Source: a virus
Reading direction: 5' to 3' (one strand)
IMG/VR virus record: IMGVR_UViG_3300009082_000040
Coordinates: 1-35,561 of that record
DNA: 35,561 nucleotides
Within the stretch, counting starts at the first letter, position 1, and every line of letters starts with the position of its first letter. Below, in pieces: positions 1 to 35,561 of this stretch. A program made the position numbers and the translations under genes. The notes below the pieces were generated by a model. It was not told the origin of the DNA. It saw only the letters and a list, made by a program, of their open reading frames with translations, and did no database searches.

Positions 1-236
1 AAATAAGTGTCACCTGCAGATGCCGCAGGATCATGATCCGGGTGGTCATTACATAAAATCGGGTCACCTGCTTTAAGAACCCGACATTCGGTTACAAACC
101 CTGCCGGGCGTTCGGTGTGGTCAATATGGAGCACCGGCATTTTAAGAAACAATGGAATTGCCTTTTCCATTGCTTCAGACAAAATAAGTTCGTTTTCTCT
201 ATCTGTAATCGGGGAGTTCGCAACTCCAGATATCAT
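1..236 (-). CDS. Probable head maturation (prohead) protease, N-terminal part, cut by window edge
   Basis: About 78 residues are visible before the left edge. They contain the pattern SGVANSPITDRENELILSEA followed by FLK..VL.IDH..RPAGFV.E. This resembles the start of tailed-virus prohead serine proteases (XkdF/HK97 U35 type): a beta strand, an acidic stretch marking processing of the entry, then a conserved His in a DH context, where the catalytic His sits in the family. The catalytic Ser and later residues lie outside the window. The ATG at 236 directly abuts GGAGG, which is too close for a normal ribosome site. A later start at the Met in SEAMEKA is possible. The gene overlaps the end of the preceding gene by 38 bases. 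Its position downstream of terminase and portal fits a head module whose major capsid protein would follow off the left edge. The assignment is by eye and moderately sure. Confidence 0.5.
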   Translation of the reverse strand, partial: MISGVANSPITDRENELILSEAMEKAIPLFLKMPVLHIDHTERPAGFVTECRVLKAGDPILCNDHPDHDPAASAGDTY

Positions 237-894
237 CCTCCGGCCCAAACTCTTGACTCGACCCGTCAAAAGCAATGGTTGGTGGGATTTTGAGAGGCTG
301 TTTCTGGAGTTCTCCAGGTCTGTGCCATAGTCTCGGGTCATAATATAAATCAAGTTGCAATGGGAAATAACAGTTTGGCGAAATGTGCTTTGCAACCAGC
401 CACATGAACCACCCTATCCTGTCACGGGTATATGGATTGCCGTTATAGAGGCTTACTATTATCTTGAGTAGGTTTACGAACCCTCTATCATAGGGGTCAG
501 ACATATCCGAGAATTCCGATGCCTTGGTGAGAGCCTCAAGCAAAACCATAGTGTTGCTATCATGGCTTATCTGCATGCACTCCTCATATGTTTCGTGCCC
601 ACAATAAACACTGTTATACTTATCAAGAACCCCGGATTGAATCTGTATATCCGCAAACGATTTCAAAAGTTCAATCTGTTCCAGGAACTTCTCATTCACC
701 TGCATCCCTTCGGGAGTCTTCACCTGGCACTGTTTATACATCAGATCCTTGTACATGCCCAGGTCATCAATGAGCATATCCGCAGTAATCTTCTGCCCCT
801 GTTGTGACCCCGGAGAAGGTGGTTGTGCCTGCCTTGCTCTTTGGACCGGCTGTTTTGGTGCCCCGCCTTTTGCTGGTTTTGGCTGCTTGGTCAT
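199..894 (-). CDS. Hypothetical late protein, 231 aa
   Basis: I do not recognise this protein. The first 35 residues are basic and rich in Pro, Gln and Lys (MTKQPKPAKGGAPKQPVQRA and onward), as in a flexible tail. The remainder is acidic, mixed helical, with several aromatic residues (YFPLQLDLYYDP near the end). No membrane segment or known motif is visible. It starts with an ATG that overlaps the stop of a 19-codon reading frame and ends overlapping the protease candidate, so it belongs to the coupled late operon. A head-module accessory role such as scaffold, adaptor or capsid decoration is possible from position alone. Confidence 0.8.
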   Translation of the reverse strand: MTKQPKPAKGGAPKQPVQRARQAQPPSPGSQQGQKITADMLIDDLGMYKDLMYKQCQVKTPEGMQVNEKFLEQIELLKSFADIQIQSGVLDKYNSVYCGHETYEECMQISHDSNTMVLLEALTKASEFSDMSDPYDRGFVNLLKIIVSLYNGNPYTRDRIGWFMWLVAKHISPNCYFPLQLDLYYDPRLWHRPGELQKQPLKIPPTIAFDGSSQEFGPEDDIWSCELPDYR

Positions 895-950
895 ATCGCA
901 CCCACTTTATACGGGCACCAGTCATTCGCAAACAAATCAAACAGATTCAT
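891..950 (-). CDS. 19-codon micro-ORF linking two late genes
   Basis: The frame encodes MNLFDLFANDWCPYKVGAI. Its ATG overlaps the stop of the upstream 38-aa gene (TTATGA) and its TGA overlaps the ATG of the downstream 231-aa gene (ATATGACC). This back-to-back ATGA arrangement is what coupled archaeal genes show. It may be a real micropeptide or simply a translational bridge that carries ribosomes across the gap. No ribosome site of its own is obvious. Confidence 0.4.
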   Translation of the reverse strand: MNLFDLFANDWCPYKVGAI

Positions 951-1063
951 AATACACCTGCAACTTTGAGCAAAACAATATTCACAACAAATCCTACAAC
1001 AAACCCTACGAAAAATGTCCGGAGACATATCGCTTCTTCGTATCCTACTTCTGGCGGTGTCAT
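947..1063 (-). CDS. Small single-pass membrane protein, 38 aa
   Basis: The product starts MTPPEVGYEEAICLRT and continues as a hydrophobic stretch with repeated FVVGFVV that would span a membrane once. The start is preceded by GGGGTGATTGAG, a good archaeal ribosome site that includes the stop codon of the 222-aa gene upstream. It lies in the late operon. Small membrane proteins here could be holin-like, but the sequence alone does not show that. Confidence 0.65.
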   Translation of the reverse strand: MTPPEVGYEEAICLRTFFVGFVVGFVVNIVLLKVAGVL

Positions 1064-1068
1064 CTCAA

Positions 1069-1737
1069 TCACCCCTGTCCAGCCATGGTTAAATTATCCA
1101 CGAATCCAACACCACAGTTCCCATACCATTTCTTTGGGTTCATGTCATCTGAGTACACAAACTCATTTTGGTGTTCTCCGACCCAGTTTAAACAGAAATC
1201 AATTGAGTTCGTGTAGAACGCAGATGTAAAATACTTGTCTACAATATGGTCTAAAAACTTCTTGTATATCTCATGGTTTCGCTCTCGTCCGTCAAAAATG
1301 TCCCACCAGTTCACAACAAACTTTACATATTCCATGTTCATCCCAGGTTCATTTGAAACCATTCCACGGGTATAATCATGGAGAACCCGGAACAGTATCC
1401 CATTAAACCGGGTGTAATACGCAGGGTCTTGCTTTGCGAGGCTTGCGAGGTATCGCACAAGGTTCTCATACACAATGCCTTCTGCAACTGGTTTATTCAA
1501 CGTGTTTGCATACGCAATATATGCTTTTGACAGGTTGTAAACGAACTGGTAATTTGGGAAATCTGTTGGTTCCGGCTCGCACCAATCTTTCTTCACAACA
1601 ATCCCAGCAAGGTGTTTAAAATCAAGTTCCGTGCCAGAAAATAGGCCACACATAGCATTGATAATCTTCGACTTATTTAACATGTGATACGCATAACAAT
1701 CCGGGTTCTGCGTCCACCTCGTAGAAAGCTTTACCAT
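1069..1737 (-). CDS. Hypothetical late protein, 222 aa
   Basis: I do not recognise this protein. It is predicted mostly helical and rich in Tyr, Asn and Trp (for example NWWDIFDGRERNHEIYKKFL), with no signal peptide or membrane segment. It begins 38 bases after the stop of the XkdX-like gene and is preceded by a TATA-like element on the minus strand, so it may open its own transcription unit. It is followed by the 38-aa membrane protein with only a short gap. Confidence 0.8.
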   Translation of the reverse strand: MVKLSTRWTQNPDCYAYHMLNKSKIINAMCGLFSGTELDFKHLAGIVVKKDWCEPEPTDFPNYQFVYNLSKAYIAYANTLNKPVAEGIVYENLVRYLASLAKQDPAYYTRFNGILFRVLHDYTRGMVSNEPGMNMEYVKFVVNWWDIFDGRERNHEIYKKFLDHIVDKYFTSAFYTNSIDFCLNWVGEHQNEFVYSDDMNPKKWYGNCGVGFVDNLTMAGQG

Positions 1738-1760
1738 ATCTATTGATTGTAAGTCAAGAG

Positions 1761-1770
1761 ATATAAAAAT
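1761..1770 (-). promoter_or_regulatory. Candidate archaeal TATA box
   Basis: On the minus strand the sequence is ATTTTTATAT, 24 bases before the ATG of the 222-aa gene. In archaea transcription starts about 25 bases downstream of the TATA box, so the message would begin at or just before the start codon, that is, be nearly leaderless. This matches the lack of a clear ribosome site in front of that gene. Confidence 0.45.
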
Positions 1771-1775
1771 AGGAG

Positions 1776-1907
1776 TTATTGTGGAGACACGATGGCATCA
1801 CATTCAATCTGTGTGATTAACTTCGGTACGTAACTCTGCACCTTTGTCGCATCAATCGTCTGTGCATCATACCGGCTTTTAACAATCGTGGCCCAAAACT
1901 CACTCAT
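1776..1907 (-). CDS. XkdX-like small tail-associated protein, 43 aa
   Basis: The product has the layout of the XkdX family: FW..IV.SRYDA near the N-terminus, then a KV..YV..LIT..ECDAI segment, matching the family pattern W..i...Y....w....v...V..g.IT..qy..I. In many tailed viruses an XkdX gene directly follows an XkdW-like gene at the end of a fibre module, and that is the order here. The ATG overlaps the TGA of the XkdW-like gene. The function of the family is unknown. Confidence 0.65.
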   Translation of the reverse strand: MSEFWATIVKSRYDAQTIDATKVQSYVPKLITQIECDAIVSPQ

Positions 1908-2158
1908 AATACTGCCTCTGCCAATTCGAGCACAGCCATTTCTAATGCCGCCATACGTTCTTCAATCATTAATGGTTCTGGCCCAGGGTCTGGCGATGGT
2001 TCGGGGGCAACATACTCCACTTCATCTACCGGATTCCCATCAGCCAGCCATTGAACATACCCATGATAATCCTCATCTACCCACCGACGAATCCCATCGT
2101 CTCTATCCTGCTGAATCTTATATTCAGTCTCGCTTTGCCATATCTTTGTATAATTCAT
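1904..2158 (-). CDS. XkdW-like protein, 84 aa
   Basis: The N-terminal half is rich in charged and aromatic residues (YVQWLADGNPVDEVE). A Pro-rich acidic linker (APEPSPDPGPEP) follows, then a short C-terminal helix with leucine/alanine periodicity (ERMAALEMAVLELAEAVL). This layout, a YxxWLxxGN motif plus a terminal LEERLxALE-type helix, is typical of XkdW-like proteins found beside tail fibre genes. I chose the ATG at 2158 because GGTGATC lies at the proper distance. An in-frame GTG at 2167 falls inside that ribosome site. It overlaps the upstream gene by 35 bases. Confidence 0.65.
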   Translation of the reverse strand: MNYTKIWQSETEYKIQQDRDDGIRRWVDEDYHGYVQWLADGNPVDEVEYVAPEPSPDPGPEPLMIEERMAALEMAVLELAEAVL

Positions 2159-2954
2159 TTTGATCACCTAATAATGCAAATTCAGTAACTGGTCTCATAC
2201 CTTTTCGTGTAGCATAATCTCTTGAACATCCTTTGAATTTTTCAGCCATAACATTCAAAAAGTTCATCTGATCTTCATGAGTGGGTTCTTCTCTATTATG
2301 TAACATCGTTGCTTCCCAATTCAGATAATTGGTCATCTCAACCTGTGCAACCGTTCCATTGATACCTATTTGAGTAAAATAAATCTGGTTTCCTTCATCA
2401 ATGAACCCGCCATGAGACCGTGCTGCATTCATACCCTGTTCAAATGCCTTCATGATATGATAGCGTTCTTCCTCTGCCTCAAATGTTTCCTCTGATAAAT
2501 CAGGTAATTGTTCCTTGATATCATTGTATTGCTGAGTATAATTAGCAAGTTTCCTCACAGCACCACCAATATTCTCAAGGATACATTCAATCTGCCATTC
2601 AATCTCCTTGATTTTTAATTCAACTTCTTCCCGGTCAAGTGAATCAGTATACCCTTCAAGTTGTTTCTGAAGTTTCTTAATCCGTATTTTTTTCTTCTCA
2701 ATATTGAAGTATGCCTCGCCCATTGCCTGCCGTGTTCGTTTCATCTCTGCAAGCACCTGTCTTAAATTTCGAAATGGTGTCGGATGAGAAACTGTGAGCA
2801 TGTTGTCCATAAACTGGCTTTGAGTTTTTTGAAAGATTTGAGTGGTTGCATTGATATCACTTGCTGATTGCTCAATGATATCAAGCATTCCCTTGTATTC
2901 AGGTGAAGCGAGCACAGATAATGCCTGCTTATCAATAATTGCCAAATCGTTCAT
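2124..2954 (-). CDS. Coiled-coil late protein, 276 aa
   Basis: Residues about 65-150 form a long charged helix with heptad-like spacing (RIKKLQKQLEGYTDSLDREE, then a second Glu/Lys/Ile-rich stretch), so a coiled coil is likely. The C-terminal third has a globular look, with YFTQIGINGTVAQVEMTNYL and EDQMNFLNVMAEKF. It starts on an ATGA overlap with the propeller-like gene and precedes the XkdW-like gene, so it is probably part of the fibre module, for example a linker or chaperone. I do not recognise the family. Confidence 0.8.
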   Translation of the reverse strand: MNDLAIIDKQALSVLASPEYKGMLDIIEQSASDINATTQIFQKTQSQFMDNMLTVSHPTPFRNLRQVLAEMKRTRQAMGEAYFNIEKKKIRIKKLQKQLEGYTDSLDREEVELKIKEIEWQIECILENIGGAVRKLANYTQQYNDIKEQLPDLSEETFEAEEERYHIMKAFEQGMNAARSHGGFIDEGNQIYFTQIGINGTVAQVEMTNYLNWEATMLHNREEPTHEDQMNFLNVMAEKFKGCSRDYATRKGMRPVTEFALLGDQNELYKDMAKRD

Positions 2955-3871
2955 ACTAATCCTCCATGCGAATCAGATAATCCTGCGCACATATTACGAT
3001 ATACGCTTAATTCGCCAAAATTCGTTGCATTACCTGTAGTTGCTATGGTAATATAATCAATATTTGAAGTTAGTGCTGTATCTGCACTTCCAATAGCATA
3101 AACTCCTCTTGTTATACCTGATGCTCCATGACTCACACCTCCTATTGTCATACTACCAAAATTAGTTGCATTGCCAGTAGTTGCAATTTCTACATAATCT
3201 ATAACTGTTGAATATGATGTGCCACCAGTGTATATTCCTCCACCAAATACAGACCGGGTTGTAGATGAACATGCCCCGGAATATCCTCTTGCGCCGGTTA
3301 AATCTCCGAAATCTGTTGCGTTACCTGTAGTTGCGATTGTAACATAATCTATAACATTGGTATAGCCACCACTAATCGTTCCGCCATCTATAACCATCCG
3401 AGTAGAACTACCCGACCCACGAGCACTGTATCTTGAAACGGTAGTATCTCCGAAATCAGTGGAATCTCCAGTAGTAGCAATGGTAACATACTCAATAACA
3501 TTAATATATGTGGTTGTATACCCCCCTGCAAATACACCACGGGTAATATTTGAAAAATCCCCAATTGCATTTGACATTGCAATTAAATTTCCGAAATTAG
3601 TAGAGTTTCCAACTGACGCGATTGTAATATAATTAATACCCTTTGAATTGGATGTTGTATATCCCAATGTAATTAATCCTCTGGTATCTGATGCACATCC
3701 ACCACAGGTATATGCTGCTGCTGTTAAATCTCCAAAATCAGTTGCATTGCCAATTGTTGCGATTTCTACATAATCAATCACATTTTGTGGCCCAGTCCAC
3801 CCTCCAGCAAATACTGCTCTGCCCATTCCAACAACAGGGTAATATCGGGATACCCTATTAATAATTCCCAT
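2951..3871 (-). CDS. Kelch/propeller-like tail protein with six repeats, 306 aa
   Basis: Six copies of a module of about 48 residues run through the protein: (V/I)(I/E)(D/E)Y(V/I)(T/E)IA(T/S).G(N/D).T(D/N)FG(D/N/S/E), then a Gly/Ser/Ala turn and TRG(V/L)..GG. The last copy lacks its final GG strand, while the N-terminus supplies an unpaired strand (GRAVFAGGWTG), as in a closed propeller. Kelch-like repeats of this kind are known in virion tail and receptor-binding proteins. The start overlaps the stop of the large fibre (TAATG) with GGTGATATA in front. A surface-binding or fibre-tip role is likely. The fold is inferred. Confidence 0.75.
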   Translation of the reverse strand: MGIINRVSRYYPVVGMGRAVFAGGWTGPQNVIDYVEIATIGNATDFGDLTAAAYTCGGCASDTRGLITLGYTTSNSKGINYITIASVGNSTNFGNLIAMSNAIGDFSNITRGVFAGGYTTTYINVIEYVTIATTGDSTDFGDTTVSRYSARGSGSSTRMVIDGGTISGGYTNVIDYVTIATTGNATDFGDLTGARGYSGACSSTTRSVFGGGIYTGGTSYSTVIDYVEIATTGNATNFGSMTIGGVSHGASGITRGVYAIGSADTALTSNIDYITIATTGNATNFGELSVYRNMCAGLSDSHGGLV

Positions 3872-6800
3872 TATATCACCACAAATATGCCAGATACCGA
3901 TAAATCACTTGCATCATCGTTAGAACCATTTGCGTCTGTAACAACCTCAATTGCTGCATCCCTTGCGACCACATAATTTGTCGTGTTAATATCAATTACG
4001 GTAGAACTCCACGTTTCAGCAACTGCGACACCCGTATTCGTGTTTGAAGTGCTTACTGCAGATCCACCAACTGACATATTGACCCGTGGTTGGTTTGCCC
4101 CCGAATCATCAACAGACACAGTATGCCTAATCTGAACCAATCTTGCTTCCTGCAAGTTCCAATCAAACTTAACCTTTGCATCTGATGCAAGTAATGCCGT
4201 ATTTGCCGCATCCGCAAATTTGCCCGGAACATAGAAATCAACCTGAACCACTTGAGCAGGATTTGTTGAATAATACAATGCAGTGACATCTCCACCCATT
4301 GGAGCACCGGCAATTGTCATTAAATTCGACGTTATTGCAGTTACAACCCCGTAATACACGACACTGCTAATTGTGTATTTTACGGCCATACCAACTTTGA
4401 TTGACGCGGTTTTATCGCTTGTCATCGTAAGTGTTGATGTGCTTGCAGGAGTTGCAGTAAACGCAGTCTCTGCAGTCCATCCGATTGATGATCCAACACT
4501 TGCACTTATTACACCATCAGTAATAGTAATTCCACTACCAATCTTGACTCCACCTAATGTATCGGCAGATGCAGTTGGTAAGGTATACGATGCTACAGTT
4601 GCCCACGATGCATCGGTACCATCAGTGGTAAGGAACTTGCCTGAATTTCCAGTTTGACTGGGCAATGATGTAATACCCGTAAGACCGCTTCCGTCTCCAT
4701 AAAATTTCCCATTTGAATCAATGGATGCAACTTCTACATTTGCATAATCCCGGACACTTACTTTGTTGACTCCTGCAGCGTCGCCAAGCCGGAGCACCAC
4801 GTTTTCACCTGATGCAGAAGTTATCCACACCGGGTTTTCCATCGGGTGAACCAACAACGTGCATGTGGAATCATTACCATTAACTGCATAACAGACTTTT
4901 ACCGATCTACCCGATGTTGGTCTGACATTGGTAAGCCCCCCGGCATTCGCACCACCAAGAGCAAAGAGCAGATCCCCATTCGCCCATGTCTGCTGTAATG
5001 GGTTAACATACCCTGCAACCGTTCCGGAAGTCTGGCAATCAACACCGGTAACAACACCGCCTCTCCGGACAAATCCATCAATTGTTGCATCACCCGGGTT
5101 CATATCAGACTGAGCAACCCCAATTACCCGTGATTTTGACAGAGTAGTAACATCCACTTTCCATGCAAGGGGAATTCCCGCACTGGTTCCAGAAATATAA
5201 CACGCCTGCCCTTTCCGCAGATATTCTCCGGCGCGAACTGCAATTGTCAAATTTGTTGCTTTTATTGAACCTATTGAGGTTAATGCAGAACCATCAACTG
5301 CCGGAATTCTCGCAGATGCGTCGAGTTGTAAAACATTGGTTGCAGAAGTTCCAACATCCCATGACGCAACGGTTCCCAATGTAGGTTTATTCAGTATCTG
5401 GGAATCGCCGCTTACCGAGTTCCAATCTGCATTTACATTGGATGCCACTGCCCATGCAGCGTCTTTTCGAACATACGAATCCCCATCAATTGGCGCTTCC
5501 TCAATTCCACCCGCCCCAACAATTTCGGTCCATGCTACCAAATAGGGGTCATAATACATCAACATCTGTGATTCAAGAACATAGCATGCCCATCCCGGCA
5601 ATGCGGTCTCAATATTCCAAACCCCGGGGTCTAGCCACGTCACAACCGCATTTGCATTGTCAGCAAATACACCACCAGAATCAGGAGATGCAGACACTAA
5701 AAATCGGTCATTAAAATCAAACGGAAATCCAGGAACGTCGTCTATTATATCTTCAACTGGCGCCTGCCACGATTCAGCCCCCTCACCTGCTGGACCTCTG
5801 GCACCAGTGAGCCCAATCGGGCCTTGTGGACCTTGTGGTCCGGTTGCTCCAGTTGCACCTGTTGCTCCTGTAACCCCCTGTATTCCCTGGTCTCCTTTAA
5901 CACCCTGCAACCCCCGTGGGCCTACAATCGGGCCAACGTTGACCCATATTTCTTCAAATGTCCAAACATAACAATCGCCATCCTCTTCACAATAATACCC
6001 GTCATTGACAACATTCCCGGATTCTGGCAAATCTCCTGACGCAACAACCGTACCTTGCATCTCAATAGAAGTTCCAGGACTTCCAGGTGGGCCTTCGGGG
6101 CCGTCTTCTCCCTGCGGGCCTTGTGCTCCGGTATCTCCTGTCGCTCCATCCACACCGTCAACACCATCTCGTCCATCTGCCCCAGGTGGGCCCCGGATAA
6201 CTGCAGTTCTGTCATACCAGGCCGTATCATCCAAATCGTATTGCTGGAACCCGGATGCAACCGCAATCAACAGCCCATCAACCAACTCATCTGGGTAATA
6301 TATGAAATAAGCGTCTCTTGACGCTACATCCACAAACTGATGATCCGGATCTATTGAGAACGAACTAATGATTTCTTGATTGACATATTTTCCAATATCT
6401 GAATCATAAATCAGCCCCTGCCCATCAACGGGACTTGCAACCATAAAATCAGATAACGTGGAAAACCCATGAACATGTACCACATCTGCAAACTCATCCT
6501 TTGAAGCACCATCGAGATAATTCGCGTTCAAATTATCTACTTTTAAAGTTGACGTGACTGCAAACGGAACTCCTACAGAATCAAATGTTATTAATCCAGT
6601 AATTGTTCTAGGAAGCGAAATATGAACATATTGCGTATGGTCATCGGTCCCAGTAAGATTCTGAAGTGCCGAATGGCTACCAAGACCTGGAAGTTGAACC
6701 CATTCGTCACCATTCCAAACATACGTAAACCCATCATCAATATTACTAACACCCCAACCTTCTACCGGTGGTTCAAAAGACCAAGTAGCCCCAGACAACG

Positions 6801-8337
6801 TGGCAATTTCCGATTCGTGCCCAACAAACACCCCATCTGTATCTGTAGAAGCAACCAAATATCGCCCATCTGTTCCGGGTGGTGTTGATTCAATTGACAA
6901 TACCGATGGCTTCCATGAAATACTTAGAACCAACCCCGAAATATAATCTTTATTTACCGCATCAGTTCCATCAACTGGTTCTGGAAGCCCGGTAATCCGG
7001 TTGCCATTCGTATTAATGGCACCCTGCATTACACCGCCAAGAAGTTTCAAATACGTCCCATCGTGGCCGTGCGGAACCCCATTAACATTATACGTCTGAC
7101 CTGCAGGAATACTGATTGTAGCAGGTAAAATACCATATTTAAACCTAACCAACCCATCTCTATAAACTTTCAAAACTTCCATTACAGAAACCGAATTTCT
7201 GGGTTTTATTACTAACATTAACCTAGGATCTTCCGACCCTACTCCAAAATCTCCATCGCTTCCACCACCGGCAATTAACAACCCACCACCAAATTTGGAA
7301 AACACCTGGGATTTATACAAATTTACAACAAACCCGATATTTGTCTCATTTAGAATTCCCCCCTGATATTGATATGGGGTTATCTGCAATATCCCGGCAT
7401 AAGATTGTGTATCAAGACTTCCGTACGTTTTTAAAATATATTCTCCAGCACCCGCAGAATGCGGAGTTTGTACAAACAACCCGTTCTCAACATATGCCCC
7501 AGACTCAGCATTCTTTACATATTGCCCAAGCGTGTCATTCCACGCAAGCAAACAATTTGTAGTCGCTGGTGGAATATGCGACATCCCAGATTCCCCAGAT
7601 TTAAACCACGCTGCATCTTTCCTCAAATATGGAAACCCATCTAATGGCGCTTCTGAAATCCCCCCAGTTCCTATATTCCTCCATGCAGAGTCAGTCTCAT
7701 TATAAACCATTACCGCATCGAGTTCTTCATTATAACAAGCCCACCCATCTTCGGGGGTATAAAAATACCAAATCCCCTCGTCTTCATGCCAAATTGCAAT
7801 GTCGTCGCTATGCCCGATAAAGTCGCCTACCGCCCCTTCATCAACAATATACCGTGCCCTATCTGGAGGCGATTCAGGCGAAGATACTTCTATTGAAAGA
7901 ATTGGCTCCTGCCAAGAAATGCCCAGAATATATTGGTCTACATACCCCTTCGTAGCAGGCTCGTGCGTCAAAACCGGATATTCAAGATTCAAAACCCGGT
8001 TTCCAAGCAAATTCAAATCGTTGTCTTCAGTAATCAGGATTTCAGTACCTGCAATAGATTTTCCACTGGTATCATCAAAAATAGCAATTGCACGATCTGT
8101 TACAGAACTCGGGCCCGTTACATCTCCCAACCCTGCGCCAATAACTGGTTTATTGATGTATTTCCCAGTTGCTGCATCATACCCAATATAATCCCCGGAT
8201 GCCGGGTCTACCACATTCACATCTGTAAGATCTACAAGGGAAGCAACAGCAACAATCCCTGATATGTATAGAGGGTTGCCATCTACTCCCAGTCTCTCTC
8301 CATCTGAATCAATCAGTATAACTTCTCTTTCTGCCAT
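3871..8337 (-). CDS. Giant collagen-like tail fibre protein, 1488 aa
   Basis: Two Gly-X-Y collagen-like segments lie near residues 714-756 ([16 protein letters not shown] and on) and 804-851 ([16 protein letters not shown] and on). Three copies of a module with the pattern W..P......Y.V....G.F..H...I....WYF..P..GW surround them, near residues 138-225, 454-560 and 855-945. The first is preceded by ATKGYVD and the second by AVNKDY, both typical of tailed-virus fibres. The C-terminal part has fibre-type [11 protein letters not shown] and [13 protein letters not shown] motifs. I chose the ATG at 8337 because GGAGG lies 7 bases upstream. A TTG at 8367 is possible but has no ribosome site. This is a trimeric fibre by analogy, probably the receptor-binding shaft. 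Confidence 0.88.
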
Positions 8338-8438
8338 TATTCTTCCTCCGGTGAAGCCACCTGACAATACAGGGGGTTACCCGAAATTCCCACCGGGTTC
8401 CCGTCACCATCAACTAAAATTATCGAATCTTGTGCCAT
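8337..8438 (-). CDS. 33-aa protein resembling the fibre N-terminus
   Basis: This small gene sits between portal and fibre. It starts two bases after the portal stop with an AGGAGA ribosome site and ends in a TAATG overlap with the fibre start. Its product, MAQDSIILVDGDGNPVGISG followed by NPLY, lines up with the fibre start [20 protein letters not shown] followed by NPLY, so the two are paralogous over about 25 residues. The N-terminus of a fibre is normally the part that docks on the virion. A free copy could occupy or cap the same docking site, or be the remnant of a duplicated fibre. Confidence 0.7.
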   Translation of the reverse strand: MAQDSIILVDGDGNPVGISGNPLYCQVASPEEE

Positions 8439-8439
8439 G

Positions 8440-10239
8440 TTACTGTTCTCCTGTAAAAACGGATAAATCAAAATCTTCAATTGCTTTCGCAACTACCGCA
8501 TCCCAGACTACCGGGTCTCTCATCCTGGATCGGTGATGTTTCGTAATCGACCTCACTTCATTTGTAATATCTTTGGCTACCTCAGAAGCACACCCTTTTC
8601 GATTTGTCGTAACCGATGGCCCAGACGGCACAATTGTAATTTCTGCCCCGTCATCCCCTATAAGACGTATCTCTGTGGTTGCTTTCTTAATTCCAGCACT
8701 CCGTTCTTCTTTGTCTCCAAACTTTGGTGTCCCTCTTCCGCCTTTATTCTTATCTGGTGTTCCCTGGTCAGTCTTCTTTCCTCTATTAGGTTCAGACGGT
8801 TTCCCACCTTCAAGCATCTGCGACTGGTTCAGGTCAAGAACACTTATAGATTCAAACTGGACAACGTCGTGCTCCTTCGTAAGCCCAGCAAGTCTTGCCG
8901 CATCCTGGTTCCGGATTCCCATCTCAAACATTGTTTTTGCAGCCTGTGACTGAGCAAGTTTAGTCTCCGCAATCTTCATTGTGTCATCCAAATCCTGCTC
9001 AACCTCAAACTTAAATCGCATACCTTTCGTATACCCATCAAGATACGGGAGAACCTCCCTGGTAAACGTGACCTCAAGAAACTTCATAATCGGATAAAGC
9101 ATCTTCGATTTCGTGATGTTACGAGATACATATGCAGTTGCCCGATTCTGTGATTGCCCTACGAACTCCTGGGGTTGGAACCCCCACATTGCCCAAACCA
9201 GTTGTGCCATAAACTTCTGGCCTTCAAGCCATTCCATATCATGGAGTTTGTGAGAAAGTGTCTCCACCTCTTCGTCCTTTACCAAATGCAATGTTCCCCC
9301 AAACTTCATCGGGCCCTGATTATTTGCTTTCAAGTCAGCAAGTCGTTGAATCAACTGTTTTCTATCAGTAATCTGCGGGTGTTTATAGACCAGGGAAGGG
9401 ACAACTCCATTTTGAAATGTCTTTCCTGCAGCCCGAGTGGAATCGATAAGGTACTGGATAGGGGCTTTGAGACAAGATATCCAATCGGTTCCATATATAG
9501 TGTCATTACGAGGATACATCGACATATATACAATTTCATCAGGTTGAAATGAAACATAGACCCCAGTTCTAGACCGTTGCCAATACCTTTGTACATGACC
9601 GTGTGAGTAATATCCAATCTGCTTCGCAGCAGGCAAGTGCCCAAGATTAATACCAACAGGAACCCTATCAATTTCCTTCCAAAATTCAGTCCCCAAAAAA
9701 GAGTCAAATTCAACACACTTCCCCCTCCTATCAAATGTCTTCACCAATGCCCCGGCATCATACCGGGTAAGGTCTGGGAGCGACTTCTTTACAATGTCTC
9801 CAAACGTGAGATGCGGGCCTGGGAAATCAATAAACTCATCAAGGTCTTCGACGTGATTATTATCTTTATCATACACCCCAAATTCCAGCGCGGCAGTATA
9901 ATCACAGATAGACTTCTCACAAATAGAATAATACGGGGTCGTTGCAAGCACGTCATTCGCAGCCTTTGAAAAATATGGCCGTGCTATGCCGAGAGTGTTA
10001 TAATAATTAGATATTGGATGTATTGCGCGCTCCCACTCGCTAAACTCGTCCCATCTCCTCGCATCTGCAATCTCCGGTTCGTAATTCGTTGAAATTGACG
10101 ATGGTGTTGGAAGAGTAAACCCCTCGCTTGAAGAAAATGCCTTTATGAGTATTTCAGTCAGTTGTTCCGATGGAATCTTATCCAATTCTTCATATATGTT
10201 TCGCTCTTTTTTTGATATCCCGGATATTACATCAGCCAT
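8440..10239 (-). CDS. Portal protein, 599 aa
   Basis: This is the portal, which forms the dodecameric DNA channel at the head vertex. It shows the portal pattern: an N-terminal region with ICDYTAALEFGVYD, a DEIVYMSMYPRNDTIYGTDW block (the family's yG.S.l segment), AAGKTFQNGVVPSLVY, and a long C-terminal helix region with FKFEVEQDLDD. The last 120 residues are a charged, low-complexity extension (KKTDQGTPDKNKGGRGTPKF) with a separate terminal domain. The ATG at 10239 has AGAGG upstream; an in-frame GTG at 10263 is less likely. It lies downstream of terL but is separated from it by an opposite-strand glycosyltransferase gene. The length is normal to slightly long for the family. Confidence 0.88.
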   Translation of the reverse strand: MADVISGISKKERNIYEELDKIPSEQLTEILIKAFSSSEGFTLPTPSSISTNYEPEIADARRWDEFSEWERAIHPISNYYNTLGIARPYFSKAANDVLATTPYYSICEKSICDYTAALEFGVYDKDNNHVEDLDEFIDFPGPHLTFGDIVKKSLPDLTRYDAGALVKTFDRRGKCVEFDSFLGTEFWKEIDRVPVGINLGHLPAAKQIGYYSHGHVQRYWQRSRTGVYVSFQPDEIVYMSMYPRNDTIYGTDWISCLKAPIQYLIDSTRAAGKTFQNGVVPSLVYKHPQITDRKQLIQRLADLKANNQGPMKFGGTLHLVKDEEVETLSHKLHDMEWLEGQKFMAQLVWAMWGFQPQEFVGQSQNRATAYVSRNITKSKMLYPIMKFLEVTFTREVLPYLDGYTKGMRFKFEVEQDLDDTMKIAETKLAQSQAAKTMFEMGIRNQDAARLAGLTKEHDVVQFESISVLDLNQSQMLEGGKPSEPNRGKKTDQGTPDKNKGGRGTPKFGDKEERSAGIKKATTEIRLIGDDGAEITIVPSGPSVTTNRKGCASEVAKDITNEVRSITKHHRSRMRDPVVWDAVVAKAIEDFDLSVFTGEQ

Positions 10240-10335
10240 TGACTGCCTCTTAATAAAAACCACCGGGAACTAATAAAATGATTTCGTAATTTTCAGACAA
10301 AAGAATTAATGACAAATAACCGGGTATGATTAAAT

Positions 10336-11079
10336 ATGTATAACATTGGGCTCATTGCAAAATACTGGAACGAGGAATTGCTCCTACCACGATGGTTAAA
10401 CAGCATAAAATTCGAGGAGTTTTCACACATTTTCCTATTAAATGACGGGTCCACAGACAACTCCGAAAAAATCTGCAAAGAATACACCCACCCTACAGCA
10501 ACCATCCACCACCACACCACCGAACCACAAAAATCAGAATACTTTAAAGAAACCACCCCAGAAAGCCAGAAAATAAACAAGTTTTTACAAATTGCATACA
10601 AAACTGGGTGTGATTGGGTATTACATCTCGATATTGACGAGTTCATGTCAATCCCCATGAAACAGTTCGTCAATTTCAATCTCAAAGAAACCCCACCATA
10701 TTACGGGATATACTTCCCTATTATGGACATGCTCAACACATCCGAATGCATCATCAAAAATCCAGACACCGGATTTCACCATTTCCCATGCCCACACCTA
10801 AAAATATTCGGTAAACACTCCGGGTATGTACGAACCATATCTGGCATGGACCTCGACCAAGGAGTCACAGGGGGAACCTCATACATCATGACCCAATACC
10901 CATACTTCCACATGAAATATGCATTCAAAAACCGGAGATGGAACCGATACACACATCTAAACAACGGGAAACAACAACAATTCCCAAACTGGGTCCATGG
11001 AAATATAGACCCAGAAATAATGCCATTTGCACTTGAAACATGGTATGCCGAATTTAAAGAACCAGAACACATCTGGTAA
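10336..11079 (+). CDS. Family 2-like glycosyltransferase, 247 aa
   Basis: The N-terminus has the GT-A hallmark sequence: YNIGLIAKYWNEE..LPRWL, then FLLNDGSTDNS at about residue 35 (nucleotide-sugar binding) and DWVLHLDIDEFM near residue 95 (a DxD-type metal site). The C-terminal half is His- and aromatic-rich. It would transfer a sugar to virion proteins or to host surface glycans; which one is not visible. It lies on the strand opposite to the late genes on both sides, with its own T-tract terminator, so it behaves like an independently expressed extra gene (moron). No clear ribosome site is present. Confidence 0.78.
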   Translation: MYNIGLIAKYWNEELLLPRWLNSIKFEEFSHIFLLNDGSTDNSEKICKEYTHPTATIHHHTTEPQKSEYFKETTPESQKINKFLQIAYKTGCDWVLHLDIDEFMSIPMKQFVNFNLKETPPYYGIYFPIMDMLNTSECIIKNPDTGFHHFPCPHLKIFGKHSGYVRTISGMDLDQGVTGGTSYIMTQYPYFHMKYAFKNRRWNRYTHLNNGKQQQFPNWVHGNIDPEIMPFALETWYAEFKEPEHIW

Positions 11080-11088
11080 ATATTACAT

Positions 11089-11095
11089 CTTTTTT
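11089..11095 (+). terminator. T-tract terminator after the glycosyltransferase
   Basis: A run of six T residues within cTTTTTTac lies 10 bases past the stop codon. Short oligo-T runs end transcription in archaea. It lies just before the convergent end of the terminase gene and so separates the two units. Confidence 0.45.
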
Positions 11096-11102
11096 ACATT
11101 AC

Positions 11103-12545
11103 TCACACTTCGACATATCCACCACGCCGAAATCGTCGCGGATTCGTTTCAACCTCTCCATACGCATCTGCAAACATGTCATCCACATATCCAGCATCAG
11201 GATCATTCCACATATCATCCCCATTCCAATCAAAAATACTTCCATCATCACCGTCATCTAAAACAATCTCCACGGGTTTCCCAGCTCGAACGCTCTCCAT
11301 CCGAATCTCATACTCTTCCTGAGTAAGATCTTCTTCCAGCCCACCAATACAAAGTGCAACCCCACCATTCATTCCATAGTTCGCAAGCATGAGAGCACAC
11401 ACCTGGTCATCGAAATACCCTCTGGGAGCACCATATTTAATGTTCCCAGCCTCTGTCTGCACGTATGTAAACGATTCAAGTTCTTCTCTCAAACTCTGGT
11501 TTTCAGGTATAAATATCTCGCAGTTATGGAAGGCTATAGACAGCCTCTTCACCAGTTCTTTCTTTGATTCAAGCGTAAACTTGTAACTTACAACATTCAC
11601 GCCCTCTTTCTCAAGATCTTCCTGTATCGCATCGCCTACTCCTGTAGTATCAAGAAACACTGGGGGTCCGTGGTATTGTTTATATACATGCTTAACTCGT
11701 GCTTTGATATGGGACCAAGCGGTCCTGTTAAACCGTTCTGTATATGCAAGTTCCTTTGTAACGGTGTCGCACACATCAATGACAGTGAAATCCTGGTGTC
11801 TTCCAAGATCCACCCCCATAACATAGACTCTACCCGGTATGTAGGCGTCGGATATATGACGACGTGTACAAGCATCAATATTCTTAAAAACAGTTCCACC
11901 GTCCGACAAAAATATTGCCAAAATTTCCTGCTCAAATTCAAGTTCTGAAAGATCCTGGACAATCTCATTTAACTCATCCCGCTCCAAAAATGGGTTATCA
12001 TACGACGAAAACGTGAAACTCTGCCAATTCTTGTTATAACTGTAATGCGTTTTCACCCCTTTCAGATACAACTTATAATACCAGTTCTTCCCTCTGGGAG
12101 TGGTGCAGAACATCGCCCACCCAAGTTTATCCATTAATGCCGGTCTAATAACCTTAAACCAGGCATCCGGGTGAATCATTGCTGCTTCATCAAGCACAAC
12201 ACCATCTAACCCCTCTCCACGAAGGTTGTCGTATTTTTCAGCAGACTTTGCCCATATTGTAGACCCATTTGTAAGTTCTATGCACAACTTTCCAAGGAAA
12301 ATCTGTTTTGTATATTTTTTTGGTAGTAATTTCACTACCATTCTCCACATAATATCAGTCTGCGAAAACGTTGGGCTAACCAACCAAAATATCCCATTTG
12401 GCTTCGCAAGAGCCGATATAATAACCTTCGCCGCCGCAAACCACGTTTTGCCAAATCTCCGGCCACAATTCAAACAAATAAACCGACATTTTGATTGATA
12501 CACCACCATCTGATTTTCGTGCAGCCCAATTTTAAGATCTGACAT
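11103..12545 (-). CDS. terL: Terminase large subunit, 480 aa
   Basis: This is the ATPase-nuclease motor that packages DNA into the head. The ATPase half has Walker A GRRFGKT at residues 28-34, Walker B VVLDEAA near 115-122 and the coupling motif CTTPRGK near 150. The RNase H-like nuclease half has its three acidic sites in GVDLGRHQDF (near 243), FLDTTGVGD (near 297) and GYFDDQVCAL (near 384). The length is normal for the family. The start overlaps the terS candidate stop (TAATG). The C-terminal 80 residues are acidic, with a terminal RRFRRGG patch. The assignment is firm. Confidence 0.95.
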   Translation of the reverse strand: MSDLKIGLHENQMVVYQSKCRFICLNCGRRFGKTWFAAAKVIISALAKPNGIFWLVSPTFSQTDIMWRMVVKLLPKKYTKQIFLGKLCIELTNGSTIWAKSAEKYDNLRGEGLDGVVLDEAAMIHPDAWFKVIRPALMDKLGWAMFCTTPRGKNWYYKLYLKGVKTHYSYNKNWQSFTFSSYDNPFLERDELNEIVQDLSELEFEQEILAIFLSDGGTVFKNIDACTRRHISDAYIPGRVYVMGVDLGRHQDFTVIDVCDTVTKELAYTERFNRTAWSHIKARVKHVYKQYHGPPVFLDTTGVGDAIQEDLEKEGVNVVSYKFTLESKKELVKRLSIAFHNCEIFIPENQSLREELESFTYVQTEAGNIKYGAPRGYFDDQVCALMLANYGMNGGVALCIGGLEEDLTQEEYEIRMESVRAGKPVEIVLDDGDDGSIFDWNGDDMWNDPDAGYVDDMFADAYGEVETNPRRFRRGGYVEV

Positions 12546-13144
12546 TATAACTCAAACTCGCTCCCAGCCCGCCCATCAACAGCAATCTCAATCACTTTCT
12601 TTTCTAACGGGAGTTTAAATTCTCCAATCTTCATTTTTGCTTTCGTTTCATCAACAACCGGTGAATTAAACAACGAATCTGGATTATTATCCAACTCTTT
12701 TTCAAGTTTTCTCACAATTTTCTCATCAGGATCTTTAGATTTCGCCCTTTTTGTGACTGATACTTCTACCCGTGCTGGTGCTTCTTCCTGCTCTTCTTTT
12801 GGTGTTTCTACTACCTTCCGTGGGTCAATCTTAAAACTCCGGTCTATTTTGAGAATTGTGTCGATATATGTTATCATGTCAGCAGGATTTTGTTTTAAAT
12901 CAAGTCTCCGAGCCAGGTTAAACAAGAGTTCAGTCGCTTCGGCCTTTAGCCCCTCCCTCCCCCGGAGATACAAATTCACAAACCGCCTGCGCTGTGTCTC
13001 TTCAAGTAACAACAATACACACGGTGCTGTATCTGTGTTCGACCGGTCACATACCGGGCACACCATATAATACCCACATTTTGGCGAACAGTATGGGATT
13101 TTTGCAAGTTCCTGGTCTATTTTTGTGTAAAAATCAATGTCCAT
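12545..13144 (-). CDS. Probable terminase small subunit with N-terminal Cys cluster, 199 aa
   Basis: The gene immediately precedes terL and overlaps it, the usual place of the small terminase subunit, which recognises viral DNA. The N-terminus has a Cys cluster (C-SPK-C, then C-PV-C and a further Cys within residues 19-42) that could bind zinc. The middle is helical (RRRFVNLYLRGREGLKAEA, and LFNLARRLDLKQNPADMI, which looks like an HTH). The C-terminal half is charged and Lys/Glu-rich. No family signature is recognised, so the call rests on position and general build. Its ATG lies 29 bases from the edge of the divergent TATA palindrome. Confidence 0.5.
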   Translation of the reverse strand: MDIDFYTKIDQELAKIPYCSPKCGYYMVCPVCDRSNTDTAPCVLLLLEETQRRRFVNLYLRGREGLKAEATELLFNLARRLDLKQNPADMITYIDTILKIDRSFKIDPRKVVETPKEEQEEAPARVEVSVTKRAKSKDPDEKIVRKLEKELDNNPDSLFNSPVVDETKAKMKIGEFKLPLEKKVIEIAVDGRAGSEFEL

Positions 13145-13161
13145 ATCTATCCAGGTATAAT

Positions 13162-13174
13162 TTCACACTGTGAT
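13162..13174. promoter_or_regulatory. Candidate operator, palindrome TTCACA(S)TGTGAA, copy 1
   Basis: The sequence TTCACACTGTGAT matches the 13-bp palindrome at 12 of 13 positions. It lies between the TATA palindrome and the start codon of the terS candidate, where a bound protein would block initiation. Three more copies occur at 19366, 25922 and 26462. No binding protein is identified. Confidence 0.45.
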
Positions 13175-13186
13175 ATAAATTTATAT
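13173..13186. promoter_or_regulatory. Symmetric bidirectional TATA element
   Basis: ATATAAATTTATAT is a perfect 14-bp palindrome. Its right edge is 26 bases from the ATG of the histone-fold gene and its left edge 29 bases from the ATG of the terS candidate. Each strand therefore has a TATA box at the correct distance for a nearly leaderless message. Confidence 0.6.
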
Positions 13187-13211
13187 GGCTTAATTACAAA
13201 ATAACACAGAC

Positions 13212-13442
13212 ATGGCAAAAAAGACCAGCGAACTCGCACGGGCAACAGTTACAAGACTCGCACATGTGAAAGATGGCATCAGAGTTGAACAGGCAGCGGT
13301 AACTTCAGTCATAACCATGACAGAAGATTATATCAAAAACATCTTCACCGGGGCACTCCAGTTCACAGAACACCGCAATGGAACCATGATTCTTAAAAAG
13401 GACGTGGATGCATACCTGAAATCCCTTGAATCCAACAACTAA
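13212..13442 (+). CDS. Archaeal histone-fold protein, 76 aa
   Basis: The pattern matches a single histone fold. There is a first helix LARATVTRLAHV, then DGIRVEQAAVTSVITMTEDY (the RVs..A long-helix start), IKNIFTGALQFTEHRNG (A...A.H.gr) and TMILKKDVDAYLKSL (ti...D...al). Archaeal histones are 65-70 residues long and wrap DNA as dimers, so the size fits. It is divergent from the terS candidate and shares its promoter palindrome. It may compact or silence viral DNA, or act as a regulator of the late operon. The overall match is by eye, but the order and spacing of the key Arg, Ala, His and Asp positions are good. Confidence 0.65.
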   Translation: MAKKTSELARATVTRLAHVKDGIRVEQAAVTSVITMTEDYIKNIFTGALQFTEHRNGTMILKKDVDAYLKSLESNN

Positions 13443-13656
13443 ACTTTTTTATACCTGCGTTTCTAATAGATGTATGCCGCGATGAAATGATGGTTCGACA
13501 CAAACCAGACATCGTGGCAGCAGATGTCGGTTCCTCGGTTTGGTAGACTTTGGCCTTATATTCAATGGAAACACCTCGATAGTTTTGCTCGTATGCTGTT
13601 TCCCGACCCTGTTACGGGCATTCCGGGGTCGGGGAACCCCCACCAATTCTTAAAAA
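13443..13656. other. Noncoding stretch with T-tract and strong inverted repeat
   Basis: Immediately after the histone-fold gene comes a T6 tract (13445-13451 region) suited to termination. Further on, CCCGACCC (13602-13609) pairs with GGGTCGGG (13626-13633) across a 16-base loop, extended by flanking T/A pairs. GACATC pairs with GATGTC around 13519-13539. The minus strand has a 65-codon frame with a TTG start and no ribosome site, whose composition does not look coding. The stretch may hold a structured RNA or the terminator of the minus operon that ends at 13657. Confidence 0.4.
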
Positions 13657-13860
13657 TTACACACCAGGAGTGAATACCTGGTTCACAACTGTATTCTGAA
13701 GGTATCCATAGAGGCACCTAAAATCGCAAAAGTTCTTGTGTTCGATACTTATACCCACCAACATACTATCCGTGAATATAGACCCCTCCACGACGATGTC
13801 ATGCAATTCTCCAGGGTGCCCATCCAGGTTACTTTCGCAAAAACTGCAGGTGTCTGTCAT
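13657..13860 (-). CDS. Small Cys-rich (zinc-ribbon-like) protein, 67 aa
   Basis: The product starts MTDTCSFCESNLDG with a CxxC pair. A second half-site follows in NFCDFRCLYGYL, the C..xC..xYGYL ending seen in small zinc-binding proteins. The ATG at 13860 overlaps the stop of the exostosin-like gene (AATGA) and has GGAG upstream; an in-frame ATG at 13899 is less likely. It is the last gene of the minus accessory operon. No function is assigned. Confidence 0.6.
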   Translation of the reverse strand: MTDTCSFCESNLDGHPGELHDIVVEGSIFTDSMLVGISIEHKNFCDFRCLYGYLQNTVVNQVFTPGV

Positions 13861-14732
13861 TTCATGTACTCCGCGAACTTCTTTTGGAACGCCGTCCATT
13901 GTGCAACCGGAGAATAGTTCTCAAAATACCAGTCCCTGCACATGCTTTGCATCTCCGACATGCTGTCAATGGTGTTGTGGAACTTCAAAACTTCCCACTC
14001 AATATCTTCAACGTCTTTCACATATACAAACGGGACATCATCAAGTCGATCTTGTAACCTGCCGTAATACCAATCTGCCGCCGTCATCCCCCCAGACTCT
14101 ACATACACCGGGATTCTCCCATTCGCAAGCGTTTCATAAAACCGGAGTGACCAGTTTGCGTTCCCCCGAGCACATACCTGATACTGGTTTGCCAGCATGT
14201 TTGTCTTAAACAACGGGCCATGCCGTTTATAATCTGGGTGGCGTTCATTCCAAAACCCTGCAGAATCTCCAGCCGGGGCAAACCGTACATGAAAATCGCA
14301 ACAAATCTCATCTGATTTGTTTAAATGTTCAAGTGCGCCCAACCGGTGTTCAAACCCGCGATGCAGCGTTTTGACAGTCCCCATCCTTCCGTCTGGGGTC
14401 TCTGTCGGTATATCAAACACCGGGCACCGGCCAACAAACCCGACTGTAGGGACATCTGTCCATTCGGAAAATGGCATCGTAAGCATGTTCGTATAGTCCT
14501 GCTGCAACCACATATACGTCCCGGGTTCCTCTGCTGAAGTCATAACATGATGCGCTTCGCACCCAGGTATCGGCATCGCATAATCAGATGAGATAAACAC
14601 AAAGTCGTGCAAATTTATCGCTTCAAGTTTCTCCGGATGCTCTGCAATGTCAGTCGCGTAATAATACCCAAGCACTTCCGGATATACCCGGAAATCTTCT
14701 TTAACACAATCAAAAAGAGACATTTTAATCAT
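13857..14732 (-). CDS. Exostosin-like (GT47-type) glycosyltransferase, 291 aa
   Basis: The C-terminal half carries the characteristic block NQYQVCARGNANWSLRFYET followed by LANGRIPVYVE and a mid-distance ADWYYGRL. This matches the exostosin-domain pattern in which R(F/Y)YE.L..G.IPV binds the sugar nucleotide. The N-terminal half contains DFVFISSDYAM and FVGRCPVFDIP. Such enzymes build or modify surface glycans. In a virus they can glycosylate virion proteins or alter the host surface. The ATG at 14732 follows GGAGAG. It overlaps the preceding gene by 8 bases. Confidence 0.72.
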   Translation of the reverse strand: MIKMSLFDCVKEDFRVYPEVLGYYYATDIAEHPEKLEAINLHDFVFISSDYAMPIPGCEAHHVMTSAEEPGTYMWLQQDYTNMLTMPFSEWTDVPTVGFVGRCPVFDIPTETPDGRMGTVKTLHRGFEHRLGALEHLNKSDEICCDFHVRFAPAGDSAGFWNERHPDYKRHGPLFKTNMLANQYQVCARGNANWSLRFYETLANGRIPVYVESGGMTAADWYYGRLQDRLDDVPFVYVKDVEDIEWEVLKFHNTIDSMSEMQSMCRDWYFENYSPVAQWTAFQKKFAEYMK

Positions 14733-14958
14733 CAACTCTCCTATACACGTTCACCCAGTCACACCCACGATGCCAGTCGCGGGTCTTCACGTATCCACAC
14801 ACCAGTTTCTCTGCGTTCCCACACACAGATGGGGACATTGTTCCATTCGCATTCTTTACAAAATACCAGTCCCGGTCAACTGCAGACACCACCTGCAAAT
14901 ACCGGGTCATGGCCCGCTTTATACGCCCTTTTGGCGTTCGGATGATCTCATACCCCAT
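14725..14958 (-). CDS. WY/GYVK-DW module protein A, 77 aa
   Basis: I do not recognise a family. The product is basic, with RDWYFVKNANG in the middle and CGYVKTRDWHRG, then VNVYRRVDD at the end. The same elements occur in the next two upstream genes: GWYKIEN, GYVKAFDW and LYDRVD in protein B, and weaker forms in protein C. The start overlaps the stop of protein B (TGATG). No membrane segment is present. Confidence 0.7.
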   Translation of the reverse strand: MGYEIIRTPKGRIKRAMTRYLQVVSAVDRDWYFVKNANGTMSPSVCGNAEKLVCGYVKTRDWHRGCDWVNVYRRVDD

Positions 14959-15197
14959 CAGTCCACCCGATCATACAACGTCATCTCGGTTGCCCGCTGC
15001 GTGTCCCAGTCAAACGCCTTCACATATCCTTCTGTTGCACGCCTATAACTCGATTTCACACCCCTATCACCAACCAAATGCCAGTTTTCAATTTTATACC
15101 ACCCAGGGTCCGGTTCAGAAACAACAACCCATGACCCAGGCCGGATTTTAAACAGCCTCCCGGAACGCTCCCATCTCACTTCTTTGTAGACAGCCAC
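14958..15197 (-). CDS. WY/GYVK-DW module protein B, 79 aa
   Basis: This is a paralogue of its downstream neighbour. It shares a WY site, a variable Arg-rich stretch, then GYVKAFDW and a terminal LYDRVD. It has a GTG start at 15197 within the end of protein C, or a second in-frame GTG at 15179. The first gives a Lys/Trp/Arg-rich N-terminus that might contact nucleic acid. The function is unknown. Confidence 0.65.
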   Translation of the reverse strand: MAVYKEVRWERSGRLFKIRPGSWVVVSEPDPGWYKIENWHLVGDRGVKSSYRRATEGYVKAFDWDTQRATEMTLYDRVD

Positions 15198-15697
15198 TTC
15201 TCACACCGTTCCCAATCCACTTTGTATGCCGGGACATCCCGCCGTTTCCTGGACATATGCGTCACCTTACACATGATATACTCAAACCGCTTATCATACC
15301 TGACCCGGCAATAATACCAGCCCTGGTCCAGGGTCATGCCAAGTTTCTCAACATATGATTTTTTTGCTTTCCACCTAGTATAAGGCGGAACTTCATACTT
15401 ATACGGTTCAAAATCGACAAATTGTGCCTCTTCAAACCGTGACCGGATCTCCTGGGTAAACACCCAGTATTTTGGAGCATGATCTTTCCAGACACCGTGT
15501 CTCCTTACATACCCGACATATGCAAGCCGTTTTAATGATGACCGCCCGCCAGTAATAGAATCCAGTTCTCTATACGTAAACGGAGCGTCTCCAACCAGTT
15601 TGTACAGTTCCAAAATCCAATCGGTCTCTTCCTCGCTAAGCTCATACAGCCTGGACAAAAGAGGGAGAGGGTCTGCAAATGCATTAAACGAACTCAT
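15176..15697 (-). CDS. Winged-helix-like protein fused to WY-DW module (protein C), 173 aa
   Basis: Residues 15-90 look like a winged helix: LSEEETDWILELYKLVGDAP, then TYRELDSITGGRSSLKRLAY (a typical recognition-helix context) and a wing ending in YWVFTQEI. The C-terminal part has DQGWYYCRVRYDKRF and AYKVDWERCEKWL, a divergent copy of the module in proteins A and B. This may be a DNA-binding regulator that shares a partner-binding domain with the two small proteins. It starts on an ATGA overlap with the upstream gene. Confidence 0.7.
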   Translation of the reverse strand: MSSFNAFADPLPLLSRLYELSEEETDWILELYKLVGDAPFTYRELDSITGGRSSLKRLAYVGYVRRHGVWKDHAPKYWVFTQEIRSRFEEAQFVDFEPYKYEVPPYTRWKAKKSYVEKLGMTLDQGWYYCRVRYDKRFEYIMCKVTHMSRKRRDVPAYKVDWERCEKWLSTKK

Positions 15698-15999
15698 TTT
15701 TCAATCGGGGTTGATGGGCACAGCCCATATGTCTTGTCTCCAACCTTTACCACAAAAATAGGACCAACTTTCGGGTGTTTTACAAACTCCATCTCCATAT
15801 CAATCGAAGACTTCTTCCCATAATCGTTCTTATGGCGCTTATACACCTCATTAATGAATTTTAAGAACTGCCTGGCCTTATACGTCTGGTTTACAATGGA
15901 GTCTCCATCACCGACACAATTCTGCAAAAACAGTGGGGAAAACTCACCAGATGCCCCACAGATACCATCAATCTTAAAATCTTCTGCAAATGCACTCAT
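15694..15999 (-). CDS. Hypothetical protein, 101 aa
   Basis: I do not recognise it. It has mixed composition, with a helical middle (ARQFLKFINEVYKRHKNDYG) and a beta-rich end (GPIFVVKVGDKTYGLCP). It begins immediately after the stop of the upstream gene and overlaps protein C, so it is part of the same operon. Confidence 0.7.
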   Translation of the reverse strand: MSAFAEDFKIDGICGASGEFSPLFLQNCVGDGDSIVNQTYKARQFLKFINEVYKRHKNDYGKKSSIDMEMEFVKHPKVGPIFVVKVGDKTYGLCPSTPIEK

Positions 16000-16305
16000 C
16001 TATTCCAACTCCCATGGCAACGTGATGTATTTACTCGGAAGATCATACCGAGTACAATGCCATTCGCACTCTTCATACACGTCAAACCACTCTTTCCCAC
16101 CAAACCCAATGGTGGGTGTCTTCACACTTATTGCATCAAGAGACTCGTTCACATCTGTCGCTTCGCTGGCTGCCCCTGTAGTGACTGGGGATACCCGGTG
16201 GTTCTGGTAGTAGCGGCATTTTGTTTTCTGGCAATGTTCCCGGTTCTTTTGCCTGTGGTAGGCTGGGCATGCCGGTCCTGGTTTTGTCCCGTGTAATTCA
16301 ATCAT
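16000..16305 (-). CDS. Cys/His-rich hypothetical protein, 101 aa
   Basis: The first 35 residues hold a Cys/His pattern (CPAYHRQKNREHCQKTKCRYY) that could bind metal. A second cluster follows near residue 80 (EECEWHC). The start is an ATGA overlap with the upstream gene. The family is unknown. Confidence 0.65.
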   Translation of the reverse strand: MIELHGTKPGPACPAYHRQKNREHCQKTKCRYYQNHRVSPVTTGAASEATDVNESLDAISVKTPTIGFGGKEWFDVYEECEWHCTRYDLPSKYITLPWELE

Positions 16306-16646
16306 TGTATCAACCCCCCATGTAACAACCCAAGCCTGTATTGCAAGGCAAACAACAATTCATCGTTTGTGCATTCATCAACAGTTTTAGACCCGACCGG
16401 GACGGGGGCAAGCGGGTCATATAACTCTACCACCATCCCGGAATCCCCAACAAACATAGATACAGAGACTTCCATCCTGGCACCTGGGTCGTGTACCGTA
16501 ATCGGACGCATGGAATACGCCGACTGAACGATTGTTGGTTTGGGAAAGTTCCAAGAGAGGCAGTTGATATGCCCCTCTTTTACCCTGATGCGGTAGTCCC
16601 CGCAAATAGCAGCGAATGAACCCCGGCCATGACCTGTATAAAACAT
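16302..16646 (-). CDS. Hypothetical beta-rich protein, 114 aa
   Basis: The product is mostly beta (FAAICGDYRIRVKEGHINCL, MEVSVSMFVGDSGMVVELYD) with a final amphipathic helix (DELLFALQYRLGLLHGG). The ATG at 16646 is placed after AGGTATTGACC. A TTG six bases earlier is in frame but within that region. It follows the coiled-coil gene with no gap. No function is assigned. Confidence 0.65.
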   Translation of the reverse strand: MFYTGHGRGSFAAICGDYRIRVKEGHINCLSWNFPKPTIVQSAYSMRPITVHDPGARMEVSVSMFVGDSGMVVELYDPLAPVPVGSKTVDECTNDELLFALQYRLGLLHGGLIQ

Positions 16647-16648
16647 GG

Positions 16649-16846
16649 TCAATACCTGTATTCGCCTAAATCAAGGTCTGCAACATCGAGTTTTTCAAAC
16701 TCTTCTAAATCTAATTCCAGTTTGGCAACAATCTTTCTCGCACGGTCCAGTCTGGTCATGTGCTCTTTCAGCAACTTCTTTGCAAATTCAGATTTCTTTT
16801 CAAGCATCTCTGTGCTTACTTCAGTTTCTAATTCCATTACCAACAT
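16649..16846 (-). CDS. Small coiled-coil protein, 65 aa
   Basis: Almost the whole product is one charged helix (FAKKLLKEHMTRLDRARKIV, AKLELDLEEFEKLDVADLDL) with leucine spacing typical of a coiled coil. AAGGTG lies 8 bases before the ATG. It may dimerise or pair with another operon product. Confidence 0.65.
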   Translation of the reverse strand: MLVMELETEVSTEMLEKKSEFAKKLLKEHMTRLDRARKIVAKLELDLEEFEKLDVADLDLGEYRY

Positions 16847-16895
16847 TTTTATGCACCTTTATTCAAATTTTTCACTTTGCCACACAGGTTAAGAC

Positions 16896-17285
16896 TTACG
16901 ACACCGGAGTAGAGTCTCTACCTATACGCCGTTCTTCAGGGTGTATAGGTTCTAACCGGAGACACCGGTTATACTTATCTGACCAGGCACGGCAATATTG
17001 GTCCGTAAGCCGGGCAATTATCGTGCGAATTGCAGTTTCTTCCTCTACATGGCGTATATAACACACGTTGCCATTACAACACCCGAAGTGTGCATTATAT
17101 GGGCACGTCTCCATATGGTCGCGGATATCAGGCGCATCTTCGCATTTTCGCTCTTCTTTTACAATTTCAACAAACTCTTTCAGAAACTTTGCAAACTCAC
17201 TGTTCTTTGGCATTTTAAACTCAACCCCAGTTATCTGGCCTAGTGGCATGTCATTAATTTCGCAGATTCCAGTGTCACACTTCAT
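16896..17285 (-). CDS. Cys-rich hypothetical protein, 129 aa
   Basis: A helical N-terminal half (FAKFLKEFVEIVKEERKCED) leads into a Cys cluster (METCPYNAHFGCCNGNVCYI), then an Arg-rich helix and an Arg-rich tail. The cluster could bind zinc or an iron-sulphur centre. It overlaps the upstream gene by 11 bases. The family is not recognised. A 49-base gap separates it from the next gene. Confidence 0.65.
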   Translation of the reverse strand: MKCDTGICEINDMPLGQITGVEFKMPKNSEFAKFLKEFVEIVKEERKCEDAPDIRDHMETCPYNAHFGCCNGNVCYIRHVEEETAIRTIIARLTDQYCRAWSDKYNRCLRLEPIHPEERRIGRDSTPVS

Positions 17286-17487
17286 TTTTGTTCACCAACC
17301 CCTGTAACTTGATGTTCGCACGTTCAAGGTCATAACACCGCGCCTGCAGCCCATATATGTAGTTAAGGACCGGTTTCGGGACTCGCCGAATCGTTTCCCA
17401 GGCTAACTCAAACTGGGTGTCTTCATTATTCAGATATATGCACTCAATGATGTTTGCAACCATGTCATTTTTCGATTCCACATTCAC
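17275..17487 (-). CDS. Hypothetical helical protein, about 70 aa
   Basis: The product is helical with AWETIRRVPKPVLNYIYGLQ and a terminal charged helix (RCYDLERANIKLQGLVNKNE). The chosen start is the GTG at 17487, which overlaps the upstream stop as GTGA. Two further in-frame GTGs (17490, 17505) are possible. The function is unknown. Confidence 0.6.
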   Translation of the reverse strand: MNVESKNDMVANIIECIYLNNEDTQFELAWETIRRVPKPVLNYIYGLQARCYDLERANIKLQGLVNKNEV

Positions 17488-17642
17488 CACCCCTTCAATG
17501 GGCACCCATACATCTCAATCGACCGTTTCCCGGTCTTCTTGCATACACACATCCCAGTCTTATACGTAACCTCTCCACACCCTTTACATGCAGCCAAACG
17601 CTTCTCGTTCTTCTGCTCCTGCGTCAATTGTTTCTCTGCCAT
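17484..17642 (-). CDS. Small zinc-ribbon-like protein, 52 aa
   Basis: A basic N-terminus (MAEKQLTQEQKNEKRLAA) is followed by CKGCGEVTYKTGMCVCKKTG and a final GCPLKGW. The two Cys pairs could form a zinc ribbon, and the extra Cys near the C-terminus is a common feature of these small viral proteins. GAGGT lies 8 bases upstream of the ATG. Confidence 0.65.
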   Translation of the reverse strand: MAEKQLTQEQKNEKRLAACKGCGEVTYKTGMCVCKKTGKRSIEMYGCPLKGW

Positions 17643-17645
17643 GTT

Positions 17646-17828
17646 CTATACCTCTGGTGTCTCTATTGACACACGCCGAATATCGGTATACCGATTCATC
17701 ATGGTGGATTCTCCAAGTGGGCACGATTCAGATATTCCACACTCAACCGCATACTCACACCCAGTATATTGCTGGACCGGGCAATCGGTACACGAATCAA
17801 ACTTTACGGTCACTTTCTTAATTACCAT
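17646..17828 (-). CDS. Cys-rich small protein, 60 aa
   Basis: Six Cys residues are spaced through the first 40 residues (CTDCPVQQYTGCEYAVECG, then SCPLG), suggesting metal binding. The ATG follows the stop of a 27-codon frame by two bases. It is part of the minus accessory operon. Confidence 0.65.
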   Translation of the reverse strand: MVIKKVTVKFDSCTDCPVQQYTGCEYAVECGISESCPLGESTMMNRYTDIRRVSIETPEV

Positions 17829-17830
17829 TC

Positions 17831-17914
17831 TTACTCACGTTTCTCCATAACTGGTTCATAGCAGTCCATCAGCCGTTCTACGAATGCTGACCACGACTCG
17901 TAAGGTTTCATCAT
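17831..17914 (-). CDS. 27-aa micro-ORF resembling the end of its upstream neighbour
   Basis: The product MMKPYESWSAFVERLMDCYE followed by PVMEKRE resembles GKNSWSQFLEDLISESGIAK in the neighbouring 47-aa protein. This suggests a partial duplication. GGGG lies 5 bases before the ATG pair. It may be a real small partner or a decayed copy. Confidence 0.4.
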   Translation of the reverse strand: MMKPYESWSAFVERLMDCYEPVMEKRE

Positions 17915-17944
17915 CTGAACCCCGCGAGAATAAACTTGCACATG

Positions 17945-18088
17945 TCATTTTCCTTCCACCGATTCAACTAGGTTCTTCGCTATACCAGACTCACTAATCA
18001 GGTCTTCTAAAAATTGAGACCACGAGTTTTTACCTTTTATTTTCATGCCCATATCATACACAGACGGGCGGATGCTCACCAATGGCAT
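17945..18088 (-). CDS. Ribbon-helix-helix-like small protein, 47 aa
   Basis: The N-terminus MPLVSIRPSVYDMG suits a DNA-contacting beta strand followed by helix 1. KNSWSQFLEDLISESG suits helix 2, as in RHH antitoxin-type regulators (pattern ..tIr.s......L...g.S....i..ll). It is the first gene after a TATA-rich promoter and so could autoregulate the accessory operon. The protein is short and the match is weak to moderate. Confidence 0.45.
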   Translation of the reverse strand: MPLVSIRPSVYDMGMKIKGKNSWSQFLEDLISESGIAKNLVESVEGK

Positions 18089-18094
18089 ATCCAC

Positions 18095-18122
18095 ACTATA
18101 TTGTATACTATACTATATTAAT
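18095..18122 (-). promoter_or_regulatory. TATA-rich promoter of the accessory minus operon
   Basis: On the minus strand this AT-only stretch reads TTAATTAATATAGTATAGTA and continues TACAATAT, with several overlapping TATA-like heptamers. The part near 18112-18118 is 24-30 bases from the ATG at 18088, so the message would be nearly leaderless. Confidence 0.5.
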
Positions 18123-18138
18123 TAAGTGGTCTGTGAAA

Positions 18139-18199
18139 TTTTTAAAAATTTTTCTACGGAGGGCTCACACGACTAATAAGACAAACGCCTGATGCTTTG
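18139..18199. repeat. Left imperfect direct repeat flanking the HNH gene
   Basis: It begins TTTTTAAAAATTTTTCT, then has GGCTCACACG and ends with TGCTTTG. A matching copy with the same order of blocks lies at 18720-18779. The repeat lies immediately past the stop codon of the endonuclease gene. Confidence 0.5.
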
Positions 18200-18201
18200 C
18201 C

Positions 18202-18672
18202 CTAGACTTCGTTCAGTCTTGCAAATTCACCATAGTGCTGCATTGCTGCCGCATTATATGCTCTTGCAGCATCTTCTGCAGTATCAAATGTTCCAAGGTG
18301 TATTCTCCTCCTATTGTCGTAAATCTGGGCTGTGAATCTCCTGGATGGGTATACCATAGACACCCCTCTATACCCACTGGTGTTATTTCTCTGGAGTTTC
18401 CTGTTCCGCATGTTTTCACTATGGGTGCATACCCGGAGGTTTCTACGCCGGTTATCAAGTAAATCCCCGTTTATGTGGTCTACTTCAAGATGAGGAGGAC
18501 AATCCATTATCCATCGTGCCATATCCACTTCTTTTGGTTTTCCACCTCTCTTCGCTCTATACTTCCCAGTGTATGATTGAATTCGTGCATGCCACTTGTA
18601 TTCACTCAACTCTTCATAATCTCTGTCGTCAACCACTGCAACTTGCCCATAAGTCAACTCAATCTCTTTCAT
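18202..18672 (-). CDS. HNH homing endonuclease with AP2 DNA-binding domain, 156 aa
   Basis: Residues 1-60 form the NUMOD-like/HNH lead-in (ELTYGQVAVVDDRDYEELSE, YKWHAR). Residues near 64-88 hold the HNH core (HLEVDHINGDLLDNRRRNLR). Residues near 95-156 are an AP2 domain (SGYRGVSMVYPSRRFTAQIY, then HLGTFDTAEDAARAYNAAA). Such free-standing HNH-AP2 enzymes cut DNA at recognition sites and spread as selfish genes in virus genomes. It is complete and likely active. It is flanked by 60-bp imperfect direct repeats and sits at the strand-switch point. No ribosome site is evident. Confidence 0.92.
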   Translation of the reverse strand: MKEIELTYGQVAVVDDRDYEELSEYKWHARIQSYTGKYRAKRGGKPKEVDMARWIMDCPPHLEVDHINGDLLDNRRRNLRVCTHSENMRNRKLQRNNTSGYRGVSMVYPSRRFTAQIYDNRRRIHLGTFDTAEDAARAYNAAAMQHYGEFARLNEV

Positions 18673-18719
18673 GAATTATAATAGCCCCGTGATGCATTAA
18701 CACTATCTATCAAAAATTA

Positions 18720-18779
18720 TTTTAAAATTTTTCTGGATATGGCTCAGACGTATATTCGAAAAGATGCCCTCTTGCTTTG
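18720..18779. repeat. Right imperfect direct repeat flanking the HNH gene
   Basis: It has the same block order as the left copy: TTTTAAAATTTTTCT, then GGCTCAGACG and TTGCTTTG. Blocks between are diverged. This copy lies upstream of the 39-aa plus-strand gene and may contain its promoter. Confidence 0.5.
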
Positions 18780-18849
18780 TGCTCATCGGTTCACGGGACA
18801 GGATCACACTCGCTATCTCGTTTGGTTCTTTTATCTCCCAGTGATCAAC

Positions 18850-18969
18850 ATGGCGACATACAGACACACACAACCAGACGGCGAAGTAAGATACACAAGC
18901 GACGAGGATGACTGTGGATTCGCCGAGTCACGCGATGGATGTAAATATCGCGAGCATTGCACTGCCTAA
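18850..18969 (+). CDS. Small acidic Cys-containing protein, 39 aa
   Basis: The product runs MATYRHTQPDGEVRYTSDED and then DCGFAESRDGCKYREHCTA. The ATG at 18850 has GTGATCAAC in front, very like the GTGATAACA before the DUF2637-like gene. An in-frame ATG at 18739 would add 37 residues, but these lie in the direct-repeat region and do not look like part of the protein. The function is unknown. Confidence 0.5.
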   Translation: MATYRHTQPDGEVRYTSDEDDCGFAESRDGCKYREHCTA

Positions 18970-18982
18970 CACCGGGCCACAC

Positions 18983-19001
18983 CCCCGTTTAATTCTTTTT
19001 T
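18983..19001 (+). terminator. Repeated terminator-like element, copy 1
   Basis: CCCCGTTTAATTCTTTTT occurs here 13 bases past the stop of the 39-aa gene. Identical 18-bp copies follow the stop codons at 20688 and 23654. The T run suits archaeal intrinsic termination. Confidence 0.5.
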
Positions 19002-19127
19002 ACTATCAGTGAGGTGGTTCTCCATCCCTCCGGATAATCGTACACGTCCCGGAGATCCATCTCCATGCACCCCCAATATTATATGTTCATTCCATCAATA
19101 CGTGCCGCAGATAGATTTACATACATT

Positions 19128-19148
19128 AATGATCTATTATCTTAGTAC
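19128..19148. repeat. Shared noncoding block, copy 1
   Basis: AATGATC followed directly by TATTATCTTAGTAC. The same 14-bp core, also preceded by AATGATC, recurs at 26310-26336 in the second large noncoding region. Confidence 0.5.
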
Positions 19149-19365
19149 TGATTGATTCTATTAGTGTGATAATTAGTGTTTCACACATTCACTGATTAAC
19201 ATATAATCATCACGGGGGCATGATTATCTATTTTATTATCATATAATTGATTAATAATCATTTAATCAATGTATTATCATTATTTTATTATTAATTACAT
19301 CCCACCACTAATTCCAGTGGAAATCAAGGTATATGTCTGACGTTGCGAATGCAAGTATACCCAAA

Positions 19366-19378
19366 ATCACACTGTGAA
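19366..19378. promoter_or_regulatory. Candidate operator palindrome, copy 2
   Basis: ATCACACTGTGAA matches TTCACA(S)TGTGAA at 12 of 13 positions. It lies about 20 bases upstream of the TATA-rich run that precedes the early operon. Confidence 0.45.
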
Positions 19379-19398
19379 TTTGCTTTATCTTTTCTTAT

Positions 19399-19419
19399 CA
19401 AATATATCTTAATTATAAT
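19399..19419 (+). promoter_or_regulatory. Candidate TATA region of the early operon
   Basis: AAATATATCTTAATTATAAT is the most TATA-like sequence upstream of the first genes of the early operon. It would give an mRNA leader of about 60-80 bases containing the GAGG/CCTC hairpin and T-rich element at 19452-19477. Confidence 0.35.
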
Positions 19420-19451
19420 ACCACATTAAGGCTTACAAAGCAAAACCTAGA

Positions 19452-19477
19452 GAGGCAAAACCTCATTTAATTCTTTT
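19452..19477 (+). promoter_or_regulatory. Hairpin plus TTTAATTCTTTT in the early leader
   Basis: GAGG-CAAAA-CCTC is followed by TTTAATTCTTTT, a variant of the repeated terminator element. It lies 26 bases before the first early start codon rather than after a gene, so it could act as a leader attenuator. Confidence 0.35.
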
Positions 19478-19502
19478 AACTTCTAACAAAAGGTGTTTAA
19501 AC

Positions 19503-19592
19503 ATGAAATTAAGACCAAAGACAGCCATAGCCATCCTTACTGGGTGGTTCATTGTATCATATATAGAACTCGCTATAATGGTGGTATCATGA
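19503..19592 (+). CDS. Small single-pass membrane peptide, 29 aa
   Basis: MKLRPKTAIAILTGWFIVSY followed by IELAIMVVS is a basic start and one hydrophobic span. GGTG lies 8 bases before the ATG, and the stop overlaps the next start (ATGA). It is probably a real small membrane protein opening the early operon. Confidence 0.55.
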   Translation: MKLRPKTAIAILTGWFIVSYIELAIMVVS

Positions 19593-19777
19593 CCGCAATT
19601 AGATTAGGAGGCACAATAGCCCTCCCAAACTACTCCAACATCAAAGTGGAAGTAGAAGGCAACAGTTACAGCCATACAAAGGCACTGTTACGCCTAACAC
19701 TTGAGAACATGCATAATAACTTCACAGCAATCCCAATTGAAGGATGGTGGAGAACAACATTCAACGAGGATTGGTAA
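19589..19777 (+). CDS. Hypothetical early protein, 62 aa
   Basis: MTAIRLGGTIALPNYSNIKV is followed by a helical part (HTKALLRLTLENMHNNF) and an aromatic end (EGWWRTTFNEDW). GGTGGT lies in front of the ATG. The family is not recognised. Confidence 0.65.
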   Translation: MTAIRLGGTIALPNYSNIKVEVEGNSYSHTKALLRLTLENMHNNFTAIPIEGWWRTTFNEDW

Positions 19778-19778
19778 C

Positions 19779-19910
19779 ATGCCAGATGTAAAAGATGACT
19801 GGTTATGGGATGGGAGAATGCTCCACATCGATAAACCAGCAAAACGCATAGAACTCCCAGGCAGCATCGAGATATATGAACGCATCTTATGGTGGGATAG
19901 ACATGACTGA
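19779..19910 (+). CDS. Small acidic early protein, 43 aa
   Basis: MPDVKDDWLWDGRMLHIDKP and then AKRIELPGSIEIYERILWWD form a Trp-rich, mostly beta product. It starts one base after the previous stop. The function is unknown. Confidence 0.55.
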   Translation: MPDVKDDWLWDGRMLHIDKPAKRIELPGSIEIYERILWWDRHD

Positions 19911-20043
19911 ACTATGCCCCAACTGTGGCACCAAAATGAATTACAGAACCGTCTCATTTGAAAACCTAGCACGATGTCTTGTCCGGGTCTACAAATGCAA
20001 GAACTGCAAGTATGAAAAGGTGGTAAAATATGAAAACAATTGA
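19903..20043 (+). CDS. Small zinc-ribbon protein, 46 aa
   Basis: CPNCGTKMNY near the start and CKNCKYEKVV near the end form the two CxxC knuckles of a zinc ribbon. It overlaps both neighbours. Such proteins commonly bind nucleic acid or partner proteins in archaeal viruses. Confidence 0.65.
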   Translation: MTELCPNCGTKMNYRTVSFENLARCLVRVYKCKNCKYEKVVKYENN

Positions 20044-20167
20044 ATTCATGACAATGTGGGATGTAATGCATCCCGAAGAAAGCGAAGACGAAAACGGGTC
20101 ATTCTGGGATGACCTCGTGTGGGCTGACAGGAACATGTTACATCTCTCGCCCAACTTACAGGTGTGA
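20030..20167 (+). CDS. Small acidic early protein, 45 aa
   Basis: MKTIEFMTMWDVMHPEESED and then ENGSFWDDLVWADRNMLHLS give a strongly acidic product. GGTGGT precedes the ATG and lies inside the end of the zinc-ribbon gene. The function is unknown. Confidence 0.55.
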   Translation: MKTIEFMTMWDVMHPEESEDENGSFWDDLVWADRNMLHLSPNLQV

Positions 20168-20168
20168 C

Positions 20169-20333
20169 ATGGTCAAATTATGGAACACCCATCCACATTC
20201 AATGCCAGGAAGATGTATCGAGGCAATAAACCTCCTACATTTCACTGCTGATGCAATCACAGACTGGGAATACAATGAAAAAAATGCAAAAAAGACTGTC
20301 CATGGTAGTATAAATCAACCATATACTGCATAA
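20169..20333 (+). CDS. Small early protein, 54 aa
   Basis: MVKLWNTHPHSMPGRCIEAI is followed by a helical part (NLLHFTADAITDWEYNEKNA). AGGTGTGAC immediately precedes the ATG. After its stop, 97 bases before the next gene hold a TATA-like TATAAAT (near 20310) and a short open frame without a start codon. I see no further gene there. Confidence 0.55.
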   Translation: MVKLWNTHPHSMPGRCIEAINLLHFTADAITDWEYNEKNAKKTVHGSINQPYTA

Positions 20334-20430
20334 ATGGAGATGTAATACGAAACAACCTATGCATCATTAATGCTATCAAAAATTATGCATTCCAAACACT
20401 CGACCCCGAAACAAAAGAGGAATAAAATAT

Positions 20431-20688
20431 ATGACACATCAGAATACTGAAAACTACGCCAAAAAATCAAAACCGAAATTGAACAAACGGGATGGCATCC
20501 TAATACACCCATATCACGGGAAAAACAAACTCGTACGATGCCCAAAATGCAAACAGATTAGTTACCATCCAACAGGAATCGTAGATGTATCTGAAGGACC
20601 ATTAGAACGAATCTGGGAATGCACATTCTGTAACTATTGGTATTGGCTCCCAGACTATATTGCTAAACGAGACTTCGACAACGAGTAA
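20431..20688 (+). CDS. Zinc-ribbon protein, 85 aa
   Basis: A basic N-terminus (YAKKSKPKLNKRDG) precedes CPKCKQISYHPTGI and then CTFCNYWYWLPDYI, the two knuckles of a zinc ribbon about 30 residues apart. It is followed at once by a copy of the repeated terminator-like element. It may bind nucleic acid. Confidence 0.65.
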   Translation: MTHQNTENYAKKSKPKLNKRDGILIHPYHGKNKLVRCPKCKQISYHPTGIVDVSEGPLERIWECTFCNYWYWLPDYIAKRDFDNE

Positions 20689-20706
20689 CCCCGTTTAATT
20701 CTTTTT
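20689..20706 (+). terminator. Repeated terminator-like element, copy 2
   Basis: CCCCGTTTAATTCTTTTT begins on the base after the stop codon of the zinc-ribbon gene. It is identical to the copies at 18983 and 23656. Confidence 0.5.
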
Positions 20707-20721
20707 CTTAAAGTGATAACA

Positions 20722-21156
20722 ATGAAACTAGAGTTTAAAATGGCTCTGGTAGGAACAATCATCATGAGTTTCGTATGTATGGCTGTATCCTACGGAGCAA
20801 TGTATCACGTAGCAATGATGCACAGCATTGCTGTTGCTGAGCTCTTCCCATTAACCGTAGATGGGACAATGGCACTCTCAATGTTCATCCGAGTATACTT
20901 CAGTAAAATAGGTAAAGACACCAAAGCACCGTTGCTGATTATGGCCTTCTTCACGGCCACGAGCATCATCGTTAATGCTGTGGCAGCACGGGACGCATTA
21001 GAAGTCTACATCTATGCAATTGCACCAATTGGAGTATTTGCCTGCACTGAATTAAGTGCAATGATAATTGAGAAAAAACCAGTTGAAAAGAAACCAATTA
21101 AAAAACCCCCAACCCGGGGGTCAAACGGGCAATTTACATCAACAAAGGTGGAATAA
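20722..21156 (+). CDS. DUF2637-like membrane protein, 144 aa
   Basis: Four membrane spans are visible: near residues 8-30, 38-60 (AELFPLTVDGTMALSMFIRV), 70-92 and 98-115. The stretch AVSYGAMYHVA...FPLTVDG matches the DUF2637/SpdB-type pattern (vSy.....a.......PlsvDG), which is found in actinobacterial plasmids and mobile elements. The C-terminal 30 residues are Lys/Pro-rich and cytoplasmic (KPVEKKPIKKPP). GTGATAAC precedes the ATG. The role is unknown; it might tether the replication machinery to the membrane. Confidence 0.6.
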   Translation: MKLEFKMALVGTIIMSFVCMAVSYGAMYHVAMMHSIAVAELFPLTVDGTMALSMFIRVYFSKIGKDTKAPLLIMAFFTATSIIVNAVAARDALEVYIYAIAPIGVFACTELSAMIIEKKPVEKKPIKKPPTRGSNGQFTSTKVE

Positions 21157-21603
21157 ATGTCTACACTCCGAAAAGAACCAGTAAAGCCAATCGCACCAAC
21201 CGAAAATGATTCCTGCAAGCACGAACTCCTAAAAGCAATGGGCAACGCCATTACCGCTATAGCCAAAGAAAAAGGAATCATAATCACAATAGCAGAAGTA
21301 ACCCGCCACACAAACGACTACTTCGAACTGACAATAAAAGCATCAGTACTCGAAGAAAAAGAAGTCGGAGAATTCTACAACGAAAAACTCAAACAATATA
21401 ACACGGACTTCAACAAATGGGTCCACGAACGGGACTGCATAAAGTTCGGAATCACCGAAGAACAAAGAATAGTAGCAGAAGAAAAATACTATGCTCACCG
21501 CAAAGAAAACGGATACGTCTACCCAGAAATCAAAAAGCGGGAAGAATTCTATGCAGAAACAGCAATGGAATCTCCCCAATCACCCATCATAGAGGTGGCA
21601 TAA
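21157..21603 (+). CDS. Hypothetical early protein, 148 aa
   Basis: A beta-like N-terminal half (KGIIITIAEVTRHTNDYFEL TIKAS) is followed by a Tyr/Glu/Lys-rich helical half (EFYNEKLKQYNTDFNKWVHE). GGTGG precedes the ATG and the stop overlaps the DUF932 start. I do not recognise it. Confidence 0.75.
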   Translation: MSTLRKEPVKPIAPTENDSCKHELLKAMGNAITAIAKEKGIIITIAEVTRHTNDYFELTIKASVLEEKEVGEFYNEKLKQYNTDFNKWVHERDCIKFGITEEQRIVAEEKYYAHRKENGYVYPEIKKREEFYAETAMESPQSPIIEVA

Positions 21604-22520
21604 TGTCAAAATTTACATCAACCTCTTACAACCCACGCGAAAAAGAATTCATCCCCATGAATGAACTTCTTGAAACCACCCGTTTTAATGAACTCACAAC
21701 TGCTATCAAAGTCCCACTCTATCAACAAGTCATGGACAACGACTTACCAGTCCCACAACCTTTCTACCAGCAGTCAAAGTGGAATTCTATCATCTGTAAT
21801 GGTGAAGAAGTCAATTCAGTAGGTCCAAAGTATGACCTAATTCAACATCAGGACGCATTTGTGACTATCATAAACACCCTGCATAAAGCAGGATTAGAAA
21901 TGCAAGGAAGAATCAATGACTATGGAAAAATTGCATGGTTAGACATGATATTTGAGAACATGAAAATATCCGATCCAAGTGGTAGCGATATCAACCTTGG
22001 ATACTCTGCTCGAAGTGGATATGCATTCCATGGACTCAACATCATCCCCTATGCAGTAAGAGGAATGTGTTCAAACGGAATGATATTCAACCAAACCCCA
22101 AAACTCCAGGGGTTAATGGACATCATCAATGTCAGCCATGTTGGTGATGCAGCAAAACGCCTGGTTGACAAGATGAAAGGACTCCTACAAAACACGATTG
22201 CAGTAGAAGGAATATTCATTGAAATGTTCAACCGTGCAACCCAGGAAACATTCAGATTCTCATCTGAAAAAGAACTCGAACTCACAATTGCAAGTTATGG
22301 TATCAGTGAAAAACAAACAAAAGAAGCACTAAAAAGAGGCACAATCAACCTATCAAACTGTTCACGCTACGAAATATATAATTGCCTCACTGAATATGCA
22401 ACCTGGGGAAACTTATCACCAGGACTGTATGAATCTGTCCAAACCGCAGGGAACAAACTCCTCAACGAATCATATGAGAACACAATCGGCAGAATATCTA
22501 CCACTCCACTAACGGTATAA
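21603..22520 (+). CDS. DUF932 family protein, 305 aa
   Basis: The protein has the build of the DUF932 (phage/plasmid-like TIGR03299) family: an N-terminal segment with VGPKYDLIQHQDAFVTIINT, a central RSGYAFHGLNIIPYAVRGMC SNGM block (the family's N....R..CsNGm motif) and a helical C-terminus. These proteins are widespread in viruses and plasmids, often near replication or recombination genes. Their function is not established. GAGGTGG precedes the ATG. The length is normal. Confidence 0.82.
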   Translation: MSKFTSTSYNPREKEFIPMNELLETTRFNELTTAIKVPLYQQVMDNDLPVPQPFYQQSKWNSIICNGEEVNSVGPKYDLIQHQDAFVTIINTLHKAGLEMQGRINDYGKIAWLDMIFENMKISDPSGSDINLGYSARSGYAFHGLNIIPYAVRGMCSNGMIFNQTPKLQGLMDIINVSHVGDAAKRLVDKMKGLLQNTIAVEGIFIEMFNRATQETFRFSSEKELELTIASYGISEKQTKEALKRGTINLSNCSRYEIYNCLTEYATWGNLSPGLYESVQTAGNKLLNESYENTIGRISTTPLTV

Positions 22521-22524
22521 AACA

Positions 22525-23136
22525 ATGCAAGACATAACCCCACTCACACTTTGGACACAACATCCAATGTCCAAAGGTGGAAAAATGAGTGGTATATGGT
22601 CCTGGGGAAACACCTCCCCACTTGCTAACGAATTCTGCATGAACAAATGCTCATTCACCAACCATTGCTATGCAAAAAGGTTAGTAATGGTCAGACCAAA
22701 TGTGCATAAAGCATACCAAAGAAATGCAGAACTCCTAGCAAAACCACTACCAGAATCTCTCTTATCATGGGCTCCACTCGGATCTCATAGAATTCAGGCA
22801 TTCGGTGAACTCTTAAACGATAATCACTGGAGAAATTGCGTATTACTTGCAACACTCAATACGCATGCAAAATTAACAATTTGGACTAAAAGATGGAATA
22901 TAATTGCAGATTCAAAATGGCAATGTCCAGAAAACCTCCAAATAATTGTCTCCGGCGACTATCTCAGCAATGATCTAAAATCGGAAATATACCCGACATT
23001 TTTAGTGAGCAAAGAGGAACCTGAAATTCCTCACATAAAATGCAGCGGAAAGTGTGTAAACTGTCAATACTGCTATAGATGGAGCAGAAATGCTGGTTTG
23101 GACCCCGCAGTTCCAATATGGGAGAAACCTCGCTAA
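22525..23136 (+). CDS. GP88-like protein with Cys clusters, 203 aa
   Basis: The layout follows the GP88 family of mycobacteriophages and other mobile elements: KMSGIWSWGNTSPLAN, a first Cys cluster (FCMNKCSFTNHCYAKR), an R.N..LL region, RIQAFGELLNDNHWRN in place of the family's R.h..GDf.s..Y, then TIWTKRW and a second Cys cluster (CSGKCVNCQYCYRW) near the end. The clusters could hold zinc or iron-sulphur. The family function is unknown. It is coupled to the DUF932 gene, four bases downstream. Confidence 0.72.
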   Translation: MQDITPLTLWTQHPMSKGGKMSGIWSWGNTSPLANEFCMNKCSFTNHCYAKRLVMVRPNVHKAYQRNAELLAKPLPESLLSWAPLGSHRIQAFGELLNDNHWRNCVLLATLNTHAKLTIWTKRWNIIADSKWQCPENLQIIVSGDYLSNDLKSEIYPTFLVSKEEPEIPHIKCSGKCVNCQYCYRWSRNAGLDPAVPIWEKPR

Positions 23137-23219
23137 TAATCGCAGGATTAATCAAATTCTTTGAAGTATTTGCAATCTTATACTTCTTCTGGATGGTTGC
23201 CCGGATCTTCTGGGCATGA
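23118..23219 (+). CDS. Small single-pass membrane peptide, 33 aa
   Basis: MGETSLIIAGLIKFFEVFAI followed by LYFFWMVARIFWA is almost entirely hydrophobic. It starts inside the end of the GP88-like gene. No strong ribosome site is present, so it depends on coupling. It is probably a membrane micropeptide. Confidence 0.5.
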   Translation: MGETSLIIAGLIKFFEVFAILYFFWMVARIFWA

Positions 23220-23224
23220 ACACA

Positions 23225-23234
23225 TTTTTATAAA
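23225..23234 (+). promoter_or_regulatory. TATA box before the Pro-rich protein gene
   Basis: TTTTTATAAA lies 40 bases before the ATG at 23274. Initiation about 25 bases downstream leaves a leader of roughly 18 bases carrying a strong ribosome site, GGAGAGAT. Confidence 0.55.
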
Positions 23235-23273
23235 CTAACAACAAACAAAAAGCAGATAAAAGGAGAGATAAAC

Positions 23274-23654
23274 ATGGCTAAAGCAATTTTGCAATCAGTG
23301 GGCGACGACACAGTCGCATTCGGCGACCAATGTTATTGGGTAGCAGAAAATGTAAAACGGTTCTTAACAAACTTCCAGACTGGGATGGAGGTTGACGTAA
23401 CAGTCAAGGAAATTGATGGGAATCAAATAGTGACATTTCTCAAAAAGGCCGGGTTCCCAACACAACCAAATGGACCACGGCCAACACCAGCACCAGCAGG
23501 AGGACAACCATACCAGGCGCCACGACCAGCAATGCCAACACCAACACAGAACAATGATGCAATGTATACTCTAGCAGCAACAATCTGTGTAGCATACAAC
23601 CTTGATACAAGCCTGGTAGAATCAGTAGCAAAGGTTCTAGCCGGAAAGGCTTAA
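23274..23654 (+). CDS. OB-like domain plus Pro-rich linker and helical tail, 126 aa
   Basis: Residues 1-62 look like a small beta barrel (VGDDTVAFGDQCYWVAENVK, MEVDVTVKEIDGNQIVTFLK), similar to short OB-like domains accompanying viral ssDNA-handling proteins. A Pro/Ala-rich linker (about 63-95) and a helical tail follow. It has its own promoter, a strong ribosome site and a terminator, so it is likely highly expressed. An ssDNA-binding role is a guess. Confidence 0.6.
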   Translation: MAKAILQSVGDDTVAFGDQCYWVAENVKRFLTNFQTGMEVDVTVKEIDGNQIVTFLKKAGFPTQPNGPRPTPAPAGGQPYQAPRPAMPTPTQNNDAMYTLAATICVAYNLDTSLVESVAKVLAGKA

Positions 23655-23655
23655 A

Positions 23656-23673
23656 CCCCGTTTAATTCTTTTT
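23656..23673 (+). terminator. Repeated terminator-like element, copy 3
   Basis: CCCCGTTTAATTCTTTTT, two bases past the stop codon at 23654, continues into more T residues. It is identical to the copies at 18983 and 20689. Confidence 0.55.
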
Positions 23674-23694
23674 TTATTTTTCGCTCCAGGGGTA

Positions 23695-23716
23695 GTATTT
23701 CCCTGTTCGCACCGGG
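23695..23716 (+). repeat. GTATTTCCCT...ACCGGG element, copy 1
   Basis: A 22-base element shared at 18 of 22 positions with 23865-23886. CAGGG upstream can pair with CCCTG within it. It lies just before the 41-aa gene's ribosome site. Confidence 0.4.
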
Positions 23717-23724
23717 TGATAAAA

Positions 23725-23850
23725 ATGTTTACATGTGAAAATTGTATGGAAGAATTCGAAGATGATGAAATGTCAGAAACCTGGAACATCTGTATCAATT
23801 GTTATGAAAACGATGAAACAACACTCCTGGTTGCTCTTGACATCATCTAA
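23725..23850 (+). CDS. Small zinc-finger-like acidic protein, 41 aa
   Basis: MFTCENCMEEFEDDEMSETW and then NICINCYENDETTLLVALDI contain two CxxC pairs separated by an acidic loop, a minimal zinc finger. GGTGAT precedes the ATG. The gene is bracketed by two copies of a GTATTTCCCT...ACCGGG element (23695 and 23865). Confidence 0.6.
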   Translation: MFTCENCMEEFEDDEMSETWNICINCYENDETTLLVALDII

Positions 23851-23864
23851 AACACACCCCAGTT

Positions 23865-23886
23865 GTATTTCCCTATCCAAACCGGG
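23865..23886 (+). repeat. GTATTTCCCT...ACCGGG element, copy 2
   Basis: The second copy of the 22-base element lies between the 41-aa gene and MCM. Together the two copies precede a gene in each case, so a leader or operator role is possible. Confidence 0.4.
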
Positions 23887-23922
23887 GATTGTATCGACAA
23901 AAGAACAAATGCAATTTTAGGC

Positions 23923-23937
23923 GCCTCTATAAGAGGC
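23923..23937 (+). promoter_or_regulatory. Palindrome upstream of the MCM ribosome site
   Basis: GCCTCT-ATA-AGAGGC is a perfect inverted repeat whose centre contains CTATAAG. It ends 20 bases before the MCM ATG. It could be an operator over a TATA core or an mRNA hairpin in front of GGTGG. Confidence 0.45.
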
Positions 23938-23956
23938 TAAAGAAAAGGTGGTAAAT

Positions 23957-25903
23957 ATGGCAGGAATAGTCCAATTATGGAAAGATAATCTAGAATCATT
24001 CCACAAAGGGGAATTGCTCGTTTTAAAAGCAGAATACCCCAAAAAGGCAACAATTACAATCAACATCAACAACGCATGCCCGGAATTATTTGATGAAATT
24101 GTAAAAGACCCAATGCTCGCTGAAAATGCGTTATATTCAGCGCTCATGGAAGGAAAGTATATACCTCAATGGAATGGGTCAAAACATTCCATAAATGTAA
24201 GGTTCATTGGGTTTCCACATCGCATTAAAGTAAAAGACCTAAACTCAAAATACCTGGAAAAATTCACATCACTCCGGGTAGTTGTAAAGAAAGTAACAAC
24301 GGTCAAACCAAGGCTAGTTCACGCAGCGTTCAAATGTAACGCATGTAAAGAAAAAATTGTGTATATCCCCGTTGAAGACGAGGAAGTAACACCCCCGAAT
24401 GACAAGTGTCTCTGTGGTGGTAAGTCGTGGAGGTTCCTTCTCCGGACCTCACTGAAAAAAGACTACCAACTAATCACCGTCCAAGACCCGGCAGAAGATG
24501 GTGCAGGTTCAAAACCAGAAACTCTCATTGTAAAACTATTAGACGACCTGACCGGGAAAGTTCAGCCAGGAAACATAATTGTCATCAACGGCATATACCG
24601 GGGACACCAGAAAAAGAACGGGGCAACACTCGATACATACCTGGACGCAAAATCAGTTGAGATTACGAACAAAGATTTCAGCAAAATAGAAATTACAGAG
24701 GAAGAAATCCGTGAATTCGAAGAACTTGCAAGAAATCCAGAAATATACAGTATGTTATGGTCATCTATCGGTGGAGTGGTCAAAGGATGGGAAAGTGTCA
24801 AACAAGCGATACTACTCCAGTTACTTGGAGGTTGCGAGAAAATTAACGACGATGGCGACCGCTTTAGACCAGATTTCCATATCCTGCTCTGCGGAGATCC
24901 TTCCGTTGCCAAATCGAAGATTCTCAAATCTGCATTCAACTTATGCCCCAGAGGTATTTACGCATCTGGCAAGGCTACATCTGCTGCTGGGCTCACTGCA
25001 GCAGCAACAAAAGGTGCAGATGGAGGATGGGAAATCGAGGCTGGTGCAGCCGTATTAGCCGACAAAGGAATCCTGTTTCTGGATGAACTGGACAAAGTAG
25101 ACAAAGAAGCAGTATCGTCTCTCCATGAAATCCTGGAAGAACAGGTATTACACATCAGCAAAGCAGGAATCTGCGCTGACCTATCAACACGGGAATCGTG
25201 TCTCGCAGCAGCAAACCCAAAACGGTCGCGGTTCGATAGAAACCTCGACCTGGCATCACAGGTGTCGTTTGCCCCATCTCTCCTATCCAGGTTCGGTCTT
25301 ATCTTCCTCATGATAGACGAACCAGACAAAAAGAAAGACCGGGGAATTGCAAAGCATATAATCAACTCACACCGGGGAATGACACCAGAAAAGCCAATTA
25401 GTGTCGACACACTCCGAAAATACATCGCACACGCCAAGCAGTCATGTGAACCAGAAATCACTGATGAAGCAGCACAAATGTATGAAGACTACTACGTGAG
25501 GATAAGGGAGAAAACACAGACGGCTATCCCTATAACACCCAGGCAGATTGAAGATATCATCAGAATGTCAGAAGCAAGTGCAAAAACCAGGTTAGCAAAG
25601 ACAGTCGAAAAAATTGATGTTGACCGGGCAATCGCAATTTATGAGTCGGCAATGATGATGACAGCAATGGACCCATCAACAGGAGAAATCGACGTTGACA
25701 AAATGTCTGGTGAAATGTCAAACTTCACCCGTGACGCAATGCAGAAAGTAAAACAACTCAGATGGGATTTCCATGACAGCACCGGGAACTGGCCATCAAG
25801 AGAACAACTAAGAACAGAATGCGAAAAAATAGGGATGACAAAAGAACAAGCAGACAAAATGACCGTGCAGGTATGGAGAGAACTGGGTTTGAATGCATTC
25901 TAA
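23957..25903 (+). CDS. mcm: MCM replicative helicase, 648 aa
   Basis: This is the hexameric 3'-5' helicase that unwinds DNA at replication forks. It has an N-terminal domain with a zinc site (C127, C130, C151, C153). The AAA+ core has Walker A GDPSVAKSK near 313-321, Walker B ILFLDELDK near 372-380, sensor 1 AAANPK near 419 and the arginine finger in LLSRFGLIF near 443. A C-terminal winged-helix-like tail follows (DAMQKVKQLRWDFHDSTG). The length matches archaeal MCM. The ATG follows GGTGG; an in-frame GTG at 23948 is inside that site. No polymerase or primase is seen nearby, so the virus may bring its own helicase and use host enzymes for the rest. Confidence 0.95.
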   Translation: MAGIVQLWKDNLESFHKGELLVLKAEYPKKATITININNACPELFDEIVKDPMLAENALYSALMEGKYIPQWNGSKHSINVRFIGFPHRIKVKDLNSKYLEKFTSLRVVVKKVTTVKPRLVHAAFKCNACKEKIVYIPVEDEEVTPPNDKCLCGGKSWRFLLRTSLKKDYQLITVQDPAEDGAGSKPETLIVKLLDDLTGKVQPGNIIVINGIYRGHQKKNGATLDTYLDAKSVEITNKDFSKIEITEEEIREFEELARNPEIYSMLWSSIGGVVKGWESVKQAILLQLLGGCEKINDDGDRFRPDFHILLCGDPSVAKSKILKSAFNLCPRGIYASGKATSAAGLTAAATKGADGGWEIEAGAAVLADKGILFLDELDKVDKEAVSSLHEILEEQVLHISKAGICADLSTRESCLAAANPKRSRFDRNLDLASQVSFAPSLLSRFGLIFLMIDEPDKKKDRGIAKHIINSHRGMTPEKPISVDTLRKYIAHAKQSCEPEITDEAAQMYEDYYVRIREKTQTAIPITPRQIEDIIRMSEASAKTRLAKTVEKIDVDRAIAIYESAMMMTAMDPSTGEIDVDKMSGEMSNFTRDAMQKVKQLRWDFHDSTGNWPSREQLRTECEKIGMTKEQADKMTVQVWRELGLNAF

Positions 25904-26231
25904 TTCCCCCAAACCTATCCCTTCACAGTGTGAACTCTATTGTTCTGAATACATTTTAACCACATGGAACGAGATGGAACTTGAAGTGTGTGGATTGTGC
26001 GCCTTGCGTATCAGAACACTCAAAAACTGCCCACGAGACAATCCATTACCTGCCCCTGTTGTGAGTAGAGGGAAGGGTAGTTGGTCGCAGTCTGTTGGTG
26101 CTCGGAACCGTGAAATTGCAAAGGCGGAGGCTATCAAAGCAGCCAGGGATGCCCCGGTGGAAAGGGAGACATACCAACAGAAAATCACTAGGTTATCAGG
26201 GGCATATGGGAAGAAAAAGAGAAAGAGATGA
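25893..26231 (+). CDS. Cys-rich basic protein coupled to MCM, 112 aa
   Basis: The N-terminus has two Cys pairs (CELYC, then CGLC) about 20 residues apart. The rest is basic, with NREIAKAEAIKAARDAP and a terminal YGKKKRKR. It overlaps the MCM end by 11 bases. A zinc-binding, nucleic-acid-associated partner of MCM is possible. The perfect operator-like palindrome at 25922 lies inside its first codons. Confidence 0.6.
   Translation: MHSNSPKPIPSQCELYCSEYILTTWNEMELEVCGLCALRIRTLKNCPRDNPLPAPVVSRGKGSWSQSVGARNREIAKAEAIKAARDAPVERETYQQKITRLSGAYGKKKRKR
25922..25934. promoter_or_regulatory. Candidate operator palindrome, copy 3 (perfect)
   Basis: TTCACAGTGTGAA is a perfect palindrome around its central base. 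It lies within the coding start of the 112-aa protein, so it may be chance here, but it is the exact form of the motif found near three noncoding regions. Confidence 0.35.
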
Positions 26232-26235
26232 CACC

Positions 26236-26280
26236 ATTTCAAAACAATTTGAAATGAATCTATTTCAAAACATTTTGAAT
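26236..26280. repeat. Two tandem inverted repeats, ATTTCAAA/TTTGAAAT type
   Basis: The first copy is ATTTCAAA, acaa, TTTGAAAT (perfect). The second is ATTTCAAA, acat, TTTGAATT, 26 bases further on, with a third half TTTGAAAA at 26290. Regular spacing suggests protein binding sites, such as an operator or iterons. Confidence 0.5.
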
Positions 26281-26309
26281 TCAATTAAGTTTGAAAAGAA
26301 CGTTAATAT

Positions 26310-26336
26310 AATGATCAATTCATATTATCTTAGTAC
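26310..26336. repeat. Shared noncoding block, copy 2
   Basis: AATGATC, six bases, then TATTATCTTAGTAC, identical over 14 bases to the core at 19135. Confidence 0.5.
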
Positions 26337-26338
26337 AT

Positions 26339-26406
26339 CCCCTCCGGGGCACGGCCACACCCCGACGGGTACAACCACCCCTCACAAAAGGGCAAGCCCG
26401 AAGGGC
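26339..26406. other. Row of four GC-rich hairpins
   Basis: CCCC-TCC-GGGG (26339-26349), ACCC-CGAC-GGGT (26359-26370), CCCT-cacaaa-AGGG (26379-26392) and GCCC-GAA-GGGC (26396-26406) follow each other in otherwise AT-rich DNA. A T-rich tail follows. It may be a structured RNA, a terminator or a replication signal. Confidence 0.45.
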
Positions 26407-26461
26407 ATTATTACTATTTTAATAATGATCTTAGATCATTAATGATCAGCACGCGATTTAG

Positions 26462-26474
26462 TTAACAGTGTGAA
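26462..26474. promoter_or_regulatory. Candidate operator palindrome, copy 4
   Basis: TTAACAGTGTGAA matches the palindrome at 12 of 13 positions. It lies 12 bases upstream of the TTG start of the next gene, where a bound protein would block it. Confidence 0.45.
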
Positions 26475-26485
26475 TTGGGATTATT

Positions 26486-26884
26486 TTGCAATTTGAAGAC
26501 TTTCCACGCCCTGGATTTAAATTTTGCAAGCAATGCTTTGAGATTGCCCATGAGTGTGTAGACGGATGGTATTGCACAAAAACACTACAGCCAATATTTA
26601 CAATGCAGGAATGTCCTATGGCGGAACGGGTTCCAAAACCAATCCCAGACCCTGCATATGTCTGGTTTCCAAATGGGTGGGTTGCATTGCGGTATTGCAA
26701 GCAGGTATCCCATGGGAGGCCTTGCCAGTTTTGTATTGGGGAGGAATGTTCAATACTTGGGTACCTACTCCCAATAAAGAACATGCGGTATTGTCCGGCA
26801 CGTCGATACAACCCGGAAACAATGCGGTATTACCCAATACATGAAAACTATGATATACTACGAAATGAAACAGAGTTATATTGA
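26486..26884 (+). CDS. Cys-rich hypothetical protein, 132 aa
   Basis: Eleven Cys residues are spread as CKQC, C, C, C, C, CQFC, C and C, with many Tyr and Pro. This suggests two metal sites. The frame begins with TTG at 26486; a later ATG would remove the first CxxC. It shares no recognised family. It opens a series of small Cys-rich genes after the noncoding region. Confidence 0.6.
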   Translation: MQFEDFPRPGFKFCKQCFEIAHECVDGWYCTKTLQPIFTMQECPMAERVPKPIPDPAYVWFPNGWVALRYCKQVSHGRPCQFCIGEECSILGYLLPIKNMRYCPARRYNPETMRYYPIHENYDILRNETELY

Positions 26885-26896
26885 GAGGTGGATTAC

Positions 26897-27364
26897 ATGA
26901 AGAATGAAATGAACGAGAAACTGTCCAAGATAGAAGAAATCAGAACCCGTGTAAATGAAATGAAACTTTTGAACACTGGAGATTCGGCAGCACACCTGGA
27001 ACGAATGTCAATTGAAGAAGCCCTGAATGAATCTCCCTATAAGGCCCACCTGTATATAGAGAGAGATTTCCAACATCTCATATTCCTTGAACTCCAGGAA
27101 CAAACTGTCATCCTACAGAAAATGTTCAAATTTCTCACAGACCAACACCAAGGCACTGCAAATGTAGGATCATATGCCAGTGCCATGAACGTATCATTTG
27201 CACACAACGAGCCCCCTGTAGAGGCTCCAGGAGAATGTGTTGAAGTGGCCCCGGGAATGTCGCCACTTGCAAATGAGACCGTGGTGATGCATGGAGATAG
27301 TGGGGAATCTCCAAAAACCACCCCGCGAAAATCTACTACAAAAAAGAAAATTGTGAGAAGATAA
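26897..27364 (+). CDS. Helical hypothetical protein with basic tail, 155 aa
   Basis: Residues 1-80 are charged and helical (LSKIEEIRTRVNEMKLLNTG, QHLIFLELQEQTVILQKMFK), probably coiled-coil. The C-terminus is low-complexity and ends basic (TTPRKSTTKKKIVRR). The ATG at 26897 follows GAGGTGG; an in-frame GTG at 26888 is inside it. The function is unknown. Confidence 0.7.
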   Translation: MKNEMNEKLSKIEEIRTRVNEMKLLNTGDSAAHLERMSIEEALNESPYKAHLYIERDFQHLIFLELQEQTVILQKMFKFLTDQHQGTANVGSYASAMNVSFAHNEPPVEAPGECVEVAPGMSPLANETVVMHGDSGESPKTTPRKSTTKKKIVRR

Positions 27365-27365
27365 C

Positions 27366-27527
27366 ATGGAGAGTGATAAAATCTGCCCGTTTATGAGTCG
27401 GCCAAACATTACCCAAAATTTCAGGCTTGGGATAGTAATTTGTCAGCAGGAACGCTGCATGGCGTGGGGCAAAGTCGGACAACAACCATGGCTTGAGAAT
27501 TTGTATGGGTGCAGGCTGATACCATGA
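27366..27527 (+). CDS. Small Cys-rich protein, 53 aa
   Basis: The pattern CPFMS, then ICQQERCMAWG and a final GCRLIP is of a type common in short phage and archaeal virus proteins that probably bind zinc or a cluster. It starts one base after the previous stop and its own stop overlaps the next start (ATGA). Confidence 0.6.
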   Translation: MESDKICPFMSRPNITQNFRLGIVICQQERCMAWGKVGQQPWLENLYGCRLIP

Positions 27528-27697
27528 CACGTTTATATCAATCTCATTATGTAAAATGCCCGTGGAGAGAAGATGAAAAAGACAATGTGTGTATAATCAG
27601 TATTGGGTATTGCATATCTGATTGTCAATTTTACAAATCACACAATGAACATGCACTCGAATGTGTATATCCTGAAAGGCAACGAGGTAATCGATGA
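27524..27697 (+). CDS. Small Cys-rich protein, 57 aa
   Basis: Cys residues appear in KCPWRE, NVCIISIGYCISDCQFY and LECVYPE. The ATG overlaps the upstream stop. It is one of a run of coupled Cys-rich genes. No family is recognised. Confidence 0.6.
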   Translation: MTRLYQSHYVKCPWREDEKDNVCIISIGYCISDCQFYKSHNEHALECVYPERQRGNR

Positions 27698-27891
27698 TTC
27701 CACCGGTTGAAAAGAGACGAATTCGCGATTGCTCATGGTGTATGTTCTCGGTTGAATCAGGAGATGTGATGGAATGTAGTAATTATATGTCTGGGTATCG
27801 TGATTCGTATTATAGAGGGTTTAGAAACTGCAATTTTAATATGACCACTGAAGAATATGCTGAACTCATCGATTCAGGAGTGATACCATGA
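27694..27891 (+). CDS. Cys/ELID-type small protein, copy 1, 65 aa
   Basis: The layout R.CSWCMFS, then C and C, then TTEEYAELIDSG is repeated in the gene at 28426 (R.CKFCCFS...TISEIDELIDT), so the two are paralogues. GAGG lies in front of the ATG. Metal binding is likely. Confidence 0.65.
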   Translation: MIPPVEKRRIRDCSWCMFSVESGDVMECSNYMSGYRDSYYRGFRNCNFNMTTEEYAELIDSGVIP

Positions 27892-28199
27892 GCGATGATA
27901 AATCATGCCCATTTTGTGGACATACAGACATTGAACATTTTTATAACCGAACTGGTATTGATCATTCGACTTGCCAATATTGTGGGGCATCTGCAAAAGA
28001 TTGGAATGTTAGATATGATTTATCAACCGCCGATCTTGTATCTGAACTCGCAAGCCGGGAGGGTGTTGAGTGTATTCAAACGTATGATTTGGATGAATTT
28101 AATTGGACGGTATGGGACAGAACCGACGATATTCAGGTAAATGGTGGCAGGGTAAGGCGCCCTGCTAAAATCCTAGTGGTGGTGAACAATGAGCAATGA
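27888..28199 (+). CDS. Lar-like zinc ribbon fused to REGV module, 103 aa
   Basis: Residues 1-40 hold CPFCGHTDIEHFYN and CQYCGASAKDW, as in the Lar restriction-alleviation-like zinc ribbons of viruses. Residues 46-103 hold STADLVSELASREGV and end with PAKILVVV, a module repeated in the next gene. It may help the virus avoid host restriction, but that is only a family-level suggestion. Confidence 0.65.
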   Translation: MSDDKSCPFCGHTDIEHFYNRTGIDHSTCQYCGASAKDWNVRYDLSTADLVSELASREGVECIQTYDLDEFNWTVWDRTDDIQVNGGRVRRPAKILVVVNNEQ

Positions 28200-28425
28200 T
28201 GAATATATAAAAAGCATTCCAACTGCTAACCTCGTTGCAGAACTTAAAACCCGTCCACGCGATGAATTGTATCCAAGAATGTTTTTTTTATCTATCGCAT
28301 CTACACCAGATCTCGTCGCTGAACTGGCAAGCCGGGAGGGTGTTGATTACACTGAAGTAGATAATGAAAATGATCTGGAGTTATATGTAGTTGGCCCGGC
28401 AAAAATCCTCGTGGTGGTGGATTGA
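28189..28425 (+). CDS. REGV module protein, 78 aa
   Basis: TPDLVAELASREGVDYTEVD and then VGPAKILVVVD match the C-terminal module of the gene before. The start is GGTGGTGAACA-ATG, and it overlaps the upstream gene by 11 bases. Without the zinc ribbon it may pair with the longer form. Confidence 0.65.
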   Translation: MSNDEYIKSIPTANLVAELKTRPRDELYPRMFFLSIASTPDLVAELASREGVDYTEVDNENDLELYVVGPAKILVVVD

Positions 28426-28611
28426 ATGGTTATTACTCCAGTAAGTATACGAGCTACACGTCCCTGTAAATTTTGTTGTTTTAGTGATTCGTGGGTATGT
28501 GGAAAACAACATGAGCGGGGGAATGCCCCGTGTGATCATCATTTTACAATATCTGAAATTGATGAACTAATTGATACGTATAATGATGGTGGTGGATTAG
28601 ATGACGCCTGA
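28426..28611 (+). CDS. Cys/ELID-type small protein, copy 2, 61 aa
   Basis: A paralogue of the gene at 27694: RPCKFCCFSDSWVCG, then C and TISEIDELIDT. It starts on the base after the upstream stop. The end overlaps a 41-aa gene. Confidence 0.6.
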   Translation: MVITPVSIRATRPCKFCCFSDSWVCGKQHERGNAPCDHHFTISEIDELIDTYNDGGGLDDA

Positions 28612-28726
28612 AGAAATTGCAGCAATTGAAAACATGATCCGACAGAAACGGGTGTGCTATACCTACTATTCCAAAACCTGGATTGAAGCACTTGAATGGG
28701 TGTTAAAGTTACAAAAGAAGGAATAG
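28601..28726 (+). CDS. Small helical protein, 41 aa
   Basis: MTPEEIAAIENMIRQKRVCY followed by TYYSKTWIEALEWVLKLQKK is helical, with a charged end. GGTGGTGG lies 5 bases before the ATG. The function is unknown. Confidence 0.55.
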   Translation: MTPEEIAAIENMIRQKRVCYTYYSKTWIEALEWVLKLQKKE

Positions 28727-28756
28727 TGTTAAGAGGAAAGTTATAGAAGTTTAACC

Positions 28757-28978
28757 ATGTCTACTGTTGCAGTAAGAATAGAAATGGTAGAGGTTGCATC
28801 TTCTGACGGGCAACCAACCACCGGGTTCCGGGCATATGCGTCTGACATCGGACTGTCAGCAGAATCGGTAACTCTTGCCACCTGTATAGCCACAATTAAA
28901 AGCGCTATTGATACGTATCTTAACGATACTACCAGTCTCATTTACATCAAAGGCGATTTACGGTTTTCTACCGAGTAA
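28757..28978 (+). CDS. Hypothetical protein, 73 aa
   Basis: A beta-strand start (MSTVAVRIEMVEVASSDGQP) and a helical middle (LATCIATIKSAIDTYLND), then IYIKGDLRF. No ribosome site is obvious. A T6 tract follows at 28989-28994. No family is recognised. Confidence 0.6.
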   Translation: MSTVAVRIEMVEVASSDGQPTTGFRAYASDIGLSAESVTLATCIATIKSAIDTYLNDTTSLIYIKGDLRFSTE

Positions 28979-28988
28979 CGCCACAATC

Positions 28989-28994
28989 TTTTTT
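28989..28994 (+). terminator. T6 tract, likely terminator
   Basis: The sequence cTTTTTTa, 10 bases past the stop codon of the 73-aa gene, suits archaeal termination. The next gene starts 54 bases later with its own ribosome site. Confidence 0.4.
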
Positions 28995-29047
28995 ATCTTA
29001 TGTGAGACAGTAATTATGGGTGTGGTGTGTCACCAGGTGATACGAAA

Positions 29048-29698
29048 ATGTGTAACTACACCCAACTGGAGAAAATTATGGAAGTTGTTTTTACAATCGA
29101 AACTACAAATGGTAAAGTGTGGAAAGCGATGTGTTCTGACCCATCCCTGGAAGTAGAAGGGCCTGATATCATATCAGTAAGTAAGAGCATGGCAACAATG
29201 ATTGAAAACTGGTTCACAACCACGTTTAACTCAACTAAAAAGGTTATTGTGGAAGTCCCGGTTATCAAAGCCAGGGTAAAAGCAAATATTTCCGTGCGGT
29301 CTGAGAAAGGACTGGATGAATTTCCCTCTGAAGACGGGGAGACCCCAATCGTACATACCGCAGAAAAGATACCCAGAACACCACCAGCCTTACCACAACC
29401 ACCTTCACGGGTCATCGACGGGCCATGTAAGTATATCAGTGATGGAAAAGGTGTGTATGCCGTAGGCATGTGTGAAGCAGTGTCTGATGACCCAAGTGAT
29501 ACGCCCGGACTCCTGGTAGATAATGAAGGAGTATGCAAGGGAGATTATGAACGGTGCAGGTTCTATTGTGCTGCAGGAACCAGAGTATCCCCATCCCAGG
29601 GAGCGTTTGAATCTACCCAGGTAGAAGATGATTATATGGGAGTGGATGAAGAAGAAGATGGATATGGAGTAGACGACGAAGTAGAGCAGTGGAAATGA
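29048..29698 (+). CDS. Hypothetical protein with Cys-rich C-terminus, 216 aa
   Basis: Residues 1-80 are mixed alpha/beta. A Pro-rich stretch (TPPALPQPP) follows, then a Cys set (CKYISDGKGVYAVGMCEA, CKGDYERCRFYC). The last 30 residues are very acidic (DDYMGVDEEEDGYGVDDEVE), like a DNA mimic or interaction tail. The ATG at 29048 follows GGTGATACGAAA; an in-frame GTG at 29027 lies upstream. The family is not recognised. Confidence 0.7.
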   Translation: MCNYTQLEKIMEVVFTIETTNGKVWKAMCSDPSLEVEGPDIISVSKSMATMIENWFTTTFNSTKKVIVEVPVIKARVKANISVRSEKGLDEFPSEDGETPIVHTAEKIPRTPPALPQPPSRVIDGPCKYISDGKGVYAVGMCEAVSDDPSDTPGLLVDNEGVCKGDYERCRFYCAAGTRVSPSQGAFESTQVEDDYMGVDEEEDGYGVDDEVEQWK

Positions 29699-29699
29699 T

Positions 29700-30206
29700 A
29701 TGGCAGCACCACAAAGAAAACAACGGGTAAAAAACTCTACAACAATTGTAATAGATGATATAAAGTTCACGTCAAAGGCAGAAGCATACTATTACACCAT
29801 TTTGAAACAGCAACTGGATAATGGCGAAATTGAACAATTAAAATTGCAGGAACCGTTTGAACTCCAGCCACAATTTAAAAAGTGTCAGTGCCATGGATGT
29901 GACTTTATCTGGATAAGACCCCCAGACGAAAAACTCCCGGATTATAAACGGTATTACACTGCACGGGAGTGCCCTGTATGTGGGACAGAATTGAAGTTGC
30001 ACCGGGAGATGACATATATCTGCGATTTCCTAGTAACTGACCTGGAAGGGCTTGAGCACGTTATTGATGTAAAGTCAAGCCAATTTTTTCAGACTGAAAT
30101 ATTCAAGATGAAAAAGAAAATTTTTGAGTTCAGGTTCCCGGAGAAGTTACTGGAAGAAGTGTATCCAAAAGTTCCAAAAGGATGGGGGACTGAAAAAGTA
30201 ATATGA
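29700..30206 (+). CDS. DUF1064-type nuclease with zinc-ribbon insertion, 168 aa
   Basis: The N-terminus KFTSKAEAYYYTILKQQLDN G and the C-terminal YICDFLVTDLEGLEHVIDVK SS..F....F.MKKK.FEFRFP match DUF1064, whose members have a PD-(D/E)XK nuclease-like core (E in the first helix, D in YICDF, then DVK). Between them lies a zinc-ribbon insertion (CQCHGC, then CPVCG) of about 35 residues. DUF1064 proteins are considered Holliday-junction or DNA-repair nucleases in phages. The gene starts one base after the preceding stop. Confidence 0.7.
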   Translation: MAAPQRKQRVKNSTTIVIDDIKFTSKAEAYYYTILKQQLDNGEIEQLKLQEPFELQPQFKKCQCHGCDFIWIRPPDEKLPDYKRYYTARECPVCGTELKLHREMTYICDFLVTDLEGLEHVIDVKSSQFFQTEIFKMKKKIFEFRFPEKLLEEVYPKVPKGWGTEKVI

Positions 30207-30307
30207 TATCTGCACAACTCGCCGGATTTATAGGGTTCATTTTTGGAGCCCTTGTCATGTATTTTGTTTTCATGTACAAACATGGAGACAAAATTATGAA
30301 AGATTAA
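30203..30307 (+). CDS. Small single-pass membrane peptide, 34 aa
   Basis: MISAQLAGFIGFIFGALVMY followed by FVFMYKHGDKIMKD is one hydrophobic span with a basic end. The ATG overlaps the stop of the nuclease gene. Its last codons overlap the convergent end of the 1133-aa gene by 14 bases. Confidence 0.55.
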   Translation: MISAQLAGFIGFIFGALVMYFVFMYKHGDKIMKD

Positions 30308-33300
30308 GTTGTGGCGCTTTACGGGTTCCATCAGGATACCCATTGACAAACCACAATTGCTGCCATTTTTCTACGCAGTATTCAAGATAATCTTCGTCCA
30401 TTTCCCATTTCATAATTTTTTGTACCTGGTCATTTGAATAATCTTTCCAAGTAACTTTTGTAACAGGCGGAGTAATTGGAGATGCAACAGCGACTGATTT
30501 TTCCCACCAGGTCTTTGTAGCACTTGATTTCTGAACCCATGTAGTATCGAACCCTTTTGTTCGTGGATTGACAAAATATAGACGTTTACCATAATTCGGA
30601 TCCCATGTAATATCAAGGTGCCATGTATTATTTGGTTCGTCAAAATACTGGGTTGCATGAATCAGGGGACGGGGAGTAAGAACCCCACACATATCTTTTG
30701 AACGATGAGACGACCCAAATGACCCAAAATTAATATCTTGCATAATATTTTCATAAATGTAAAATTTCACTGCTGCAAGATATTGGGTTGCCAAATCATA
30801 CGCTTCTTGTGCCCCAGCATCGCCGCCATCTGCTGCTGCTTTAACAGTTGCAAAAGAATTTACAAATCCCGTGGTATATCCAATAACACGTTCGCCAGAT
30901 TTTGGTTCATAATCTCCAGGCTGCCGCTCTGTTGAATCAATATAGTCTGATTTTGTACCAATTTGATGTAAAATCTCGCCTGATGCAACGGATTCAAATT
31001 GGTTCATTGAATGGAATCGATACGGCCATTGTGCATATTTTGTCTTGCTGTATTTATTTCTAAGATACTCAAACGAATCCCAGGTAATTCCTGTAAAAGT
31101 GAACGTTTCGGTTTTGAAATTGTAAATTGGGGATATTACAACATCTTCGTTTGCTTGACGAGATTTCATTGTTGGGAAACACCCGGATATCCCACAGTTT
31201 TCATAATATCCATGAGATACATGCCACAACTTTTCTGGGGATATCTGATAACACCTGGCAGTTGTGTCCATGCTTGGAATATATTTCATTGTGTTTACCG
31301 TAGGAACTGCAAATGTCCAATTTACATTCGGCCATGATTGCGGATATGACCATGTAACAGTTACAAGTTCTCCTTCATGCCCAGAAACCATTCCATCTAA
31401 AGAATCTTCTCCAGTAAGATATGACGATACTAAGTAAGTTTTTGGCAATATAGGGGATGCTACAGGGTGAGTATATATAATACCGTCTATTGAAGTTAAA
31501 ATTGGATTTATTTTATGATCTGCAGAATTTGTGTATGGGCATGACGCCGGACGCGAAATAACATCCCACCCAGGATCATTTCCATCACACCCTTTTAAAA
31601 GTGGAACTCTTGCATATGCTGAATAAACAGTCCCACACCCAGATCTACCAACAAACTCTTCTTCATAATACGCAGTACCAATAGAATACATGTGGGGATA
31701 ATATGCAAGCGGAGCTTCAGCCATATTGAATCCAGTGGGATTGTCACCAGTTGCAGATCCTACCTGGAAAAATCCGGTTCGGTCAAGATGTATCTGAGCA
31801 GGTTTCATTAAATTCGCATTACGCCAAGGTTCTTCATATTCCCACCATGATGCAGGGTCAAATGCCCTCATATCGGGACTTGCTGGCTGAATATTGCCCG
31901 CCCCGCTAGTTCCATAATAGTTCCTGGTAAACAGGTCGCACTGTGCAAAAAGAAGATCCATTTCCATTGCAAGTTCGCGGCCCGAATTTGAACCAGACAT
32001 AGGATACCATTCAGAACGCCATGACCGAATATTATATGGCATCTGAACAGTGGTATTTGAATTTGGACCAGTATATGTGGGTCTTGGAGATGCGACGGTG
32101 GTATCAAACTTTATCTGACATTTTGATAGTGTCCTGTTGCCAAGACAACTAAAATATCGATAATCAATATCACCAAGAACCCCGGATGCAGTAAGAAGAG
32201 CACGGTCTCCGCCGACAGTATATGTCCACGGAGACTTAAAACACCATTTGTTGTATGTACCAGACGCTCCTTTTCCAAGATATGCAGTGGTATCCATATC
32301 ATACCGCCAAATGGTGTTATATGAATATGTAGACGGGATATACGGGCCAATCCTCCCAACATCGATTCCATTATTAATTGGAACATAGCCAGATGGCATT
32401 TCAGAATCTTCACGCCAATAAAAATACAAATATTCTGGAGATGAATAAGACAGCCCTTCCCAGTGTGCAGATGGGTATGAATTGTATCTATCCATTCCAA
32501 ACCAAGTGCCACAACAAGCGTATACATTCCCATACGCGTCAATATCCAGTTTTAATGGAGGTGATGATATTGTATATGCACATGGGCCCCTGGTGTTTGG
32601 ATCAACGTAATACTTGCCTCTAAACCCGCGACTACCTGGAACAAACGGCAAATAATCCCAAGTCTTCCATTTTGTTTTCTTGTTGAAACATATGATGAAC
32701 ATCCTGGCCCTTGGCAACCCACATCGATACATCCGGTCTACCTGTTCGTTGTATGTACCAGCATGGGGTGGTCTATATTGTCTGGGGAAATACCCAGGAT
32801 CGTATACTGGATAATTTGTAGGAACTGCAGAACTGCCATATAAGTATAAGTCATCATATTGAACAGCAACGCGGCATTCATATCCCATGTAACTGGTATT
32901 CTTAACTGCATTTGGCCACACATCACAATAATGCCACCCAATCTGGAGAAGACACCATAAATTTCCTTTTGAATCTTCTTTAATATCCCTCACTGCAATG
33001 TTAGCAGGGTCGGATGACCCAGCCATGGATTTCCAAGGTTCCCACCCGGTCAAATCCCAGGGAGATGCAACACCAGCATGAATAGGACCAAGAACACCAG
33101 AGTAAGATGCAGGGCGAATGTAGTTTGTTGCAACATCCCGATCTCCTGATATATACCTTACAACATGAGTATCATATGACCTGGGAATGTCTTCATATGC
33201 TGGAGACGCTGCAGTAACAAGTGGTTCATAATTAAGATACCGGTCATACCAGTATGGGTTTACCCAAAGCGGGGCGTTTACATTCCGTTCATAGGTATCT

Positions 33301-33695
33301 ACACGCTCATATGACATGTTTTTGATGATCTTGAATATAACTGGTTCCAGGTCTATGTTATCTAATATAGAGCCGGTTTCTGACATTTTGATAAGATGAA
33401 TAGACGAGTCAACCACCCGGTCTCTCCAATCGTCATAAATCGATTCCCACACGTATGAATGATAAAATGCCTGTTTAGATGTCCAGAACTCATATTTCTC
33501 TTCTACTGGATACATTCCAACTGGATTCATACCGCCAGATACCGCAATATATTTCCCAATTTCAGGAACACCGCATTGTATTGCATAGTTTCCCTGGTTA
33601 AAAGATTCAAAAGCGAGTTTTGTATCCGGGTCAGGTGCCCCGGAAAACATTCCAATCTTGATATTCCCATCAAACACCCGGGTACCGGACAGCAT
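30294..33695 (-). CDS. Large Tyr/Trp-rich virion protein with propeller-like motifs, 1133 aa
   Basis: I do not recognise the family. The protein is rich in Tyr, Trp, Pro and Ser and has no long helix. D..GN.(W/Y)-type turns occur at EDSKGNLWCLLQ (near 243), DIDAYGNVYACC (near 385), LDRTGFFQVG (near 637) and SIDGIIYTHP (near 737), as in beta-propeller proteins. It ends in a helical KWEMDEDYLEYCVEKWQQLW. It starts in a TAATG overlap with the next upstream virion gene, so it is in the late tail region and may be a baseplate or receptor-binding protein. Confidence 0.7.
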   Translation of the reverse strand: MLSGTRVFDGNIKIGMFSGAPDPDTKLAFESFNQGNYAIQCGVPEIGKYIAVSGGMNPVGMYPVEEKYEFWTSKQAFYHSYVWESIYDDWRDRVVDSSIHLIKMSETGSILDNIDLEPVIFKIIKNMSYERVDTYERNVNAPLWVNPYWYDRYLNYEPLVTAASPAYEDIPRSYDTHVVRYISGDRDVATNYIRPASYSGVLGPIHAGVASPWDLTGWEPWKSMAGSSDPANIAVRDIKEDSKGNLWCLLQIGWHYCDVWPNAVKNTSYMGYECRVAVQYDDLYLYGSSAVPTNYPVYDPGYFPRQYRPPHAGTYNEQVDRMYRCGLPRARMFIICFNKKTKWKTWDYLPFVPGSRGFRGKYYVDPNTRGPCAYTISSPPLKLDIDAYGNVYACCGTWFGMDRYNSYPSAHWEGLSYSSPEYLYFYWREDSEMPSGYVPINNGIDVGRIGPYIPSTYSYNTIWRYDMDTTAYLGKGASGTYNKWCFKSPWTYTVGGDRALLTASGVLGDIDYRYFSCLGNRTLSKCQIKFDTTVASPRPTYTGPNSNTTVQMPYNIRSWRSEWYPMSGSNSGRELAMEMDLLFAQCDLFTRNYYGTSGAGNIQPASPDMRAFDPASWWEYEEPWRNANLMKPAQIHLDRTGFFQVGSATGDNPTGFNMAEAPLAYYPHMYSIGTAYYEEEFVGRSGCGTVYSAYARVPLLKGCDGNDPGWDVISRPASCPYTNSADHKINPILTSIDGIIYTHPVASPILPKTYLVSSYLTGEDSLDGMVSGHEGELVTVTWSYPQSWPNVNWTFAVPTVNTMKYIPSMDTTARCYQISPEKLWHVSHGYYENCGISGCFPTMKSRQANEDVVISPIYNFKTETFTFTGITWDSFEYLRNKYSKTKYAQWPYRFHSMNQFESVASGEILHQIGTKSDYIDSTERQPGDYEPKSGERVIGYTTGFVNSFATVKAAADGGDAGAQEAYDLATQYLAAVKFYIYENIMQDINFGSFGSSHRSKDMCGVLTPRPLIHATQYFDEPNNTWHLDITWDPNYGKRLYFVNPRTKGFDTTWVQKSSATKTWWEKSVAVASPITPPVTKVTWKDYSNDQVQKIMKWEMDEDYLEYCVEKWQQLWFVNGYPDGTRKAPQLNLS

Positions 33696-35561
33696 TATCG
33701 CACCATTCTAACCCAGGTTTTTGCCCCGGTTTTGACATTCTGGACTTGTGCTGCATACCCGTTTTCGCTGGTGTTGATGGTCTTGGAAAGTTCCTGGTTC
33801 CTGTGTCTTTGACTGGTAGTATCTTTTGAATCCTGGAGATATTCCATGACAGACTTAAAATCGGTCCCTGCGGTTCCAAGAGTCACTTCGGGTGGACCAG
33901 TCTGTGATTTTCTTACTGAATTCACCACAAATTTTTGTTTGATTTTATACCATGTGTCAGAGTTTTCAGGGAGTTCTATCCAGTCGCTGGTATCACCTGC
34001 AATTTCTTCTACGCTGGAAGCATAATCAAACCAATGGGTTGGATACCAGCATTCATCATTTAAATCATACCGATTCATGCTTGAAACGTTTAACTGGACA
34101 ACCCGCCCCGGGAAAACACCAGCAGGCACAGTCCACGGGTCATACGAAAGAACGGTAAAAGTAACAGTCACAGGAAGGGCAGATAATCTAAGATATCCCT
34201 CTGCAGATTTGTCAAGCCCATCTGTATCTGATATCCCTTTTACCTGAACCTGAGTAGGGATATATCCATATCGATGAATCAGAGAGTCTCTGGCATATGT
34301 CTCGTAAACATCTGTCCCATCATCAAGATAATAATATGAGTCTGGGAAGACAATTGAATTTTTATGATGAACATATTTTTCTGTCCATTGAATTTCTGAT
34401 GGTTTGAGCCCCTTTGGGCACAATTCTGCGAATTGTGTGTCATTTTTAATGTTTTTACATGCAAGTAGTGGGCACACTGACTCTGCATCAAAACACACCG
34501 GGCATGCAGTACCAGAATTTGTAATAATATCACTGTGAATAAATTCAATCCCGGTCGTTTCTATCTGGGCTGCGAGTTCACAAAACGATGAGATTTCTTC
34601 GTTTGCATCAGCACCACCATATGGGCACCCAGTTGTCCATCCGAGATGCCCATTCCGTGTTCCACAATGTTCACATGATGCAGTTGCGCATGTAGGAACT
34701 CCTCTTATAATTCTTTGAATTCCATAATATGATGTGACATCGGTAGAATTATCTGACGAAACTCGATAAAACATTCGTTCGGAACCTATCCAGAAGAACC
34801 CGGTTTCACTTGGTAAATTTTTATCAAATGTGAGGTAAGAAGACACCGATATCATACAATTGAGCAATAATACCGGGTCATACAGTGCGTGCAAGGCGCT
34901 CTCTGTGCCATATGCATTGATATTTCGTTTGTTCTCAAAATCAATGCTGTATTGTACGGATTCTACCCATTCCGTTGCATTAAAATCGATGGATGCTACA
35001 ACAACGCCATCTGAAGAGTATGAAGCTAGTGATTGGAGGTGCTCGTTAAGAGTATCGTCTGTAATATCCCCATTTTCCCAACTTGCAACACGGTATCCAG
35101 GGAGGAACCAGGTTGAATGAATTTTCATTATTTCATCGTTAATTTGAACTAAATCTCCGGGTAATATTGCATCAATTGAATAGTCATCTTGTGATGCCTG
35201 GTAATACCAGAAATATGGGGATGTGTCTGACATCTCGGGTTTTTTTAACTGGGTGTCTTTAATTTCTGTTATTCTTGGAACAACAGACCAATCTCCCATT
35301 TCAGCATCCATTACAACCTGGTTTATTCCGATGTCTGATTCAGCACCCATAACAACAATTGATGTTGCAATCTTACCATAATCTACAGCAATTGACACGT
35401 TTGCGACATCTTTCCATTCTTCTAAAATTTCAAATGGCAAATCTGAAAAATCGTCTCTGAAATATGCATCAATTGTTTTTGTGTAGGTTCCCCCGGATTT
35501 CGTGGCGTATATTGTATAGTCAAGCCCAAGGGTTTGCAAAATTGTTGAGATATGAGATATG
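33695..35561 (-). CDS. Tail or baseplate protein with zinc-like cluster, 5' end cut by window edge
   Basis: The visible 621 residues are beta-rich. The frame has no stop and no convincing ribosome site before the right edge, so the true start is probably outside. A Cys-rich segment (CATASCEHCGTRNGHLGWTT, and later CPVCFDAESVCPLLAC) lies in the middle, unusual for a virion protein. The C-terminal part (TWVRMVR end, with KIKQKFVVNSVRKSQTGPPE) resembles tail-component proteins in general composition only. The stop overlaps the start of the 1133-aa gene. Confidence 0.65.
   Translation of the reverse strand, partial: ISHISTILQTLGLDYTIYATKSGGTYTKTIDAYFRDDFSDLPFEILEEWKDVANVSIAVDYGKIATSIVVMGAESDIGINQVVMDAEMGDWSVVPRITEIKDTQLKKPEMSDTSPYFWYYQASQDDYSIDAILPGDLVQINDEIMKIHSTWFLPGYRVASWENGDITDDTLNEHLQSLASYSSDGVVVASIDFNATEWVESVQYSIDFENKRNINAYGTESALHALYDPVLLLNCMISVSSYLTFDKNLPSETGFFWIGSERMFYRVSSDNSTDVTSYYGIQRIIRGVPTCATASCEHCGTRNGHLGWTTGCPYGGADANEEISSFCELAAQIETTGIEFIHSDIITNSGTACPVCFDAESVCPLLACKNIKNDTQFAELCPKGLKPSEIQWTEKYVHHKNSIVFPDSYYYLDDGTDVYETYARDSLIHRYGYIPTQVQVKGISDTDGLDKSAEGYLRLSALPVTVTFTVLSYDPWTVPAGVFPGRVVQLNVSSMNRYDLNDECWYPTHWFDYASSVEEIAGDTSDWIELPENSDTWYKIKQKFVVNSVRKSQTGPPEVTLGTAGTDFKSVMEYLQDSKDTTSQRHRNQELSKTINTSENGYAAQVQNVKTGAKTWVRMVR

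Follow-up and report, generated by a model that had tools for sequence, protein, structure and literature searches.

Two small-gene families with different duplication histories in the replication-side operon of a predicted archaeal tailed virus

A run of tiny overlapping genes in an uncultured, predicted archaeal tailed virus is probably best understood as a group of small early accessory genes within a replication-side operon, at a hot spot of duplication and turnover in which two unrelated families were duplicated at different times. Because the two duplicated pairs differ in their histories and are not linked in other viruses, they point to ordinary turnover of small accessory genes rather than to a dedicated anti-defence unit. 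Below we lay out the evidence for this view, examine the one protein of the run that looks new, and weigh the readings in which some or all of these genes would counter host restriction.

Results

The virus and its run of overlapping genes

The window, by which we mean the whole stretch of DNA analysed here, is one complete IMG/VR virus record of 35,561 bases that encodes, among others, a large terminase and an MCM helicase (23948-25903). When the MCM was compared with 50,697 phage records, all 16 matches were archaeal virus records, as judged by organism name, which is why we call the virus archaeal; we classify it, by sequence, as an archaeal tailed virus. No relative of the MCM was found among 100 pattern matches in GTDB genome contigs.

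On the 3' side of the MCM gene, the + strand carries short ORFs that overlap one after another. Genes A, B, C and D are present there, where a sequence-only reading had placed them (Table 1), and they abut or overlap: A and B by 4 nt, B and C by 11 nt, C and D by 0 nt, and D and the next ORF by 11 nt. The overlapping run continues beyond these four genes, with two small ORFs upstream and one downstream, so that A to D are embedded in a longer operon-like run and are not a free-standing cassette. The first upstream ORF and the downstream one had no family match in Pfam, NCBIfam or PHROGs; the upstream ORF next to gene A was compared with an ORF of a related virus (L006:11644-11796) and gave a score of 48, equalled by 1 of 1000 shuffles. 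Among the neighbouring ORFs scanned against the same three collections, no known anti-defence gene was found beyond the Lar-like ribbon of B. Scans for sigma-70-type promoters and for terminators gave about as many hits as shuffled sequence (8 vs 9.7 and 2 vs 2.6), both kinds of scan being poorly suited to archaea.

The motif GGTGGTG occurs at the 3' ends of B, C and D, just 5' of the next ATG (28175-28190, 28412-28428 and 28587-28603). In B and C it encodes a conserved VVV of the protein family described below as BC1881, and it could double as the ribosome-binding site of the next gene. Elsewhere in the window we noted a DUF1064 protein (29700-30206; PF06356, 74.9 bits), a DUF2637 protein, here in an archaeal virus (20713-21156; PF10935, 39.1 bits), a protein with HNH_3 and AP2 domains that is likely a homing endonuclease (18202-18672, - strand), and a 1498-aa ORF with collagen-like Gly-X-Y stretches that by eye reads as a tail fibre (3871-8367, - strand).

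Table 1. Features of the overlapping gene run and the evidence on which each assignment rests.
Feature	Coordinates	Strand	Evidence
Upstream small Cys-containing ORF, same overlapping run	27366-27527	+	4 nt overlap with next ORF
Upstream small Cys-rich ORF	27524-27697	+	4 nt overlap with gene A; possible homologue of L006:11644-11796
Gene A (ELID-type, 65 aa), CxxC-C-C and a C-terminal helix bearing ELID, divergent	27694-27891	+	ORF; paralogue of D
Gene B, entire	27888-28199	+	
Gene B, N-terminal half, two-knuckle zinc ribbon, shortened Lar-family relative	27888-28025	+	TIGR03655 and PF14354, both sub-cut-off; spacing comparison
Gene B, BC1881 (REGV) module of the C-terminal half, long loop insertion	28023-28199	+	NF033495, sub-cut-off
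Gene C, BC1881 family protein of 78 aa, N-terminally extended	28189-28425	+	NF033495; phrog_5765
Gene D, 61 aa, ELID-type, nearest to the L006 pair	28426-28611	+	Paralogy with A; profile
Downstream 41-aa ORF	28601-28726	+	11 nt overlap with gene D

Paralogy and relative ages of the two pairs

The two ELID-type genes, A and D, are 31% identical over 61 aligned positions (E 1e-7, in a single comparison). Their Smith-Waterman score of 67 lies above the best of 2000 plain shuffles (44) and also above the best of 2000 shuffles in which the cysteines were kept fixed (54), and their likeness is therefore more than that of shared cysteines. Given the numerous small Cys-rich ORFs in this region, one might suspect that unrelated Cys4 proteins have converged and that B and C are the sole true pair. 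The chance of this seems to us close to negligible: not only does the A-D score exceed every cysteine-fixed shuffle, but none of seven other small Cys-rich ORFs from the window and its relatives reaches it (the best, against D, scores 39), and an ELID pair in the related virus L006 is matched both by A and by D. Convergence on the shared cysteines as such was rejected on the cysteine-fixed shuffles.

The C-terminal half of B and gene C are 45% identical over 55 positions (E 2e-9), with a score of 81 against a shuffle maximum of 50, and the likeness persists in the DNA, where 48 nt match at 83% and 26 nt at 88%. Across 23 codons of conserved blocks we counted nine synonymous and two non-synonymous changes (pS 0.45, pN 0.04, the latter biased downward since the blocks were selected for conservation), a difference which suggests that both copies have been retained as protein after the duplication. 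The B/C pair is thus a recent duplication under purifying selection and the A/D pair an old one, which gives the two pairs differing histories.

The arrangement proposed in the sequence-only reading, in which an ELID-type gene is followed by a zinc ribbon plus REGV module, a second REGV module and a second ELID-type gene, with two duplicated families and one pair inside the other, is borne out by these scores, both of which lie beyond their shuffles. Two pairs can be arranged in just three ways (AABB, ABAB and ABBA), the last of which is nested; nesting is therefore not improbable in itself and needs no special cause.

The ELID family and the near relatives of the virus

Gene A is matched by the ELID profile A2, of which it is itself a member, and has no Pfam, NCBIfam or PHROG family above cut-off. 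The family appears to be narrow: we found no ELID protein above chance in phage records and none among 41 pattern matches in GTDB genome contigs, and a scan of the IMG/VR collection recovered it only in L006, a relative of the window virus. With four cysteines and a C-terminal helix, its members look like small proteins that bind zinc. The AlphaFold2 model of gene D has low confidence (pLDDT 54.6).

The searches of IMG/VR yielded two near relatives only, L006 (IMGVR_UViG_3300042808_000082) and L007, with MCM at 74 and 73%, although very near ones may be hidden from such searches. The window, L006 and L007 have in common a backbone in the order MCM-112-132-158-73-223-168 aa, in which the 168-aa gene encodes DUF1064, and the stretch between varies. 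L006 carries two ELID genes in tandem (L006:11967-12409), which arose by a recent tandem duplication of their own, still visible in the DNA (44 nt at 82% and 42 nt at 83%), and no BC1881 gene anywhere in its 48 kb record; L007 carries neither ELID nor BC1881. The L006 pair resembles A and D in belonging to the same family with four cysteines and a helix and in having two copies near the MCM gene, but it is directly tandem, was separately duplicated, stands in a record without BC1881, and has a position relative to a backbone gene (158/147 aa) that is opposite to that of the ELID genes of the window.

These comparisons argue that the two families come and go independently and that duplication has happened here more than once. 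With only two near relatives, insertion and loss cannot be polarised, and since the pairwise scores among A, D and the L006 pair give two near-equal groupings, four such short sequences do not tell whether A and D were duplicated before or after the split from L006. It is at this point that the sequence-only reading, which had taken the four genes for a possible undescribed anti-defence or host-takeover cassette, is not sustained: searched for in other viruses, the genes occur separately and unlinked, and the set does not recur. A conserved four-gene cassette was rejected for this lack of recurrence in the relatives and contigs searched.

The BC1881 family in genes B and C

The REGV module corresponds to the BC1881 family (NCBIfam NF033495, typed as a hypothetical equivalog; PHROG 5765), which consists of small phage proteins without an assigned function. 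Gene C passes NF033495 with 40.5 bits against a cut-off of 27 (profile positions 2-45 of 45) and also matches phrog_5765 (E 4.4e-11). Gene B misses the same cut-off, with 24.3 bits over positions 2-26 of 45, yet it is a clear homologue of C, and its module scores 71.3 bits with an 11-member profile that contains the module itself. The window shares with the family a helix of the form (S)TxDLVxELxxREGV, after which come strands and, at the C-terminus, GPAxILVVxD; it differs in that the module is present twice, that the copy in B is joined to a zinc ribbon and has a long loop, and that gene C has an N-terminal extension, possibly a repeat of the helix. This extension (28189-28290) contains TANLVAELKTR, a weak repeat of TPDLVAELASR in the BC1881 helix that follows. 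It may repeat the first BC1881 helix: a second, weak helix match at residues 6-23 has an E-value of 0.0064, and its score was equalled by 10 of 2000 shuffles.

In two scans of IMG/VR by alignment we obtained 13 and 48 BC1881 loci, which amount to 53 other contigs by name; in 51 of these a BC1881 ORF was found and scored, L038 and L043 giving none. Every one of the 51 scored contigs has one copy per locus (within flanks of up to 3 kb on each side, some loci being shorter), and in one alone, the contig behind L015/L025, is BC1881 accompanied by a Lar-like ORF at a distance of up to 2 kb. This contig encodes the same protein as the Flavonifractor phage Chenonceau. Among the BC1881 ORFs compared, a Lar-like two-knuckle ribbon inside the ORF itself was flagged in B of the window only. 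The joining of a Lar-like ribbon to BC1881, having no counterpart in the other 51 scored contigs, thus appears to be the only new element of the run. Another possible fusion was seen at L065:2635-3144, where the BC1881 module is C-terminal in a 169-aa ORF. Acetoanaerobium phage ANDSL2_ph1 also has two BC1881 copies; among named archaeal viruses, these searches found BC1881 only in Methanoculleus virus Blf4 (with a second record as Methanoculleus virus L4768), in one copy.

A Pfam scan of 51 ORFs near BC1881 at eight IMG/VR loci, covering 50 of 73 neighbours together with L014:3168-4124 (those omitted being mostly short or doubtful ORFs), found HTH proteins, antirepressors, YqaJ and terminase, the usual phage early and regulatory genes, and no restriction-specific family among 25 of the 46 families. 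When viral contigs were scanned with B or C as the single query protein, no relatives were found among 11 and 54 pattern matches, respectively. Neither a recent donor of the BC1881 DNA, sought by exact 20-nt matches, nor a plasmid carrying B was found. Publications that mention BC1881 appeared to concern other subjects.

The ribbon of gene B and the Lar family

The best family for the ribbon of B is TIGR03655, at 25 bits (E 1.8e-5) and below the cut-off of 39.6, and on PF14354 it scores 22.9 bits, below the cut-off of 28.6; four phage Lar-family proteins taken as controls scored 46.8-51.6 bits on TIGR03655. Like the family, B has both knuckles (CPFCG and CxxCG) as well as WNxR, the motif with which the domain ends in the controls, but this motif comes 6 residues after the second CxxC in B and 16 residues after it in all four controls. 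B has therefore lost ten residues of the Lar domain, with BC1881 directly after, and its ribbon is genuinely related to the Lar family, though shortened and short of certified membership. The sequence-only reading had described the ribbon as Lar-like and as a hint of interference with host restriction. The likeness stands, with TIGR03655 as best match and WNxR kept, and the hint is weakened by a score under the cut-off and by the ten residues that are gone. A structure model of B had low confidence (pLDDT 59.7), none of its 717 PDB matches reached E <= 0.001, and sequence matches to solved structures had best E-values of 0.11, 0.74 and 0.5; in view of these values, both lines were discarded as uninformative.

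A comparable order exists in Chenonceau (WAK79774/WAK79775), where a Lar-like ribbon likewise stands directly 5' of a BC1881 protein with an N-terminal extension. There, however, the two are separate overlapping genes, the host is a bacterium, Flavonifractor plautii, and no ELID gene is present among the neighbouring ORFs read. Near these genes is one annotated as a Holliday junction resolvase that is similar, by eye, to the DUF1064 protein of the window. The archaeal virus of the window and this phage may share three small-gene families.

Discussion

The paralogy within each pair, the relative ages of the duplications, the identities of the families and the fact that these families do not stay together are, in our view, well established by the comparisons above. 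What they imply for host defence is a matter of weighing. Restriction alleviation by B is possible, and it could be imagined as the core of a single anti-restriction or host-takeover cassette, with B alleviating restriction via its ribbon, C as a modulator of that effect, and A and D serving as auxiliary zinc adaptors. The likeness of the ribbon to Lar, the tight overlaps between the genes and the recurrence of a Lar-like gene followed by an overlapping BC1881 gene in Chenonceau and in the L015/L025 contig would all fit such a unit. We nevertheless consider it decidedly unlikely, because its members are unlinked in the two near relatives, because Lar-like and BC1881 genes were neighbours in so few of the scored contigs (1/51), and because the ribbon itself is sub-threshold and shortened.

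A narrower alternative is that B alone is a working restriction-alleviation protein and that A, C and D are unrelated neighbours. To our knowledge, most proteins named for Lar restriction alleviation have never been tested, and the stretch from the second knuckle to WNxR, whose length does not vary among the four Lar-family proteins compared, is the very segment that B has shortened, which counts against a Lar-type activity. On the other side, the ribbon retains both knuckles and WNxR, and the literature names Lar as an anti-restriction protein, with a 1995 reference (PMC6158711), and describes lambda Ral as one that speeds modification of unmodified DNA (PMC12707154). On balance this alternative, too, is unlikely. 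Restriction may matter for methanogen viruses, as is suggested by a remark in the available text on Blf4, whose authors weigh, as one possibility, that the narrow host range reflects a host strain without type I restriction (PMC8540584); the discussion in that text does not mention the BC1881 protein. Our searches found no literature linking restriction alleviation, Lar and zinc ribbons. More far-reaching is the idea that B is a two-part anti-restriction protein of archaeal viruses in which BC1881 replaces the lost Lar segment, that C is a free partner or competitor copy, and that the recent duplication is a dosage response to host defence. We regard this as highly unlikely; were it true, BC1881 would gain a role in countering restriction.

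Under the reading that we prefer, that of a turnover hot spot among small accessory genes, an ELID-type Cys4 gene would have been duplicated long ago to give A and D, and BC1881 would have been duplicated recently to give C and the C-terminal half of B, with a shortened zinc ribbon of the Lar-like kind attached to one of the two copies. Nesting could have arisen if a BC1881 gene landed between two ELID genes and then duplicated. The products may be small zinc-stabilised or alpha-beta adaptors that bind proteins, are made early in infection and make contact with proteins of the host; in B, binding of the kind done by Lar-family ribbons would fall to the ribbon, and BC1881 might act as a second contact or as a dimerisation module. 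From their size, their position and the kinship of B with Lar, we infer that the four genes are probably early and host-interacting.

If this modest reading is true, the run shows how, in a poorly known group of archaeal viruses, tiny genes are repeatedly duplicated in tandem and reshuffled, and the fused Lar-like/BC1881 protein would offer a handle on a phage family that has so far been without a function.
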